In this document: positions 1 to 64,000 of the stretch, piece by piece
Numbering within the stretch: the stretch's first letter is position 1
Layout: every line of letters begins with the position of its first letter
Source of the DNA: Thermotoga sp. Ku-13t
GTDB lineage: Bacteria > Thermotogota > Thermotogae > Thermotogales > DSM-5069
Assembly (NCBI RefSeq): GCF_011057685.1
Contig: NZ_LNFY01000010.1
Coordinates: forward strand, 186,001-250,000
Length of the DNA: 64,000 bases
Reading direction: 5' to 3'
Position numbers and translations under genes: made by a program
Notes under the pieces: model-generated
The model's input: only the letters and a program-made list of their open reading frames with translations
What the model was told of the DNA's origin: nothing
Database searches by the model: none

Positions 1-337
1 CCCTCTTTCTCACGAGATACAGACCAAGCTCGAAATCGTAAACATCTGCTGCGGCAAGCGCGGTGTACTCACCAAGGCTGTGACCCGCCACAACATTAGG
101 CACGACACCGTATCGGATCAACTCGTCGAAGGCTATGTAACTCGCGAGATATATCGCCGGTTGAGCGTTCTCTGTTATTTTGAGGATTTCCTCTTCCGCG
201 TTCATCAGCTGGTACATGTCTATACCCAGCACTTCCTTCGCCCGCTCGAAGAAGTATCGTGCCCTTGGATAAGACATGAATTCTCTTCCCATGCCGGAAT
301 ATTGTGAGCCCTGACCGGGAAAGACGAAGGCTAGCAC
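1..337 (-). CDS. fabD: Malonyl-CoA:ACP transacylase (partial, N-terminal part)
   Basis: The frame runs off the left edge, so only about the first 112 residues are present. It carries the nucleophile-elbow motif GHSLGE and a typical start with FPGQGSQ, as expected for FabD, which moves malonyl groups from CoA to acyl carrier protein to feed chain extension. The start is GTG at 335-337. The end of fabK overlaps it (GTGCTAG), with GGAGG upstream on the minus strand, so the two are translationally coupled. It is the fourth gene seen in the fabF-fabZ-fabK-fabD operon. The C-terminal half, including the second catalytic histidine, is outside the window. Confidence 0.93.
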   Translation of the reverse strand, partial: MLAFVFPGQGSQYSGMGREFMSYPRARYFFERAKEVLGIDMYQLMNAEEEILKITENAQPAIYLASYIAFDELIRYGVVPNVVAGHSLGEYTALAAADVYDFELGLYLVRKR

Positions 338-1272
338 ACTTTCACCTCCCTGCAGAGTTTTTGTACCGTTTCATAAAACTCTTTCACGATCCTATCGATC
401 AACTCTTTTACTGTGGGTATGTCCTCTATGAGACCGACCACCTGACCTGCCATGAAAGAACCAGAGTCGAGATCCCCGTCGATCACAGCCTTTCTCAAAC
501 TCCCGACGAGTATCGATTCTGCTTCTTCTGGACTCTTCACTTCGAGTTCGAGAACCTGTCTCGCAAACGGTGTTTTAATAACGCGTGCGGGATGACCGAG
601 TTTTGCGCCGGTCACAACGGTGTCTCTTATCGACGCGTTGAGGATCTTCTTCTTGTAATTCTCGTGTACCTCAGCTTCAACGGTGGCGAGAAATCTCGTT
701 CCCATCTGGATACCCTCAGCTCCGAGCGCGAATGCGGCTGCCATACCACGACCGTCTGCGATACCACCAGCGGCGATCACAGGTATGTTCACGGACCTTG
801 CAACCTTGTTGACAAGCACGAGTGTGGTGACTTCTCCAATGTGCCCTCCGGATTCCATTCCCTCGGCCACGACGGCATCGGCACCGGCCCTTTCGACGAG
901 TTTCGCCAGCGAATCGGAAGCGACCACCACGATAACCTTGATGCCCCGATCCTTCAGCTTCGGAATGTACTTGACAGGATTGCCTGCGCCGAACGAAACC
1001 ACAGGCACGCCCTCTTGAACGATGACGTCCAGAAGTTCTTCGACGTATGGGGAAGCGAGCATCACGTTCGCACCAAAAGGCCTATCGGTGAGTTTTCTGA
1101 TCTGCCCGATCGCATCCTTCAGTTGCTGTGCCCTCATCGCGCCGGAGCCAATCATTCCCAGGCCACCCGCGTTCGACACGGCCGCGGCGAGCCTGGCTGT
1201 CCCGGCCCAGGCCATGCCACCCATGATGATGGGATAATCGATGCCGAAGAGTTCAGTCACCCTGTTCTTCAC
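331..1272 (-). CDS. fabK: Enoyl-ACP reductase II (FMN-dependent)
   Basis: 313 residues of the nitronate monooxygenase/IMPDH-like TIM-barrel family. It begins with FGIDYPIIMGGMAW and contains AEGMESGGHIGE, IPVIAAGGIADGRG and the phosphate-binding GAEGIQMGTRFL. Together with its place in a fab operon this points to FabK, the flavin enzyme that reduces enoyl-ACP in the last step of the elongation cycle, rather than a nitronate monooxygenase. The start is GTG at 1270-1272 behind GGGAG. It overlaps the end of fabZ by 20 bases and the start of fabD by 7. No fabI-type gene is seen here, which agrees with FabK serving as the enoyl reductase. Confidence 0.93.
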   Translation of the reverse strand: MKNRVTELFGIDYPIIMGGMAWAGTARLAAAVSNAGGLGMIGSGAMRAQQLKDAIGQIRKLTDRPFGANVMLASPYVEELLDVIVQEGVPVVSFGAGNPVKYIPKLKDRGIKVIVVVASDSLAKLVERAGADAVVAEGMESGGHIGEVTTLVLVNKVARSVNIPVIAAGGIADGRGMAAAFALGAEGIQMGTRFLATVEAEVHENYKKKILNASIRDTVVTGAKLGHPARVIKTPFARQVLELEVKSPEEAESILVGSLRKAVIDGDLDSGSFMAGQVVGLIEDIPTVKELIDRIVKEFYETVQKLCREVKVC

Positions 1273-1684
1273 GTCTCTTCACTCCCAAAAGAAGTTCGGC
1301 GCTCGCGACGAGCCTTTCGTCCACAGTCGCCCTCGCTCTCACTTTCACCACGTTGAGCTTGCTCTCGACGATTTCTACTTCGTAACGTAGAACGTCCCCA
1401 GGCCTGACGGGCGACTTGAACCGTGCGTTATCTATGCCCAGGAACAGAGGAACCACCTTTTCTCCAGGTTTCAGGAGCAACAATCCTGCTGCCTGGGCCA
1501 TGCCTTCGATGATCAGGACACCAGGATAGATGGGATACTCCGGAAAATGTCCCAGAAAGACGATTTCCGAGATCGTTACGTTCTTGATCGCCGCTATTCT
1601 CTTCTCATCTTTCTCCAGAACTCTATCCACGAGGAGTATGGGAAATCTGTGCGGCAAAATTTGAAGCACTTCGTCCACGTTCAC
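1253..1684 (-). CDS. fabZ: 3-hydroxyacyl-ACP dehydratase
   Basis: 143 residues with a hot-dog fold signature. The N-terminus has LPHRFPILLVDRV and the active site GHFPEYPIYPGVLIIEG supplies His46 and Glu60. FabZ removes water from 3-hydroxyacyl-ACP in fatty-acid elongation. Length is normal for the family. The start is a GTG that overlaps the fabF stop (CGTGA), with GGGAGG just upstream, so translation is coupled to fabF. It sits between the condensing enzyme and the enoyl reductase, matching the order of the reaction cycle except that no fabG is in this stretch. Confidence 0.96.
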   Translation of the reverse strand: MNVDEVLQILPHRFPILLVDRVLEKDEKRIAAIKNVTISEIVFLGHFPEYPIYPGVLIIEGMAQAAGLLLLKPGEKVVPLFLGIDNARFKSPVRPGDVLRYEVEIVESKLNVVKVRARATVDERLVASAELLLGVKRREEQGD

Positions 1685-2907
1685 GGCTCGTACCTCCCGA
1701 TGACGATCGACACGTTGTGACCTCCGAAACCGAAGGAATTCTTGACGAAGTTATCGATCGTGGTTTTGACCGGTTCCTTTTCGACGACGTTTATGTTCAC
1801 CTCTGGGTCCTTCTCGTCCAGATTTGGCATCGCGTGGAGGAAGCCTTTCTGCATCTGCAGAATTCCGATCACCGTTTCGGCAGCTGCCGCTGCCCCGAGC
1901 AGATGACCCATCAAAGCCTTGCCGCTGTTCACCAGTACGTTTTTTCCAAAGATCCTCTCGATCGCCTTGGCTTCCGCAACGTCTCCGGCAGGTGTGCTCG
2001 TCGCGTGGCAGCTCACATACTGGATGTCCTGGGCAGACAGTTTTGCATCTTCCAGGGCCATCCTCATGGCTTTTTCCGCGCCACGTCCCTCCGGATCTGG
2101 GGCGCTCATGTGGTAAGCATCGTCGTTCATGCCGAACCCTTTGACTTCAGCTATGATTTCTGCATTCCTCTGAAGCGCGATCTCTTCGGCTTCGAGGATG
2201 AGTATGGCGCCACCTTCACCCATCACGAAACCGTCACGCTGAACATCGAAAGGTCTGGAAGCCTTCTTCGGTTCCTCGTTCCTGGTTGAGAGTGCTCGCA
2301 TGCTCGCAAAACCCGCTATCGGCAGCGGAGCTATCGTGGCTTCCGAACCGCCGACGATGGCCACGTCGGCGTACCCGTGTCTGATCAACAACGCACCCAG
2401 TGCGATCGCGTGTCCAGAAGCCGCACAGGCACTCACCGGTGCGAAATTAACCCCTTTCAGACCGTATTCTATCGAGATGATTCCCGAGGCCATGTTGATC
2501 AGCAGCATGGGTATCAGGAAGGGACTGACCTTAGAGGCACCCTCCGCGAGGAATTTGTTGTTCTCCGCATCGAGGGTGATGAAACCACCCATACCTGAAG
2601 CCACGAGCACCGCCGTTCTCTCGGAGAAGGCTGAAAGATCTATCTTCGCCTGTTCGAGCGCTTCTTTGAAGGCAACGAGGGCGAAGTGAACGAACCTGTC
2701 GGTTCTCCGCGCGAGCTTCCTGTCTATGTACTTCTCAACGTCGAAATTCTTCACCTCAGCTGCTATCCTGACGGGAAGCTTGCTGGCATCGAAACTGGTT
2801 ATACGATCGATGGCGACGGTCGAACGTTCCAGATTGACAAGGACCTCTTCTTTGCCGATTCCTATCGGACTGACTATGCCCATTCCGGTGATGACCACTC
2901 GTCTCAC
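1681..2907 (-). CDS. fabF: 3-oxoacyl-ACP synthase II
   Basis: 408 residues, a full-length beta-ketoacyl-ACP synthase of the KAS II class. The Cys-His-His triad is visible: Cys161 in VSACAASG, His301 in SCHATSTPAGD and His335 in ALMGHLLGAA, with Lys330 nearby. It condenses malonyl-ACP with growing acyl chains in the cytoplasm. The start is GTG at 2905-2907 behind AAGGAG. It is the first gene of the fab operon; a good sigma-70-type promoter lies 30-60 bases upstream. It could also serve as the only elongating condensing enzyme, since no fabB or fabH is in view. Confidence 0.96.
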   Translation of the reverse strand: MRRVVITGMGIVSPIGIGKEEVLVNLERSTVAIDRITSFDASKLPVRIAAEVKNFDVEKYIDRKLARRTDRFVHFALVAFKEALEQAKIDLSAFSERTAVLVASGMGGFITLDAENNKFLAEGASKVSPFLIPMLLINMASGIISIEYGLKGVNFAPVSACAASGHAIALGALLIRHGYADVAIVGGSEATIAPLPIAGFASMRALSTRNEEPKKASRPFDVQRDGFVMGEGGAILILEAEEIALQRNAEIIAEVKGFGMNDDAYHMSAPDPEGRGAEKAMRMALEDAKLSAQDIQYVSCHATSTPAGDVAEAKAIERIFGKNVLVNSGKALMGHLLGAAAAAETVIGILQMQKGFLHAMPNLDEKDPEVNINVVEKEPVKTTIDNFVKNSFGFGGHNVSIVIGRYEP

Positions 2908-2939
2908 GTGATCACTCCTTTCGATCTGATGCTACGTGG

Positions 2940-2969
2940 ATTATATGCAGTAAAAGAAAGGGCCGTCAA
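2940..2969 (-). promoter_or_regulatory. Promoter of the fab operon
   Basis: On the minus strand the hexamers are TTGACG (2964-2969) and a perfect TATAAT (2940-2945) separated by 18 bases, 33 bases before the fabF GTG. The -35 hexamer sits across the left stem and loop of the terminator hairpin at 2957-2980. This is the only strong promoter I see before fabF. Confidence 0.75.
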
Positions 2970-2981
2970 AGCGGCCCTTTT
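2951..2981 (-). terminator. Rho-independent terminator overlapping the fab promoter
   Basis: A perfect 9-bp stem (AAAGGGCCG at 2957-2965, CGGCCCTTT at 2972-2980) with a 6-base loop. On the minus strand it is followed by a T-rich tract (TTTCTTTTACT). It would end the transcript of the phosphoesterase gene, whose stop is about 220 bases upstream at 3202. The 3' leader between (2981-3201) holds no gene that I can support. Confidence 0.7.
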
Positions 2982-3201
2982 AGAAGAAAAAAAATTAAAT
3001 TATGTATTTTAACTCATAACCATAGCTTCTCTGCCTTTTGCCATCGAGAGGGATAGAAAATCAAATCTCATGAGCGAGTACTTCTGTCCACAAATCGTTT
3101 TAAATAGATTTCTTCTCAGAAGCATGGTTGATCAGAGAGAGCGATTCCATGGTGATCGCGGCTCCAACAATTCTTCAGTTTACACTGGGTTCTTTTTTTC
3201 T

Positions 3202-3678
3202 TCACAATCGATACACATCGATTTGCCCAGTTTCTGGATCCACGAAAACAGCACTTGGTTTTTCGGCCAGGTATCCACTGCCATCGCCCGGATTGATCAG
3301 AACGGTCCTGCCCTGCCTTCGTACATCGAGTTTGTGCGTGTGTCCGTAGAAGATGAAATCGTACTGCTGGGAGAATAAGAGGACTTCCACCGCGAAAGGT
3401 TCGTGCATCATAACGACTTTCTTTCCGCCAACTACGAGCTCGACGGGCCCTTTGACGATCCTTCCCGAAGCTCTTTGAGCCAGAAGCAATACTTCTCCGT
3501 CGTTGTTACCGAAGACTGCGTGGAATTCTGCCTCGATTTTCAACAACCTGTTCAGCGCAAAAGGTGACACTATATCACCGCAGTGGAACACGTGTGTCAC
3601 GTTTCGACGTTTCACCTCTTCAACGAACCTTTCAATGTTGTTCAAGTTGTCGTGCGTGTCAGAGAGGATCAACCACAT
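3202..3678 (-). CDS. Metallophosphoesterase, YfcE/MJ0936 family
   Basis: A compact calcineurin-like phosphoesterase of 158 residues. Metal-ligand motifs occur in order: SDTHDN near the N-terminus, HCGDIVSP, GNNDGE, MMHEP and GHTHKLD, then the family-typical LINPGDGSGY. Members hydrolyse phosphodiesters in vitro; the natural substrate is unknown. I chose the ATG at 3676-3678, giving MWLILSDTHDN, because GGGGGTGA lies just before it; a longer frame from 3702 would overlap the upstream lipoprotein gene. It follows that gene by 20 bases and probably shares its transcript. A second member of the family lies at 40966-41448. Confidence 0.9.
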   Translation of the reverse strand: MWLILSDTHDNLNNIERFVEEVKRRNVTHVFHCGDIVSPFALNRLLKIEAEFHAVFGNNDGEVLLLAQRASGRIVKGPVELVVGGKKVVMMHEPFAVEVLLFSQQYDFIFYGHTHKLDVRRQGRTVLINPGDGSGYLAEKPSAVFVDPETGQIDVYRL

Positions 3679-3698
3679 CGTTTCACCCCCTGAATACT

Positions 3699-5456
3699 TC
3701 AATCGGCAAACAGCGCGACTGCATTCTGTGAAAGAGTGACCGACAGAATCTGGGTGACTGAGAGGGTTCTTGGATCGATCGAGTAGATTTCCAGATTGTT
3801 AGTATACAGCACGTACAGCAGGTTTCCCACCATCTTTACAGCTTTTGGGAATGTCGAGCTTAACCTGGTGAGATCTGCTTCTGCGATCCTGCCAAGATAG
3901 ACGCCGCTGTTGTAAGCTCCGACGCAGAAGAGATCATTCGAAGCATCCAAACATCTAACGTCACCGTTGACAGGATAGCTGGTCTTTGGTAGCAAAGTTG
4001 AAGCATCCATTGTGTAAGAATCGAGCCTGTATGTGCCGTTGTCCTCACAAAGCACGAACACAAGCTGTCCCCGCGTGAAAACCCTTGCCAGATTTTCTAT
4101 CCTCTGAACGAGGAGTATTTGCAGAGTTTCAGGATCGATCACGTGGAGGTCTTGGTTGCTCAGAGCGACCACGTAACGGTCCGCATCTATCATAGTCGTG
4201 TTTATCGATAAGGTTTCGATTCGATTCAAATCCGAATACGGCAATTTCTTGAGCGTGCCAGACACTGACAGGAACAGATATTCATCGTTCATACTGAAAT
4301 TCTGGCTGGCGAGTAAAGTGTTGTGCTTGAAACTGGACAAAGGTCTCAGATCGACTGCGTTCAGCTGGAATAAGGAATTAGAGGTGAGAACGTACAGATC
4401 ATTCCCCACGGTCCTCAGCGCTTTGATTTCCTCCGAAATCGAACCGGAAGCGACAGGAGTTATTTGTGATTGACCTATCTCGAATCGAGCTATCGTTTTG
4501 TCTGAGAAAGCGATGAAAATCCTCTGCGTGTCCCTGACGATCCTGAAAGGTTCAGAAAAACCACTGTGTCTCCCATCTTCACTCACGACATTGAAAACAT
4601 AACAGTATTCAACATTTTCTACCACATCTTGATCGAGGAACGAAGTGGAGCTTCCTTCGTAGATTTTGGCCCAGTAATCCTGTTCTAACCTGTAGATTTC
4701 ATAGATGGAGGCTCCTTCCACTGGCAACCAGGAAATCAGGATTCCTTCGTCGGTGTTAGTGAGTATGGCTGTAGAAACTGTCTGTGCGCCTTCGATTTTT
4801 ATAAAAAGCTCAACGTTCCCAAATTCATCTATTTCGAATGAATACTCATTCATCCTGCCAGGTTGAAGTTCCAACCCAACTGACGTGCTTTCAGGCCACA
4901 CAAGCATTTCTGTTCCAGACAGATCGTACACGGTGAGTTTGGTGTTCCACACCGCGCTCGCGAGGTTGCGAAACTCGAAGGTTGCTTCGCCGTTTTGAAG
5001 ATTTCGTGTTTCGCTCATGGAGTGCTGTGAATACCATACGCTCAGTTCCACGCTGCCCGCCTGACTCGACGTAACTGAAACGTTAATCTTCAAATCTGCC
5101 GAGTTCAAAGTCATGGGCACGCTGACTGTGCTCTGCTTTCCCGCAATGACTTCTGCCTGTGTCTGACCGACGTAGATCGCGTAGCCCTGGTCGTCTCTAA
5201 GCTCAACGTAGACGTCCCAGACCCCTTTCTCGATGGATTGAAAAACGACGCTGTCTTGGTTCACCAAATTCACAGTTTTGGAGAGAGTCCTCACACCCTT
5301 GCTCAGTACTATGATCGCTGAAGCTGGTGTGCCACTTGGAATCGCCTTGGTGAAAACGAATTTCACAACGAGGGAGCCCGTTTCTTCACAGACAGGAACG
5401 CAGGAGACGAGGAGCAGCAAGGATGAAAAGCACAGGAGCAAAAGTTTTCTACTCAA
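3699..5456 (-). CDS. Putative lipoprotein with FN3-like region and propeller-like C-terminus
   Basis: 585 residues starting at TTG 5454-5456, behind GGGGGTGG. The N-terminus SRKLLLLCFSSLLLLVSC is a lipoprotein signal with lipobox Cys at residue 19, so the product should be anchored in the cell envelope. About residues 20-235 look like beta-rich repeats of an Ig/PEGA kind. A fibronectin type III-like segment follows (ILISWLPVEGASIYEIYR). The rest, to the end, has recurring short strands of the type LYVLTSNSLFQLNAVDL that resemble beta-propeller blades. No enzyme motif is seen. I do not recognise a specific family; a surface binding or scaffolding role is only inference. The upstream alternative start is at 5486. 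Confidence 0.75.
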   Translation of the reverse strand: MSRKLLLLCFSSLLLLVSCVPVCEETGSLVVKFVFTKAIPSGTPASAIIVLSKGVRTLSKTVNLVNQDSVVFQSIEKGVWDVYVELRDDQGYAIYVGQTQAEVIAGKQSTVSVPMTLNSADLKINVSVTSSQAGSVELSVWYSQHSMSETRNLQNGEATFEFRNLASAVWNTKLTVYDLSGTEMLVWPESTSVGLELQPGRMNEYSFEIDEFGNVELFIKIEGAQTVSTAILTNTDEGILISWLPVEGASIYEIYRLEQDYWAKIYEGSSTSFLDQDVVENVEYCYVFNVVSEDGRHSGFSEPFRIVRDTQRIFIAFSDKTIARFEIGQSQITPVASGSISEEIKALRTVGNDLYVLTSNSLFQLNAVDLRPLSSFKHNTLLASQNFSMNDEYLFLSVSGTLKKLPYSDLNRIETLSINTTMIDADRYVVALSNQDLHVIDPETLQILLVQRIENLARVFTRGQLVFVLCEDNGTYRLDSYTMDASTLLPKTSYPVNGDVRCLDASNDLFCVGAYNSGVYLGRIAEADLTRLSSTFPKAVKMVGNLLYVLYTNNLEIYSIDPRTLSVTQILSVTLSQNAVALFAD

Positions 5457-5829
5457 CCAATCCACCCCCTGAGGCAATCTGATCAAGATTCTATCATCAC
5501 GAATTTTCGTCCGAGCTTCTTTTCGTGAAAGACTCGTTCATAAACACATTCCTGGTGCGATCTTTGTCTGAGAAACGAGCCAGAATGGAAAACGAGATGG
5601 AAAAGGATGCTTTCTCAAAAACCTCGGAGGTGGAATTGTGTTTCGTTTCAAAATAGGTCTTGAACGCTTTTAAATTAATTAAGGATAACGAGGGTCTCTC
5701 AGTACCGAAAGAGGTAGACCTATGCCAATTACGGTTTCGTATTGGTTCCTTCCATCCGAGCGCGCTCTCCACAATTTATATACGGACGGGATCGATTAAG
5801 GAAAGGTAATTTCATTGTGAACCAAAAAC
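5457..5829. other. Intergenic stretch of 373 bases with two possible stem-loops
   Basis: This lies between the clostripain-type gene and the FN3-like lipoprotein gene. A 91-codon minus-strand frame inside it (5497-5772) has no ribosome site and unlikely composition, so I do not call it. Two adjacent inverted repeats are visible: GGTCT at 5693-5697 with AGACC at 5716-5720, and CCAATTACG/CGTATTGG at 5725-5745. Neither has a T-tract. It presumably holds the promoter of the lipoprotein gene (a TAGAAT lies about 40 bases before its start on the minus strand), but no convincing -35 is visible. Confidence 0.5.
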
Positions 5830-7113
5830 TCACCACAGACTATCCAACCAATCGAGCCATGCGGCGTCCTTGGCAAAGGAAAGCAGAGAATACATGCTGT
5901 AGTAGCTTTCGAGTTCATTCTTATCCGCAGGTAAGAACACGCTGAGGTAGATTTTGGAATCAGTGGCTTCTGGAATCCGTGCCGATTGAAATTCACTCAG
6001 GGCTTGATTCCATCCAAATTCTTCCAGAACTTCACCGAGGTCGCACAGGCGAGGGTTATCGTTGTAAACAGTGGCGTGGGTTTGAATTGCAGGAGTTCCT
6101 TTCACCATAATGGCCAGAGTGTTCACGGCTTTGCTCAGTTGGTTTGAACGCCAGCCGTTCAGCACATTTTCGTAATTGGGGTCCCCGTAAGCTTGCCTCC
6201 AGTACTCTATCGTCTTCTTGCAAAAATCTTCAGGTTCAACATCTGAAACTTCACTGAGAAATTTATAGTTCCACCCTGAACCTGGTATCAAACTTGGAGC
6301 GGCGATGAAGAGGTCGGCGAGGCCTCTCAGTTCGTAAAGAACTTCCACTGAACCCATCAAGCACGCATCGAAGCCCAGCACGTCCCAATGGAAATTTTCC
6401 AGGGCTTCTTTCAGTTCTGAAATTTTCAAAAAGTCCCTGCTTTCGTCATCGTAGGAAATACCCTTGATTTTGTACCGCTCGGTGTCGTCCCACGCCGTCC
6501 CATGGTTCCAGAGAACGAGCGCCTTCCTCTTTGCAGCGTACGCGTGGTATTTTTCCACGAAACGTGAAAAATTATCCTTAGATCCACTGTCGATATCGTT
6601 CGCGAACGATTCCACCTTGACGAACCTTCCATCGATCGAGAGTGCGTAAACTCCGTCGTTCAGATTGCTACTCTGATCAACAAGCACTATGACTGAAACG
6701 TCTCCCGCTGCCATCTGCATTTCTGCAAGATCGCCAGCCACGTAGTTTGAGAGGTCATTGTCCGCACCGAACCAGCAGAGAACCAGCCAGGAGGCTTCCT
6801 CAACGTTGAGGAAAATTTTTTCTGTGACCTTCCCGTAGCTCACTTCCAGTGTATAAGGACCTGCGTTGAGAAACAGAGGTACTCTCGCATATCCAGACTC
6901 ATCCGTCGTGAAGATTAAACCGTTGACGTTCACATCGACGTCTTTCAAAGGAACTCCCAGCCAGTTGACGACGCCGATTTTCAGCTCAAATGGCTTACCG
7001 GCGTACAGCTCGTCCGGCAGAATAACCCTGATGGCGGAGCTGGTCAAGTTTATGCACGATATTAAAAAAAACACCGAACAGAGGGCGAAGCAGAAAAGGA
7101 TGAACTTTTTCAC
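5830..7113 (-). CDS. Clostripain-family (C11) cysteine protease lipoprotein
   Basis: 427 residues. The GTG start at 7111-7113 overlaps the stop of the desulfhydrase gene (GTGA). The N-terminus KKFILFCFALCSVFFLISC is a lipoprotein signal with a clear lipobox. An Ig-like carboxypeptidase-regulatory-type segment follows (roughly residues 25-105, with FTTDESGYARVPL). The C11 peptidase domain then has the catalytic His in LWNHGTAWDD and the catalytic Cys in LGFDACLMGS. Clostripain relatives cleave after basic residues; specificity here is unknown. Expected location is the outer face of the membrane or envelope. It is the third gene of alaX-desulfhydrase-clostripain. Confidence 0.88.
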   Translation of the reverse strand: MKKFILFCFALCSVFFLISCINLTSSAIRVILPDELYAGKPFELKIGVVNWLGVPLKDVDVNVNGLIFTTDESGYARVPLFLNAGPYTLEVSYGKVTEKIFLNVEEASWLVLCWFGADNDLSNYVAGDLAEMQMAAGDVSVIVLVDQSSNLNDGVYALSIDGRFVKVESFANDIDSGSKDNFSRFVEKYHAYAAKRKALVLWNHGTAWDDTERYKIKGISYDDESRDFLKISELKEALENFHWDVLGFDACLMGSVEVLYELRGLADLFIAAPSLIPGSGWNYKFLSEVSDVEPEDFCKKTIEYWRQAYGDPNYENVLNGWRSNQLSKAVNTLAIMVKGTPAIQTHATVYNDNPRLCDLGEVLEEFGWNQALSEFQSARIPEATDSKIYLSVFLPADKNELESYYSMYSLLSFAKDAAWLDWLDSLW

Positions 7114-8135
7114 AGCTCCATGAACCTGTGCGCTTGCGCGAACAGACCGAATGTGCCACCGGTATGAACGAACAGAACTTTTTGACCTCTTTTGCTTGTC
7201 TGAAGCATGCCTCTGAACGCCTTGGCCGTGTAGACTGGATCGAGTATGATTCCCTCTGCTGACGCTGTTATCTTTATGCATTCAACGTCGGCCTCGGTTG
7301 GCACAGCGTACGCCGGGCCACTGAAATCATCTGTGATTTTGATCTCTTCAGGTTTCACCTTCACTTTTATTCCGTATTCGGCGAGTTCATCGATGATCTT
7401 CAGCACCTTCTCTACGAAATAGTTTGCCTCCCTTTTGGTCACGTTGATCCCGATGACAGGCGTTTCGTATCCGAGGGATCTCAGACCTGCGAGCAAACCA
7501 GCATAGGTACCACCGCTACCTACGGCGCAATAGATGGCGTTGATTTGTGAAAGATCGATCTGATTCGTCATCTCCGCCACGGCCCAGACGTAACCGAGCG
7601 CCCCGAGTGCGTTCGATCCCCCTTCCGGTATGATGTAAACTCTTCGACCCTGGGACTCGTACTTTTCCTTGTACTCTTCAAAAACCTCGTCGATCTTCAC
7701 GTACTGCTGGTGAGAAAGGAAAACGATCTCCGCACCGAGCAGTTTGTCGATCAAAAGATTCCCGTTAACTGCTTCTTTGAAGTATTTCCACTCGGCCTCA
7801 TCACTTGCAAAGAAACCCCTGATTCTCTTGGAAAGGTTGTTGTTCTGTTCCGGCTGGCTCTCTCTCAGGAACAGAACCGGTTTCAAACCGAGCTTGACGC
7901 ACAGGTGAGCGGTCGCACGCGCGTGGTTGGATTGTTCTCCACCGCAAGTGAACACTGTATCACATCTGTTTCGCACCGCATCGGCTAGGAGGAACTCGAG
8001 TTTACGAATCTTGTTGCCCGAGGATATGAACTCAGTGAGATCGTCTCTCTTGACGAATATTTCTCGTTCATAACGTTTGCTGAGCCTTGGTAACATTTCA
8101 ATTGGTGTGGGGAGCCTCGCGAACGATAGCTTCAT
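7110..8135 (-). CDS. PLP-dependent D-cysteine desulfhydrase / ACC deaminase family enzyme
   Basis: 341 residues of the tryptophan synthase-beta-like PLP fold. FISSGNKIRKLEFLL contains the expected Schiff-base lysine (Lys42). TCGGEQSNHARATA is the substrate-binding loop and AVGSGGTYAGLLAG the phosphate-binding loop, with VHTGGTFGLF at the C-terminus. Family members release pyruvate, ammonia and sulfide from D-cysteine, or deaminate 1-aminocyclopropane-1-carboxylate; sequence alone does not decide, though D-cysteine desulfhydrase is the more common activity. It overlaps the 3' end of the alaX-like gene by 4 bases (ATGA type) and the next gene by 4, so the three form one operon. Confidence 0.85.
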   Translation of the reverse strand: MKLSFARLPTPIEMLPRLSKRYEREIFVKRDDLTEFISSGNKIRKLEFLLADAVRNRCDTVFTCGGEQSNHARATAHLCVKLGLKPVLFLRESQPEQNNNLSKRIRGFFASDEAEWKYFKEAVNGNLLIDKLLGAEIVFLSHQQYVKIDEVFEEYKEKYESQGRRVYIIPEGGSNALGALGYVWAVAEMTNQIDLSQINAIYCAVGSGGTYAGLLAGLRSLGYETPVIGINVTKREANYFVEKVLKIIDELAEYGIKVKVKPEEIKITDDFSGPAYAVPTEADVECIKITASAEGIILDPVYTAKAFRGMLQTSKRGQKVLFVHTGGTFGLFAQAHRFMEL

Positions 8136-9244
8136 TCTTTCACCCCCATCGCTTTTTCGAGAGCGTTCAAAAACTCCTCCATGCTGACGTTCGTTTTTAC
8201 CGAGCCACGTTTTTTTCCACCACCGCCCGGCGCGTTCAGAATTGATTTCAACTTCGAAACGATCTGTGCGCAGTCCAGTGTTTCTGAGCTCAGAACGAAT
8301 TCTTCTTCGACCTTACAAACCATGAGGTCTGCGTTGTGACTTTTCAACAACGCTTTTGCCACGCCATCGAACCCCTCGTAAAAACTGACCCTGTAACCGG
8401 AAATCTCTCTGCTCGACAAGCTGTCCTTGATGGCTTCCGCGTGTTCCTGTGACAGTCTCTCGAGTTGAGAAGAGAGCAATTTGACCTTCTCTATCAGAGA
8501 TTCGACCCTGGTCCCGAGGTCTTCCAGAGAACAGGTGAGGGCCTTTTGAAGAGCTTTCGTTACGAAGATGCACTTTTGAGAGTGTTTGAGAGCCCTCACA
8601 CCTGCGACGAAATAGACCCTCGTTAAAGTGCCTTTCACTTTCTCCCAGTCGATGATCTTGATGATCCCGATTTCGCCCGTGTTTTGAACGTGAAACCCTC
8701 CACAGGCGGCTGTGTCGAAATCCCCAATTTTAACGATCCTGACGTTCTGCCCAACCTTTTCACTTATGGATTTTCTCAGGTTCATTCGTTTGGCTTCGTC
8801 CTTGCCAACGATGAGGATTTCTACGTTCAGGTGACTTCTGACGATTTTGTTTGCCAGATCTTCCACATCTTCTATGGTTCTTTCGGTGAGAATCGGTAGG
8901 TCGATGTCTATCGTTGACGATTCTTCACCCATATGGAAGCTCAAAGTTTGTGCTTGCACTATTTTCAAAAATGCTGCTGAAAGGATGTGCTGTGCGGAAT
9001 GCTGCACCGCAATATCCTCACGTCTAATCAAGTCGATCTGGAAATCGTATTCTCCGATCTCGATGGGCCTGTCTATCTTGTGGTGGATCTCGCTGCCACT
9101 TTCTTTTACAAAAAGCACCCTTGCGGGCCCTATGGTGCCACGATCACCTAATTGACCACCCTTACCGTCTGGATAAAACGGGCTTTCATCGCTCACGGCA
9201 AAAAAATCTTTGCCTTCCTCATACAGTCTCTTAATTTTGATCAC
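8132..9244 (-). CDS. Alanyl-tRNA editing protein, AlaX-L type
   Basis: 370 residues, related to the editing half of alanyl-tRNA synthetase without the aminoacylation domain. A beta-barrel segment (SPFYPDGKGGQLGDRG) comes first. The zinc site is His82 and His86 (QHSAQH) with Cys181 and His185 (CGGFH). A coiled linker near 230-275 and a DHHA1-type C-terminus with APGGGGKKRGS follow, which marks the long AlaX form. Such enzymes deacylate tRNA-Ala wrongly charged with serine or glycine. The start is GTG at 9242-9244 behind GGTGAGG. It is the first gene of its operon, divergent from the DUF401 gene with only 50 bases between. Confidence 0.9.
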   Translation of the reverse strand: MIKIKRLYEEGKDFFAVSDESPFYPDGKGGQLGDRGTIGPARVLFVKESGSEIHHKIDRPIEIGEYDFQIDLIRREDIAVQHSAQHILSAAFLKIVQAQTLSFHMGEESSTIDIDLPILTERTIEDVEDLANKIVRSHLNVEILIVGKDEAKRMNLRKSISEKVGQNVRIVKIGDFDTAACGGFHVQNTGEIGIIKIIDWEKVKGTLTRVYFVAGVRALKHSQKCIFVTKALQKALTCSLEDLGTRVESLIEKVKLLSSQLERLSQEHAEAIKDSLSSREISGYRVSFYEGFDGVAKALLKSHNADLMVCKVEEEFVLSSETLDCAQIVSKLKSILNAPGGGGKKRGSVKTNVSMEEFLNALEKAMGVKE

Positions 9245-9294
9245 ACGCCCTCACCCCATCGGTAATATTAGAATCGTGCTCGGGAGGAAACGTC

Positions 9295-10452
9295 GTGGTC
9301 GTCTTTTCAATTGTTTTTTCGTTAGCTTTGATAATAGTGGTACAGCGGTTGACCAAAATCTTGCTCTTATCTATGATATCAGGTTTTGGCTTTTTCGTAT
9401 TCATGAACGGTGTTGTGAGAGCCGCGCCAATCAAATTGTTGCTTGCTGCTCTCCATGATAGATCCTTTCTAACGCTGATTCCAGCCATCTTTTTCATATA
9501 TTTTCTTGGTGAAATCATGGAAATATCGGGGGACGCTGAAAACATGGCACGATCTGTACAGAAATTGTTTCATGGTTCAAAAGGTGCTGTGGTCTTCATC
9601 CCGTCCGCGATTGGCCTCATGCCGATGCCAGCAGGTGCCATGTTCACAGCCCCCTTGGTAGATTACATCGGGAAAGATATGTCCAACCTCGACAAGCTGA
9701 TGGTCAATTACTGGTTCCGACACTGTTTGGAATTCTTCTGGCCAGTCTATCCTGCGATGTATCTGCTCGCCGGACTCACTTCCACGAGCGTTGGAGTGAT
9801 TTCCTTAAAACTCTTTCCACTCTTTCTGGTGTCGTTTCTCGCCGGCTGGCTGTATCTGAACGGTTTGAAATTGCCAAAATTCAACAGACTCAGTCGAGCG
9901 GAGTGGAAGCAACTGTGGCCTTTAATTTTGGTCCTCTCCGTTGGACTGATGATACTCCTCTTCAAAATGGAAGGTTGGCTCGCGCTCCTTTTGGTGAGTT
10001 CGTTGTATGCGATGATCAGACACGAACATGTTCTGGAAGCTGTGAAGCGCACCCTTAAAAGACTCGATGTTGTACCCGTGCTTTTGATCGTGTTCATGTT
10101 CAAACATGCTATGATAGACTTCGGACTGGGTGAACGTGCAAGCCAGGAGCTCACAGGATTTGGACTCAGTTCAAAGCTTGTGGCTATCGTTTTGCCTTTG
10201 CTCTCTGGCATGTCGACAGGTATAACACACGCAGCGGTGGGCATATCGTACCCTGTGGTTCTGGGTATGGGTGGCGGAGAAATTGGACTTCTGATATATG
10301 TATTCTCCGTTCTCGGAGTGTTGCTCTCACCGGTACATCTGTGCCTAGTCCTGACACTGAAATACTTCAGGGTAGATTTATCGAAAACTATTCTGAGGAT
10401 GTTACCGTTGGTTCTCTTGACTGGTCTAGTAGGGTATTTTTTTTATGGATGA
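9295..10452 (+). CDS. DUF401 family integral membrane protein
   Basis: 385 residues with about ten or more hydrophobic segments from the N-terminus to the end. Motifs include IGLMPMPAGAMFTAPLVD and YWFRHCLEFFWPVYPAMYLLAG, with a glycine-rich membrane repeat near GMSTGITHAAVG. This matches the DUF401 family, distantly related to Gnt/citrate-type permeases; the substrate is unknown. The start is GTG 9295 behind GGAGG at 9283-9287. It is followed by the DUF47 and PiT genes with minimal spacing, so a role tied to phosphate or another anion is possible, but that rests only on position. Confidence 0.78.
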   Translation: MVVFSIVFSLALIIVVQRLTKILLLSMISGFGFFVFMNGVVRAAPIKLLLAALHDRSFLTLIPAIFFIYFLGEIMEISGDAENMARSVQKLFHGSKGAVVFIPSAIGLMPMPAGAMFTAPLVDYIGKDMSNLDKLMVNYWFRHCLEFFWPVYPAMYLLAGLTSTSVGVISLKLFPLFLVSFLAGWLYLNGLKLPKFNRLSRAEWKQLWPLILVLSVGLMILLFKMEGWLALLLVSSLYAMIRHEHVLEAVKRTLKRLDVVPVLLIVFMFKHAMIDFGLGERASQELTGFGLSSKLVAIVLPLLSGMSTGITHAAVGISYPVVLGMGGGEIGLLIYVFSVLGVLLSPVHLCLVLTLKYFRVDLSKTILRMLPLVLLTGLVGYFFYG

Positions 10453-10462
10453 GGTGAAGCGC

Positions 10463-11140
10463 ATGGCTAAGTTCATTGGGAAACTTTTCCCTCCCGAGTC
10501 ACCTTTGAAGCTGCTGTACGATCACGCGAAGTTAGTCGAAAAAGCTGCGGAACAGATCACGGTGGCACTGGAAAAGTTTTTCCGCAACGAGCCTCTCGAT
10601 GAACTGGTTCGGATGATCGACCAGCTTGAAAACGAAGCAGACGAGATAAAGATCAGGATCAGAGAGGTGTATTCGAGGTTGAAGTTTGTCTACTTCGACA
10701 GGGTTGATCTATTGCTGATACTTCACGACCAGGATGCCGTGATCGACGCCGTGGATGACTTTGTGAAACTACTCTTCATATATAGGTTCGATAAGCCCCT
10801 GCAGAAAGAATTGATGGATATGCTTTTCGAGCTTGCTGAGAAAGTTCAGGATGCAGTCAAGTTCATGGTGGAGTCCGTTCGGGAGCTGTCGAAGCTCGTC
10901 GAATCTGCTTTCTCCCCAGTGGTTGCCAGCGAGGAGAACATGCTCGCACAGAGGGTCGAGTCCGATGAAAGTGGAACGGACAGATTGTCACTTGCCCTCG
11001 CCAAGAAGATCTTCTCGCTCAAAAACGTGCTCCATCCGGTGGACATCATGTATCTTGAAAAAATCACGCGATTGTTAACCCGATCTGCGGACCATGCGGA
11101 GAATGTCGCTGAAAGGATTAGGATGCTCGCCAGAAGCTGA
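10463..11140 (+). CDS. DUF47 / PhoU-like protein, partner of the PiT permease
   Basis: 225 residues, almost wholly helical and charged, of the DUF47 (TIGR00153) family that resembles PhoU. Acidic helical stretches such as IDQLENEADEIKIRIREV and LHDQDAVIDAVDDFV are typical and may bind metal. I start at ATG 10463 because GAGGTGAAG lies right before it; an ATG at 10445 would overlap DUF401. It precedes the PiT permease by about 12 bases; the DUF47-PiT pair is widespread, and the small protein is thought to control permease activity in response to phosphate. It acts at the inner face of the membrane (inferred). Confidence 0.88.
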   Translation: MAKFIGKLFPPESPLKLLYDHAKLVEKAAEQITVALEKFFRNEPLDELVRMIDQLENEADEIKIRIREVYSRLKFVYFDRVDLLLILHDQDAVIDAVDDFVKLLFIYRFDKPLQKELMDMLFELAEKVQDAVKFMVESVRELSKLVESAFSPVVASEENMLAQRVESDESGTDRLSLALAKKIFSLKNVLHPVDIMYLEKITRLLTRSADHAENVAERIRMLARS

Positions 11141-11152
11141 GGAGTGATCAAA

Positions 11153-12352
11153 GTGATGGTGTTCATAGCGTTCGTCATAGGCTTCATCATGGCCTTCTCC
11201 ATAGGCGCAAACGACGTGGCGAATTCCATGTCCACGGCGGTAGGTGCGCGAGCAATAGCTGTCAGACAAGCGGTGACGATTGCGGCGGTTCTCGAATTCT
11301 TAGGCGCTGTGATGTTCGGGTCACATGTGGCGACAACGATAACGAAAGGTATCGTGAAGGTTGAATTCATGAATGATCCAAAAGTGGTTCTCGCGGGTGC
11401 GCTGGCCGCTCTACTGGGTTCGTCAGTGTGGGTTTTGCTGGCGACCGTCTGGGGCATGCCCGTATCGACTACGCACTCGATTGTTGGAGGTATGGCAGGC
11501 TTTGGAATAGCGAGCGCGGGTTTTCATGCGATCAAGTGGGAGAAAATGATCAGCATCGTCATCAGCTGGGTTCTGTCACCCATCGCTGGCTGGTTGCTGG
11601 CCTACGCACTTTTTAAGATCATTTCTTACACGATCCTCAGGAGGGTCCATCCCGCAAGTGCCATGAAAAAAGCGATACCAGTTATAGTTTTTGCTACGTT
11701 TTTCATAGTGTGTTTGCTGTTCGGTCTCAAAACTCTGAAAGTATCATTCGATAGGAGCTTAACTTGGTCTGTAATCATAGCAATTATTGCAAGCACATTC
11801 GGAGTGATTCTTTTGCACAGGCTCAAGCCGAATTCAGATGAATATGAATACGTCGAATCAGTGTTCAAAAGGTTGCAGATCATGACGAGCTGTTACGTGA
11901 GCTTTTCGCACGGTGCCAATGATGTGGCTAACGCGGTTGGCCCACTCGCTCTGGTTTACTGGATCATATCTCATGGAAATGTGGCCCAGGAAGTTCACAT
12001 ACCAATCTGGTTACTCGCACTCGGTGGGCTTGGTATCTCCGTAGGGGCACTCTCACTCGGCCAACAGGTTATGAAAACAGTTGGAGAGGAAATCACCCAA
12101 CTGAACAATTCTCGAGGATTTTGTATCGATTTCAGTGCCGCTTCGACCGTGTTGCTTGCTTCTGTGCTCGGCATGCCTGTTTCCACCACCCACGTTGTGG
12201 TAGGTTCTGTGGTCGGAGTCGGCATGGCACGCGGTCTAGAACTCGTCAACGTTGGAGTTTTGAAGAACATCCTGATTTCGTGGTTTGCCACTGTTCCGGT
12301 GAGTGCCCTCGCTTCGGCTGGATTTTACCTTCTCATCGTCCGTTTCATTTGA
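11153..12352 (+). CDS. Inorganic phosphate transporter, PiT family
   Basis: About 399 residues with ten or so membrane segments and the two PiT family signatures GANDVANSMS near the N-terminus and GANDVANAVGPLA about 230 residues later. Each half also has the GMPVSTTH motif. PiT permeases carry phosphate, often as a metal-phosphate complex, driven by a cation gradient. Start choice: the GTG at 11144 sits inside the ribosome site GGAG, so GTG 11153 (or ATG 11156) is more likely. The stop overlaps the convergent small membrane-protein gene by 8 bases (12345-12352), with no terminator between. Confidence 0.92.
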   Translation: MMVFIAFVIGFIMAFSIGANDVANSMSTAVGARAIAVRQAVTIAAVLEFLGAVMFGSHVATTITKGIVKVEFMNDPKVVLAGALAALLGSSVWVLLATVWGMPVSTTHSIVGGMAGFGIASAGFHAIKWEKMISIVISWVLSPIAGWLLAYALFKIISYTILRRVHPASAMKKAIPVIVFATFFIVCLLFGLKTLKVSFDRSLTWSVIIAIIASTFGVILLHRLKPNSDEYEYVESVFKRLQIMTSCYVSFSHGANDVANAVGPLALVYWIISHGNVAQEVHIPIWLLALGGLGISVGALSLGQQVMKTVGEEITQLNNSRGFCIDFSAASTVLLASVLGMPVSTTHVVVGSVVGVGMARGLELVNVGVLKNILISWFATVPVSALASAGFYLLIVRFI

Positions 12353-12668
12353 AATATCTCTTCACTGTTAGTGCTTGGATTAAACCAGCCGAGCCGAGTA
12401 TTATCAGTAAAGCTCTCGATAGGTTGAACTTCAATTGTAGCTTCGATAGATCATTCAGCAAGGTCAAAGTGCCAACGATGAAGAACAGAACGCCTCCCAC
12501 CATGGCGTGTGCATATATCCTTTGAGGATCGTTTTTCGATTCCAGCAAACCGAACAGGTAGACGAGCGAGAAGATGAGCACACAAAGGGCGAGCATAATC
12601 TCGCTCTTGAGCATGTAAAAGGACAGCAAAACCGCCACCAAATATTCGATGAAGAGTAACAGTCTCAC
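12345..12668 (-). CDS. Small membrane protein of unknown function in the feo operon
   Basis: 107 residues beginning at GTG 12666-12668, which overlaps the feoB stop (GTGA) and has AGGAGGTG upstream. It has four hydrophobic stretches (VRLLLFIEYLVAVLLSFYML, MLALCVLIFSLVYLFGLL, AMVGGVLFFIVGTLTLL and RALLIILGSAGLIQAL), so it is probably a four-helix membrane protein. I do not recognise a family. Tight coupling to feoB suggests a part in ferrous iron uptake, comparable in place though not in sequence to FeoC or small Feo accessory proteins. Its 3' end overlaps the convergent PiT gene by 8 bases. Confidence 0.7.
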   Translation of the reverse strand: MRLLLFIEYLVAVLLSFYMLKSEIMLALCVLIFSLVYLFGLLESKNDPQRIYAHAMVGGVLFFIVGTLTLLNDLSKLQLKFNLSRALLIILGSAGLIQALTVKRYFK

Positions 12669-14584
12669 AGCAGCACACCTCCTATTATTTTCACAGCCAG
12701 GGCCATGAGATAAGCGACAAAGAAACTGTAAACCACTGCAATGATGGCGTACTTCGTGCCGATTTCCGACCTGATCGTTGCAAGCGTTGCGAGGCACGGA
12801 ACATACGCCATAACGAACACGATGAAACTGTAAGCTGTCAGAGGGTCGAACAGGTGTGACATTCGTTCTGCCAGCGTTCCCGGCTCTGCAGCCAAGATCA
12901 TCCCGAATGTTGAGACTATGATCTCTTTCGCTGCCACACCGAAGAGCAGGGCAGTTGAAACACGCCAGTCGAACTTCAGTGGTTTCAGGATGTACGAAAT
13001 TGCTTTACCTATTTCCGCCGCGAACGAGTTCGTCACATCGTGAGGGTTCGGAAAATACATTGCAGCCCATAGAACGATCGACGCCACAAATATGATGGTA
13101 CCTGCTTTGACAAGGAAGTGTTTGCCTCTCAACCACGTGTAGAGAACCAAATTTTTTAGTGTGGGTAATCTGTACCTCGGAAGTTCTAGGATGAAAAAGC
13201 CACGCTGGTGTTTGAACACAATCTTATTGAGTACGAGTGAACTCACCATCGCCATGAATATGCTCAAAAGATAGATTGAAAAAACGACCGAGCCCTGGTT
13301 TCGGGGAAAGAAGATGGAAGCTATCAAGAGGTACACGGGTAATCTGGCGCTGCAAGATATGAACGGTACTGAGAGAACTGTCACGATCCTTTCCCTCGTA
13401 TCGAATATACCCCTCGTGGAAAGTACAGCAGGCACGGAGCAACCGAAACCAAGAAGAAAGGACATGAAGGATCTCCCCGAGAGTTTTAGAGTGTACATGA
13501 TTCTGTCCATAACGAAAGCCGCACGCGGCAAATATCCTGAATCCTCCATTATACCGAGGAGGAAAAACAGTGCGAAGATGTTTGGAACGAAAGTTAGAAC
13601 GGAACCAACACCAGCTATGATTCCATCTGCCAGCATGGACGAAACGATGTTTTCACCGAGACGCGTTTTGATTGTTTCAGCGAGATGGCCGAAGAGGGCA
13701 TCGAGCAGATCACTCAGAGGTTGAACAGTTTCGAAAGCGAAGTTAAATGCCAAATACATGATGGCCAGGAAGACAGGTATTCCGATGAACTTGTGAGTCA
13801 TCACGTGGTCTATCGCTTCGCTCAAGGAAAATCGTTTCGACATGGCGGCAACGGATTCTTTAATGATGAGACGTATGTGTTCATACCTTTCTTTGCTTAT
13901 CTGGGTTTTCAAACTTCCAGGTGGTATGGTCAGTTTGGGTAACCTCTCGGCAGTTTCCGAATCTCCTTCGAGGTACTTTATTGCAAACCATCGCGAAGCA
14001 GATTCACCGAGCTGAGTTTCTATGATATTTTTCAACTGTTGTATGGCTGCCTCGGTTTCGGCACTGAAACTGAACAGGATCTTCTTGGGTTCAGTAGAAG
14101 CAGTCTCAACTATGACATCCAACAGTTCATGAATGCCTTCCCCAGTCACGGCACTCGTCAGCACGACAGGGACTTTCAAATGTTTAGAAAGTTCTTGTTT
14201 GTCTATGTTTATTCCACTCTTCCTGGCCTCATCTATTGCGTTCACGACCAGAATAGCCTTCGCTTCAAGTTCTATCACCTCCAGAAGCAAGTAAAGTCCC
14301 TGTTCAAGGGAGAGAGCATCGGCAACGACTGCAACCACATCAGGAGTGTTGTAAAGCAGAAAATTCCGTGCGATTCTTTCGTCCACAGAAACGGGAAGTA
14401 GATTGTAAGTGCCGGGCAGGTCCGTCACGATCAGTTGGTGCCCCTTCCAGTTTCTTACACCTTCTTTTACCTCCACTGTCACGCCGGGCCAGTTGGCGAC
14501 ATACTGCCTCATGCCGGTGAGAACATTGAAAAGGCTGGTCTTTCCAACGTTGGGATTGCCGCAGAGGGCAACACGAATTGTCAA
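12665..14584 (-). CDS. feoB: Ferrous iron transport protein B
   Basis: 639 residues. The N-terminal G domain shows G1 GNPNVGKT (9-16), G3 DLPG (55-58) and G4 NAID (115-118). A helical GDI-like spacer follows, then a membrane domain with the Gate motifs LLGFGCSVPAVLSTR and SVPFISCSARLPVYLL, including the conserved cysteines. FeoB takes Fe(II) across the inner membrane under control of its GTPase. The start is TTG 14582-14584, overlapping the feoA stop (TTGA) and set 8 bases after AGGAGG. Length is shorter than the E. coli protein but normal for this group. Confidence 0.95.
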   Translation of the reverse strand: MTIRVALCGNPNVGKTSLFNVLTGMRQYVANWPGVTVEVKEGVRNWKGHQLIVTDLPGTYNLLPVSVDERIARNFLLYNTPDVVAVVADALSLEQGLYLLLEVIELEAKAILVVNAIDEARKSGINIDKQELSKHLKVPVVLTSAVTGEGIHELLDVIVETASTEPKKILFSFSAETEAAIQQLKNIIETQLGESASRWFAIKYLEGDSETAERLPKLTIPPGSLKTQISKERYEHIRLIIKESVAAMSKRFSLSEAIDHVMTHKFIGIPVFLAIMYLAFNFAFETVQPLSDLLDALFGHLAETIKTRLGENIVSSMLADGIIAGVGSVLTFVPNIFALFFLLGIMEDSGYLPRAAFVMDRIMYTLKLSGRSFMSFLLGFGCSVPAVLSTRGIFDTRERIVTVLSVPFISCSARLPVYLLIASIFFPRNQGSVVFSIYLLSIFMAMVSSLVLNKIVFKHQRGFFILELPRYRLPTLKNLVLYTWLRGKHFLVKAGTIIFVASIVLWAAMYFPNPHDVTNSFAAEIGKAISYILKPLKFDWRVSTALLFGVAAKEIIVSTFGMILAAEPGTLAERMSHLFDPLTAYSFIVFVMAYVPCLATLATIRSEIGTKYAIIAVVYSFFVAYLMALAVKIIGGVLL

Positions 14585-15027
14585 GCTTCATCCCTCCTGA
14601 CGAGGATTCTCCTGGCCATACCGTTTCCTATCTTGAAAACACCTTTTTCTGTTTTTACGAGACCTTTTGACAAGACACTGACAATCTTGCCGGGCTCGAT
14701 TCCCATCATCCTGAGTTTCGTCTGGAAACGCATGCCCCCCAGCAAGTGAACGATTTTCCGGACTCCTTCGGTCACATCGGAGAGCAATTCTATCCCATTT
14801 TCCAGAGTCACTGTGATCCGCTTTGCCTCGTCGTTGCGCAAAGTAATCATCTTGCCCATGACCAAGTAAGTCCTCGGATCGCCCAAGGGAGCAGACATGA
14901 TAACCCTGATCTTGCTACCGGGCACGAAACCAATCGAAAGCAACCTGTTGCCAACTGAATCGTTGGGAACGGAAATTATCATTGCCTCGAACCCTACAGG
15001 TACGTCCACGAGTGACACGTCCTTCAC
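14581..15027 (-). CDS. feoA: FeoA with two tandem FeoA (SH3-like) domains
   Basis: 148 residues, about twice the usual FeoA length. Residues 1-74 form one FeoA domain (NRLLSIGFVPGSKIRVI) and about 78-148 a second (RMMGIEPGKIVSVLSKG, then GNGMARRILV). FeoA is a small cytoplasmic SH3-like partner of FeoB, and fused or tandem forms occur. It is the first gene of the feoA-feoB-small membrane protein operon, and is preceded by a promoter with a palindromic operator over the start site, so iron-dependent repression is likely. Confidence 0.9.
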   Translation of the reverse strand: MKDVSLVDVPVGFEAMIISVPNDSVGNRLLSIGFVPGSKIRVIMSAPLGDPRTYLVMGKMITLRNDEAKRITVTLENGIELLSDVTEGVRKIVHLLGGMRFQTKLRMMGIEPGKIVSVLSKGLVKTEKGVFKIGNGMARRILVRRDEA

Positions 15028-15035
15028 CTCTTTTC

Positions 15036-15058
15036 TTATTGAGATTCATTCTCAATAA
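15036..15058 (-). promoter_or_regulatory. Perfect palindrome, probable Fur-type operator of feoAB
   Basis: TTATTGAGA (15036-15044) and TCTCAATAA (15050-15058) form perfect 9-base arms around a 5-base centre. The core TGAGAAT-GAATCTCA on the minus strand fits the 7-1-7 layout of Fur boxes of the TGATAATNATTATCA type with changes. It lies directly after the -10 element, over the expected transcription start, where a bound repressor would block transcription. Confidence 0.7.
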
Positions 15059-15060
15059 CT

Positions 15061-15089
15061 ATGATAACACCACCCCAACTGGACTTCAA
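15061..15089 (-). promoter_or_regulatory. Promoter of the feo operon
   Basis: On the minus strand TTGAAG (15084-15089) and TATCAT (15061-15066) are separated by exactly 17 bases, about 35 bases before the feoA start. The operator palindrome begins 3 bases downstream of the -10 hexamer. The uvrC promoter must lie on the opposite strand of the same 115-base gap; TATAAA and TAAAAT are present there, but no good -35 can be named. Confidence 0.6.
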
Positions 15090-15142
15090 GGGATTTTCTT
15101 GTCGGTATAAAACGGTAAAATAAAAAAATTGGAGGCCAAGTG

Positions 15143-16819
15143 ATGGATCTTCGAAGGAAGGCAGAACTTGCCCCAAGAAAGCCTGGTGTCTACATCTTCT
15201 ACGGTGCAGGACATGAATACCTGTACATAGGTAAAGCTAAGGATTTGCGCCGCAGGTTGATGACTTATTTTTCCAATTCCACTCACACCAGAAATACAAA
15301 AGTGGAAGCCTTGTTGGAAGAAGCTGTTGATCTGGACTATCTGGTAGTCTCGAGCGAAAAGGAAGCTTTGCTGCTCGAAGCCAGCTTGATATTTCAGCAC
15401 AAACCAAAGTACAATGTCATGCTCAAAGAGAGCGAGTACTATCCCTACGTTGAGATAACGAAGGATGATTTTCCGCTGGTGAGAATTGTCAGAAAAAGAA
15501 CAGCCGAGGGAGAGTACTATGGACCTTACACGAACATCACGTTGCTGAGAAACCTTCTGGACTATCTGCAACAGGTATACCAGTTCAGAACGTGTGAAAG
15601 GGATCTGACGAAGATCAGAAAACCTTGTGTTGAACATCAACTGCACAGGTGTCTGGCACCGTGTTCCCGCCAGGTGGACCCGGAAACTTACATCCGTGAG
15701 AGCATTGAACCTTTGCGAAGATTTCTGAGGGGTGAGACACAGGAAACATACAGGATGCTGGAGGAAAAGATGAAAAAGCATGCGGCTATGCTGGATTTCG
15801 AGACGGCTGCTAAATACAGAGATCTTCTGTTCAACCTGCAGCACCTGCTGGAAGGTCAGGGTGTGGTACTCGAGCCCTGGCGCAACTTGGATGTTGTGGC
15901 TAACAGCGGTAGATGCTACGTGGTACTGCGTGTCAGAGGAGGAAATATCGTTGCTAAACTTAATTATACGCTTGATTCATCAAAAATCGAGGACTTTCTC
16001 TTCCACTATTACATAGTGAATAAAAACGAACTCCCGAAACTGGTCCTGACGAAAAAGCCGGTCAAACTCGACATGGGTGCTGAAATAAGACCTCCAGTGG
16101 ACGAGGTAGAATTTGAGCTGATGAGAAAAGCGAGAGAAAATGCCATCGTGAGCGCACAAAAACTGGGTCTCAATCTCGACGCACTCGAGCAGTTGAGGGA
16201 TTTACTCAATCTTCCAGCCATTCCAACTTTAGTTGAGGGATTCGATGTGGCACATTTGCAAGGACAACTCACCGTAGCTTCTGTTGTTGTGTTCAGGGAT
16301 GCTTTTCCTGTAAAGTCACTCTACAGACATTACAGAATCTCCAATGTCTTCAACGATGATCTGACAGCTCTCAGGAACGTGATCAAGCGCAGGTATTCGA
16401 AGTACCCAGTACCCAACCTGATCTTTGTAGACGGTGGCATCGGTCAGGTTCGAGCCGTAGCGAATGCTCTGAAAGAAATTGGACGAGAATGTGCTGTGGT
16501 TAGTTTGGCTAAATCTCGAGAGATCGTTTGTACTGTTGATGGGGAAATTTCCCTTCCCGCAGATCACCCTGTGGTACGCTTGCTCGTAGCGATCAGAGAT
16601 GAGGCACACAGATTTGCCAACGCTTTCCACAGAAAGTTGCGGGATCGGCAGTTGCTCGAATCCATCATAGAGACCATACCTATGATAGGACCAAAGAGGA
16701 GAAAAAGGTTGATGGAAAGGTTCTCAAGTGTTGAACAGATCAAGGAAACGCCCCTGGATGAACTCGCAAAGATTCTCGGAAGTGCAAAGCTGGCAAAGTT
16801 ACTCGTCTCAAGGATATGA
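15143..16819 (+). CDS. uvrC: Excinuclease ABC subunit C
   Basis: 558 residues, full length for compact UvrC proteins. An N-terminal GIY-YIG nuclease domain has GVYIFYGAGHEYLYIGKAKD (about residues 13-33), which makes the 3' incision. A UVR motif follows (DFETAAKYRDLL, near residue 220), then the RNase H-like domain for the 5' cut (VEGFDVAHLQG, IFVDGGIGQVRA) and a C-terminal helix-hairpin-helix region (IPMIGPKRRKRLMERF). It works with UvrAB in nucleotide excision repair. GGAGG at 15131-15135 favours ATG 15143 over the adjacent GTG 15140. It heads an operon that continues with a small membrane protein. Confidence 0.96.
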   Translation: MDLRRKAELAPRKPGVYIFYGAGHEYLYIGKAKDLRRRLMTYFSNSTHTRNTKVEALLEEAVDLDYLVVSSEKEALLLEASLIFQHKPKYNVMLKESEYYPYVEITKDDFPLVRIVRKRTAEGEYYGPYTNITLLRNLLDYLQQVYQFRTCERDLTKIRKPCVEHQLHRCLAPCSRQVDPETYIRESIEPLRRFLRGETQETYRMLEEKMKKHAAMLDFETAAKYRDLLFNLQHLLEGQGVVLEPWRNLDVVANSGRCYVVLRVRGGNIVAKLNYTLDSSKIEDFLFHYYIVNKNELPKLVLTKKPVKLDMGAEIRPPVDEVEFELMRKARENAIVSAQKLGLNLDALEQLRDLLNLPAIPTLVEGFDVAHLQGQLTVASVVVFRDAFPVKSLYRHYRISNVFNDDLTALRNVIKRRYSKYPVPNLIFVDGGIGQVRAVANALKEIGRECAVVSLAKSREIVCTVDGEISLPADHPVVRLLVAIRDEAHRFANAFHRKLRDRQLLESIIETIPMIGPKRRKRLMERFSSVEQIKETPLDELAKILGSAKLAKLLVSRI

Positions 16820-16833
16820 CTGGGGTGGTGTCG

Positions 16834-17286
16834 GTGAGATCCGTACTTTATTTAGCGGTCCTTGTGGGTATACTTTGGTGCAGTCTTGGACTTTTGATGC
16901 TCGTTGGTTATTCGCTTCTGAGACATTTTTCGCCGTTCCTGAATGATTTTCTCAACATTTCTGTGAGGACTTCAAAATGGTTCTTGGCGTTCGCGCTGTT
17001 TTTCACAGCTTCTGGTCTTTGCACCTGTCTCTACGCTCTGGCGAGGGCAAATAGAGACAATTACATGGTTTTTCTTTCTTTCGCATTTTCCTCAAACGCA
17101 TCTTCCATAGCCGTTCAGATCTATAGAATGGTCGCTAAAGGGATCGGCTGGTGGGCCGCAGACCTTCTCGGTACCTACAGCGAGGTCAACTTGGTGAAGT
17201 GGTTGTCGATCTTTTTGCTGTTGTTGTCGCTGATTCTCTTGTCATTTCAATTCAGCTTGATAAGGATGGAGAGGCGTGTGCCATGA
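16834..17286 (+). CDS. Small membrane protein, function unknown
   Basis: 150 residues with four hydrophobic segments: SVLYLAVLVGILWCSLGLLM, WFLAFALFFTASGLCTCLYA, a weaker one near YMVFLSFAFSS, and LSIFLLLLSLILLSF at the end. I do not recognise a family and see no catalytic motif. The GTG at 16834 follows GGGGTGGTG; an alternative ATG at 16816 would overlap the uvrC stop but lacks a well-spaced ribosome site. Its end overlaps the tmcAL start by 4 bases (ATGA), so it is co-translated with a tRNA-modification gene, but nothing shows a shared task. Confidence 0.65.
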   Translation: MRSVLYLAVLVGILWCSLGLLMLVGYSLLRHFSPFLNDFLNISVRTSKWFLAFALFFTASGLCTCLYALARANRDNYMVFLSFAFSSNASSIAVQIYRMVAKGIGWWAADLLGTYSEVNLVKWLSIFLLLLSLILLSFQFSLIRMERRVP

Positions 17287-18569
17287 GAGTGCTTGGGATC
17301 ATCGTCGAGTACAATCCTTTTCATAACGGTCATTTGTATCACTTGACGGTGGCAAGAGAACTCGTCAAGCCAGATTATGTCGTGGCTGTGATGAGTGGTA
17401 GTTTCTGTCAGAGAGGAGAACCAGCCATCATAGACAAGTTTGCTCGAACGGAAATCGCTTTGCTGAACGGCGTAGACTTGGTTCTCGAGCTTCCTTTCGT
17501 TTACGCAGTTCAGGATGCTGGGGGCTTTGCGCGTGGTGCGGTGTGGTCGTTGCACAATACGAACGTGGTGACGGATATCGTTTTTGGTAGCGAATCGGCT
17601 GATTTATCTTTTCTTCAAAAGATAGCCGAGGTGATGGTGAAACAGCCAGACCCGTTCCCCGCATTGATGAGAGAAGAACTAAAGAAAGGACATTCTTTTC
17701 CAAACGCAAGAAAGTACGCTTTGATGAGGTACTTCGACCTGACCAAGGAAATGGATCCAAAAGAGGTTTTGAAAATAGAAAAATCGAACGACATACTCGG
17801 AGTCGAATACATCAGATCGTTGATGATCTTGGATAGCCACATAAAACCACACGTGATAAAGAGGGTTGGTGCGGAAGACAGAGACGAACGATTTCAGGGT
17901 AAGTTTTCGAGTGCTACAGCGATAAGAAAGTGCATATCGAATGGAGACTGGGAAAAAGTAGCCAAGGCATTACCTGTGAGTAGCCTCAGGGTCGTCTCAC
18001 GCGAGCTGAGCGAAGGGAGAGGGCCCGTTCTGTTACAGCATATGGAAACTCTGATTCTCTCAAAGTTGAGGCTTGTGGACAGAGTTCAACTTCAAAGACT
18101 CCATGGTTTCGATGAGGGACTGGACAAGCGTTTCATCGATTATGCATCGAAAGCGACGAGCTTAGAAGATTTCTTTGCGCGCGTGAAAAGCAGGCGCTTC
18201 ACGTTGAGTAAGATCCGAAGGTTGTGTCTTTATGCTCTGTTCGATGTTACGAGTGATTTTGTGGAGAAGTCTAACACATTTGGCCCGCAGTATCTGAGGG
18301 TGTTAGGTTTTTCCACGAAGGGCAGAGAACTCTTATCGAAGATGAAACGCGTTTCTCGTGTACCGATCATCTCACTGTGTTCTCTGTACAGAAAAGTCTT
18401 GGATGAATCGATGAAGAAACCGGAGAGGTTCCAGATCGATCCTGAACTGTTCGAACAGCAACTGCTGTACGATATCAGGGCGACGTCAATACACTCTCTT
18501 TTGTTCCCAAAGCAATCCGAGCGGATAGGTGACAAGGATTTCAAAGTTCCACCGATCATGATCGCGTAG
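17283..18569 (+). CDS. tmcAL: tRNA(Met) cytidine acetate ligase
   Basis: 428 residues of the TmcAL (YlbM, DUF795) family, a nucleotidyltransferase-like fold. It begins MRVLGIIVEYNPFHNGHLYH with the HxGH-type nucleotide-binding motif, then VVAVMSGSFCQRGEPAI and DLVLELPFVYAVQDAGGFA. The enzyme makes N4-acetylcytidine at the wobble position of elongator tRNA-Met from acetate and ATP. The start ATG at 17283 overlaps the stop of the previous gene and is preceded by GGAGAGG; the frame is open further upstream, but that stretch is the neighbour's coding region in another frame. Confidence 0.93.
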   Translation: MRVLGIIVEYNPFHNGHLYHLTVARELVKPDYVVAVMSGSFCQRGEPAIIDKFARTEIALLNGVDLVLELPFVYAVQDAGGFARGAVWSLHNTNVVTDIVFGSESADLSFLQKIAEVMVKQPDPFPALMREELKKGHSFPNARKYALMRYFDLTKEMDPKEVLKIEKSNDILGVEYIRSLMILDSHIKPHVIKRVGAEDRDERFQGKFSSATAIRKCISNGDWEKVAKALPVSSLRVVSRELSEGRGPVLLQHMETLILSKLRLVDRVQLQRLHGFDEGLDKRFIDYASKATSLEDFFARVKSRRFTLSKIRRLCLYALFDVTSDFVEKSNTFGPQYLRVLGFSTKGRELLSKMKRVSRVPIISLCSLYRKVLDESMKKPERFQIDPELFEQQLLYDIRATSIHSLLFPKQSERIGDKDFKVPPIMIA

Positions 18570-18582
18570 GAGGGAAACGTTC

Positions 18583-19092
18583 GTGGGATTCGTACACGTT
18601 TACACTGGGAACGGTAAAGGTAAGACGAGTGCGGCTCTCGGCTTGGCTTTGAGGGCTCTTGGTCATGGGATGAGGGTGTACATCGCTCAGTTTTTGAAAG
18701 GGATGGACTACGGTGAGTTGCATTCATTGAAGCGTTTCGAGAACGTTACCTTGGAGAGGTTTGGAAGACCAAAGTTCATCCATGGAAAACCGGACGAAGA
18801 AGATGTGAGACTCGCGATGGAGGGTTTGAACAGGTGCCGGGAGGTCGTGAGTAGTGGTGAGTACGACATCGTTATAATGGATGAAGCGAACATCGCGGTG
18901 TTTCTTGGTCTGTTCAGCGTTCAAGATTTGCTCGAAGTGGTTGCCAAAAGGCACGAAAGGACCGAAGTGGTCATCACTGGAAGGTACGCACCTGAAGAGT
19001 TGATCGATGTAGCAGATTTGGTAACCGAAATGGTTGAGATAAAACACTATTATTCCAAGGGAGTTCAAGCAAGGAAAGGTATCGAGTACTGA
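18583..19092 (+). CDS. Cob(I)yrinic acid a,c-diamide adenosyltransferase (CobA/BtuR type)
   Basis: 169 residues. The N-terminal P-loop VYTGNGKGKTSAALGLALRA is the hallmark of the CobA/CobO/BtuR family, and DIVIMDEANIA and VVITGRYAPEEL match the Walker B-like and corrinoid-site regions. It attaches the 5'-deoxyadenosyl group to the corrinoid cobalt, which is needed for adenosylcobalamin-dependent enzymes. The start is GTG 18583 behind AGGAGGGA. It lies 13 bases after tmcAL and ends the uvrC operon. No other cobalamin genes are nearby, so salvage of corrinoids is more likely than synthesis, an inference limited to this window. Confidence 0.9.
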   Translation: MGFVHVYTGNGKGKTSAALGLALRALGHGMRVYIAQFLKGMDYGELHSLKRFENVTLERFGRPKFIHGKPDEEDVRLAMEGLNRCREVVSSGEYDIVIMDEANIAVFLGLFSVQDLLEVVAKRHERTEVVITGRYAPEELIDVADLVTEMVEIKHYYSKGVQARKGIEY

Positions 19093-19124
19093 ATTAATTC
19101 GTTAAAGATAATTTCAAAGCGTCG

Positions 19125-19155
19125 TTGTATTATCTGTTGCCTTGGGTAGTATAAT
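19125..19155 (+). promoter_or_regulatory. Possible upstream promoter of the ribosomal superoperon
   Basis: A perfect TATAAT at 19150-19155, with TTGTAT at 19125-19130 as the best -35. The spacing of 19 bases is wide, so this is weaker than the second promoter. Confidence 0.4.
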
Positions 19156-19181
19156 GTGTTTCGCGAGTGTTCCTTGCTCAA

Positions 19182-19210
19182 TTGACAGAGCAGGTTTTTT
19201 GTAATAAAAT
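19182..19210 (+). promoter_or_regulatory. Main promoter of the str-S10-spc-alpha superoperon
   Basis: A perfect TTGACA (19182-19187) and TAAAAT (19205-19210) at the ideal spacing of 17 bases, about 35 bases before rpsL. No comparably good promoter appears inside the 19 kb that follow, so this site may drive most of the translation genes here. Confidence 0.75.
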
Positions 19211-19244
19211 GACGAGTCGGTGTGCCGTTGAAGGGAGGTTTTCG

Positions 19245-19619
19245 ATGCCGACTATAAATCAGTTAATCCGATTCGGTCGCGAGAGGAAGGTAGAAAAGTC
19301 AAAAGCACCAGCCTTGATGGGTAACCCGCAGAAACGCGGTGTCTGCATACGTGTTACCACGATGACGCCGAAGAAGCCCAACTCTGCTCTGAGAAAAATC
19401 GCGAGGGTGAGGCTGTCCAACGGCGTTGAGGTAACAGCGTACATACCAGGCATCGGTCACAACTTGCAGGAACACTCTGTCGTTCTCGTGAGAGGCGGAA
19501 GGGTTAAGGACCTTCCTGGAATAAGGTACAAGATCATAAGGGGCGCCTTAGACGCAGCAGGCGTTGAAAACAGGAGACAATCCAGAAGCAAGTACGGTGC
19601 TAAAAGGCCAAAGAAGTAA
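19245..19619 (+). CDS. rpsL: 30S ribosomal protein S12
   Basis: 124 residues, full length. The decoding-site loops are intact: [11 protein letters not shown] with both lysines, and [13 protein letters not shown]. These are the positions where streptomycin-resistance changes usually arise, so the sequence looks like the sensitive type. S12 lines the A site of the small subunit. The true start is ATG 19245 behind GGGAGG; the open frame extends upstream to 19167, but that part overlaps the promoter. First gene of the superoperon. Confidence 0.98.
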
Positions 19620-19637
19620 TGGTTGGAGGTTGGTAAC

Positions 19638-20105
19638 GTGAGAAGAAGACGGGCAGAGATTAGAAAGATTGCGCCAGATCCTGTTTACAATGATGTGTTG
19701 GTTGCAAAGCTGATCAACAGGATCATGTGGGATGGTAAGAAAACCGTCGCCCAGAAGATCGTGTACAAGGCTTTCGATTACATAAGGGAAAAGACGGGTA
19801 AGGATCCACTTGAAGTCTTTCAAAAGGCTGTCGACAACGTTAGGCCAGTGCTTGAGGTTCGCCCTAGGCGCGTCGGAGGTGCGACCTACCAGGTTCCAAT
19901 CGAGGTTCAGGAGCCAAGAAGGACGTCTCTGGCTCTGCGTTGGATAGTCGCTGCGGCGCGTGCAAAGAAAGGAAGGCCGATGTACATCAAACTTGCTGAG
20001 GAATTGATAGCTTCATACCAAGGGACAGGAGCCGCCGTCAAGAAGAAAGAAGATGTGCACAAGATGGCGGAGGCGAACAGAGCGTTTGCCCATCTGCGGT
20101 GGTGA
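19638..20105 (+). CDS. rpsG: 30S ribosomal protein S7
   Basis: 155 residues, the usual length. It starts at GTG 19638 to give the conserved basic N-terminus (M)[18 protein letters not shown], with GGAGG nine bases earlier. S7 starts assembly of the 30S head and contacts the E site; its helical core with [15 protein letters not shown] and [13 protein letters not shown] is well conserved. In many bacteria S7 represses its own operon by binding the rpsL-rpsG junction; the gap here is only 18 bases and shows no obvious structure. Confidence 0.98.
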
Positions 20106-20116
20106 AAGGAAAATCT

Positions 20117-22201
20117 ATGCTGGAGATTCAGGCGTTGTATGTCCCTCTCGAAAAACTTCGTAACATAGGAATAATGGCCCACATAGACGCCGGTAAGACG
20201 ACGACGTCTGAACGTATTTTGTACTATACCGGCCGCAAGCACGTGCTTGGAAGTGTGGACGAAGGAACCGCGACCCTCGACTGGATGGAGCAAGAAAAAG
20301 AGAGGGGCATAACGATACAAGCGGCGGCAACAACGTGTTTCTGGAAAGGTTACAGGATAAACTTGATCGATACGCCCGGGCATGTGGATTTCACTATAGA
20401 GGTCGAGCGCTCCCTGATGGTTCTCGACGGTGCCATTGCTATCTTCGATGCAACCGCTGGCGTGGAACCGCAAAGTGAAACTGTTTGGCGGCAGGCGAAC
20501 AAATATGGTGTTCCGAGAATAGCGTTCATGAACAAGATGGATAAAATAGGTGCCGACTTCGATATGGCTGTCAAAAGTTTGATCGAGAAACTCCACGCCA
20601 AACCACTTCCAATACAGGTGCCGATCGGTTCTGAAAAAGATTTTGTTGGAGTCATAGATCTTTTAAGGATGAAGGCTATATACTGGATCAGTGAAGATGG
20701 GTCCCAGTACGTGGAAGAGGAAATCCCGAGATACCTTTTGAGCGAAGCTGAAGACAGGCGTGAAGAGATGCTTTCAACGCTTGCCGAAGAAGACGAAGAG
20801 ATTCTGAACCTTTATCTTGAAGATGAGGAAATACCCATCGAGAAACTGAAGGCAACGATCAGAAGATTGACAATCGCAAACAAGATAGTACCCGTGCTCT
20901 GTGGAGCGGCTGCAAGAAACAAGGGGATCCAGCCTCTCCTGGATGCTGTGGTGGATTACCTACCATCGCCTCTTGATTTACCGCCACTGAAAGCCCAGAC
21001 CATAGATGGAGAGGAAGTAGAAATAGTACCATCGGAAGAAGCAGGCTTTACAGCGTTAGCTTTTAAGATTCAGGTTGATCCCTACGTTGGTAAACTGACT
21101 TATCTACGCGTCTACTCTGGAAGGCTTGAAAAAGGATCGTACGTGTACAACTCAACCAAAAATGTGAAAGAACGTGTTTCAAGGCTGATGTTCATGCACG
21201 CAGATAAAAGAGAAGAAGTGGAGTTTGCGAGACCCGGAGACATAGTCGCTGTGATTGGACTGAAAAGCACGACCACTGGGGATACACTCTGTGACGAGAG
21301 CCGCCCGATACTCATAGAGAGGTTCAACTTTCCTGAACCCGTCATATCCGTCGCGATTGAGGCACCGACCAAGGAAGAAGAGGAAAAAATGGTCCGCGCA
21401 GTCACAGCACTGAGCGAAGAAGATCCAACATTGAAAGTCAGGGTTGACAACGAGACAGGTCAGATCATACTCTCTGGCATGGGTGAATTGCACCTGGAGA
21501 TCGTGACTGACAGGTTGAAGAGAGAATTCAACGTGAACGTAAAGGTTGGCAAGCCCCAGGTTTCTTACAGAGAGACTATCACCAGAGCTGGAATTGGTGA
21601 GGGCAAGTACATAAGACAAACCGGTGGCAGAGGGCTGTACGGACACGTCGTGGTTAGGTTCGAGCCCATTCCGTACGAGGCTGGTAAGCATTTCGAATTC
21701 GTTAACAACATAGTTGGTGGTACAATACCGAAAGAGTACATACCAGCAATAGAACAAGGCATACACGAAGCCATGGAGATGGGTTATGTGGCCGGTTATC
21801 CGATGATCGGGGTGAGGGCCATACTCATCGATGGTTCGTATCATGAAGTGGATTCTTCTGAAATCGCTTTCAAAGTTGCGGCGAGTCTCGCCTTCAAGAA
21901 TGCCATGAAAGAATGTGAACCTGTCTTGCTGGAACCGGTCATGCGCTTGGAAATCATCACACCCGAAGAGTATCTGGGTTCCATAATAGCCGATTTGAGT
22001 TCTCGCAGAGCCACCATACACGGTCTCGAGACGAGAGGCAACACCAAGATCATAAAGGCGACGGCACCAATGTCCGAACTGTTCGGCTACGCAACGGTTT
22101 TGAGGTCCCTGAGTCAGGGTAGGGCGGTCTATACAGCTCAATTTTCACACTACGAGAAGATACCAGATAGGATTCTCGAAAAGCTTCTGAAAGCTGTTTA
22201 A
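20117..22201 (+). CDS. fusA: Elongation factor G
   Basis: 694 residues, full length, a single EF-G. The G domain carries [20 protein letters not shown], the switch sequence [20 protein letters not shown] and [10 protein letters not shown]. Domains II to V follow, with the domain IV region [15 protein letters not shown]. It catalyses GTP-driven translocation on the ribosome. The ATG at 20117 lies behind GAAAGGA; an earlier in-frame GTG at 20099 overlaps the rpsG stop and is less likely. Confidence 0.97.
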
Positions 22202-22221
22202 AGGTGAAGGAGGGAGTTTGA

Positions 22222-23421
22222 ATGGCTAAGGAAAAATTTGTGAGAACCAAGCCACACGTCAACGTTGGTACCATAGGCCATATCGACCACGGTAAAACCA
22301 CGCTGACAGCAGCGATCACTAAGTATTTGTCTCTCAAGGGTCTGGCAAACTATGTTCCCTACGACCAGATCGATAAGGCGCCAGAGGAAAAGGCCAGAGG
22401 AATAACGATCAACATCACTCACGTGGAATACCAGACAGAAAAGAGGCACTATGCACATATCGATTGTCCCGGTCATGCTGACTACATAAAGAACATGATC
22501 ACCGGTGCCGCACAGATGGATGGAGCCATCCTCGTCGTTGCCGCGACGGATGGACCCATGCCACAGACACGTGAGCACGTTCTGTTGGCGAGACAGGTGA
22601 ACGTGCCTTACATGGTGGTCTTCTTGAACAAAGTGGACGCTGTCGACGATCCTGAATTGATCGATCTCGTCGAAATGGAAGTCAGAGAACTGTTGACCAA
22701 GTACGAGTTCCCTGGTGACGAGGTCCCAGTCATCAGAGGTTCCGCTCTGAAAGCACTCGAAGCCAACGATCCAAACGATCCAGCTTACAAACCCATACAG
22801 GAACTGCTTGATGCCTTGGACAACTACATTCCTGAACCCGTCCGCGAGGTCGACAAGCCGTTTTTGATGGCAATAGAGGACGTTTTCTCCATCACCGGAA
22901 GAGGTACGGTTGTGACTGGAAGAATCGAGCGTGGACGTATCAGACCTGGTGACGAAGTGGAAATCATCGGTATGAGCTACGAAATAAGGAAGACGGTCGT
23001 GACGAGCGTTGAAATGTTCAGAAAAGAACTCGAAGAAGGAATTGCAGGGGACAACGTTGGATGCTTGCTGAGGGGTATTGACAAGGATGAAGTAGAACGC
23101 GGGCAGGTTCTTGCGGCCCCTGGTACAATAACACCCCATACAACGTTCAAGGCAAACGTGTACGTTTTGAAGAAAGAAGAAGGCGGAAGACACACACCGT
23201 TCATGAAGGGTTACAGACCGCAGTTCTACATTAGGACGGCAGATGTCACGGGTGAGATCGTCGAACTTGGTAACAACGCAGAAATGGTCATGCCCGGTGA
23301 CAATGCGATTTTGACGATCAAACTGATTTACCCGGTCGCGGTTGAAAAAGGTATGCGCTTTGCTATAAGAGAGGGCGGTAAAACAGTCGGAGCAGGTGTC
23401 GTCGCAGAAATCATAGAGTGA
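22222..23421 (+). CDS. tuf: Elongation factor Tu
   Basis: 399 residues. The G domain has GHIDHGKT (19-26), the effector loop [16 protein letters not shown] and NKVD. Domains II and III are complete and end with [13 protein letters not shown]. It delivers aminoacyl-tRNA to the ribosomal A site as the GTP form. A ribosome site AGGAGGG precedes the ATG. It joins the str part of the superoperon to S10; a strong hairpin follows within 10 bases of its stop. Only one copy is in this window. Confidence 0.98.
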
Positions 23422-23427
23422 TCCTGA

Positions 23428-23451
23428 GTGGGGGCTCAGCCCCCACCTTTT
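23428..23451 (+). other. Hairpin between tuf and rpsJ
   Basis: A perfect 8-bp GC-rich stem (GTGGGGGC at 23428-23435, GCCCCCAC at 23439-23446) with a 3-base loop, followed only by CTTTTG. The short T-run makes it a partial terminator, an RNA processing site or a 3'-end protector for the tuf mRNA, separating expression of tuf from the S10 genes. Confidence 0.55.
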
Positions 23452-23476
23452 GAGCGAAGAGGAGGGAACGAGACTC

Positions 23477-23785
23477 ATGCCAGGACAGAGGATCAGAATA
23501 AAGCTGAAAGCATATGATCACGAAATTCTCGACGAATCTGCAAGGAAAATTGTGGAAGTTGCGAAGTCCACGAATGCGAAAATATCTGGTCCTATACCGT
23601 TACCAACGGAAAGAACCCTTTATGTTGTTCTCAGGTCTCCGCACAAGCATAAGGACTCGCGTGAGCAGTTTGAAAAAAGGGTTCACAAGCGATTGATAGA
23701 CATAATCGAACCGTCTCCGAAGACGATTGACGCTCTGATGAAGATAAACCTTCCAGCAGGTGTCGATGTAGAGATCAAACTCTGA
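23477..23785 (+). CDS. rpsJ: 30S ribosomal protein S10
   Basis: 102 residues, normal length. It begins at ATG 23477 behind GAGGAGGGA ([15 protein letters not shown]); an earlier in-frame ATG at 23450 lies in the hairpin spacer. Conserved [19 protein letters not shown] and [11 protein letters not shown] are present. S10 sits in the 30S head and is also the NusE partner in antitermination complexes. First gene of the S10 section. Confidence 0.98.
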
Positions 23786-23805
23786 ACCTTTGGAGGTGTT
23801 GAAGC

Positions 23806-24438
23806 ATGAAGATGATCATAGGGAGAAAGATTGGAATGACTCAGTTGTTCGAAGATAACGAAGTCGTTCCAGTGACCGTCATAAAGGCTGGTCCATGCTA
23901 TGTTGTGCAAAAGAAAGCTCCCCAAGTGGATGGTTATTGCGCGATACAACTGGGATTCGAGGAAGTGAAGAAAGTCAACAAACCTCTCGAGGGACATTTC
24001 AAAAGGGCTAACTTGAAGCCATTGCGAATCCTCAAAGAAATGAGACTCGAAAGTGAAGACGAACTCAACAAGTACGAAATAGGACAAGTGATAAAAGTTG
24101 ACATATTCCAACCCGGGGAACTGGTCGATGTGATCGGCTGGACCAAAGGTAGAGGCTTTGCGGGTGCTGTGAAGAGATGGGGATTCGCAGGTGGTCCGAA
24201 GACTCACGGATCGAAGTTTCACAGGGAGTTAGGTTCATTGGGACAGCACACCGAACCAGCGAAAATCTTCAAGGGCAAAAAGATGCCGGGAAGGTACGGT
24301 AATGAGAGGGTGACCATCCATAACCTTGAAGTTGTGAAACTCGACGTTGAAAACAACCTCATAGCGGTCAAGGGTTCTGTTCCAGGAGCGAGGGGTGGCT
24401 TGGTGCTCATCAGGAGTCCCAAGAAGACCCGAAAATGA
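23806..24438 (+). CDS. rplC: 50S ribosomal protein L3
   Basis: 210 residues. The start MKMIIGRKIGMTQLF is typical, behind GGAGGTG. The long loop that reaches the peptidyl-transferase centre is present (GRGFAGAVKRWGFAGGP, with the following THGSKFHRELGS and GKKMPGRYG). L3 is an early-assembly protein of the large subunit. The gene lies 20 bases after rpsJ. Confidence 0.98.
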   Translation: MKMIIGRKIGMTQLFEDNEVVPVTVIKAGPCYVVQKKAPQVDGYCAIQLGFEEVKKVNKPLEGHFKRANLKPLRILKEMRLESEDELNKYEIGQVIKVDIFQPGELVDVIGWTKGRGFAGAVKRWGFAGGPKTHGSKFHRELGSLGQHTEPAKIFKGKKMPGRYGNERVTIHNLEVVKLDVENNLIAVKGSVPGARGGLVLIRSPKKTRK

Positions 24439-24459
24439 AGCTGAGGAGGAATCAGATCT

Positions 24460-25134
24460 ATGGCCATCGTTGATTTGTATAACATGAAAGGACAGAAGAT
24501 CGGTGTTCAGGAATTAAAGGATGAGATATTCAATATCGAACCGCATCTCGACGTTATGTGGCGTTATATCGATTATCAGTTGTCCAAGAGGCGCGCGGGA
24601 ACCGCATCAACCAAAATTCGCGCAGAAGTTAGCGGAGGCGGGAGGAAGCCTTGGCCCCAGAAGCACACAGGTAGAGCGAGACATGGATCCATCAGGTCTC
24701 CTATATGGAGGCACGGTGGAGTTGCGCACGGTCCAAAACCGCGCGACTGGAGTAAAAAGTTGCCGAAGAAAATGAAGAGGTTGGCTATAAAATCTGCACT
24801 TTCTCAGCGATTCAGAGAAGGCAATCTTATCGTTGTGGATGATATAAAATTCGACGAACCCAAGACCAAGAACATGCGACAGTTGCTCAATGATCTGCAA
24901 CTCACAGGGAAGAAGGTTTTGCTCGTTTTGCCATGGAAGAAGCCGGAGTATGAGAATGTGAAACTTGCCTGTCGAAACCTCGAAGATGTGAAAGCAATCA
25001 TCGCGGACAATACAGGTGCTTCTCAAAAGGGTGAAGTCAGAATAGATGGTCTGAACGTTTACGATATCATCAACCACGAGAAGCTCGTCCTGACAAGAGA
25101 CGTGGTAATGAAGATCGAGGAGGTGCTCAAATGA
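24460..25134 (+). CDS. rplD: 50S ribosomal protein L4
   Basis: 224 residues. It has the extended tunnel-lining loop ([18 protein letters not shown] and the stretch to [11 protein letters not shown]) set in an alpha/beta body. L4 forms part of the exit-tunnel constriction with L22; in E. coli it also represses the S10 operon, but no matching leader hairpin is apparent here. Its end overlaps rplW by 4 bases (ATGA). Confidence 0.97.
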
Positions 25135-25433
25135 ATCAGCAGAAGCTCACGCCCTATGATGTGATCATCCGACCCATAGTAACAGAAAAAACCATGTCTG
25201 CGAGAGAAGACAGAAAGTATGTCTTCGAGGTCAACCTCCTGGCGAACAAGAATCAGGTGAAAGATGCCGTTGAGAAATTGTTCAACGTCAAGGTTGAAAA
25301 GGTCAACATTCTGATTGTAAAACCGAAACCGAAACGCCGGGGTGTGTTCGAAGGCAGAACACGGCAGTGGAAAAAAGCCATCGTCACCTTGAAAGAGGGT
25401 CACACGATCAAAGAACTGGAAGTCCAGCAATGA
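25131..25433 (+). CDS. rplW: 50S ribosomal protein L23
   Basis: 100 residues with the conserved [10 protein letters not shown] near the N-terminus and the loop and strand [21 protein letters not shown]23 lies at the tunnel exit and is the docking site for trigger factor and SRP. It starts inside the rplD stop and is followed by rplB after 13 bases. Confidence 0.97.
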
Positions 25434-25446
25434 GAGGTGAATTTCT

Positions 25447-26274
25447 ATGGGTCTAAAGAAATTCAAGCCAATCACGCCAGGTCGAAGATTCATGGTTATA
25501 CCGGACTTCTCCGAGATAACAAAGGAAGAACCTGAGAAGTCATTGCTCGTACCCATCAAGAAGACCGGGGGTCGTAACCATCACGGTCACACGACGGTGA
25601 GGTTCCGTGGGGGAGGTCACAAAAGAAGGTACAGGATCATTGACTTCAAGCGCGATAAGATAGGTATCCCCGCGAGAGTTGTAGCCATCGAATACGATCC
25701 TAACAGAACTGCGAGAATCGCTTTGTTGCAGTACGCTGATGGAGAAAAAAGATACATCCTCGCACCGAATGGCTTGCAGGTCGGGGACACTGTGATGTCT
25801 GGTCCCGATGCAGAAATAAAGGTTGGAAATGCTTTACCGCTGGAAAAGATCCCACTCGGAACGATGATACACAATGTTGAGATCAGGCCTGGTTCGGGTG
25901 GAAAGATTGCGCGTTCTGCGGGTGTCGCATGCCAGTTGATGGCCAAAGAAGGCGAGTATGCTCTGCTGAGAATGCCTTCCGGAGAACTTCGAAAGATTCA
26001 CATAAAGTGTTACGCCACGATCGGTGTCGTTGGTAACGAAGACCACAAAAACGAAGTGGATGGTAAAGCGGGCAGAGTGCGCTGGAAGGGTAGAAGACCG
26101 CACGTCAGAGGTATGGTCATGAATCCTGTAGACCACCCAATGGGTGGAGGTGAAGGTAGAGGTAAAGGTCAGCACCCTGTGACACCGTGGGGAGTGCCGT
26201 GCAAAGGATACAAGACCAGAAGAGGCAGACGACCATCGGACAAATTCATCGTTCGCAGACGCAACGAAGTCTGA
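25447..26274 (+). CDS. rplB: 50S ribosomal protein L2
   Basis: 275 residues. The conserved C-terminal segment near the peptidyl-transferase centre is intact: [20 protein letters not shown] with its histidine, then [16 protein letters not shown]. The N-terminal RNA-binding part has [21 protein letters not shown]2 is needed for subunit association and tRNA binding. Ribosome site AGAGGTG precedes the ATG. Confidence 0.98.
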
Positions 26275-26287
26275 AGGAGGTGTTCAT

Positions 26288-26575
26288 GTGTCTCGATCTA
26301 AGAAGAAGGGTCCTTATGTTGATCCAAAACTTTTGAAAAAGATCAGGATGCTGAATGAAACAGGGGAAAAGAAAATAATAAAGACCTGGAGCAGGGCTTC
26401 GACAATCGTTCCGGAAATGGTCGGCCACACGATAGCCGTTCACAATGGCTTGAAGCATATTCCAATATACATTACAGAGAATATGGTCGGTCATAGACTG
26501 GGTGAGTTCGCACTCACGAGAAGGTTTGGAGGCCACGCTGATAAGAAAGCTGCCTCCAAGGGCCAGGTTAAATGA
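26288..26575 (+). CDS. rpsS: 30S ribosomal protein S19
   Basis: 95 residues, starting at GTG 26288 behind AAGGAGGTG, giving [19 protein letters not shown]. It has the conserved core [22 protein letters not shown] and [13 protein letters not shown]19 forms a complex with S13 in the 30S head. Its stop (ATGA at 26572-26575) is just before the ribosome site of rplV. Confidence 0.98.
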
Positions 26576-26589
26576 GGAGGGAACAACGC

Positions 26590-26997
26590 ATGAACACTCA
26601 GAGCCAGATCAGAAGGCCAAAAAGATCTGTCCAGCACAGACAGAAGCAGGAAAGTGAAGCAAAAGAAGCACGCGCCGTTGCTCGCTATGTTAGGCTGTCT
26701 CCCAGAAAGGCCCGGTGTGTTGTGAACGCTATCAGAGGCAAGAGTGTGGATGAGGCGTTCCAGATTCTACAGATGTCTCCAAAAAAAGCCGCACGTATTG
26801 TTGAAAAAGTCCTGGCGTCGGCTGTGGCCAACGCTGAGAACAACGCCAAGCTCAGCAGAGAAAGCCTCTATGTTTCGCATTGCGTCGTTGATGATGGCCC
26901 AAGGATGAAGAGAATCTGGATACGTGGTAGAGGAAGAGCAGACATAATACAGAGGCGAATGTGCCATATCACTGTGGTAGTGAAGAGCAGAGACTGA
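26590..26997 (+). CDS. rplV: 50S ribosomal protein L22 with N-terminal extension
   Basis: 135 residues, about 25 longer than the usual 110. The core starts near residue 28 ([20 protein letters not shown]) and ends with the tunnel hairpin ([20 protein letters not shown]). The extra N-terminal part is basic and polar ([20 protein letters not shown]). I start at ATG 26590 behind GAGGAGGG; the open frame back to 26572 overlaps rpsS. L22 lines the nascent-peptide exit tunnel. Confidence 0.96.
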
Positions 26998-27016
26998 TAT
27001 CTGGAGAGGTGATACG

Positions 27017-27646
27017 GTGGGTCAGAAAGTACATCCGAAAGGATTCAGACTGGGGATAACTTCAGAATGGCAAGCAAGATGGTTCAACGAGAAGAATTAC
27101 GCGTTGTGGCTGAAAGAAGATGAAGAAATACGCAAACTGATCAAGGCAACTTACAATCAGGCAGGCATAAGCGAAGTTTTCATAGAGAGGCCTGACAACG
27201 AGACTGTAAACGTGATCATTAAAACTGCAAGGCCTGGAGTCATAATAGGAAAGAAAGGTGCCGAGATCGGCAAACTGAGAGAAGAATTGGAAAAGAAGCT
27301 GAACAGACGTGTCATTGTGAATGTGGAAGAAATAAAAACGCCCGAGCTCGATGCACAGCTTGTCGCTGAAAGCATTGCCACGAGGATAGAGAAAAGAGCT
27401 TCGCATAAGCGTGCAATGAAGAGGGCCATTTCGGACGCCATAAGAAAAGGCGCTTTGGGAATAAAGACAATGGTTTCGGGTCGTCTGGCTGGAGCAGAGA
27501 TTGCAAGGCGTGAATGGTACCTCAGAGGAAGGCTGCCTCTCCAAAAGATTAAAGCGATCATAGATTATGGAACGGCCAGGGCCGAGACAAAGTACGGTAC
27601 GATCGGCGTCAAAGTCTGGATTTACAAGGGTGATGCGCAGATTTGA
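27017..27646 (+). CDS. rpsC: 30S ribosomal protein S3
   Basis: 209 residues, starting at GTG 27017 with [20 protein letters not shown]. It contains a KH domain with [17 protein letters not shown] and the C-terminal [17 protein letters not shown] segment. S3 lies at the mRNA entry channel and contributes to helicase activity there. Gap to rplP is 18 bases. Confidence 0.98.
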
Positions 27647-27664
27647 AACAGGGAGGGAAAGAAG

Positions 27665-28093
27665 ATGTTGATGCCAAAAAGGGTCAAATACAGAAAGCAG
27701 CAACGAGGACGTCTCAAAGGTGAAGCGAAATGTGGAACAACTGTCGCTTTTGGCGAATGGGGTTTGAAGGCACTCGCTCCTTCCTGGCTCACCGCTCAAC
27801 AGATAGAGGCTGGTAGGATCGCAATCATGAGGGTTCTGAAAAAAGGTGGAAAACTCTGGATCAGAGTGTTTCCAGACAAGCCTTACACGAAAAAGCCAGC
27901 CGAGTCCAGGATGGGTAAAGGAAAGGGTAACGTTGAGGGCTGGGTTTGCCCGGTCAAGCCTGGAAAAATCATATACGAGATCGCGGGTGTGGATGAGCAA
28001 ACAGCCAGGGAAGCCCTCGAATATGCTGCGTCCAAGTTACCGATACCTACGAAGATAGTCTCAAGGACCTCCTTCGGGGGTGAAGCAGTATGA
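27665..28093 (+). CDS. rplP: 50S ribosomal protein L16
   Basis: 142 residues; [19 protein letters not shown] and the conserved ARIAIMR-like and [20 protein letters not shown] segments identify it. L16 helps position tRNA in the A and P sites. The start could be ATG 27665 or ATG 27671. Its end overlaps rpmC by 4 bases. Confidence 0.97.
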
Positions 28094-28290
28094 AAGCGGC
28101 AGAAATCAGAAACTACAGCGACGAAGAATTGAAAAAGCTTTTGGAAGAAAAGAAAAGGCAGCTCATGGAGTTGAGATTTCAACATGCGATGGGCCAGCTG
28201 AGAAACACTTCTCTGATTGAAGAAACCAAAAGAGACATAGCGAGGATCAAAACAATACTCCGTGAACGAGAGCTCGGAATAAGGAGGTAA
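28090..28290 (+). CDS. rpmC: 50S ribosomal protein L29
   Basis: 66 residues, two helices: [20 protein letters not shown] and [20 protein letters not shown]. Its normal size and place between L16 and S17 confirm it. L29 lies next to L23 at the tunnel exit. It starts within the rplP stop. Confidence 0.96.
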
Positions 28291-28296
28291 TGAACG

Positions 28297-28584
28297 ATGC
28301 CGAGAAAACGTTTGATAGGTGTTGTGGTCAGTGACAAGATGGATAAAACCGTGGTTGTGAAAGTTACAAGGAGGTTCGAACATCCCGTTTATAAAAAGCA
28401 CATCGAGCGTTCGAAGAAGTACCATGCTCACGATGAGCACAATGAATGCAAGGTCGGAGACGTTGTACTCATAGAGGAAACGCGACCGTTGAGCAAGACG
28501 AAAAGATGGAGAGTTGTTGAGATACTCCAGCGAGCTTTTCAAGTTGAAAAAATGCCCGAGATTGAGGAGAGTGATCAGGCATGA
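28297..28584 (+). CDS. rpsQ: 30S ribosomal protein S17
   Basis: 95 residues, an OB-fold protein with [20 protein letters not shown] and [20 protein letters not shown]. It is about ten residues longer than the E. coli form because of an acidic C-terminal tail ([11 protein letters not shown]). S17 binds 16S rRNA early in assembly. Its end overlaps rplN by 4 bases. Confidence 0.97.
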
Positions 28585-28949
28585 TCCAGACGGAAAGTTA
28601 TCTCAACGTCGCGGACAACTCGGGTGCAAAGGTTTTAAGGGTCATAAGAGTCCTTGGAGGTCATCACAAGAAATACGGAACCGTGGGTGACATCGTTGTG
28701 TGTTCTGTCAGGGATGTCGTACCCAACACTGGTATTAAAAAAGGTGAGATCGTCAAAGCGGTGATAGTCCGAACAAGGAAACCCATAAGGAGACCCGATG
28801 GGAGTTATATAAGGTTTGACGACAACGCAGCAGTTCTGCTCGATAAATTCAATGAACCCAGAGGGACACGTGTCTTCGGACCGGTAGCCAGAGAGATTCG
28901 TGAGAAAGGTTACATGAAGATCATATCTCTGGCACCAGAGGTCCTCTGA
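28581..28949 (+). CDS. rplN: 50S ribosomal protein L14
   Basis: 122 residues, the standard length. [20 protein letters not shown] and [16 protein letters not shown] are highly conserved. L14 is at the subunit interface and is the target of the silencing factor RsfS. It starts inside the rpsQ stop (ATGA). Confidence 0.98.
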
Positions 28950-28963
28950 GAGGTGAAAAGAAG

Positions 28964-29281
28964 ATGCGAATAAAACGAGATGATCTGGTTCAAGTCATTT
29001 CAGGTAAGGACAAGGGTAAGAGAGGAAAAGTTCTCAAGGTAATACCGAAGGAGAACAAGGTCATAGTCCAGGGAGTCAACATAGTTAAGAAGCACCAGAG
29101 ACCAATACCCCAGCTGAGGGAAGGAGGCATCATAGAAAGGGAAGCACCAATTTATGCTTGCAAAGTCATGGTTGTGTGTCCAAGCTGTGACAGACCAACG
29201 CGCGTCGGTATGAAATTCCTGGAGGACGGTACAAAGGTTAGATTCTGCAAAAAATGTGGCGAGATCATCGATAAGGTGTGA
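28964..29281 (+). CDS. rplX: 50S ribosomal protein L24 with C-terminal zinc ribbon
   Basis: 105 residues. The KOW motif near the N-terminus reads [16 protein letters not shown]. The C-terminal third holds two CxxC pairs (CPSC and CKKC), which form a zinc ribbon kept in some thermophiles and Gram-positive bacteria but lost in E. coli. L24 starts large-subunit assembly. Its end overlaps the ribosome site region of rplE. Confidence 0.97.
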
Positions 29282-29295
29282 GGAGGAATCCAAAA

Positions 29296-29844
29296 ATGGC
29301 ACAGTATGTACCTTTGAAAGAAAGATATGAAAAGGAAGTAGTACCTATACTGATGAAAGAGTTTGGATACAAGAACATTCACCAGGTTCCAAGATTGGAA
29401 AAGATCGTTATAAACATGGGCATCGGTGAAGGTGCTCGAAACGCCGATCTACTCATGAAACACATGAACGAATTGGCGGCTATCGCCGGTCAAAAGCCCG
29501 TCATTACGAAAGCCAAGAAGAGCATTTCTAACTTCAAGATAAGAAAGGGCATGAACATAGGACTCAAGGTAACGCTTCGTGGCTTAAGGATGTGGAACTT
29601 TCTCTACAAACTCGCCAACATAGCCTTACCAAAAGTCAGGGACTTTCGAGGGTTGAACCCTGATTCTTTCGACGGTAGGGGTAACTACAGTTTTGGTCTG
29701 AGCGAACAATTCGTTTTTCCTGAAATAACCCCCGACCAGGCGACGAGAGTTCAGGGTATGGACATCACCATAGTCACAACGGCCAAGACCGACAGGGAAG
29801 CGAAGAGATTGTTGGAACTGCTCGGACTGCCTTTCAGAAAGTGA
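29296..29844 (+). CDS. rplE: 50S ribosomal protein L5
   Basis: 182 residues from ATG 29296 ([17 protein letters not shown]), behind GAGGAGG; an in-frame ATG at 29278 overlaps rplX and is less likely. It has [33 protein letters not shown] and the P-site loop region. L5 binds 5S rRNA and contacts P-site tRNA. Confidence 0.97.
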
Positions 29845-29857
29845 GGAGGAGATAAGG

Positions 29858-30043
29858 ATGCCAAGAAAGGGATTGATAGAAAGATGGAAGAAACCAAAGA
29901 AATTCAAAGTTCGCGAATACACCAGGTGTGTCATGTGCGGAAGGGCCAAATCCGTTTACAGGGAATTCGGTCTGTGCAGGGTCTGCTTCAGGAAAATGGC
30001 GCTGGAAGGTAAGCTCCCGGGTGTCAGGAAGGCAAGTTGGTGA
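29858..30043 (+). CDS. rpsN: 30S ribosomal protein S14, zinc-binding (type Z)
   Basis: 61 residues, the short zinc-containing form. The four ligands are Cys24, Cys27, Cys40 and Cys43 ([15 protein letters not shown]). S14 joins the 30S head late in assembly with S3 and S10. The gene lies between rplE and rpsH in the spc section. Confidence 0.98.
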
Positions 30044-30058
30044 AGGGGAGGGAGAACA

Positions 30059-30463
30059 ATGTGGAGTGATCCGATAGCCGATATGCTCACGCGAATCAGG
30101 AACGCCAACATCGTATTCAAAGAGTACGTCGACGTGCCAGCTTCGAATTTGAAGCGTGCGATCTGTGAAGTATTGAAACGTGAAGGTTTCATTCAGGACT
30201 ACAAATACATCGAAGATGGTAAGCAAGGCATCCTGAGGATACACATGAAGTACAAGGGCCTTCGGAAAAACCGTGAAAGAGTGATCCACGGAATCGTGAG
30301 GGTCTCAAAACCTGGCAGGAGAATCTATGTTACGAAAGATGAGCTGCCGAAGGTTAAGAACGGGCTTGGTATAGCGATATTAACGACTTCAAAAGGCGTC
30401 TTAACCGACAAGGAAGCCAGGGAACTCGGAGTCGGTGGAGAAGTCATCGCCTACATCTGGTGA
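30059..30463 (+). CDS. rpsH: 30S ribosomal protein S8
   Basis: 134 residues: [17 protein letters not shown] at the start and [33 protein letters not shown] near the end. S8 binds helix 21 of 16S rRNA and is the spc operon repressor in E. coli; whether that holds here is not visible. Its end is followed by a strong ribosome site for rplF. Confidence 0.98.
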
Positions 30464-30476
30464 GGAGGTGAAGATC

Positions 30477-31031
30477 ATGTCCAAGCTTGCAAAGAAACCG
30501 ATACCGATACCAGCTGGTGTCAACGTTCAGTTGGAAGCGGACACGATAACAGTTAAAGGGCCCAAAGGAACGTTATCACAAAAGTTATCCCCATATGTGA
30601 AGGTTGAAATAGAAGACGATAAGATCTGGGTTAGACAGAACGAGGAAAAGATGGTGAGGAGATCTTTCAGAAGGGTTTTGAAGATGTTCCAGGGTACCTA
30701 CTGGTCGTTGATAAGGAACATGATCGTTGGTGTGACAACCGGTTTTGAAAAACAACTCGAAATCATAGGGGTTGGTTACAGGGCGCAGGCGCAGGGAAAC
30801 AAATTGACGTTGCAGGTTGGTTACACACATCCTGTCGTCCTCGAGGCACCTGCAGGCGTGAGTGTCGAAACACCATCGCCGAACCTCATCGTTGTACGGG
30901 GAGCAGACAAACAAAAAGTTGGCCAATTTGCTGCGACGATCAGATCTTACAGAGAGGTCAATGTCTACACGGGTAAGGGTATCAAGTACAAGGACGAAGT
31001 GGTGAGAAGAAAAGAAGGTAAGAAAGCATAA
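30477..31031 (+). CDS. rplF: 50S ribosomal protein L6
   Basis: 184 residues from ATG 30477 ([19 protein letters not shown]), behind GAGGAGGTG; the frame is open back to 30435 within rpsH. Two repeated alpha/beta domains and the C-terminal [20 protein letters not shown] are conserved. L6 is near the sarcin-ricin loop and the GTPase-factor site. Confidence 0.97.
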
Positions 31032-31045
31032 AGGGGGCATTTGAC

Positions 31046-31414
31046 GTGATAAAGAGAGAGGATCGAAACCTGAAGAGGATCAGAAGGCATCTCAGAATCA
31101 GAAAAAAGATCAAGGGTACACCAGAGAGGCCTCGTTTGGCTGTCTTCAGGAGTGAAAAGCACATCTACGCGCAAATAATTGACGATACGAAAGGTCACAC
31201 GCTCGTCGCGGCTTCCACGCTCGATAAAGAACTCCGTGGAAAGCTCGTAAAGACTTACAACGTTGAAGCGGCGAAGGAAGTAGGAAGACTGATAGCTCAA
31301 CGCGCATTGAGTTTGGGCATCAAGAAGGTCGTCTTCGATCGCGGTGGTTTCAAATATCACGGCAGGATCAGGGCACTGGCTGATGCGGCAAGGGAAGCAG
31401 GATTGGAATTCTGA
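31046..31414 (+). CDS. rplR: 50S ribosomal protein L18
   Basis: 122 residues, starting at GTG 31046. [20 protein letters not shown] and the C-terminal [20 protein letters not shown] identify it. L18 binds 5S rRNA together with L5. The N-terminal tail is rich in Arg and Lys. Confidence 0.97.
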
Positions 31415-31427
31415 GGAGGTGTGAAGA

Positions 31428-31967
31428 ATGGTGGATGAAATACTGGAAGAAGAAATTATAAAGAAAGAATCCGAGGAGTTTGAAGAGCGTATCATTGAGA
31501 TAAGAAGGACAGCTAAGGTCACAAAAGGTGGAAAAACTCTCAGCTTCAGGGTTCTGGCAGTCGTAGGGAATAGAAAAGGCAAAGTGGGCATCGGAATAGG
31601 AAAAGCACGAGAAGTGCCGGATGCCATGAGGAAGGCGCTGAGTGCTGCCCGTTCGTCCCTGATCGATGTCCCGATCTACAGAGGCACGATACCGCACGAA
31701 GTCACCGCAAAACAGGATGCGTCTGTTGTTCTGCTGAAACCTGCTGCACCAGGTACGGGAATCATAGCTGGATCGGTCGTCAGAGCCGTTGTCGAGCTTG
31801 CAGGCATCCAGAACGTGCTCACCAAAGCACTGGGCTCGACGAATCCAGTGAATCTGGCGTTAGCCACTGTAAAAGCTTTGAAGAGTCTCGTCCCACCAGA
31901 TAAAGCGGCAAAGTTGAGAGATCTGAGTGTGAGGCAGGTCATTTACGGTGCAAAGAAGGAGGCTTGA
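31428..31967 (+). CDS. rpsE: 30S ribosomal protein S5
   Basis: 179 residues. A double-stranded-RNA-binding-like N-terminal domain has [20 protein letters not shown] and [16 protein letters not shown], followed by the C-terminal domain ending in [14 protein letters not shown]5 affects decoding accuracy and lies near the mRNA entry. It is preceded by GAGGAGGTG. Confidence 0.97.
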
Positions 31968-31970
31968 GCC

Positions 31971-32162
31971 ATGGAGAAACTCGTTGTGGAACTTATCAAG
32001 AGTCCAATTGGTTACAAGTACGATCAGAAAGCAACGTTGAAGGCACTCGGACTGAGGAAACTTCATGACAGGGTGATTAAGCCAAAAACACCGCAGATAC
32101 TCGGTATGCTCGAGAAAGTTAAACACTTAGTCAAAGTTGAAGAGATTTCGGAGGAGGAATGA
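31971..32162 (+). CDS. rpmD: 50S ribosomal protein L30
   Basis: 63 residues with [20 protein letters not shown] and [20 protein letters not shown], the typical compact L30. It starts 3 bases after rpsE, the usual place in the spc section. The GGAGGAGG at its 3' end is the ribosome site of rplO. Confidence 0.96.
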
Positions 32163-32165
32163 AAC

Positions 32166-32615
32166 ATGGCGTTGAGGCTCGAAGATCTCAAGCCCACACC
32201 TGGCTCGGTGAAAAAGCCCAAGAGGGTTGGTAGAGGAATAGGTTCTGGCCACGGTAAGACATCCGGTAGGGGTCACAAAGGTCAAAAAGCCAGGGGCACG
32301 GGAAAGGTTCATCCTTGGCATGAAGGCGGACAGACGCCTTTGCACAGAAGGCTGCCAAAAGTTGGATTCAAGAGTTTCGTTCACAAGGACTACGCTGTGG
32401 TGAACTTGAGAACGCTCGAAGAAAAGTTCGAAGCCAACGAAGAAGTTACACCGGAAAAGCTGATCCAGCTCGGCGTGGTGAAAAAACTGAAAGATGGTGT
32501 GAAGATCTTGGGAGACGGCGAACTGACGAAACCCCTGATTGTGAAAGCTCACGCGTTCAGCGAGAGTGCGAAGAAGGCTATAGAAGCGGTCGGGGGAAGG
32601 GCAGAGGTGATCTAA
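32166..32615 (+). CDS. rplO: 50S ribosomal protein L15
   Basis: 149 residues. The glycine- and arginine-rich N-terminus ([20 protein letters not shown]) threads into 23S rRNA, and the C-terminal globular part ends with [15 protein letters not shown]. It lies directly before secY, with a one-base gap, as in most bacteria. Confidence 0.98.
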
Positions 32616-32616
32616 C

Positions 32617-33894
32617 GTGTGGAAAGCCCTTCGAAACGCGTTCAAGATACCTGAGCTACGCGACAGAATAGTTTTCACCATCCTGATCCTGATCGTTTTC
32701 AGACTGGGTGTTTACATTCCAGTACCTGGCATCAACATTCAGGCGTGGGCAGAAGCGTTCAAGCGTTTTGCAGGGACGACAGGGGGTATCGTCAGTTTCT
32801 ACGATGTGTTCACCGGTGGGGCTTTGGAGAATTTTTCGATCTTTGCGATGAGTGTTACTCCGTACATAAACGCTTCCATAGTTTTGCAGTTGCTCTCTTC
32901 TGTCATAACCAAGTTGCGCGATATGCTGAGAGAGGGCGAGGAAGGTAGAAAGAAATTTGCCAAGTACACACGCAATTTGACGATTGTGCTTGGTGCCTTC
33001 CAGTCTTTCGTTGTCTCGTTCAGCTTGGTGAGACAGAGCCCCGATATAGTTGCTTACGGTCTCAGTCCCATGGTGTTCGTGTTGATCTCCACCATTTCGA
33101 TGCTTGCCGGTACTATGTTCCTGCTCTGGTTGGGAGATAGAATCACGGAGAAAGGTATAGGCAACGGCATTTCGGTTTTGATCTTTGCTGGAATCGTTGC
33201 TAGATATCCCAGCTACTTTGGAAGCGTTTTGCTCGGGAATTTGAACCTGTTCGGCTGGATCTTTCTGATCGCAATAGCCGTTATAACGATTGCAGGTATC
33301 GTATACGTTCAGCAAGCAGAGCGAAGGATCACGATACAGTACGCAACGCGTGTCGTTGGAAGGCGCGTCTACGGTGGTGCCTCCACTTATATTCCTATCA
33401 AAGTGAACCAGGGCGGTGTGATACCAATAATATTCGCCAGCGCCATAGTGATGATCCCGGCAGCAATCGCCGAGATGACAGGAGTTCAGTGGCTTAGAAC
33501 TATTTTCTCCCCAGGCAACGCTTTGTACATAATACTTTACGGTCTGTTGGTGTTCTTTTTCACATACTTTTACAGTGTTGTTGTCTTCGATCCGCACGAA
33601 GTGTCTGAAAATGTGAGAAAATATGGTGGATTCATACCTGGTATTCGGCCAGGAAAGCCCACAGAGGAATACATCCAGCGCGTTTTGAACAGAGTCACGT
33701 TTTTGGGCGCCGTGTTCCTGGTAGTCATAGCGTTGTTGCCACATTTTGTCGAAGCGATCACCAGAGTCAACATCGTCATTGGCGGAACGTCCACACTGAT
33801 AGCAGTCGGTGTTGCGCTCGATGTAGTGCAGCAGATGGAAGCCCACATGATCATGAGGCATTACGAAGGGTTCGTCAAGAAAGGGTTGAAATGA
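32617..33894 (+). CDS. secY: Preprotein translocase subunit SecY
   Basis: 425 residues with ten membrane segments, starting at GTG 32617. Conserved regions include RLGVYIPVPGI, the plug region with GGALENFSIFAMSVTPYINAS, GNGISVLIFAGI and the cytoplasmic loop with GFIPGIRPGKPTEEYI. SecY is the protein-conducting channel in the inner membrane and works with SecE, SecG and SecA. Its stop overlaps the start region of adk. Confidence 0.98.
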   Translation: MWKALRNAFKIPELRDRIVFTILILIVFRLGVYIPVPGINIQAWAEAFKRFAGTTGGIVSFYDVFTGGALENFSIFAMSVTPYINASIVLQLLSSVITKLRDMLREGEEGRKKFAKYTRNLTIVLGAFQSFVVSFSLVRQSPDIVAYGLSPMVFVLISTISMLAGTMFLLWLGDRITEKGIGNGISVLIFAGIVARYPSYFGSVLLGNLNLFGWIFLIAIAVITIAGIVYVQQAERRITIQYATRVVGRRVYGGASTYIPIKVNQGGVIPIIFASAIVMIPAAIAEMTGVQWLRTIFSPGNALYIILYGLLVFFFTYFYSVVVFDPHEVSENVRKYGGFIPGIRPGKPTEEYIQRVLNRVTFLGAVFLVVIALLPHFVEAITRVNIVIGGTSTLIAVGVALDVVQQMEAHMIMRHYEGFVKKGLK

Positions 33895-33895
33895 A

Positions 33896-34549
33896 ATGAG
33901 GATCGTTCTGCTCGGCGCACCCGGAGCTGGAAAAGGTACACTGGCAAAGGATTTGGTCAAGTTGCTCGGTGTACCTCACATTTCAACGGGGGATATGTTC
34001 AGGGAAGCCGTTGCATCCGGATCGGAGCTGGGTAAGCAGGTCGAGCAAATCATGAAGTCGGGTGCACTCGTGCCGGACGAAATAGTGAACGAACTGGTGA
34101 AGGAAAGGATATCCAAAGCCGATTGCAGGGACGGTTTCATATTCGACGGATACCCACGTACGGTCCAGCAAGCGTATGCCTTCGACGAGATGTTGAAAGA
34201 AATGGGTCAGAAAATCGACGCAGTAATCTATTTGAAAGTGAGCGAAGATGTTGCTGTCAGGAGATTGACAAGCAGAAGGATTTGTCCCAGGTGCGGTAAA
34301 ATTTATAACTTGTTGTCGATGCCTCCGAAGAACAACGAGACTTGTGACGACTGTGGTATCAAGTTGATCCAGCGCGGCGACGATAAAGAGGATGTCGTCA
34401 GAAACAGGTTCAAGGTTTACAGCAATCAGACGGTTCCTTTGATCGATTACTACAAGAGCAAAGACGTTCTGATAGAGATCAATGCTGAAGAAGATCATCG
34501 AATCGTCGTCGAGAAGGTCATGAAAATGCTCGGAAAGGTGAGAGCTTGA
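33896..34549 (+). CDS. adk: Adenylate kinase
   Basis: 217 residues. P-loop GAPGAGKGT at residues 7-15, the NMP domain with STGDMFREAV and the FDGYPRTVQQA motif are all present. The LID carries a four-cysteine zinc site (CPRC and CDDC), common in Gram-positive and thermophilic enzymes. It interconverts ATP plus AMP with two ADP. It lies between secY and map in the usual spc arrangement, overlapping map by 4 bases. Confidence 0.97.
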   Translation: MRIVLLGAPGAGKGTLAKDLVKLLGVPHISTGDMFREAVASGSELGKQVEQIMKSGALVPDEIVNELVKERISKADCRDGFIFDGYPRTVQQAYAFDEMLKEMGQKIDAVIYLKVSEDVAVRRLTSRRICPRCGKIYNLLSMPPKNNETCDDCGIKLIQRGDDKEDVVRNRFKVYSNQTVPLIDYYKSKDVLIEINAEEDHRIVVEKVMKMLGKVRA

Positions 34550-35301
34550 TCAGGATCAAATCCCCTCAGGAGATTGAAAGAATGAGAGTTGCGTGCAAAG
34601 CTGTAGCATTAGTCCTTGATGATATCGGAAAAATCGTTGTGGATGGAGCCACGGCGGCTGATGTGGAGGACTTTGTGAATAAGGCATTCAGGGAACTCAA
34701 AGTCAAACCAGCTTTCAAAGGTTACAGGGGATACAAGTACGCAACTTGCGTGTCGATCAACGAGGAGATCTTGCACGGAGCACCTTTGAAGAGGAAGGTT
34801 TTTAAAAAAGGAGACATAGTTTCTGTGGACGTTGGAGCAATCTACGAAGGTTATTACGGTGACGGTGCGAAGACCTACTGTGTTGGCGAGGTTGACGAGA
34901 TTGCGAGAAAGCTGGTGGATACAACGAAACAGGCTCTGGAAAAAGCCATATCTTTCGCGAGGAAGGGGTACAGGGTTGGAGATATATCCTACACAATACA
35001 GAGCGTTGTGGAAGCTGCAGGTTTCAACGTCATAAGAGACTACGTAGGACATGGAGTTGGAAAACAGTTGCACGAAGAGCCCGAGGTGCCGAACTACGGC
35101 AAACCTGGCACGGGGATCGCACTCGTTTCCGGAATGACTCTGGCGATAGAAGTGATGGCGTGCGAGGGAGACTACAAAACAGTTCTACTCGACGATGGTT
35201 GGACTGTGGTCATGGCTGATGGAAAAAGGAGTGCACACTTCGAACACACAGTGCTCATACGAGAAGACGGCGCAGAAGTTTTGACAAGCAGCAAGGGGTG
35301 A
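34546..35301 (+). CDS. map: Methionine aminopeptidase, type I
   Basis: 251 residues of the pita-bread fold. The metal ligands can be traced: HGAPLKR supplies His, [18 protein letters not shown] two Asp residues, [12 protein letters not shown] another His, and later Glu residues lie in AIEVMA and HFEHTVLI. It removes the N-terminal methionine of new proteins at the ribosome exit. Starts inside the adk stop. Confidence 0.97.
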
Positions 35302-35305
35302 TGCG

Positions 35306-35569
35306 ATGCCTAAGGAAGATGTCATCAAAATGGAGGGTACCATCGTTGAGGCTCGCAGGAACGCGACTTTCGTCGTCGAACTGGACAACGGCTACCGAGT
35401 TCTGGCCCAGATCTCCGGGAGAATGAGAAAAAACTTCATCAAGCTCCTGCCTGGAGACAGGGTTGTCGTGGAGCTCTCCATATACGATTTGACCAGGGGC
35501 AGGATAGTTTACAGAAAGAAACTCGATAAAAAATCTGACGTAGATGAAGAAGAGGAAGAAAGGAGTTGA
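35306..35569 (+). CDS. infA: Translation initiation factor IF-1 with acidic tail
   Basis: 87 residues. The OB fold ([36 protein letters not shown]) makes up the first 72 or so, the normal IF-1 length. A further acidic C-terminal tail [14 protein letters not shown] is unusual. IF-1 binds the 30S A site during initiation. It lies between map and rpmJ. Confidence 0.95.
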
Positions 35570-35575
35570 TCAGTC

Positions 35576-35692
35576 GTGAAAGTCAGATCTTCTGTTAAGA
35601 AAAGATGTGAATACTGTCAGATCGTGAGAAGAAAGGGAAGAGTGTTGGTGATCTGCAAAGCGAACCCAAAGCACAACCAGAAACAGGGTTGA
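35576..35692 (+). CDS. rpmJ: 50S ribosomal protein L36
   Basis: 38 residues from GTG 35576: [19 protein letters not shown] and so on. Zinc ligands are Cys11, Cys14, Cys27 and His33, so this is the zinc-binding form. GGAG lies 10 bases before the GTG. It is in its usual place between infA and rpsM. Confidence 0.97.
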
Positions 35693-35704
35693 GGAGGGAA
35701 ACAG

Positions 35705-36091
35705 ATGGCGCGCATCATGGGAGTTGAGTTGCCCGCGAACAAGAAATGCTTTGTTGCCCTGACGTACATATATGGCATTGGCAAGACACGAGCGCTGGAA
35801 ATACTCAAAAATACAGGAATTGACATGAACAAACGTGTGAAAGACCTCACCGATGAAGAGGTCAACAAGATAACGAAGTACATCCAAGATCACTTCAAAG
35901 TTGAAGGAGAACTGAGAGCCGAGGTGAACAGAAATATCAAGCGACTGATAGACATAGGTTGTTACAGGGGAGTGCGACACAAACTCGGCTTACCAGTTCG
36001 CGGGCAGAGCACACGTCACAACGCAAGAACGAGGAAAGGTCCGAGGCCAAGCAGGATCAAAACCAAGAAGAAGAAGGAACAAACCATCTGA
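35705..36091 (+). CDS. rpsM: 30S ribosomal protein S13
   Basis: 128 residues with [34 protein letters not shown] and the C-terminal [20 protein letters not shown] tail that reaches the P-site tRNA. It is preceded by GAGGAGGG and opens the alpha section (S13, S11, S4, RNA polymerase alpha, L17). Confidence 0.98.
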
Positions 36092-36111
36092 TGTCTTAGG
36101 AGGGATACACT

Positions 36112-36498
36112 GTGGCGAGAAGATCAGAGAGCAAGAAAAAGAGAAAGGTTCTCATCGATCGTGCGATCGTTCATATAAAATCTACATTCAACAACACGAT
36201 CGTCACACTGACCGACCAAGACGGCGCGGTGCTCACCTGGGCAAGTGGTGGAACGGTCGGTTTCGATGGAACCAGGAAAGGTACTCCATATGCTGCGCAG
36301 CTTGCAGCAGACAAAGTGGCGAAAGAAGCCCTGAGGATGGGCATCAAAAGAGTCGATGTGCTTGTGAAAGGACCCGGACCGGGTCGTGAAGCGGCGATAA
36401 GAACGTTACAGGCTGCCGGTTTGGAAATAGACACCATAAAGGACGTTACTCCGATACCTTTCAACGGTTGCAGGCCGAAGAAGAAGAGGAGAGTGTAA
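36112..36498 (+). CDS. rpsK: 30S ribosomal protein S11
   Basis: 128 residues from GTG 36112. It has the conserved [38 protein letters not shown] and the C-terminal [12 protein letters not shown]11 lies in the 30S platform by the E site. Ribosome site AGGAGGG. Confidence 0.98.
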
Positions 36499-36513
36499 GA
36501 GGAGGGAAATTGG

Positions 36514-37143
36514 ATGGCCAGATACACTGGACCTGTTTGCCGTCTCTGCAGACGAGAGGGTATGAAGCTGTACTTGAAGGGTGAAAGGTGCTTCACGGAA
36601 AAGTGCGCGTTCGATCGCAGACCTTACGCCCCTGGAGAGCATGGAAGGAACAGGGGTAAGATGTCGCAGTACGCGTTCCAGCTCAGATCGAAACAGGTGA
36701 TGAAAAGGATCTATGGAATCTTGGAACGACAGTTCAGAAGATATTTCGATCGAGCTCTCAGTATGCCTGGCGACACTCGAGAGAACTTAGTTAGACTGGT
36801 AGAATCGAGACTGGACAACGTTGTCTTCAGAATGGGTTTCGCCATAAACAGGAGACAGGCAAGACAGCTCGTCAACCATGGGCATTTCCTCGTGAACGGC
36901 AAGAAGGTGAACATACCGTCTTACTTGCTCAAGCCAGGAGATGTTGTCGAAGTTAAGGAATCGAGTAAATCCCTCGAAGTCATAAAGAGATCCGTTGAGC
37001 TCGCCAAAGGTAGAACGATAGTACCGTGGATACAGGTAGACTTCGAGGCATACCGCGGCGTTTTCGAAAGGGCACCGAAGCTCGAAGAACTCACCGATCT
37101 GCCTGTTGATGTCCAAGCGATCGTAGAGCTTTACTCGAGGTGA
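36514..37143 (+). CDS. rpsD: 30S ribosomal protein S4 with zinc-finger N-terminus
   Basis: 209 residues. Cys9, Cys12, Cys26 and Cys31 form the zinc site found in many S4 proteins. The central S4 RNA-binding domain has [20 protein letters not shown] and [21 protein letters not shown]4 starts 30S assembly and in other bacteria represses the alpha operon. Confidence 0.98.
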
Positions 37144-37148
37144 TGTGA

Positions 37149-38150
37149 ATGGAGTTCATGATACCGAAAAGATTGAAAGTGGAAGAAGAGCGATCGGAAA
37201 CGGATTGTTATTATGCGAGATATGTTTTTTCGCCACTTGAAAAAGGTTACGGTATCACGATCGGCAACGCGCTGAGGAGGGTGCTCCTGTCCTCCATACC
37301 TTCCATCGCCATCGTCGGTTTGAGGTTCATAAAGCCCGAGAGGTATCACGAGTTCGATACGCTCCCCGGTGTCAAAGAAGATATCCTGGAGATCATTCTG
37401 AACTTGAAAAAAGTTCAGTTAAGAGCAGAAATACCGATCAAAGAGAGAATCAAAGTTATGGTTGAGAAAAAGGGACCTGGACTGTTGCTGGCGGGCGATA
37501 TAAAGACGCCTGCAGGTATCGAAGTGGTGAACCCCACCTTGAAAATAGCCACGCTCGACGAGGAAGCAGATCTGATATTCGAACTTTACATTCAAGCTGG
37601 GAAAGGTTTCGTGCCAGCCCAGGAGATAGAGGAACATCCGGAGATCGGTTCAATACCCATTGACGGCGTGTTCTCACCTGTGCTCAAAGTGAACTTCAGG
37701 GTCGAAAGCGCCAGGGTTGCCAAGCGCACAGATTACGACAAGCTCGTGTTGGAGGTGTGGACGAAAAAATCGATCTTCCCGCATGAAGCATTGAAACGGG
37801 CTATCGATACACTCATGAATCATTTCAAGGTCATCGATGAAAGCCTGCCAGCGACGATGGCTCCTCTGTCGGCAGAGTTTGTGACGGTCACATCGCAGGA
37901 TGAGACAGCAGCAGAACAGGTTCCACACGCTGAGGAAGAGTCTATCTATTCGAAAAAGATAGATGAACTCGAACTCTCCATAAGATCGTTGAACTGTCTC
38001 AGAAGAGATAAGATTGAGACCATAGGTGATCTTTTGAAGCGAACGGAAGAGGATCTTCTCAAAATCAAAAATTTTGGGCCGAAATCTCTTGAAGAGGTTA
38101 AACAGAAACTGTACGAGAAGTTCGGCCTGACGCTCAGGAAGGGAGGATGA
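37149..38150 (+). CDS. rpoA: RNA polymerase subunit alpha
   Basis: 333 residues. The N-terminal dimerisation domain has GYGITIGNALRRVLLSSIPS; the C-terminal domain (LRRDKIETIGDLLKRTEEDL, IKNFGPKSLEEVKQKL) binds UP elements and activators. Between them is a variable linker near residues 240-265. It follows rpsD by 5 bases. The start might also be ATG 37158. Confidence 0.98.
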   Translation: MEFMIPKRLKVEEERSETDCYYARYVFSPLEKGYGITIGNALRRVLLSSIPSIAIVGLRFIKPERYHEFDTLPGVKEDILEIILNLKKVQLRAEIPIKERIKVMVEKKGPGLLLAGDIKTPAGIEVVNPTLKIATLDEEADLIFELYIQAGKGFVPAQEIEEHPEIGSIPIDGVFSPVLKVNFRVESARVAKRTDYDKLVLEVWTKKSIFPHEALKRAIDTLMNHFKVIDESLPATMAPLSAEFVTVTSQDETAAEQVPHAEEESIYSKKIDELELSIRSLNCLRRDKIETIGDLLKRTEEDLLKIKNFGPKSLEEVKQKLYEKFGLTLRKGG

Positions 38151-38154
38151 GCCT

Positions 38155-38544
38155 GTGAGACACAGAATGGTTAAAACCAAGATTGGTTCGTACGGCAGCC
38201 ACAGTCGCGCTTTGATAAGGAACCAGCTCCGGGAGCTTGTGGAACACAGAAGCATCGTAACCACGGTAGCAAAGGCCAAAGTTGTCAGGCGCTTTTTCGA
38301 CAAATTGATGGCCAAGGCCGTCAAAGCTGCGAAAAGTAACGATAAGGCTGAGAGCGTCGCCTTGAGGAGACAGATCAACTGGTATTTGTGCGATAGAAAG
38401 CTGACCAACAAGTTGGTCGATGAGATCGCCAAGGATCTGGTTGACAGAAGCAGTGGATTCTGCAGGATCGTAAGGATTGGTCAGAGGAGAGGCGATGGGG
38501 CTGAATTGGTCCTCCTTCAAATTGTTGAGAAGAGTAAAGATTGA
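38155..38544 (+). CDS. rplQ: 50S ribosomal protein L17
   Basis: 129 residues starting at GTG 38155: (M)RHRMVKTKIGSYGSHSRALI. The core RNQLRELVEHRSIVTTVAKA and the C-terminal GFCRIVRIGQRRGDGAELVL are conserved. It is the last gene of the superoperon and is followed at once by a strong terminator. Confidence 0.97.
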   Translation: MRHRMVKTKIGSYGSHSRALIRNQLRELVEHRSIVTTVAKAKVVRRFFDKLMAKAVKAAKSNDKAESVALRRQINWYLCDRKLTNKLVDEIAKDLVDRSSGFCRIVRIGQRRGDGAELVLLQIVEKSKD

Positions 38545-38545
38545 G

Positions 38546-38577
38546 GCCTCTCCCTGCTGGGGGAGGCTTTCCTCTCT
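38546..38577 (+). terminator. Terminator of the ribosomal superoperon
   Basis: A 9-bp stem (GCCTCTCCC at 38546-38554, GGGGGAGGC at 38559-38567, one G-U pair) with a 4-base loop, followed by TTTCCTCTCTT. It begins 2 bases after the rplQ stop. The rho promoter starts at its 3' edge. Confidence 0.8.
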
Positions 38578-38606
38578 TGCCACGGGCCTCAAAGTTTTGG
38601 TAGAAT
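38577..38606 (+). promoter_or_regulatory. Promoter of rho
   Basis: TTGCCA (38577-38582) and TAGAAT (38601-38606) with an 18-base spacer. A leader of about 95 bases follows before the rho ATG at 38710. The leader is long enough for autoregulation of rho, but no clear hairpin is visible. Confidence 0.6.
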
Positions 38607-38709
38607 ATTTTCAGTGAGCTACCGCCAATTCGCCTTCCGTGATCAGTATTGCCACATCTTCTCGAAAAAGTCTTGATCCACCTACGCGTATCTGGAGGTG
38701 TTTCGGTCG

Positions 38710-40005
38710 ATGAATAACGAACAGGAAAAGAACGAACCAATCACCGTGAAAATTAACGATCTGGAGCAGATGACGATCAAACAACTGTATGAACTTGCAA
38801 AACAGTACGACATTCCCCGTTACACGAGCATGAGAAAAAGGGATATCATATTCGCCATCCTGGAGGCGCAGGCGAAATCGCACGGGTTGATCTTCGGGGA
38901 AGGCGTGCTCGAGATCTTACCTGAGGGATACGGTTTTTTGAGGAGCAGTGACAACCTGCTCCCGAGTGCCAACGATATCTACATCTCGCAGTCGCAGATA
39001 AAGAAATTCAACCTGAACACGGGCGACATCATATCCGGTGTGATAAGGCCTCCGAAAGAAGGTGAGCGGTATTTTGCAATGATCAAAATCGAGGCTGTCA
39101 ATTACAAATCGCCTGAGCTCAGCAACGAGAGAGTCAACTTCGAGAACCTCACACCAGATTATCCAAGAAAGCGCTTCATACTCGAAACGAGCCCCGACAT
39201 ACTTTCAACCCGTCTCATAGATCTTTTCGCTCCCATGGGAAAAGGACAGAGAGGCCTCATCGTCGCACCTCCCAAGGCCGGAAAGACAACGCTGCTGAAA
39301 GAGATTGCCAACGGCATTGCAGTGAACCATCCGGACACGATAAGGATCGTCCTGTTGATCGATGAAAGGCCGGAGGAAGTGACAGACATCAAAGAGTCTG
39401 TGAACGCCAAGGTGATTGCCGCGCCTTTCGATATGGCCCCGGACAAGCAAATCAAGGTTGCCGAACTGACACTTGAAATGGCGAAGAGGCTTGTGGAGTA
39501 TGGTCACGATGTTGTCATCCTGCTGGACAGTTTGACCAGGTTGGCACGCGTTTATAACATACAGGTTCCTCCCAGCGGCAAACTTCTGAGCGGTGGTGTG
39601 GACCCTGCTGCCCTGTACAAACCGAAACATTTCTTTGGAGCTGCAAGAAACACGCGCGAAGGGGGCAGCTTAACGATAATAGCCACCGCGTTGATAGAGA
39701 CAGGATCCAAGATGGACGAGGTCATATTCGAGGAGTTCAAGGGTACTGGTAACATGGAGCTTGTCCTATCAAGGCAACTCGCCAACAAACGTATCTTCCC
39801 CGCCATAAATCTCCAGCTTTCTGGGACCAGGAAAGAGGAACTCCTCCTGGATGAAAGCACGCTCAAGAAGGTCTGGATACTCAGAAGGATGCTTTCTAAC
39901 ATGACTGAAGAGGAAGGTCTAACGCTGATATTGAAGAAGTTGCAGGAGACGGAAAGTAACGAAGACTTCCTTGCGCTCATAGATCAGCAGAAAGTGAAAT
40001 ACTGA
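38710..40005 (+). CDS. rho: Transcription termination factor Rho
   Basis: 431 residues. The N-terminal Rho_N helical part (TIKQLYELAKQYDIPRYTSM) is followed by the cold-shock-like RNA-binding domain (EILPEGYGFLRSSDNLLPS). The ATPase has a P-loop APPKAGKTTLLKE (near residue 187), LIDERPEEVTD and DSLTRLARVYN with the secondary RNA-binding Q and R loops. Rho is the hexameric RNA helicase that ends transcription. I start at ATG 38710 behind GGAGGTG; an in-frame GTG at 38698 lies inside that site. Its place after rplQ is typical of Thermotoga relatives. Confidence 0.97.
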   Translation: MNNEQEKNEPITVKINDLEQMTIKQLYELAKQYDIPRYTSMRKRDIIFAILEAQAKSHGLIFGEGVLEILPEGYGFLRSSDNLLPSANDIYISQSQIKKFNLNTGDIISGVIRPPKEGERYFAMIKIEAVNYKSPELSNERVNFENLTPDYPRKRFILETSPDILSTRLIDLFAPMGKGQRGLIVAPPKAGKTTLLKEIANGIAVNHPDTIRIVLLIDERPEEVTDIKESVNAKVIAAPFDMAPDKQIKVAELTLEMAKRLVEYGHDVVILLDSLTRLARVYNIQVPPSGKLLSGGVDPAALYKPKHFFGAARNTREGGSLTIIATALIETGSKMDEVIFEEFKGTGNMELVLSRQLANKRIFPAINLQLSGTRKEELLLDESTLKKVWILRRMLSNMTEEEGLTLILKKLQETESNEDFLALIDQQKVKY

Positions 40006-40024
40006 AAGATGGGAGGTTGTAGCA

Positions 40025-40969
40025 TTGAACGTCATAGGTGTCGATCTGGGCGGAACCAACTATGCAGTTGGCCTCGTTGACGAGAACGGAAAGATCCTGG
40101 CGAGGGTTGAAGGAGAAACAAAGGTGCATGAAGGACCAGATGCGGTTGTCAGGAGGATATCAGACTCGATTCTGAGTTTGAGCAAGGCTGGTTCTGTTCT
40201 CGCTGTGGGTGTCGGATCTCCTGGCAGCATCGATCATCACACAGGCACCGTCAGATTTTCACCCAACTTCCCTGGCTGGATAGATTTTCCGCTCGCGAGG
40301 AAGATCGAAGAATTGACTTCTTTGAAGGTTTTCGTTGAGAACGACGCTAATGCCTACGCTCTTGGTGAAAGGACTTTTGGAGTTGCGAAAGGATTGGAAC
40401 ACGTGGTGTGTCTCACGCTGGGCACCGGTATAGGCGGTGGCGTGATAACACACGGGATTCTGCTCAGGGGCAGCACAGGTATCGGAGCAGAGCTCGGTCA
40501 CATGAATGTGATGCCCAACGGACCAAAGTGTGGTTGTGGTGCTCGTGGATGTCTCGAAGCGCTGGCTTCAGCGACGGCCATAAGGAATTTTGTGAGAGAC
40601 GGTTATGAAAGGCACAGGGATTCTTCTCTGTTTCGAGATAAAGCACCGGATCTGGTCACCCCAAAAGATGTGTTTGACCACGCGAAGATGGGTGATCAGT
40701 TCGCGCTTGAAATTTTCAACATCGTTGTTGATGCCATTTCAGCAGCAATCGGAAGTTTGATAAACATTTTCAACCCACAGCTCGTCGTGCTCGGAGGAGG
40801 CATAGCGAACGCCGGAGAGTTTTTGCTCACACCCATCGAAGAGCGTGTCAAGAATTACGTGCTTCCAACGATGTTTGGCAGTTACCGAATCGCGCTGAGC
40901 CAGCTTGGGAAGGATGCTGGTATACTCGGGGCAGCCTCGATCGTTTACGAGAGGTTGGGTGGAAAATGA
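40025..40969 (+). CDS. ROK family sugar kinase (probable glucokinase)
   Basis: 314 residues, starting at TTG 40025 behind GGGAGGTTG. The ATP site DLGGTNYAVGLVD is at the N-terminus, ENDANAYALGE holds the catalytic Asp, and LGTGIGGGVI follows. The ROK zinc motif CGCGARGCLE has Cys169, Cys171 and Cys176. Position after rho, as for the Thermotoga glucokinase, supports glucose phosphorylation, although ROK kinases can act on other hexoses. Its stop overlaps the next ATG (ATGA). Confidence 0.9.
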   Translation: MNVIGVDLGGTNYAVGLVDENGKILARVEGETKVHEGPDAVVRRISDSILSLSKAGSVLAVGVGSPGSIDHHTGTVRFSPNFPGWIDFPLARKIEELTSLKVFVENDANAYALGERTFGVAKGLEHVVCLTLGTGIGGGVITHGILLRGSTGIGAELGHMNVMPNGPKCGCGARGCLEALASATAIRNFVRDGYERHRDSSLFRDKAPDLVTPKDVFDHAKMGDQFALEIFNIVVDAISAAIGSLINIFNPQLVVLGGGIANAGEFLLTPIEERVKNYVLPTMFGSYRIALSQLGKDAGILGAASIVYERLGGK

Positions 40970-41448
40970 AACTGTTGCTGGTCAGCGATACGCACGTTCC
41001 GACTTATCTGAGGTCCTTACCGAACAACTTGATCGAGCTTGCGAGACAAGTAGATGTCGTGATTGGTCTTGGAGACTATATCGATCTCAACACCGTGCTC
41101 GAACTGAAATCAGTCGCTCGCAATTTCTACGGGGTACACGGAAACATGGATGATATAGACGTGAAGGATACATTGCCACAGTTTCTCATGGTGCACTTGG
41201 GTGGATTCAACATAGGCCTCTGCCATGGCTGGGGTCCACCCTATCAATTGAGGGAAAGGATTTTGAAACTGTTCGAGGAAAAACCTCACGTAATCTTCTA
41301 CGGTCATACGCACTTTCCCGACGATTCTCTTCTCGGGAATGTGAGGTTCATCAACCCTGGAAGCTTCGGCGAGAACGGCAGCTTTGCGGTTGTTGAAATA
41401 TGCGATTCGCGTCTGAAAGTCAGCTTCGAGAGACTGCCGATCGTCTGA
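40966..41448 (+). CDS. Phosphodiesterase, YfcE/MJ0936 family
   Basis: 160 residues of the calcineurin-like metallophosphoesterase fold. Metal motifs are SDTHVP (Asp8, His10), GLGDYID, GNMDDID, CHGWGPP and GHTHFPD, then the family-typical FINPGSFGENGS. Members hydrolyse phosphodiesters; the cellular substrate is not established. It starts inside the glucokinase stop and its last 49 bases overlap the PP-loop gene. A second family member in the window lies at 3202-3678. Confidence 0.9.
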   Translation: MKLLLVSDTHVPTYLRSLPNNLIELARQVDVVIGLGDYIDLNTVLELKSVARNFYGVHGNMDDIDVKDTLPQFLMVHLGGFNIGLCHGWGPPYQLRERILKLFEEKPHVIFYGHTHFPDDSLLGNVRFINPGSFGENGSFAVVEICDSRLKVSFERLPIV

Positions 41449-42377
41449 TACGTGACATAAGGATCACCGCCGATAGGGACGTTGTCGTGGCCTTCTCGGG
41501 TGGTGAAGACAGCAGCCTTGCAGCTTTCCTCTGCAAGGTCGCACTTGGACCCGAACGTGTGATTCTCGCCACGGTCGACTGGGGTCCGTTCACCTACGGT
41601 GTGATCAGAGAAAAAATCGTCGAGTCTGCGGCAAGGCTTGGTCTTTCACACGTTTATTTGAACGGTGCTGAGAAGCAGAGACAGATATGGAAACACGGTC
41701 CAAATTGCAACGCGTGTACGAGATCTGCGAAACTGTTCACGGTTCGAAAAAGCTTTCCCGACAGGATCGTGGTGACCGGATCGAACCAATCTGACAGTTG
41801 GGGTAAGTTCGGCCTGAAATTGCACGAGAGTTTCTATTCACCGCTGAAGGATCTGACAAAAGATCAGATCAGGCAGCTGATAGATTTTTTTCACATTGAA
41901 CCTGTGAAAGTTGGAGAGTCCTCCGTCCGCGAAGGCTGTAAGTTGAAGCATCTGATGAAAATGTTGATCAACCCCACCTATCACGGGAGGGCAGTTGCGG
42001 AAGCGAATGACATTCTCATCCAGTTCGTTCGAGAGAAAGCTAGGAACGTTACGCTCGCCAACGTGAAAATCATCGGACCGCTCTCGAAAAACGTTGCCCT
42101 GGTCAACGTTAAACCACACTTGAACGACGATGAGAAGTCCGAGCTTTTATCGAGGCTAAAGGGCATCGATGTCATCGAAGAAATCCACATACTCGAGAAG
42201 CCTGTGAGGCTCAAGGTGCTGGTGAACCCAGGTTTGTACAACGATCCAAAATCCTTGGAAGATGTGTTTGAAGGGTTCATCAAAAGGGATTTTGCCGTTC
42301 CTGTCAGCGTTGTCTGGATCAAAGCGAAAAACAATCGCTTGAGGACCTTCCAAGTGGTGGATTTCGACTATGAGTGA
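41400..42377 (+). CDS. PP-loop ATP-pyrophosphatase domain protein, substrate unknown
   Basis: 325 residues. The PP-loop VVAFSGGEDSSLAAFL (near residue 31) shows an enzyme that adenylates its substrate with ATP, as in tRNA-thiolation and LarE-type enzymes. A single CxxC (CNACTRSAK) and VVTGSNQSDSWGKF follow. The C-terminal third (about 200-325) does not look like TtcA, MnmA or a typical LarE. The ATG at 41400 lies inside the upstream gene and has no good ribosome site, so the true start is uncertain; there is no other ATG, GTG or TTG before the PP-loop. Overlaps mfd by 8 bases. Confidence 0.7.
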   Translation: MRFASESQLRETADRLIRDIRITADRDVVVAFSGGEDSSLAAFLCKVALGPERVILATVDWGPFTYGVIREKIVESAARLGLSHVYLNGAEKQRQIWKHGPNCNACTRSAKLFTVRKSFPDRIVVTGSNQSDSWGKFGLKLHESFYSPLKDLTKDQIRQLIDFFHIEPVKVGESSVREGCKLKHLMKMLINPTYHGRAVAEANDILIQFVREKARNVTLANVKIIGPLSKNVALVNVKPHLNDDEKSELLSRLKGIDVIEEIHILEKPVRLKVLVNPGLYNDPKSLEDVFEGFIKRDFAVPVSVVWIKAKNNRLRTFQVVDFDYE

Positions 42378-45171
42378 CCTTGACGAACTGCTGAAAAAAC
42401 ACCCTGAAAAGCCCACCCTGTTGATAGCCCCCAGTGAAAAGGAAGCATCGCACCTTGCATCTGTTCTGAATGCCCGATATTTCCCTGGCCCCGACGTTTT
42501 CCCGTTCGAGGACGTACCGATTTCCTTTCTCGTTCGAAAAGGTCGAATCGAAACGCTCTGGTCGCTCCTGAACGCGGAATGCAAACTGATCGTGGCGAGT
42601 TTGTATTCTGCGACTCGTTTCACGATGCCCCCAGACCTTTTGAAGAATTTTTCAAGGAAGTTCAAACGTGACGATGAGTTCGTCGATGCGCATCACTTGA
42701 TAAACCTTGGGTACGAGAGAACCTACCTGGTTCGTTCGGGTGGAGAGTTCTCTGTCAGGGGTGACATCGTCGATGTGTTCGCACCACTTTACGAAAAACC
42801 GGTGCGAATAGAGCTCTTCGGTGACAGGATCGAAGACATCCGACTCTTCGATGCGGTCAGTCAGACGTCAATCATGAAATTGGACGAGTTCGTTCTCTTA
42901 CCTGCCCGCGAGTATGTCTGTGAAGATCACAACTTCGACACGATTGTCGCCAGAGTGAGTGAAAAAGCTACGATATTCGATTACGCTGCTTTTGACATAC
43001 TCATTCTGGATGTCGATAGATGCTTCGAAGAATTCGTGAAACTGGAAAAGCAGATCAGGGAGTTTCTCTCAGATGAGCAGTACGAAGAATACAGAAATTA
43101 CTCGGGACTGAGCCTTATGGAGATACAGCAGAAACTTCGTCAAGCGAAAGAGGTGGAACTGGACCTTCAAAGTCTCGAGTTCGTCGAGAGAAAAAGTGGC
43201 ATACAGCAGGTTCCGATAATCGACGAAGACGAGCTCAGCGTCGGAGATCTTGTGGTACACGAGAAATACGGAATAGGTATTTTCGAGGCCGTGAAACCTG
43301 TTACGAACGCACTCGGTACGAAAGAATACATCGTGATCAAATACGAAGATGCAACCATCTATGTGCCAGTAGAAAGGCTCGATAAGATTCACAAGTACAT
43401 AGGCGATCCGAACGTAAAGATCGACCGTATCCACGCCGGAACCTGGAAGAGAAGGCTCGACAAGGTCAAGGAAGATCTGAGGAAGAAGATATTCGAGCTG
43501 GTGGACATATACATGAAGAGACAGCAGGTCAGAGGTCTGAGTCTTCCTGGAGATGCGGAGATGGAACAGAAATTTTCCGAGACGTTCCCATACGTTGAAA
43601 CTCACGATCAATCCGTAGCTATCCAGGAAGTCCTCGAGGATCTCGCCAGCGATCGACCCATGGATAGGCTGCTGTGTGGTGATGCCGGTTATGGGAAAAC
43701 GGAGGTGGCTCTCAGGGCTGCGTTCAGGTGCGTTGTGAGTGGAAAACAGGTCGCGATCCTTGTACCCACAACGGTGCTTGCCAGACAGCATTACAGAGTT
43801 TTCAGGCAAAGAATGGAACCATTCGGTGTCTCGGTTGCCCTGCTGGACAGATCGATTTCAAAATCGGAGCGAGCCAGAATAATCAAGGACCTGAAGAACG
43901 GGAAGATCGATGTTGTTATAGGTACCAGTGCTTTGCTGTCGAGCAACGTGAAATTCTCTGACCTTGGCTTGGTGATCATCGATGAAGAACAGAACTTCGG
44001 TGTGGAGCAGAAGGAGATGTTCAAGAAGATCAGGTTGAACGTGAACGTTCTGTCGATGAGCGCCACGCCGATACCCAGAACCCTGCACATGGCACTGAAC
44101 GGGATGAAGGACATGAGTGTTCTGACCACACCACCTTTTGGAAGGCTTCCGGTTGTAACTTATGTGGCGCACTACGACGATAGGCTCGTCAGAGGTGCGA
44201 TACTGAGGGAGATAAACAGAGGAGGTCAGGTGATATACGTACATAACCGCGTGGAGGATTTGCAAGAGGTCTACAGAAAAGTTTGTGAACTCGTACCTGA
44301 AGCGCGCGTCGTCATGGCGCACGGTCAGATGCCCATGAAAAAGCTGACGGAGGCTGTAAGAAGTTTCTACGAACATACAGCCGACGTGATCGTGTGCACG
44401 TCGATAATGCAGAACGGAATAGACGTGCCATCGGCGAACACGATCATCGTGGACGACGCGCATCGTTACGGTTTGGCCCAGCTCTATCAGCTGAGGGGAA
44501 GGGTTGGAAGGAGTGACAAAAGGGCGTTCGCATACTTCCTTTTCGATTCCAATCTCAGTCCTTCCGCTTCGAAGAGGCTCCAGGTCATAAAAGAGTTTTC
44601 AGGTCCTGGAAGCGGTTTGAAGATAGCACTGAAGGATATGGAGATAAGAGGCATAGGAACCATCTTCGGTCTGGAACAGCATGGGAACGTGAACGCGATC
44701 GGGTTGAACATGTATCTGCAGATACTCAACGAAGAGTTGAAACATACGATGCATCCGGAAACCGCGGAACACGTTGACGTGGAGATCGAAGGTGTACCGG
44801 GTTCTTTTTACATACCTGACGATTTCATCGAAAACGAGATAGAAAGGCTCAGGACCTACCGCAGGCTTGCTTCCTGCAAATCCGTAGAAGAAATAGACGA
44901 ATTGAAACTCGAATTGAGGGACCGTTTTGGTAAACTCCCCGAGCAGGTGGAACAGCTGATTGATCTTTTCAAAATCAGATTGATGGCGATCAAGAAGAAT
45001 GTCAGGAGAATCGTCTTCGATGAAACAACGTTGAAGATCTTCTCCGATTCCGATTCGTTGAGGCTACCGGGGAGGTTCGTTTACAACGAGAAGGAAAAAG
45101 TTTATCTGTGTTACGATGTCTCTCCAGAAAAGTGCCTTCCACTGCTCAGAAAGATTTTTCTAAGAGATTGA
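42370..45171 (+). CDS. mfd: Transcription-repair coupling factor, short form
   Basis: 933 residues against about 1150 in E. coli. The UvrB-like N-terminal part is present but shortened (FPFEDVPISFLV, then GGEFSVRGDIVDVFAP). The RNA polymerase-interacting domain begins at LSVGDLVVHEKYGIGIF. The helicase has LCGDAGYGKTEVAL near residue 436, IIDEEQNFGV near 537, SATPIPRTL and QLRGRVGRSDKRAFAY, and the C-terminal TRCF domain is complete. It releases stalled RNA polymerase and recruits UvrA. The region between UvrB homology and the polymerase-binding domain is about 100 residues shorter than in E. coli. Its stop overlaps the convergent gene by 12 bases. Confidence 0.95.
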   Translation: MSDLDELLKKHPEKPTLLIAPSEKEASHLASVLNARYFPGPDVFPFEDVPISFLVRKGRIETLWSLLNAECKLIVASLYSATRFTMPPDLLKNFSRKFKRDDEFVDAHHLINLGYERTYLVRSGGEFSVRGDIVDVFAPLYEKPVRIELFGDRIEDIRLFDAVSQTSIMKLDEFVLLPAREYVCEDHNFDTIVARVSEKATIFDYAAFDILILDVDRCFEEFVKLEKQIREFLSDEQYEEYRNYSGLSLMEIQQKLRQAKEVELDLQSLEFVERKSGIQQVPIIDEDELSVGDLVVHEKYGIGIFEAVKPVTNALGTKEYIVIKYEDATIYVPVERLDKIHKYIGDPNVKIDRIHAGTWKRRLDKVKEDLRKKIFELVDIYMKRQQVRGLSLPGDAEMEQKFSETFPYVETHDQSVAIQEVLEDLASDRPMDRLLCGDAGYGKTEVALRAAFRCVVSGKQVAILVPTTVLARQHYRVFRQRMEPFGVSVALLDRSISKSERARIIKDLKNGKIDVVIGTSALLSSNVKFSDLGLVIIDEEQNFGVEQKEMFKKIRLNVNVLSMSATPIPRTLHMALNGMKDMSVLTTPPFGRLPVVTYVAHYDDRLVRGAILREINRGGQVIYVHNRVEDLQEVYRKVCELVPEARVVMAHGQMPMKKLTEAVRSFYEHTADVIVCTSIMQNGIDVPSANTIIVDDAHRYGLAQLYQLRGRVGRSDKRAFAYFLFDSNLSPSASKRLQVIKEFSGPGSGLKIALKDMEIRGIGTIFGLEQHGNVNAIGLNMYLQILNEELKHTMHPETAEHVDVEIEGVPGSFYIPDDFIENEIERLRTYRRLASCKSVEEIDELKLELRDRFGKLPEQVEQLIDLFKIRLMAIKKNVRRIVFDETTLKIFSDSDSLRLPGRFVYNEKEKVYLCYDVSPEKCLPLLRKIFLRD

Positions 45172-45843
45172 CAGAAAAACGTAGCAATCGTCGACGAGTA
45201 ACACGATCAAGTCTTTTTTCGAACCCTTTGCGTCTTCCTTGAGTTCGATCGTGAGTTCTCTATCAAGCACGATCATACGCTTGACGGAATCGACAGGAAC
45301 ATTCCTGTAGAAACCTATGAACTTGAAGGAACCAGCTTTCCTCTGAGACAGGAACACTCTGATGATCTGTAGAACGCGCCTCTTTTGCTCCTCGTCCATG
45401 TTTGAAGGTTTGAAACGGATCGTTCTGAGCAAAGGAACGTTTCTGCTACGAACATTGATTTTGAAAGAAGCTTCACCAATCTGGAGCTGGAATCTGGGCT
45501 GGATCTTTTCCACTTTCGCACCCAACTTCAACTGGCACGAATGTACCTCGCTCGAGACCCTTTCGAAGCGAACATCTTCCGTGAGAGGTTCGATCTTTCC
45601 GAGTGTTTGATCCTTCACTTTCACACACGAAGCTTCGATCAAATGGGACGAAATCTTCACAGACGTGTGCAGAGGAACACCCTTCAGCTGGCATTCCAGC
45701 CTCTCACTCAAAATCCTGGGTTGTATAGCTGTTTCCTCTTTCACAACGATATCTGTATCTGCCAGCGAAAGCGTGGGAGTATGAACCTTTATGAAGCCCA
45801 GTTCGAGCTTCAAAGTTTCGAGAATTTGCCTCAGGAACGACAT
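45160..45843 (-). CDS. Unrecognised protein at the end of the flagellar operon
   Basis: 227 residues, soluble, with no signal peptide or membrane segment. It is rich in beta-prone stretches (VKISSHLIEASCVKV, FQLQIGEASFKINV, RMIVLDRELTIELKED). I recognise no family. It overlaps the gene upstream by 13 bases and is the last gene of the run after fliA, which suggests a motility- or envelope-linked job. Its 3' end overlaps mfd on the other strand by 12 bases, with no terminator in the overlap. Confidence 0.72.
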   Translation of the reverse strand: MSFLRQILETLKLELGFIKVHTPTLSLADTDIVVKEETAIQPRILSERLECQLKGVPLHTSVKISSHLIEASCVKVKDQTLGKIEPLTEDVRFERVSSEVHSCQLKLGAKVEKIQPRFQLQIGEASFKINVRSRNVPLLRTIRFKPSNMDEEQKRRVLQIIRVFLSQRKAGSFKFIGFYRNVPVDSVKRMIVLDRELTIELKEDAKGSKKDLIVLLVDDCYVFLSIS

Positions 45844-46319
45844 ACGAACTCGAGGGCCTTCGACAGCCTCTGGAATGGTTCCATCACGTCGAATTCTTCC
45901 ATGATCTTCTTCAACTTTTCGATCTTATCCTGGGTGAGGTTCGATTTGGACACTAACTTCAGACTCTCATTTTGTAGAGGTATCACGCATTCGTTGGGTT
46001 CCAAGTTCTGACTCTGCTCCAGTTTCGATGTGCCGTACGGCGAAACGTAGTAGACCTGATCGGAAGCCTCCACGAGTGAGATGTTGTCTGTTAGAAAGAT
46101 TTCTGGTTTTTGTTCTACGCTCTTCAGAAGGCTCTTCGCGATGATCTCGACCGTCAAATAAAGTTCGAGGGATTTACCGTACAGAATCTTTTGAAGGGGG
46201 GTTGGTGAAACTGGTTCTGTGTATTTGAACTCTTGGGGAATCCCGAGCTCATCCACTATCAGTACCGCGCCAACGTACTTTTCGTCTATCTTTTTCGCGC
46301 TTATGTAACCTACCTTCAC
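45831..46319 (-). CDS. Unrecognised protein in the fliA gene cluster
   Basis: 162 residues from a GTG start that overlaps the previous stop (GTGA). It begins MKVGYISAKKIDEKYVGAVL and has a charged helical region near the C-terminus (TQDKIEKLKKIMEEFDVMEP). No membrane segment or signal is visible, and I do not recognise a family. Tight overlaps on both sides place it in the same transcript as fliA. Confidence 0.72.
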   Translation of the reverse strand: MKVGYISAKKIDEKYVGAVLIVDELGIPQEFKYTEPVSPTPLQKILYGKSLELYLTVEIIAKSLLKSVEQKPEIFLTDNISLVEASDQVYYVSPYGTSKLEQSQNLEPNECVIPLQNESLKLVSKSNLTQDKIEKLKKIMEEFDVMEPFQRLSKALEFVCRS

Positions 46320-46621
46320 AGTCTCACGTCCAGTATGGTCCCTTTGCTCTCTTCATGAACTTCTTCTCGTGCTGGCGTGCTGCGGCGGGAAGAAGGCCTG
46401 TAGAAAGCGGAAGAACTTCTTTCTTCCGTGGAGGAACCAATGTTCTTTTGTTCCACACCTTCACGAGGGGTAACGGTACGCGAATGCTGTACAGATCTTT
46501 GGATCATCTGCGCATTGACCAGCTGCGCCAGCGCCGTCTGAACATTCGCTTGCTGAGAGACGTTGGTTGAAACGTCGACACCCCTCACGATCATCGTTTG
46601 TAAATCAATCGGGTTTACCAT
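46316..46621 (-). CDS. Small unrecognised protein directly after fliA
   Basis: 101 residues. The first half is helical and Gln/Asn/Val-rich (SQQANVQTALAQLVNAQMIQ), the second half Ser/Arg/Glu-rich and probably disordered (TEERSSSAFYRPSSRRSTPA). ATG 46619-46621 follows GGGGGAAG, and the gene overlaps the fliA end by 17 bases. Such short polar proteins beside fliA could be flagellar regulators or chaperones, but there is no motif to support that. Confidence 0.68.
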   Translation of the reverse strand: MVNPIDLQTMIVRGVDVSTNVSQQANVQTALAQLVNAQMIQRSVQHSRTVTPREGVEQKNIGSSTEERSSSAFYRPSSRRSTPAREEVHEESKGTILDVRL

Positions 46622-47315
46622 CGTCTTCCCCCAACACGTACTTTTTTATCTTGATCAAAGCGCTGGAGAGTATTTGAGAAACTCTGGACTCACTCACCCC
46701 AAGAATAAGACCTATCTCCTTGAGGGAAAGTTCTTGTTCAAATCGCAGCGACAGAACGAGTTGCTCACGTTGTGACAACTGCTTGATAGCCTCTGTCACT
46801 TGCTCGAGCAGTATTTGTTTGTAGGCATCCTGCAACGGCTCCGAATCGGCTTCAACTTCTGGACTGTAAGAATCGTACGTGTCGTACAGGTACTCATCCA
46901 GCCTCAGGAACTGTTTTCTCACCATTTCGTTCTTGGCGCGGATCACTTCCTCGTTGCTCAGGTTCGTGTAGAGACTGACCTCTTCGACCGTCGGGTGCCT
47001 TCCAAGCTTCGATTCGAGCTCGTAGATCGCTTTCTCGACTTCTTTTATGTTTCTCCTCAGATTTCTTGGCATCCAATCTATGTTTCTCAAATAATCGTAC
47101 ATCGCACCCTTGATCCTCTTGATGAGGAAGGTCCTTAGATTGACACCCCTTCTCGGATCGTACCTGCGAATGGCCGAAATGAGCGCGAGCACGCCCTCTT
47201 GAATCAGATCTTCCACTTCGACGTTTTTCGGTAAATGTTGTACGAGATCGCTCGCGATTCTTTTCACCGTTGGCAACAATTCTTTTATGATTTGTTCTTC
47301 ATCTACCTCGTACAT
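46605..47315 (-). CDS. fliA: RNA polymerase sigma factor for flagellar operon (sigma-28)
   Basis: 236 residues. Region 2 contains YDPRRGVNLRTFLIKRIKGA and DYLRNIDWMPRNLRR, characteristic of FliA/SigD-type factors, with region 3 (LGRHPTVEEVSLYTNLSNEE) and a region 4 helix-turn-helix (LSLKEIGLILGVSESRVSQI). It would direct RNA polymerase to late flagellar and chemotaxis promoters. It lies 16 bases after cheD in the same operon. No anti-sigma factor flgM is in the window. Confidence 0.94.
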   Translation of the reverse strand: MYEVDEEQIIKELLPTVKRIASDLVQHLPKNVEVEDLIQEGVLALISAIRRYDPRRGVNLRTFLIKRIKGAMYDYLRNIDWMPRNLRRNIKEVEKAIYELESKLGRHPTVEEVSLYTNLSNEEVIRAKNEMVRKQFLRLDEYLYDTYDSYSPEVEADSEPLQDAYKQILLEQVTEAIKQLSQREQLVLSLRFEQELSLKEIGLILGVSESRVSQILSSALIKIKKYVLGEDDGKPD

Positions 47316-47331
47316 GCCACACCGCCCTCAC

Positions 47332-47814
47332 TCATATTTCTGAAACCTGTATCGTTTCTCCGCCCCCCACTTTCCTTACCAGAAGCTTTCCGGTCTCTAT
47401 GTTGTACTCTATGCTCCTGGCTCTGTTTCCCCCGACATCTTCCGCCCTGAGCGGTATCTGATGGTACTTCAACCAGTACTTCACTGCTTCGACGTTCCTG
47501 GCACCCACGTTCATCCCGGAACTTTCGAACATCGAAGCCCCACCGGCTATTTTGGCCTCGAGCCTCGATTTCGAAGCTCCGAGTGAGACGAGTTTCTCGA
47601 TGAGTGTCGCAACGGCAGTGTCCGCGTATTTACCCGGCATTTGAACGTTCTTTCCTCCGCTGTCGGGAAGCATCACGTGCGCCATTCCACCAACCTTGGC
47701 GACTGGATCTCTCATGCACACACCCACGCACGAACCGAGTCCGAGCGTGATGATCACGGCTGGATTCCGTTCAACTGCGAGTTCGCCTATTCCTATCACA
47801 ACCTTCTTGTTCAT
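47332..47814 (-). CDS. cheD: Chemoreceptor glutamine deamidase CheD
   Basis: 160 residues. The cysteine hydrolase site is visible: Cys29 in LGLGSCVGVCM and His46 in GGMAHVMLPDSGG. CheD deamidates glutamines of chemoreceptors and pairs with CheC, whose CheY-phosphatase activity it raises. The pair is adjacent here with overlapping stop and start (ATGA), which fits that feedback system. Confidence 0.95.
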   Translation of the reverse strand: MNKKVVIGIGELAVERNPAVIITLGLGSCVGVCMRDPVAKVGGMAHVMLPDSGGKNVQMPGKYADTAVATLIEKLVSLGASKSRLEAKIAGGASMFESSGMNVGARNVEAVKYWLKYHQIPLRAEDVGGNRARSIEYNIETGKLLVRKVGGGETIQVSEI

Positions 47815-48416
47815 CTGAGCCCCACCTTCTTGAAGATCGTCTCCAGACTGTTCTCCCCGGGGATCAACAACATGTAAGAACTTATGCTCTGCATACCCTC
47901 AATGCTCAGCTCGGTTTCAACGTATATCGCACTGTCTTCGTACGAAGCGGTGGGTAGCACAGCTTCTGATATGATCGCCGCGAGCATGTCAATCGAAAGC
48001 TCGGGGGGTAACGGGTCTAAGTACAATCCTGTAAACTCCGCCAAGGCTGTTATGTAGGAACCGCACATTATGTTTCCAATTTCTTTCAGGGCAGATTGGG
48101 ACAGTTCGTCAAGTTGTGTGATGTCTTCGCACGGGGAACCTAAAAGGTCCTGAAGGATCCTCTTTGCAGCCAATCTATTGAGCACGAGCACGACGTCGAA
48201 GACGACGTCTCCACGAACTGACATTCTAACGCCAACCACGAGATCTTCAGGTTCCGGGAAGATGAAGGTTATTCTCGAAATCGGGATGACCTCGGCTTTT
48301 GGAACCGTGATTTCCACTTTCTTGTTCGTTAGCTGTGACAATGCCGTGGCCGCATTACCTGTTCCGATGTTGCCGATTTCTTTGAGCAAGTCGAGTTCTC
48401 TCTCTGAGAGTAGCAT
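47811..48416 (-). CDS. cheC: CheY-P phosphatase CheC
   Basis: 201 residues with two phosphatase motifs: ELDLLKEIGNIGTGNA (Glu13, Asn16) and SALKEIGNIMCGSY (Glu111, Asn114). Both active sites look intact. CheC removes phosphate from CheY-P and is stimulated by CheD. The start is ATG 48414-48416, one base after the PilZ gene. Confidence 0.95.
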   Translation of the reverse strand: MLLSERELDLLKEIGNIGTGNAATALSQLTNKKVEITVPKAEVIPISRITFIFPEPEDLVVGVRMSVRGDVVFDVVLVLNRLAAKRILQDLLGSPCEDITQLDELSQSALKEIGNIMCGSYITALAEFTGLYLDPLPPELSIDMLAAIISEAVLPTASYEDSAIYVETELSIEGMQSISSYMLLIPGENSLETIFKKVGLR

Positions 48417-48417
48417 T

Positions 48418-49110
48418 CTACACCTCCTCTCTCGTCTTGCGCAATTTGATCTCCTGCTGGAACACGTACGATACCAAAGCCCTTTCGAGTGCTGGCGGGA
48501 CGTCCAGGAACTGTACCCCGTACTCGTGAAATCCAGTATTTTCGTTAAATCCCGCGTACCTAACGATCTGCGCCTTTTGGCTTGCGAGTTTTATGTCCCC
48601 AAGATCGAGATCCACGTAGATGATCTGTCCGACCTTCAAGAGTTTCGACGTGCACATCAACATCCCACCGGCGCTGAAATCTCTGGTGAGGAAAGAGTAT
48701 CTGTTTGCCTCTTCCTCAATCAAGAAACTGCCGTTGAGTACCAGAGGAATACGGACATACCTCCTTCTCTGCACGCGATCAACCTGTTCGGGCAACGTGA
48801 CGTACATAACCAACAAGTTCGACTCACTATCTCTTCCGTAGTCGAGGACACGGCTGTTGAAGGCGTACACGACTTTGTCCCCGATGGCCATGACCCTTAT
48901 GAATTCCTGTCTCGGCAGAGGAACGAACCTACCCTGATAACTGGGCATCGCAATCTTGAGAACTCCTCTATCGAAGTACGTATCGTGTATCGAGCTTTTC
49001 ATTTTCAGGATCTCGCCTTTCTTGGTTTCAAACTCTACTACGAGAGGCATGCCTGGTTTCAGAGCATCCCTCGCACTGACCTTGACGACGTATTCTGCCA
49101 TCCTTCTCAT
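48418..49110 (-). CDS. PilZ-domain flagellar brake protein, YcgR/YpfB type
   Basis: 230 residues. An N-terminal YcgR-like domain (about 1-110, GMPLVVEFETKKGEILKMKS) is followed by a PilZ domain with both c-di-GMP signatures, RRRYVRIP and DFSAGGM. Such proteins slow or alter flagellar rotation when c-di-GMP is high. It starts within the flhG stop; an in-frame ATG at 49101 is an alternative. Its place in the chemotaxis/export operon supports a motility role. Confidence 0.88.
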   Translation of the reverse strand: MRRMAEYVVKVSARDALKPGMPLVVEFETKKGEILKMKSSIHDTYFDRGVLKIAMPSYQGRFVPLPRQEFIRVMAIGDKVVYAFNSRVLDYGRDSESNLLVMYVTLPEQVDRVQRRRYVRIPLVLNGSFLIEEEANRYSFLTRDFSAGGMLMCTSKLLKVGQIIYVDLDLGDIKLASQKAQIVRYAGFNENTGFHEYGVQFLDVPPALERALVSYVFQQEIKLRKTREEV

Positions 49111-49937
49111 CCCATACCGAAAAGGATTTTGATTCTTTCGATGAAGGACAGCCTTTTCGCGACGACTTTGTTCGTTATCTTGTCAGCGACGCCGTGGATG
49201 GCCAGGGACGGTTGGCACGTTTTCCTGAAAATCACGAATGGTATCTGTCTCGCAACACTTTCTTTCACTACGGGTTCGAACTTCATCACGTGCGTCGAAT
49301 CGAAACTCACGCCGATGAACCTGTTCACAACGGAACTGAACTTTTCGATAGCTTTTCTCCCCTCTCTCAAATCCCTCACCATGTTCATCACAACGTGGAA
49401 GGTCACAGGTTCAAGACCTTTCAGAACGAGTATTTTGACAAAAGTGTATGCGTTCACCAGCGCTGTCGGTTCGGCAGCCGTCAGAACCAGAACGTGGTCA
49501 CTGTTCAGGTAGAACCTCTCCAGCTGTTCGTTGAAACCCGGTGGAAAGTCAAAAATGATGTAGTCGTAGTCTTCTCCGATCTTTCTCAACTCGTTCATAA
49601 CCCTGCCCTTGTCCTCAACGTTGAAAGTGATCAGATCATCGACGTCCATACCACTGCTTATGAGTTCGACCCCGTAGGGGGTCTTGAAGATGACATCGTT
49701 CATGTCCACTTTCTTCTTGAGAAAATCTTTCAGTGTGAACTTCGGTGTTACACCCATGAGTATCTCTGCGTTGGCGAAGCCCGCATCTGCGTCGAACAGC
49801 AGCACTTTATAGCCTCTTTCTTGAAGGACTATCGATAAATTGACGGCAACCACCGTCTTACCTACGCCGCCCTTACCGCTGGCGACACTGATGATCCTTG
49901 CCCCTGAGTTGTAAAGCCCCTCAGCTTGATTGGGCAA
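49107..49937 (-). CDS. flhG: Flagellar number/placement ATPase FlhG (MinD-like)
   Basis: 276 residues of the ParA/MinD family. The deviant Walker A SGKGGVGKTVVAVNLS lies at residues 20-35, then LLFDADAGFANAEILMG and YDYIIFDFPPGF. FlhG sets flagellar number and counteracts FlhF. TTG 49935-49937 is the start, behind GAGGTG, and it overlaps flhF by 17 bases. The FlhF-FlhG pair directly after flhA is standard. Confidence 0.93.
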   Translation of the reverse strand: MPNQAEGLYNSGARIISVASGKGGVGKTVVAVNLSIVLQERGYKVLLFDADAGFANAEILMGVTPKFTLKDFLKKKVDMNDVIFKTPYGVELISSGMDVDDLITFNVEDKGRVMNELRKIGEDYDYIIFDFPPGFNEQLERFYLNSDHVLVLTAAEPTALVNAYTFVKILVLKGLEPVTFHVVMNMVRDLREGRKAIEKFSSVVNRFIGVSFDSTHVMKFEPVVKESVARQIPFVIFRKTCQPSLAIHGVADKITNKVVAKRLSFIERIKILFGMG

Positions 49938-51024
49938 TTCTCAACACCTCTTTCGATAGTAGGTAAGCTATATCTTTCGCGTTCGCTTCCACAATGTCTT
50001 CCGGCACCCTTTGACCGTTGGTAATGAAGGCGAGTGGAATTCCACCCAGAAGTGATGCGTTGATCAGATGCCCAAACGTGCGGGTCTCGTCCATCTTCGT
50101 CAGGATCAGATGTGTATGCCTGGCTGCTTGAAATCTCTCGAGCACGTCCTTGAGATCTGAAAACCTCGAATTCATACTGATCACCAGGAAAGCCAGATTC
50201 GGCTGAATCACGTCGAACAGAGCTTTGAGTTCACTCATCTGCATATCGTTGTTCTGACTCCTTCCAGCCGTGTCGATCAGAACCACATCGAAAGATCTCA
50301 TCGCGTCGAGTTCTATCTTCGCCTCCTTTGGCGTGTAAGCTATCCTCATAGGAATGTCCATGATCGTAGCGTACGTTTTCAGCTGGTCTGTAGCGGCGAT
50401 CCTGTACGTGTCAAGCGTGAGTATAGCCACCTGCTTTTTCTCGACGATTTTCAGCCTCGCGGCGAGCTTGGCAAGTGTCGTGGTTTTACCGACACCCGTC
50501 GGACCTGTGAACAGCACCGCGCCTTCCAGGTTGGGTACCTCAGTCTTCATAAAGGCCACAAGATGCTCCGCCAGACGTTGCCTCAAGGAGTCGTCCAGAT
50601 TCACATCGCCGTAGCTTATCCTCAAATACTCGATGATCTTGCTCGCAACGGACTGCTCTATTTCCTGAGCCTGCATACCTTTCAGAAGTTTTTGTAGGTT
50701 CTGTGGCAAATCGTTCATCCTCTGCATGCCGAGCATCTGCTTCATTTCTTGAATCATCTGTTTGAGCTCTTTGAGTTCTTCCTCCTGACGCTTTTCCCTG
50801 TTTTTGACGAGTAGTTCCTGCAGCCTGTAAACCTCACTGCTTTCTTTTCTCTCCTGGTCTTTGTCTTCACACACCGCGGTGACTTCGAGATACCTTTTTG
50901 CGCCTATTCCCAGAAAGCCTCCTTTCTTGACGCTACGCGTACTCAATATGATGGCGTCCTCACCAAGATCTTTCTTTATCTGCTCAAGGGCTTCCTTTAT
51001 GTCTTTCACAACGTACTTTTTCAT
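49921..51024 (-). CDS. flhF: Flagellar biosynthesis GTPase FlhF (SRP-like)
   Basis: About 367 residues. An N-terminal variable part and helical linker precede the SRP-GTPase NG domain: VLFTGPTGVGKTTTLAKLAA, LTLDTYRIAATDQLKTYA and DVVLIDTAGRSQNN. FlhF marks the site of flagellar assembly. The start ATG 51022-51024 has the better distance to GGTGAGG; the GTG at 51030 overlaps the flhA stop. Confidence 0.93.
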   Translation of the reverse strand: MKKYVVKDIKEALEQIKKDLGEDAIILSTRSVKKGGFLGIGAKRYLEVTAVCEDKDQERKESSEVYRLQELLVKNREKRQEEELKELKQMIQEMKQMLGMQRMNDLPQNLQKLLKGMQAQEIEQSVASKIIEYLRISYGDVNLDDSLRQRLAEHLVAFMKTEVPNLEGAVLFTGPTGVGKTTTLAKLAARLKIVEKKQVAILTLDTYRIAATDQLKTYATIMDIPMRIAYTPKEAKIELDAMRSFDVVLIDTAGRSQNNDMQMSELKALFDVIQPNLAFLVISMNSRFSDLKDVLERFQAARHTHLILTKMDETRTFGHLINASLLGGIPLAFITNGQRVPEDIVEANAKDIAYLLSKEVLRIAQSS

Positions 51025-51026
51025 TT

Positions 51027-53075
51027 TCACAGCCTCACCACACCCTCAACTTGAAGGACTCTGTCCTCAGGCACTTCTTCGTAAGCAATGACTGGCACAT
51101 TGGGCAGGAATTTTCTCACAAGCTGGGCAAAATAAGGTCTTATTGCTCCAGAACAGACCACAAGGGGTGAGAAGCCCTTCTTCATGAGCGTTTCAAGCTG
51201 CTTTGAAAGGTTCTCCATGATTTCTCTCAGTATCTGCGGGTTCAGCACGACCTTTCTTTCTCCGGCAACATCCTGCAACGATTCGAGCAACCTCTTTTCG
51301 AGTTCTCCATCGAGCCCCACAGCATGCAGTTTACCATCTTCGCTGAGCAGTGATTGGCATATCTGCCTCTTCAAAGCTCTCCTCACCTGTTCTGTGAGGT
51401 ACACCAGGTCCGTAGACTTTTCACCGTAATCCAGCAATACCTCGAATATCAGTGGTAGATTTCTTATACTCACACCTTCGCTGAGGAGTCTCTGCAGAAT
51501 CTTCTTCACATCGCCTGCTTTCAAGACTGAGGGTATCAAGTCGTTCACAAGCTGGGGGAATTTTTCTCTCAGACCGTCGATGAGCATGTTGAACTCTCTG
51601 GATCCCAGCAGATCTGCAGCGTTTTTCTTCAAAGTCTCCGTCAGATGTGTTATGAAGACCGTCGGTGGATCGACCACCGTGTAACCGAGCCTGACAGCCT
51701 CTTCCTTACGGGATGGGTCTATCCAGAACGCCTGCAAACCGAAGGCGGGTTCTTTCACGGCGATTCCAGGAATTTTCTCGGTCGCGGTACCTGGATTAAT
51801 CGCCAGCAACCTGTTGGGTATCAACTCGTAACGCGCGACTTCCGCTCCCCTTATCCTAATGAGATATTCGTTTGGTTTCAAAAGTACGCTGTCCCGCACC
51901 CTGATCGGTGATACAACCAGGCCAAGATCGTAGGCGAGCTGTTTTCTCACCATGGCGATTCTCTCGAGGAGGTCTCCCCCTTGCGAAGGATCAGCGAGAG
52001 GGATCAATCCGTACCCTATTTCGACTTCGACGGTGTCACTCTGAATCACTTCCGCTATTTCCTGCGGGCTAATCAAAATCGGCTTTGATGGTGCAGGAGC
52101 AGCAGCCGCAGCGGCGGGAGCAGCAGGCGCAACGCGCCTGGGTGCGGCTCTGAAAGAATAGTAGGCCAGAGCGAGAAAGACGGCGCCTATGATGGAAGCG
52201 GTGATCGGCAACGGTGTGGCCAGACCCAGAAACAGCAGTATGAAACCGGTTATCATGATGACTTTTCGCTCGCTGGAAAGTTCTCGCACCAGATCCTGAC
52301 CGAGGTTCTCCCTGGCGGCAGCTCTGGAGACCAGAATGCCCGTTGCTGTTGAAACCAGCAGGGCCGGGATCTGTGTCACAAGGCCGTCTCCAACGGTCAG
52401 GAGCGCATAAACTTGTGCGGCCTTGGCAAAACTCAAATTGTGCTTCAGCACGCCGATCAGTATGCCTCCGATTATGTTGACCAGGACTATTATGATACTC
52501 GCGATGGCGTCGCCCCTCACGAATTTGGACGCACCGTCCATCGCTCCATAGAAATCTGCCTCTCGCCTTATGAGCTCTCTCCTTCTTCGTGCCTCCTCTT
52601 CAGTGATCAAACCCGCGTTCAGATCGGCATCAACACTCATCTGCTTGCCCGGCATCGCATCCAGTGTGAACCTCGCCGCGACTTCAGCTATGCGTTCGGC
52701 ACCGCGAGTTATAACGATGAACTGTATGATGACGAGTATCAGGAATATGATCAATCCGACGATGTAGTCACCCCGGACAACGAACTCCCCGAACGTTCTT
52801 ATGACCCTGCCTCCGAACTTTTCTCCTTCGAGCAGAATCAACCGCGTTGAGGCAACGTTCAGCGCGAGGCGAAACAGAGTGATTATGAGCAGAAGTGTCG
52901 GAAAGGAGGACATGTCGAGCGCGTGCTTCACGTACATTGAGGACAGCAGGACGATCATCGACAGTGCGATGTTGAGCAGCTGGAAAAAATCCAGCGCGAA
53001 GTCTGGAATAGGGATTATCATCAGAAGAACGATCGCCACAACTGCAACGGCTACGAAAACATCCAAGTGTTTCAC
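51027..53075 (-). CDS. flhA: Flagellar export apparatus protein FlhA
   Basis: 682 residues from GTG 53073-53075. The N-terminal half has about eight membrane segments with the FHIPEP-type loop (GKQMSVDADLNAGLITEEEA). A linker rich in Pro and Ala (PAAPAAAAAAPAPS) near residues 314-327 leads to the cytoplasmic domain that docks substrate-chaperone complexes. It forms the nonameric ring of the type III export gate. Confidence 0.96.
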   Translation of the reverse strand: MKHLDVFVAVAVVAIVLLMIIPIPDFALDFFQLLNIALSMIVLLSSMYVKHALDMSSFPTLLLIITLFRLALNVASTRLILLEGEKFGGRVIRTFGEFVVRGDYIVGLIIFLILVIIQFIVITRGAERIAEVAARFTLDAMPGKQMSVDADLNAGLITEEEARRRRELIRREADFYGAMDGASKFVRGDAIASIIIVLVNIIGGILIGVLKHNLSFAKAAQVYALLTVGDGLVTQIPALLVSTATGILVSRAAARENLGQDLVRELSSERKVIMITGFILLFLGLATPLPITASIIGAVFLALAYYSFRAAPRRVAPAAPAAAAAAPAPSKPILISPQEIAEVIQSDTVEVEIGYGLIPLADPSQGGDLLERIAMVRKQLAYDLGLVVSPIRVRDSVLLKPNEYLIRIRGAEVARYELIPNRLLAINPGTATEKIPGIAVKEPAFGLQAFWIDPSRKEEAVRLGYTVVDPPTVFITHLTETLKKNAADLLGSREFNMLIDGLREKFPQLVNDLIPSVLKAGDVKKILQRLLSEGVSIRNLPLIFEVLLDYGEKSTDLVYLTEQVRRALKRQICQSLLSEDGKLHAVGLDGELEKRLLESLQDVAGERKVVLNPQILREIMENLSKQLETLMKKGFSPLVVCSGAIRPYFAQLVRKFLPNVPVIAYEEVPEDRVLQVEGVVRL

Positions 53076-53108
53076 GTTTTCGCTCCCTTAACATCAGATT
53101 ATATCAAG

Positions 53109-54233
53109 TTACCTCAGCGAGTAAACGTATGCGAGGATCTCTGCCACGGCTCTGTAAAGATTTGGAGGGATCTGTTCACCCACCTCGCAACTTTTGAAAA
53201 GCTCCCACGCTACCTGGGGGTTTCTAACGATGGGGACACCACTCTTGGTAGCTATCTCAACGATCTTTTTTGCAACTTCATCTGCTCCCTTTGCGATGAC
53301 TTCCGGTGCTTCCATATTTTCAGAATCGTACTGCAGAGCGACGGCGACGTGCGTCGGGTTCGTGATCACAACGTCCGCTTCGGGAACCTTCTGTAACATC
53401 CTGCTCCTCGCGAGCCTCATCATGATCTCGCGTTGACGTCTCTTCACTTCCGGGTTACCTTCAACTTCCTTGAATTCTTCCTTCAATTCCTGCCTGGTCA
53501 TGCGCAGACTCTTTTCGAATTCCCATCTCTGGAAAAGATAGTCAACCAGTGCCAGGACCAGCATCGCTATGGCACAGCGCAGCATCAGCGTGCTGACGAG
53601 ATCCGCGAGGTACCAGACCGAAGCGTGCGGTTCAACATCGGAAAGTCGAGGCAATTCACTGTAACGCTGCTTGATCAGGCTGTACGACACGTAGCCCACG
53701 ATGGCAAGTTTGACGATCGTCTTGAAGAGTTCAAAGAGATTCCTTAAAGAGAACATTCTTTTCAAACCATCGATCGGGTTGATCCTGTTCAGGTCAAACT
53801 TCAGGGGTTTGAAAGAGAACAAAAACTTCGTCTGCAGAGCACCTACGATTATGCTTACCAGCGCCACGATGGACATCAGGAGAATCAGAAGAACAAGGGG
53901 ATCTCTAAAAAGGTGGAATACGAAACTTGATAACGTTTCTTCGTCCACAGGTTCAAGTGAGAAAAAAGGTACGGACGCGTTCATCAATGTTCTACTGAGC
54001 TGCGGCAGAAGAAGTTTCAAAGCAATGGTCGCAGCAAGAAAGCCCACCGCCATGTTCAACTCACGCGATACAGCTACCTGACCTTCCTCTCTCGCCTTTC
54101 TTCTGCGCCTCGGGGTGGGTTTCTCGGTTCTGTCCGGATCGGCAAAAAGCTGAAGATCAATGTTCAGCGGTTCATGAAAAACTCTATGAAATTGATCATC
54201 TTCTCTGCCAGCTGAGTGCTCATCTCTGCCCAT
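53109..54233 (-). CDS. flhB: Flagellar export switch protein FlhB
   Basis: The conserved protein runs from IDLQLFADPDRTEKPTPRRR through four membrane segments to a cytoplasmic domain with the self-cleavage site NPTH (ADVVITNPTHVAVALQY). FlhB switches export from rod/hook to filament subunits. The only ATG upstream is at 54233, which would put about 22 unrelated residues inside fliR; the conserved part begins at CTG 54165-54167 (overlapping the fliR stop) or ATT 54159-54161, so a non-standard start is possible. I give the longer coordinates. Confidence 0.9.
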   Translation of the reverse strand: MGRDEHSAGREDDQFHRVFHEPLNIDLQLFADPDRTEKPTPRRRRKAREEGQVAVSRELNMAVGFLAATIALKLLLPQLSRTLMNASVPFFSLEPVDEETLSSFVFHLFRDPLVLLILLMSIVALVSIIVGALQTKFLFSFKPLKFDLNRINPIDGLKRMFSLRNLFELFKTIVKLAIVGYVSYSLIKQRYSELPRLSDVEPHASVWYLADLVSTLMLRCAIAMLVLALVDYLFQRWEFEKSLRMTRQELKEEFKEVEGNPEVKRRQREIMMRLARSRMLQKVPEADVVITNPTHVAVALQYDSENMEAPEVIAKGADEVAKKIVEIATKSGVPIVRNPQVAWELFKSCEVGEQIPPNLYRAVAEILAYVYSLR

Positions 54234-54931
54234 ATACCTATCATTCCCACCATCAAGAGCATACCAACGAGAACTTTCAAAGGCAAGCCCACCATGAACA
54301 CGTTCATCTGGGGAACCAGTCGGGACAGAATGCCCAGTGCAACCGAAACGATCAGCATGAATCCGATCAGGGGCATACCGAACTTGAACGCGATCACGAA
54401 GCTTTCAGAAATTTTGTTGATAATGATATCCAGAAAATTCAATCTTTCCAGAGAATCCGTGAGTGAAAAGTGCTTGAACGAATCGACGATCGCCTGATAG
54501 AGAAGCAAATGCCCCTTTATCGTGACGAAGACAAACAGACCGATCGTGTACAGCAGTTCCCCATGCAGTGGTACTTCTTCACGCTGCGGATCGAACACGG
54601 AAGACATGGCGTACCCCATCTGTGTACCGAAAACTTCTCCAGCCAGGCTCAGGCCCGAGAGCGGTAGCAGCGCCAGAAATCCCACGACCAGACCGTAGAG
54701 GTAATTGTTGAGCATTGCGAGTACGAGTGATAGAACCGGAACGTCCAGAGGAACCACCTGTTGTAGCGCGGGTACCACCAGCCAGCTCAAGAATACGGCG
54801 AGAAGCGCCTTCACCTGCACAGGTAGAAACCAGTCTCCAAAGAATGGTGCGACTGTGAACATCCCGGCTATCCTGGTCAGAGCCAGAACCCAGACGAGGA
54901 ATTTCTCCTGAACGAATTCGTAGAGGTTCAG
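54164..54931 (-). CDS. fliR: Flagellar export apparatus protein FliR
   Basis: About 255 residues from a CTG at 54929-54931, giving (M)NLYEFVQEKFLVWVLALTRI, then AGMFTVAPFFGDWFLPVQVK, the conserved first membrane helix region of FliR. The first ATG in frame is at 54862, inside that conserved region, and would remove about 23 residues. No ATG, GTG or TTG lies between the fliQ stop and 54862. GGGGAT is placed 8 bases before the CTG. FliR is part of the helical FliPQR export pore. Confidence 0.88.
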   Translation of the reverse strand: MNLYEFVQEKFLVWVLALTRIAGMFTVAPFFGDWFLPVQVKALLAVFLSWLVVPALQQVVPLDVPVLSLVLAMLNNYLYGLVVGFLALLPLSGLSLAGEVFGTQMGYAMSSVFDPQREEVPLHGELLYTIGLFVFVTIKGHLLLYQAIVDSFKHFSLTDSLERLNFLDIIINKISESFVIAFKFGMPLIGFMLIVSVALGILSRLVPQMNVFMVGLPLKVLVGMLLMVGMIGIWAEMSTQLAEKMINFIEFFMNR

Positions 54932-54932
54932 A

Positions 54933-55199
54933 TCATATCATCCCCATGAATTTTTCCATGACTTCCTGCGTGTATTCGACGAGCTTTTGAAGCATCCACG
55001 AACCGAGCAACATGATGGTGAGGAATGTCAGTATTATCTTCGGCGCAAAGGTCAGCGTTTGTTCGTGTATCTGTGTGGCTGCTTGCAACACACCGATGAT
55101 CAAACCTGCGATCAGGCTCACCAGCAAGGGTGGAGTTATCAAGATCAGTATGAGCTCGATACCTTCTTTGACCACATCGACAAAAACGTCTATCGTCAA
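54933..55199 (-). CDS. fliQ: Flagellar export apparatus protein FliQ
   Basis: 88 residues, the usual FliQ size, with two membrane helices (ELILILITPPLLVSLIAGLI and PKIILTFLTIMLLGSWML) joined by the conserved QAATQIHEQTLTF. The start is TTG 55197-55199, six bases after GAGGTG; the frame stays open to 55250 within fliP, but that would exceed the family length. Member of the FliPQR pore. Confidence 0.93.
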   Translation of the reverse strand: MTIDVFVDVVKEGIELILILITPPLLVSLIAGLIIGVLQAATQIHEQTLTFAPKIILTFLTIMLLGSWMLQKLVEYTQEVMEKFMGMI

Positions 55200-55204
55200 G
55201 AGTA

Positions 55205-55957
55205 TCACCTCGCGAAGCTCTTGATCAGACCAGCAGCCAGCAGGTCCCAACCGTTCACAGCAACGAACAGCAGAACTTTGAATGGCAGGGAAATCAGCAC
55301 GGGTGGAATCATGATCATACCCATCGAGAGGAGCACGCTCGCAACAACCATATCTATCACGATGAAGGGTATGTAGAGCAGAATACCCATCTTGAAACCG
55401 ATCTCCAGTTCACCAAGCACGAAAGCGGGTATGATCACAGTGTTTGGAGCTTCCTCTATGCGGTCCAGTTTCAGACCAACGTTGGAAGCGAGCAAGAAAA
55501 CGTTGTCTTCGTTGTGATGATTCTTCAGCTCGTTGATCATGAACTCTCTCACACGGTTCATCGTTCGGTCGAACATTTCTTGATAACCTATTTTGCCGTT
55601 CAGGTACGGCGTGAGGGCGTTGTTGTAGATGTCGTTCCACACCGGTTGCATTATGAAGAAGGTCAGGAACAGGGCAAGACCGATGAGCACTTGGTTGGGT
55701 GGAGTTTGTCTGGTACCGAGCGCGTTTCTCAGGAACGAAAAGACGACGATGATGCGTGTGAACGATGTGAACAGAACGAGTATGCTTGGTGCAAGGGTGA
55801 GAACGGTTAATATGAGGAGTATCTCAAGTGTGACGACCAGATCGCGCTCGTTCTGCGGGGGGGAAACTCTTATGCTTATCGATGGAAAAGGCACTTCCTC
55901 TTGTGCGTAGGAAAGGCTCGCGAGCAGGAACAAAAGCAAGATCAACCATTTCTTCAT
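55205..55957 (-). CDS. fliP: Flagellar export apparatus protein FliP
   Basis: 250 residues. A cleavable signal peptide (MKKWLILLLFLLASLSYA) is followed by FTSFTRIIVVFSFLRNALGT, PPNQVLIGLALFLTFFIMQP and GFKMGILLYIPFIVIDMVVA, all typical of FliP. FliP is the core of the export pore with FliQ and FliR. It overlaps fliO by 4 bases and fliQ starts close to its end. Confidence 0.96.
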   Translation of the reverse strand: MKKWLILLLFLLASLSYAQEEVPFPSISIRVSPPQNERDLVVTLEILLILTVLTLAPSILVLFTSFTRIIVVFSFLRNALGTRQTPPNQVLIGLALFLTFFIMQPVWNDIYNNALTPYLNGKIGYQEMFDRTMNRVREFMINELKNHHNEDNVFLLASNVGLKLDRIEEAPNTVIIPAFVLGELEIGFKMGILLYIPFIVIDMVVASVLLSMGMIMIPPVLISLPFKVLLFVAVNGWDLLAAGLIKSFAR

Positions 55958-56277
55958 TCTCTATCTTCCCTGTCACGCTCTTGCATTTTTGAAAGCTTTT
56001 TGAAAAAGACCTTCGAGAATGACTCTTTCGCTTCTATGCGGCTGATTTCTTGCTCCGATAGTTTCTTTAACACGCTGCAGCTGGAATGCGAAACCAGAAG
56101 ATAGTAATACTCATCCAGTACTTTGACTAGAACTATAGACGTATTCCTGTCGATGTAGTGTTTCTGGAGCACCTGAACATCCTTTGAAAAAGCGAAAGGA
56201 ACACGTCTTCTCACAAAGATGTACATCACATAAAGCAAACCGATCAGAATACCCAGGGCGAGAAGGAATTGAAGCAC
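55954..56277 (-). CDS. fliO: Flagellar biosynthesis protein FliO-like
   Basis: 107 residues with one N-terminal membrane helix (LLALGILIGLLYVMYIFV), then a small beta domain (VLQKHYIDRNTSIVLVKVLD) and a charged tail. Low sequence conservation is usual for FliO, so the call rests on the layout and on its place directly before fliP. The GTG at 56275-56277 has no close ribosome site, so the start is uncertain. Confidence 0.75.
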   Translation of the reverse strand: MLQFLLALGILIGLLYVMYIFVRRRVPFAFSKDVQVLQKHYIDRNTSIVLVKVLDEYYYLLVSHSSCSVLKKLSEQEISRIEAKESFSKVFFKKLSKMQERDREDRE

Positions 56278-56301
56278 CAGCTTGCTTATCTTCCCACACC
56301 C

Positions 56302-56661
56302 TCAGCTCAGTTTTTGTAAGGCTTCGATCACCCTGCTGTGCTGGAAAGGCTTTACGATGAAGTCTTTTGCCCCAGCCTGGATCGCTTCGATGACCATCGT
56401 CTGTTGACCCATGGCGCTGCACACGATGATCTTTGCATTCGGGTCGAATTCTCTGATTTTCTTGATCGCCGTGATACCGTCCATCTCAGGCATCGTTATG
56501 TCCATGGTGACAACGTCGGGTTTCAACTCTTTGTACTTTTCAACTGCTTCAACGCCGTTTGCCGCTTCTCCGACGACCTCATAGCCAGCTTTTGTGATTA
56601 TGTCCTTCAGGAGCATCCTCATGAAAGCAGCATCATCCACTATGAGCACTCTCTTTGCCAT
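56302..56661 (-). CDS. cheY: Chemotaxis response regulator CheY
   Basis: 119 residues, a lone receiver domain. The acidic pocket is Asp9 and Asp10 (LIVDDAAFMR), the phosphorylation site Asp54 (VTMDITMPEMDG), with Ser in IVCSAMGQ and Lys in DFIVKPF. CheY-P binds the flagellar switch. CheA phosphorylates it and CheC removes the phosphate; all three are in this operon. Confidence 0.97.
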   Translation of the reverse strand: MAKRVLIVDDAAFMRMLLKDIITKAGYEVVGEAANGVEAVEKYKELKPDVVTMDITMPEMDGITAIKKIREFDPNAKIIVCSAMGQQTMVIEAIQAGAKDFIVKPFQHSRVIEALQKLS

Positions 56662-56683
56662 TCCGTTAACCTCCCCGCACTCT

Positions 56684-57121
56684 TTAAGAAGACATTGTCA
56701 ATTCTTCGAGGATCTTTCCCAGATTGAGGTGAACTATCAACTGTTCTCCTCTCTTGATGATCCCCCTGGACTTTTCGCCGAAACTCTCGAACCTGTGAAT
56801 CTTTTCCACATCTTCACTTCTCACTCTCATCACACCTCTGACCCTTTCGACCAAGAATCCCGTCTCGAGGTCTTCGTAGTTCACCACGACGATTTTTCCC
56901 TGTGAACCGTTTTCAAGGGTCAAACCGAGTGTGGAAGCGAGGTCTATGACCGGTACGATCCGTCCCCTCAGGTTCATGACTCCGAGAACGTTCTTCTTGG
57001 CACGCGGAACAGGTGTTATATCCGTTTTTTCTATCACAATGCTTACATGTTCCACATCGAACGCCATTTCTTGACTACCAACGCTGAAAACGAAGACTTC
57101 GAATTCCGAAAGGTTAGCCAT
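56684..57121 (-). CDS. cheW: Chemotaxis coupling protein CheW
   Basis: 145 residues of SH3-like double barrels: EVFVFSVGSQEMAFDVEHVS, NVLGVMNLRGRIVPVIDLAS and DLETGFLVERVRGVMRVR. CheW bridges chemoreceptors and CheA. GAGGAGGG precedes the ATG. It follows cheA by 11 bases. Confidence 0.96.
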   Translation of the reverse strand: MANLSEFEVFVFSVGSQEMAFDVEHVSIVIEKTDITPVPRAKKNVLGVMNLRGRIVPVIDLASTLGLTLENGSQGKIVVVNYEDLETGFLVERVRGVMRVRSEDVEKIHRFESFGEKSRGIIKRGEQLIVHLNLGKILEELTMSS

Positions 57122-57132
57122 GCTTTCCCTCC

Positions 57133-59130
57133 TCAGACGATGTTTGATACGTCGAGTATCAAGGCTATGCTTCCATCACCGAGTATGGCACCACCGCTGA
57201 ATATTCTCACATCGTTGAAAATCTTTCCGAGCGACTTTATCACGATGTCTTCCTGACCTATCAGCGAATCGACAACGAGACCATATTTTCTGTTTCCAAC
57301 GCGCACGATCACCGTGTTGTAGTAAGGTTCTTCCCTGTGACCATCGAGGCCGAAGATTTCCCACAACTTGACCAGCGGGATTATCTCTCCACGTATGACG
57401 GTAACAAGTTTGTTCTGCAGTTTCTGTACCTTGTCCAACGGAACGTTGAGAGTACTGTCTATGTTCGCGATTGGGATGGCATAAACGTAGTTGTTGACCG
57501 TTACGAGTAGCGCTTGAATTATCGCCAGTGTCAACGGTAATCTTATGGTCACCGTCGTTCCTTTATCTTTGACACTTTCTATCTTCACTGTCCCATTCAA
57601 GGACTCAACAACGCTCCTCACCACATCCATCCCCACGCCCCTGCCAGAGAGCTCGGTAGCTTGAGACTTCGTCGAGAACCCTGGCAGGAAAAGGAATTCG
57701 AAGACTTTCTCATCCGGCAGACTCTCCGCTTGAGCTTCACTTATCAAACCCTTTTCTATCGCTTTTCTGAGCACGGCTGTTCTGTCGATCCCTCTTCCGT
57801 CATCCTTCACTTCGATGACCACGTTGTTGCCCTCATGGCGCGCCGACAAAATCACCGTGCCCACAGGAGGTTTACCTTTCGCGATACGTTCTTCTTTGGT
57901 TTCTATTCCATGGTCTATGGCGTTCCGCAGCAGGTGTACGAGCGGTTCACCGATGTCTTCAACAAAAGTTCTGTCGAGTTCGGTATCCTCTCCTTCGATG
58001 ATGAAGTTTATCTCTTTGGAAAGCTGTTTCGCCAGATCACGAACCATTCGAGGAAATCTGTTGAAAACGAATGCAATCGGAACCATTCTGATCTTCATGA
58101 CCACGTTCTGTAAATCCAAAGTGATTCGGTTCAACTGTGAGAGGCTCTCGTCTACTTCTTTTATGTTGTACTTTCTGAGCGTGTCCGAGATCCGGCTTCT
58201 GGCTATGACCAGTTCACCCATTAGGTTCATCAGAGTGTCTAACTTATCGATATCCACACGGACCGTTTGAACGAGCCTTCTTCTTTGAGAAACCTTTTGT
58301 TCCGGTTCCTTTTCCCTGATGGTCTCAAGCTGTGTGGGTACTTCCTTCTTCTCTTCTTCTATTTTTGTTTCTTGCGCTCTCATCAGCGGCACCACTGTCA
58401 CTCTTTCAATCTCTGATATGGAAATTATCATCTTGTGCAAGGCTTCGGCGTCTTGCTTGCTGATCACAACGAGCTCAACTTCCCTGTCGAATTTTTCCTG
58501 TTCTATGTCTTCCACCGGCGGAATGCTGCTCAGAATCTGCCCTCCCGAGTCTTCTATGGCTTTGAACACCATGTACATCCTGACAGCTTTCATGAGCGTT
58601 CCTTCCGCAAGTGTTACCTTCAATCTGAACGCGTTGTAACCTTCCTTCGATGCCTCTTTTATGACTTTCATCACCGAGTCGCTCACAACTCCGGATTCTT
58701 TCTTTTCTTCAGGAGGCAGTGTTTTCTCTTCAGGCTTTGCAACTTTTTCCTCGGGTACTACTTCGAACGAATTCATCAAGTTTTTCAAATCTTCTTCGTT
58801 CACCTGGTCGCTACCACTCGATGCGATGCTATTCACCATTTTATCCACCGTGTCGACACCCGCAAACAATCTGTCGAGCAGTTCTGAAGTCAGTTTGACT
58901 TTCTTGGACCTCACCTTGTCCAAAAGTTGCTCCATCTTGTGGCACAGTTTCGACATGTTCTCAAAGCCCATGGTACCGGCCATGCCCTTCAACGTGTGCA
59001 GGGCCCTGAACGTTTCATTTATAGTTTCCTCATCTTCGGGATTCTTCTCGAGCTTCAGCAAGGAATCGTTGAGACTTTGAATGTACTCTCTACTCTCATC
59101 GATAAAAATGCTGAGATATTGTTCGTTCAT
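57133..59130 (-). CDS. cheA: Chemotaxis histidine kinase CheA
   Basis: 665 residues with all five CheA domains. P1 holds the phosphorylated His45 in [16 protein letters not shown]2 lies after a linker near 120-150; P3 is the dimer helix pair; P4 has the N, G1 and G2 boxes ([37 protein letters not shown]); P5 is CheW-like to the end. The ATG follows AGGAGG. It is the first gene of the chemotaxis-export operon. Confidence 0.97.
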
Positions 59131-59160
59131 GTGAATTCCTCCTAGGTTTTCTTTATCAAA

Positions 59161-60381
59161 CTATATCATACCACGCACACAGTTCAACAATAAAAACAGC
59201 GCGTGCGTTGTGACTCTGGCTCTGAAGATGTTTCTTTCTTGAGGGTAAAAGATTTTTTCAACATAGTCTCTTTGACCATCCGTGACGCAGAAATACGCTG
59301 TACCAATGGGTTTCTCCTCGCTTCCGCCGGTTGGCCCCGCAATGCCAGAAACCGCGACCGCCAGATCGCTGCTTGTGAGTTTCTTAACACCGTGTGCCAT
59401 TTCTAAAACACACTGTTCACTGACCGCCCCGAACCGCTCGATCGTTTCTTTGCGAACCTTCAACGCTTTAACTTTAACCGAGTTGTCATACGCCACAACA
59501 CCGCCAACGAAAACTTGCGAAGCCCCGGGCAAGGAAACTATTTTCGAGCTAACAAGACCTCCAGTGCACGATTCCGCGACCGAGAAAGTCAACTTCCTCC
59601 TCTTCAGTTCTTCGAACAGAGCTTTCTCTACGCTCGTTTCTCCATAGCCTATGAAATTCTGCCGGAATTTCTCCTCGAGTTTCTGTGAAAGCTTCTGTGC
59701 TTCGTCGAAACAGTCCAGATGCGCAGTGAGCCTTACCCACACACCCTCGCCAAAGGACGCCTGCGTAGCGATCTTCACGCATCTTTTCACTGCGGCATCC
59801 GTCATGAACTGGTCCAGAACCGATTCCGGAACACCAAAGAACAACATCTTTATGGTCTTGAGGTCCTGTTCCGTCTTTAACTGTTCCAGAACGCTGTCCA
59901 GCATTGGCCTCATTTCCTGAGGCGGGCCAGGTAGGAGTACGATCTTTTTCCCTTCGAATTCGATCAGCTGACCAGGAGCGGTACCCACGGGGTTGGGGAT
60001 GATCCGGGCGCCCTGGATCACGAGGGCCTGCCTTTCCAGGTTTTTTGGCAAGGCGCTGTAATAGCGGGAAACTTTTTCATAGATCTTTCTTTTGATCTGT
60101 TCGTCAACAATCAGCTCGCGTGCCAGTGAACTGGCAATTGCTTCCCTCGTCCTGTCGTCCTCTGTTGGCCCCAGACCCCCGCTCACTACTATGACGTCGC
60201 AACTTTTCAACAGCCGCTGTATTTCTTCTTTGATTGAGTCCTCCTCGTCATCGACACTGATCACTTTTTTGACCGTGTAACCATTCTCTACGAGCTTTCG
60301 GCAGATGTACTGGGCGTTTGTGTTGAGGATGATACCTTCGACGATCTCGCTGCCTATGGTCAGTACCGCCGCTGCTTTCAG
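59161..60381 (-). CDS. cinA: CinA-family nicotinamide-nucleotide amidohydrolase / COG1058 protein
   Basis: About 406 residues from CTG 60379-60381, giving (M)KAAAVLTIGSEIVEGIIL. That CTG follows GGAGGGG by 5 bases, and the stop TAA of tctA precedes it. The N-terminal molybdopterin-binding-like domain has VSGGLGPTEDDRTREAI and LLPGPPQEMRPML. The C-terminal amidase domain has SVAESCTGGLVSSKI and VSGIAGPTGGSEEKPIGT. The first standard start (GTG 60264) would remove 39 conserved residues. Such proteins recycle or clean up pyridine nucleotides. It follows tctA by about 20 bases. Confidence 0.88.
   Translation of the reverse strand: MKAAAVLTIGSEIVEGIILNTNAQYICRKLVENGYTVKKVISVDDEEDSIKEEIQRLLKSCDVIVVSGGLGPTEDDRTREAIASSLARELIVDEQIKRKIYEKVSRYYSALPKNLERQALVIQGARIIPNPVGTAPGQLIEFEGKKIVLLPGPPQEMRPMLDSVLEQLKTEQDLKTIKMLFFGVPESVLDQFMTDAAVKRCVKIATQASFGEGVWVRLTAHLDCFDEAQKLSQKLEEKFRQNFIGYGETSVEKALFEELKRRKLTFSVAESCTGGLVSSKIVSLPGASQVFVGGVVAYDNSVKVKALKVRKETIERFGAVSEQCVLEMAHGVKKLTSSDLAVAVSGIAGPTGGSEEKPIGTAYFCVTDGQRDYVEKIFYPQERNIFRARVTTHALFLLLNCVRGMI
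59165..59193 (-). promoter_or_regulatory. Candidate promoter of the cheA operon
   Basis: On the minus strand TTATTG (59188-59193) and TATGAT (59165-59170) are spaced by 17 bases and lie within the last codons of cinA, about 35 bases before cheA. It is moderate in quality; readthrough from cinA is equally possible because only 30 bases separate the two genes. Confidence 0.35.
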
Positions 60382-60402
60382 ATAGACCCCTCCGAATAAG
60401 GA

Positions 60403-61872
60403 TTATACCTTTCTTTTCCTAACCGTGCTCAGCAGTGGCGGTACTAACAGCACGGAAAGTATCAAAACGAACAAGACCAGCGAAATGGGACGGGTCAAAA
60501 ACGGGAGAAAATCCCCTTTGGTCTTGATCAAACCAACTCTCAGGTTGTCTTCGATCGTCCTGCCAAGGATCAATCCCAGAATCATGGGGGCAAGTGGTAC
60601 TCTCAGTTTCTCGAATGCATAGCCTATCAGTCCGAAAACGAACATTACATAAACATCGAACACACTGTTTCGCAATGCGTAAGAACCCACGATACAGAAA
60701 ATCGTCACCGCGGTCATCACAAGACCTGCTCTGAGCCTCACAAACAGTGAGAATGCCTTTATCCCGAGCCAGCCTACTGGAATTAGCAATATCTGTACCA
60801 AGACAGCAACCGTGAACAACTGTATCACGAGATCTCTGGATTGCGTGAAGATCATGGGACCGGGTCTCAGACCGTACATAAGCATCGCACCCAGTACGAT
60901 CGCGGTGATCGAGTCTCCAGGTAAGCCGAACACGAGAGCAGGAATCCATGTTCCACCGATTGCAGCGTTGTTCGCACTCGTGGGTGCGATAACTCCCCGC
61001 ACACTACCTGTGCCCAACTCTCCGTCTTTCGAGAAGTTTTTCTCCACACCATACGACACCCACGCTGCTACATCAGCCCCCGCCCCAGGAAGGGCGCCTA
61101 TGAAAGTTCCTATCAGAGCTCCACGAATGACGGTAAACTTGTATTTCCAGATGTATCTGAACGCCTCTCTCAGGTCTGTCTTTGCCGTTTCTCGAACAGC
61201 TGAAAGTTGAAGCTGGCTCCTTTCAGTTACTTTCTTAAAAACTTCAGATAATCCAAACAAACCTATCATCGCGGGTATGAAGCTCACACCGTCCATCAAC
61301 TCTGTGACACCGAAAGTGAACCTCGGATAACCTGTTGTCACGTCTATACCAATCGTCGAAATGAGCAAACCAAGCGTGGCAGACATCAATCCTTTGATCG
61401 TATTGCCTTTACTCAGCACTGCCGCCATGCTTAGGCCGAAAATTCCAAGCCAGAAGTATTCAAAATGAGTGAATCTTAGTGCGAATTTTGCAAGCGGTGG
61501 AGAAACCGTTATGAGTATCAGAACACCTATCAGGCCTCCGAGTGCAGAGCAGAAAAGGTCTAACGTGAGGGCGAGCGAACCTTTCCCTCTTTTGCTCAGT
61601 TCAAATCCATCAAGTATCGCCGCGCCGGATGCGGGGGTGCCTGGGATTCTCAGAAATGTAGCAGGGATATCGCCAGCGAAAATCGCTGAGAATGAAACAC
61701 CCAGAACCATTGCGAGCCCCGCTATAGGTTTCATGTAGTAAGTGAGAGGAATTATCAGAGCGACAGCCATTGTCGCTGTCAAACCAGGAACAGCTCCCAC
61801 AAAGACTCCAAAAAGCATTGACAACAAGAGAGGAAACAGAACATCGGGTTTCAGAACCGAAGCAAGTTGCAT
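60403..61872 (-). CDS. Tripartite tricarboxylate transporter large membrane subunit (TctA)
   Basis: 489 residues with about eleven or twelve membrane segments. Family motifs are PGLTATMAVALIIPLTYYMK and GALPGAGADVAAWVSYGVEK, with PATFLRIPGTPASGAAILDG between. TctA forms the carrier that works with TctB and the periplasmic receptor TctC to import carboxylic acids in symport with a cation. The substrate is not readable from sequence. ATG follows GAGGTG; the gene starts 4 bases after tctB. Confidence 0.93.
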   Translation of the reverse strand: MQLASVLKPDVLFPLLLSMLFGVFVGAVPGLTATMAVALIIPLTYYMKPIAGLAMVLGVSFSAIFAGDIPATFLRIPGTPASGAAILDGFELSKRGKGSLALTLDLFCSALGGLIGVLILITVSPPLAKFALRFTHFEYFWLGIFGLSMAAVLSKGNTIKGLMSATLGLLISTIGIDVTTGYPRFTFGVTELMDGVSFIPAMIGLFGLSEVFKKVTERSQLQLSAVRETAKTDLREAFRYIWKYKFTVIRGALIGTFIGALPGAGADVAAWVSYGVEKNFSKDGELGTGSVRGVIAPTSANNAAIGGTWIPALVFGLPGDSITAIVLGAMLMYGLRPGPMIFTQSRDLVIQLFTVAVLVQILLIPVGWLGIKAFSLFVRLRAGLVMTAVTIFCIVGSYALRNSVFDVYVMFVFGLIGYAFEKLRVPLAPMILGLILGRTIEDNLRVGLIKTKGDFLPFLTRPISLVLFVLILSVLLVPPLLSTVRKRKV

Positions 61873-61876
61873 GTTT

Positions 61877-62350
61877 TCACCTCAATCCTGTAAGTAACAT
61901 TCCTTCAGGTAGAGGGATCTTAAACAGGACACGAAAGATTAAGTGAACAGTCGAGGTGACGATTAATGAAAAAATCAAAGCTTCGTACCACTTCGACTTC
62001 AGAATAATCAACGAGAGAAAGGATAACACGCTCAAGGCGAGAAAGGTTCCTACGAAGTTGGCAAAGGGAAAGAAAAACAGGACCACCGTGCAGAACCACA
62101 AAATATTCAACAGGCTCTTTGTATCGATTGTGTGTTTCTCTTTCTTGGACTCCTTCCTGTGCAAGAAGTATTCGACAAAAAAATACACAGCGAAACACAA
62201 AAGGATGATTGCGAGAACTCGAGGAAAAAAGCTAGGGCCAGGTAACCGAGTTTGCCTGACCACGAAATGTGGAAACTTTCGACTGTAAAGTAGAACAAAA
62301 ATTGAAATGAAAGCCAACACACAACCCAGTATGAGATCGTAAAATATCAT
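61877..62350 (-). CDS. Tripartite tricarboxylate transporter small membrane subunit (TctB)
   Basis: 157 residues with four hydrophobic segments, including LGCVLAFISIFVLLYSRKF at the start and TCTVVLFFFPFA-like and LALSVLSFLSLIILKSKWYE segments later. TctB proteins are poorly conserved, so the call depends on size, four-helix layout and place between tctC and tctA. GAGGGG precedes the ATG. Confidence 0.85.
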   Translation of the reverse strand: MIFYDLILGCVLAFISIFVLLYSRKFPHFVVRQTRLPGPSFFPRVLAIILLCFAVYFFVEYFLHRKESKKEKHTIDTKSLLNILWFCTVVLFFFPFANFVGTFLALSVLSFLSLIILKSKWYEALIFSLIVTSTVHLIFRVLFKIPLPEGMLLTGLR

Positions 62351-62372
62351 AGCAATCTACCCCTCAGGAGAA

Positions 62373-62396
62373 GCGATGGCCCCGAAGGGCCATCGC
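62373..62396 (-). other. Stable hairpin between tctC and tctB
   Basis: A perfect 10-bp stem (GCGATGGCCC at 62373-62382, GGGCCATCGC at 62387-62396), read on the minus strand with a TTCG loop. It begins 3 bases after the tctC stop and is not followed by a T-tract. Such structures after binding-protein genes usually protect the upstream mRNA from 3' decay and so raise receptor level over the membrane subunits. Confidence 0.7.
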
Positions 62397-62399
62397 AAG

Positions 62400-63356
62400 T
62401 CATTTTTGCAGGTATCCTCCGAGTTCCAGAACTCTCTTCCAGGCCTGATCCTGTTGCTTAACAAACTCGTAGAATTCTTGACCTCTTCTGATCTTTATAC
62501 CGAACCCGTTTGTTTGCATGAAGTTCTTGAAAGACTCACTGTTCGCTATCTCGACGATGGCATCTTCCAGGATTTTCTTGATCTCATCTGGTGTTCCTTT
62601 CGGCACGGCGATTCCACGCCATGTACCGGCGCTCCAGTTTATACCAAGCTCCTTGAGTGTTGGCACATCCGGAAACAGAGGATGGCGTTCATCAGCCATC
62701 ACAGCGAGTGCTCGAGCTTGACCACTTTGAATCTGCGAAACAGCCTCGGCTATGGAGCACGTCACTACATGAACGTGTCCTCCAAGAAGCTCTACCAGAC
62801 CCTGTGCGGCACCCGTTGTTGGGACCCACGTGACGGCATCTGGTGAGATACCAGCTGCATCTAACATACCAATCCTAGCAAGATCCCATATCCCACCAGC
62901 TGCGGTTCCTGAGAACAGATATTTACCAGGATTCGCCTTGATATCGTTCAGCAGATCGTGTAGTGTTTTCCAGGGTGCATCCGCTTTCACGATCACACCC
63001 GCAGGATCTTCGTTGAGCTGTGCAATATAGTCGAAAGCTTCGAAGGTCAGGTCAGTCAATCCCATCCAGTGCATGGTAGCAATCTCCAGCGTAACGAGTG
63101 TGAGGGTATATCCATCTGGAGCAGCGTAAGCACCGGCAGCATGCCCGACAGCTCCCCCTCCACCGGTTCTGTTGACTACGGTGAAGGGTTGTCCGAATTT
63201 CTTCGACAACTCATCTGCGAGAAACCTGGCGAGCCTGTCAGTACCTCCACCAGCACCCCATGGACAGATGATCGTTACCGGTTTTCTGGGATAATTCGCT
63301 GCGAAGACAACGAACAGAACCGACAACAACAGCACCAACGTCAGTAACTTTTTCAC
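62400..63356 (-). CDS. Tripartite tricarboxylate transporter substrate-binding protein (TctC/BUG family)
   Basis: 318 residues starting at GTG 63354-63356, six bases after GGGAGGTG. A signal peptide (KKLLTLVLLLSVLFVVFAA) is followed by the BUG signature NYPRKPVTIICPWGAGGGTD and VVNRTGGGGAVGHAAGA. It is the envelope receptor that captures a carboxylic acid for TctAB. The gene begins within a few bases of the eda stop, so aldolase and transporter share a transcript. Confidence 0.93.
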   Translation of the reverse strand: MKKLLTLVLLLSVLFVVFAANYPRKPVTIICPWGAGGGTDRLARFLADELSKKFGQPFTVVNRTGGGGAVGHAAGAYAAPDGYTLTLVTLEIATMHWMGLTDLTFEAFDYIAQLNEDPAGVIVKADAPWKTLHDLLNDIKANPGKYLFSGTAAGGIWDLARIGMLDAAGISPDAVTWVPTTGAAQGLVELLGGHVHVVTCSIAEAVSQIQSGQARALAVMADERHPLFPDVPTLKELGINWSAGTWRGIAVPKGTPDEIKKILEDAIVEIANSESFKNFMQTNGFGIKIRRGQEFYEFVKQQDQAWKRVLELGGYLQK

Positions 63357-63361
63357 CACAC

Positions 63362-63997
63362 TCACCTCCCACTCATTTCCCTTCTTGCCTCTTTGATGAG
63401 CTCAACAAAACGTTTTGCTCTTTCTTTGATTTCGTCTTTGCTCCCCTTCGTCAATCCTCCACCCACTCCAACTGCTGCGGCACCAGCCTTGATCCACTCT
63501 TTGACGTTTTCGAGTTCGATGCCGCCCGTGGGCAGGAGTTTCGCCTGTGGCAATGGTCCGTGTATCGCTTTGATGTACCCAGGACCAACCGCGGAAGCTG
63601 GAAACAGCTTGATCAACTCACAACCAACTTCCAGGGCCTTGACAATTTCTGTCGGTGTGAACGCACCCGGGATGTAAGGTACGCGATGTTTGTTGCAGAG
63701 CAGGGCTGTTTCCTCTGACAGGTTTGGAGCGACGATATACTTCGCACCGGCTTCGATCGCGATCTTTGCAGTGTATGGATCCAGAACCGTACCCGCACCG
63801 AGCAAGATTTCGTCACCAAGTTCTTTCGAAAGCTGACTGATCACCTCAACGGCCCTCGGTACACTGAACGTTACCTCGATGGCAGTAATACCACCTTCTT
63901 TGCAGGCTCTACACACTTCGATTGCTCTCTGTGGGCTTTCTACTCTGATGACGGCAACAATCCCGGTTTCGATGATCTTCTCAACGATGCCGTTCAT
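63362..63997 (-). CDS. eda: KDPG/KHG aldolase (2-dehydro-3-deoxy-phosphogluconate aldolase)
   Basis: 211 residues of the class I Eda family. The Schiff-base lysine is Lys130 in CELIKLFPASAVGPGY, with Glu41 in AIEVTF and GAGTV at 67-71; PTGGIELENV is the phosphate-binding loop. It splits KDPG into pyruvate and glyceraldehyde 3-phosphate, or 4-hydroxy-2-oxoglutarate into pyruvate and glyoxylate. ATG 63995-63997 is only 3 bases from the window edge, so a longer start cannot be excluded. Confidence 0.9.
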   Translation of the reverse strand: MNGIVEKIIETGIVAVIRVESPQRAIEVCRACKEGGITAIEVTFSVPRAVEVISQLSKELGDEILLGAGTVLDPYTAKIAIEAGAKYIVAPNLSEETALLCNKHRVPYIPGAFTPTEIVKALEVGCELIKLFPASAVGPGYIKAIHGPLPQAKLLPTGGIELENVKEWIKAGAAAVGVGGGLTKGSKDEIKERAKRFVELIKEARREMSGR

Positions 63998-64000
63998 CTC

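Follow-up and report, generated by a model that had tools for sequence, protein, structure and literature searches.

Which codon starts the translation of cinA in Thermotoga sp. Ku-13t? The gene lies in the 64,000-nt stretch of genomic DNA that we analysed (the window), where the minus strand carries tctA, cinA and a cheA-like gene in this order; we name tctA and cheA after the original prediction for this locus and after our reading of the translations. If only ATG, GTG and TTG are allowed, the open reading frame call for cinA begins at GTG 60264 and yields a protein of 367 amino acids. The original prediction had placed the start further upstream at a CTG and had warned that automatic annotation would truncate the protein, and the call agrees with this warning. 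CTG is one of the start codons of NCBI table 11. cinA is an ordinary gene, but its start is a clean case that can be proved by comparison and is out of reach for gene finders that accept only ATG, GTG and TTG. Shortened database entries are misleading for family models, for structural studies and for the cloning of genes for expression; cinA would lose a signature motif of its first catalytic domain.

The start codon of cinA

The coordinates of all features are collected in Table 1. From stop to stop the cinA frame extends over 59161-60402 (413 codons). It contains no ATG, GTG or TTG between 60402 and 60265, the first of these codons standing at codon index 46, which bears out the claim that no standard start separates the tctA stop from GTG 60264. 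The 39 residues said to be encoded ahead of this GTG were found as well: 39 codons run from the CTG to the codon before the GTG, and they are conserved across the order. The spacing of 5 bases between GGAGGGG and the CTG was also correctly predicted (the gap reads TCTAT). We calculated the pairing with the anti-Shine-Dalgarno using an assumed 14-nt tail, not one read from this genome, and obtained predicted energies of -10.4 kcal/mol at the CTG versus -2.9 kcal/mol at GTG 60264. A second in-frame CTG (60363-60361) was rejected as the start, as the relatives often carry a codon there that is no start (ATA, ATC, ATT and others) and the pairing is -5.4.

We searched for cinA in 61 genomes (this one and 60 relatives) and found the gene in all of them. 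The codon aligned to the CTG was read in 59; left out were G002, in which cinA runs off the end of its contig, and G051, where the match begins at residue 72. All 44 loci read within the order have NTG at this position (22 ATG, 15 TTG, 4 GTG and 3 CTG). For the 15 more distant members of the class we observed GTG at this codon in two cases, and in the others the likely start is 1 or 2 codons away. As a control we took codons inside genes for which G003 or G004 has a Leu TTG or CTG at the aligned position, and only 51-66% of them were NTG. Met, Val and Leu codons that share one column and yet always end in TG are what a start codon produces.

The original prediction had proposed an alignment with the CinA of sister species as a check. 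This alignment gave TTG in the nearest relative (G001, with a CinA protein 92% identical) and in G004, CTG in G003 of the same genus, and ATG, GTG or TTG in the wider order except for G041, a member of another family. The CTG is thus one base away from the NTG starts of the relatives. In G003 there is no alternative start upstream of the CTG. The CTG of G041 is ambiguous because an in-frame ATG lies two codons upstream. At the aligned codon the Shine-Dalgarno pairing ranges from -10.4 to -12.1 kcal/mol in 4 of 4 genus genomes read. Since the Shine-Dalgarno is strong, the frame is open and offers no other start, and the codon is NTG across the whole order, translation of cinA very probably begins at CTG 60381-60379, as far as can be judged from the sequence.

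The TATAAT in front of the gene was seen by eye in 8 of 10 readable family loci and suggests that cinA has a short leader of its own; a consensus promoter scan did not report it as a promoter. The RNA structure over the start shows nothing unusual (z 0.34).

Table 1. Positions and strands of the features discussed. Plain numbers count from the first letter of the window; entries with the prefix G000:C10 refer to the contig of this genome (G000).
Feature	Position	Strand	Remarks
cinA coding sequence from CTG	59161..60381	-	406 residues plus stop; predicted functions: COG1058 ADP-ribose pyrophosphatase domain, KH-like domain, PncC NMN deamidase domain
cinA start codon CTG	60379..60381	-	aligned codon NTG in 44/44 readable relatives of the order; sole start candidate 5' of the conserved residues
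cinA Shine-Dalgarno GGAGGGG	60387..60393	-	5 bases 5' of the CTG; same position in relatives of the genus
TATAAT, possible -10 box	60402..60407	-	overlaps the tctA stop; 20 bases 5' of the cinA CTG
tctA	60403..61872	-	upstream of cinA; stop 60405-60403, 21 bases before the cinA CTG; name from the original prediction
GTG, first standard in-frame start of cinA	60262..60264	-	39 codons 3' of the CTG; rejected as start
GSEIVEG codons of cinA	60334..60354	-	GXEX3G signature of COG1058 (motif from PMC3680494); upstream of GTG 60264
fliR (Bac_export_1, Pfam PF01311)	54164..54931	-	starts at CTG 54931-54929; with cinA, one of two supported CTG starts in the window
murI-like gene	G000:C10:99323-100081	+	CTG start; loci L238-L253
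Methyltransferase with PUA-like domain (Pfam PUA_3 and Methyltrans_SAM)	G000:C10:129482-130642	-	ATT start; about 55 kb before the window; loci L137-L146
murD	G000:C10:250155	+	just beyond the window end; loci L259-L263

For the initiation at this codon we propose the following course. The strong Shine-Dalgarno would hold the CUG in the P site, the normal initiator tRNA would read it with a single first-position C-U mismatch, and CinA would begin with formyl-methionine inserted at the CUG. The output would probably be below that obtained from ATG. On this view the genus employs CTG more widely as a fourth start codon, and cinA is one example. According to a cryo-EM study that used the variant tRNA M1, the second and third base pairs at CUG are normal and the first is weak, and in E. 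coli complexes initiation on CUG is described as less stable than on AUG, GUG and UUG (PMC11497404). A relaxed initiator tRNA of the M1 type (G30-C40 swapped) was considered as the cause of the CTG starts and is not supported: this genome has an unchanged GGG/CCC anticodon stem GGGCTCATAACCC, and so have all 38 genomes that gave a match among the 45 searched.

Other readings of the cinA CTG

The CTG could serve as a regulatory device. cinA would then be repressed by IF3 in the same way as infC and the output of CinA would track the IF3 level, which is compatible with a start at the CTG. The infC genes of the order themselves have ATC, ATA or ATT behind a strong Shine-Dalgarno in all 28 located loci (28 of 30; L208-L237), and in 9 of the 28 a TTG that lies in frame 11 or 12 codons before this codon also shows a pairing near -11 and may be the start there. 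cinA shares with infC, which is known for its ATT, ATC or ATA start and its repression by IF3, the non-standard start behind a strong Shine-Dalgarno. However, the deviation of infC lies in the third base throughout the read loci, whereas that of cinA lies in the first base and differs from one sister species to another. This flipping between TTG and CTG among close species argues against a conserved regulation at cinA. Another ordinary gene with a non-standard start is sigR of Streptomyces, which begins with GTC and is repressed by IF3; there the regulation is reported as shown (PMC5472188), whereas for cinA it is only possible. Taken as an account of the cinA codon, we regard control by IF3 as rather unlikely.

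If the CTG were a sequencing or assembly error, the true codon would be TTG as in the nearest relative; G001 and G004 both carry TTG and a single wrong base would suffice. But the separate assembly of G003 also has CTG at cinA, with nothing upstream to replace it, and other genes, both here and in the relatives, also have CTG in their start columns. For these reasons an error is very unlikely. We also consider it highly improbable that cinA is being lost and that the CTG is its weakened start. Provided that G001 and G004 are typical, TTG probably came first, but the frame is intact, the protein has kept its high identity to that of G001, the Shine-Dalgarno is retained and several other intact genes carry CTG starts as well.

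The start at the CTG also agrees with the predicted product. The protein matches the domains MoCF_biosynth, KH and CinA (PncC), and the full frame passes the NCBIfam equivalog PRK00549.1 with 380.2 bits versus a cut-off of 379. From GTG 60264 the score against this model is 340.2 bits, and the MoCF_biosynth match drops from 124 to 84.6 bits. Thermus thermophilus CinA (PDB 4ct8) and 6mr3 are homologous to the frame from residue 10 or 12 to near the end, and both begin within a few residues of the place of the CTG start. The motifs GXEX3G and GGL/IGPX3D (PMC3680494) are present in the translation as GSEIVEG and GGLGPTEDD. For the A. tumefaciens homologue the same paper describes the conserved charged residues as essential, with no detectable activity once Glu21 is replaced (PMC3680494); this Glu21 is taken to be the Glu of GXEX3G, matched by position and not by an alignment of our own. 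A start at GTG 60264, with a shorter protein, is scarcely credible, since this codon is the first standard start of the frame but has no Shine-Dalgarno, and using it would drop the 39 conserved codons, lose the GXEX3G signature and bring the PRK00549.1 score under the cut-off.

CTG at other start codons of the genus

The survey set 351 kb from this genome, about 17% of its length, against stretches of 318-480 kb of G001, G003 and G004. Start calling by leave-one-out on 270 ortholog groups comprised 795 tests and, by design, misses genes in which CTG is the majority. The left-out codon was NTG in 791 tests, 8 of them CTG, and not NTG in 4, which look like starts displaced by one codon. Two of the 8 CTG cells come from a single gene (window 49182) whose start is unclear. 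Not counted were 151 tests that lacked a reference column, 36 whose N-terminus was unalignable, 21 with a weak Shine-Dalgarno and 1 with a stop, as well as 60 groups with fewer than three genomes.

In a second survey CTG was allowed as a start and two genomes of another genus of the family (G008 and G009) were added. A conserved NTG column was found in 216 of 284 groups. The share of CTG among the start columns was 9/216 in this genome, 8/215 in G001, 9/202 in G003 and 5/160 in G004, compared to 1/71 in G008 and 3/140 in G009. This contrast between the genera is weak, because the groups are anchored on this genome and there are only two contrast genomes. Three of the 16 CTG columns were judged doubtful (window-relative 32523, -6184 and -111039; internal-codon alignment or weak pairing) and were kept in these counts. 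With the three set aside, CTG would account for about 2 to 3% of the starts in the sample of this genome, an estimate that draws on the 17% covered. As a codon control we counted the ortholog groups in which a codon is mixed with standard starts. CTG was mixed in 14 groups and the 57 other codons in 0.72 on average with a maximum of 4; CTC, which is about as frequent inside genes as CTG, was mixed in 2. We also considered richness in G+C as the driver of changes from TTG to CTG. The sampled stretches have a G+C content of 49.9% (this genome), 51.0% (G001), 49.7% (G004) and 43.0% (G003), and the explanation is not clean, since G003 has as many CTG columns as this genome in spite of its low G+C.

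We compared the start codon in detail for three further genes. In fliR, CTG is found in 5 of 5 genus genomes, and the aligned codon is TTG or GTG in 6 of 6 other genomes of the family. The original prediction had counted three CTG-like starts in the window; conservation supports those of cinA and fliR, and the third was not traced. The murI-like gene has CTG in 3 of the 4 genus genomes in which it was found (this genome, G001 and G004) and TTG in G003. NTG stands at its aligned codon in 15 of 16 read loci, and the remaining locus has ATG one codon before. murD has NTG in all 21 loci; among the five genus genomes the codon is TTG in this one and CTG in the other four. As fliR, murI and murD were picked for having CTG in the genus, the lack of CTG elsewhere at these genes is not an unbiased contrast. 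Two side observations were made: murD is preceded by a TATAAT similar to that of cinA, and dtd (D-Tyr-tRNA deacylase-like, window-relative 111563) has CTG in G003 and G009, which belong to two genera, and TTG in this genome and G001.

CTG starts are already a known rarity in bacteria. A reconstruction over 36 genome triplets gives AUG-to-CUG changes for 2 of 61,358 ancestral starts, GUG-to-CUG for 1 of 5,080 and UUG-to-CUG for 1 of 2,468 (PMC5622118), which sums to 4 switches per 68,906 ancestral AUG, GUG and UUG starts; these counts rest on annotated starts and may therefore undercount CTG. The bacterial genes initiated at CUG resemble cinA in that, behind a strong Shine-Dalgarno, the initiator tRNA pairs with an NTG despite a mismatch at the first position. 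The difference lies in the frequency, very rare in the switch counts of that reconstruction (PMC5622118) versus about 2 to 3% of the sampled starts here. A literature search found no paper on CTG starts in Thermotogae, and CTG, CUG and TTG are absent from the main text of the T. maritima reannotation paper (PMC3636130). The frequency in this genus looks new. Start codons that switch between CTG and TTG within one genus lend themselves to testing how a strong Shine-Dalgarno offsets a weak start codon at high temperature.

The ATT start of a methyltransferase

A second type of non-standard start was found in a methyltransferase with a PUA-like domain, which we take to be RlmI-like. In the family genomes that have this gene there is no ATG, GTG or TTG ahead of the conserved N-terminus. 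Instead, ATT stands behind a strong Shine-Dalgarno in all 10 of them, in 9 at the aligned codon and in G006 one codon earlier; G005 gave no match. The stop codon of the upstream gene begins with the third base of the ATT (three loci were translated, the other seven were checked by eye), and this overlap may be what forces the ATT. The upstream neighbour reads like an alcohol dehydrogenase. The methyltransferase may share the control by IF3 with infC.

On balance we lean towards a general reading in which CTG is a routine fourth start codon of the genus, used in about 2 to 3% of the genes and long kept in some of them (fliR has it in 5 of 5 species). Annotation that accepts nothing but ATG, GTG and TTG would then cut short several dozen proteins per genome. 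The family-wide ATT of the RlmI-like methyltransferase would be a second non-standard start, which IF3 could control jointly with infC. What deserves following up is how often genes of the genus start with CTG, together with this ATT start.

The methyltransferase was also seen in another family. In G013 no standard start lies upstream of an in-frame ATA, and at both loci of that family, L148 (G013) and L154 (G029), it is the in-frame ATA that has the strongest Shine-Dalgarno pairing.
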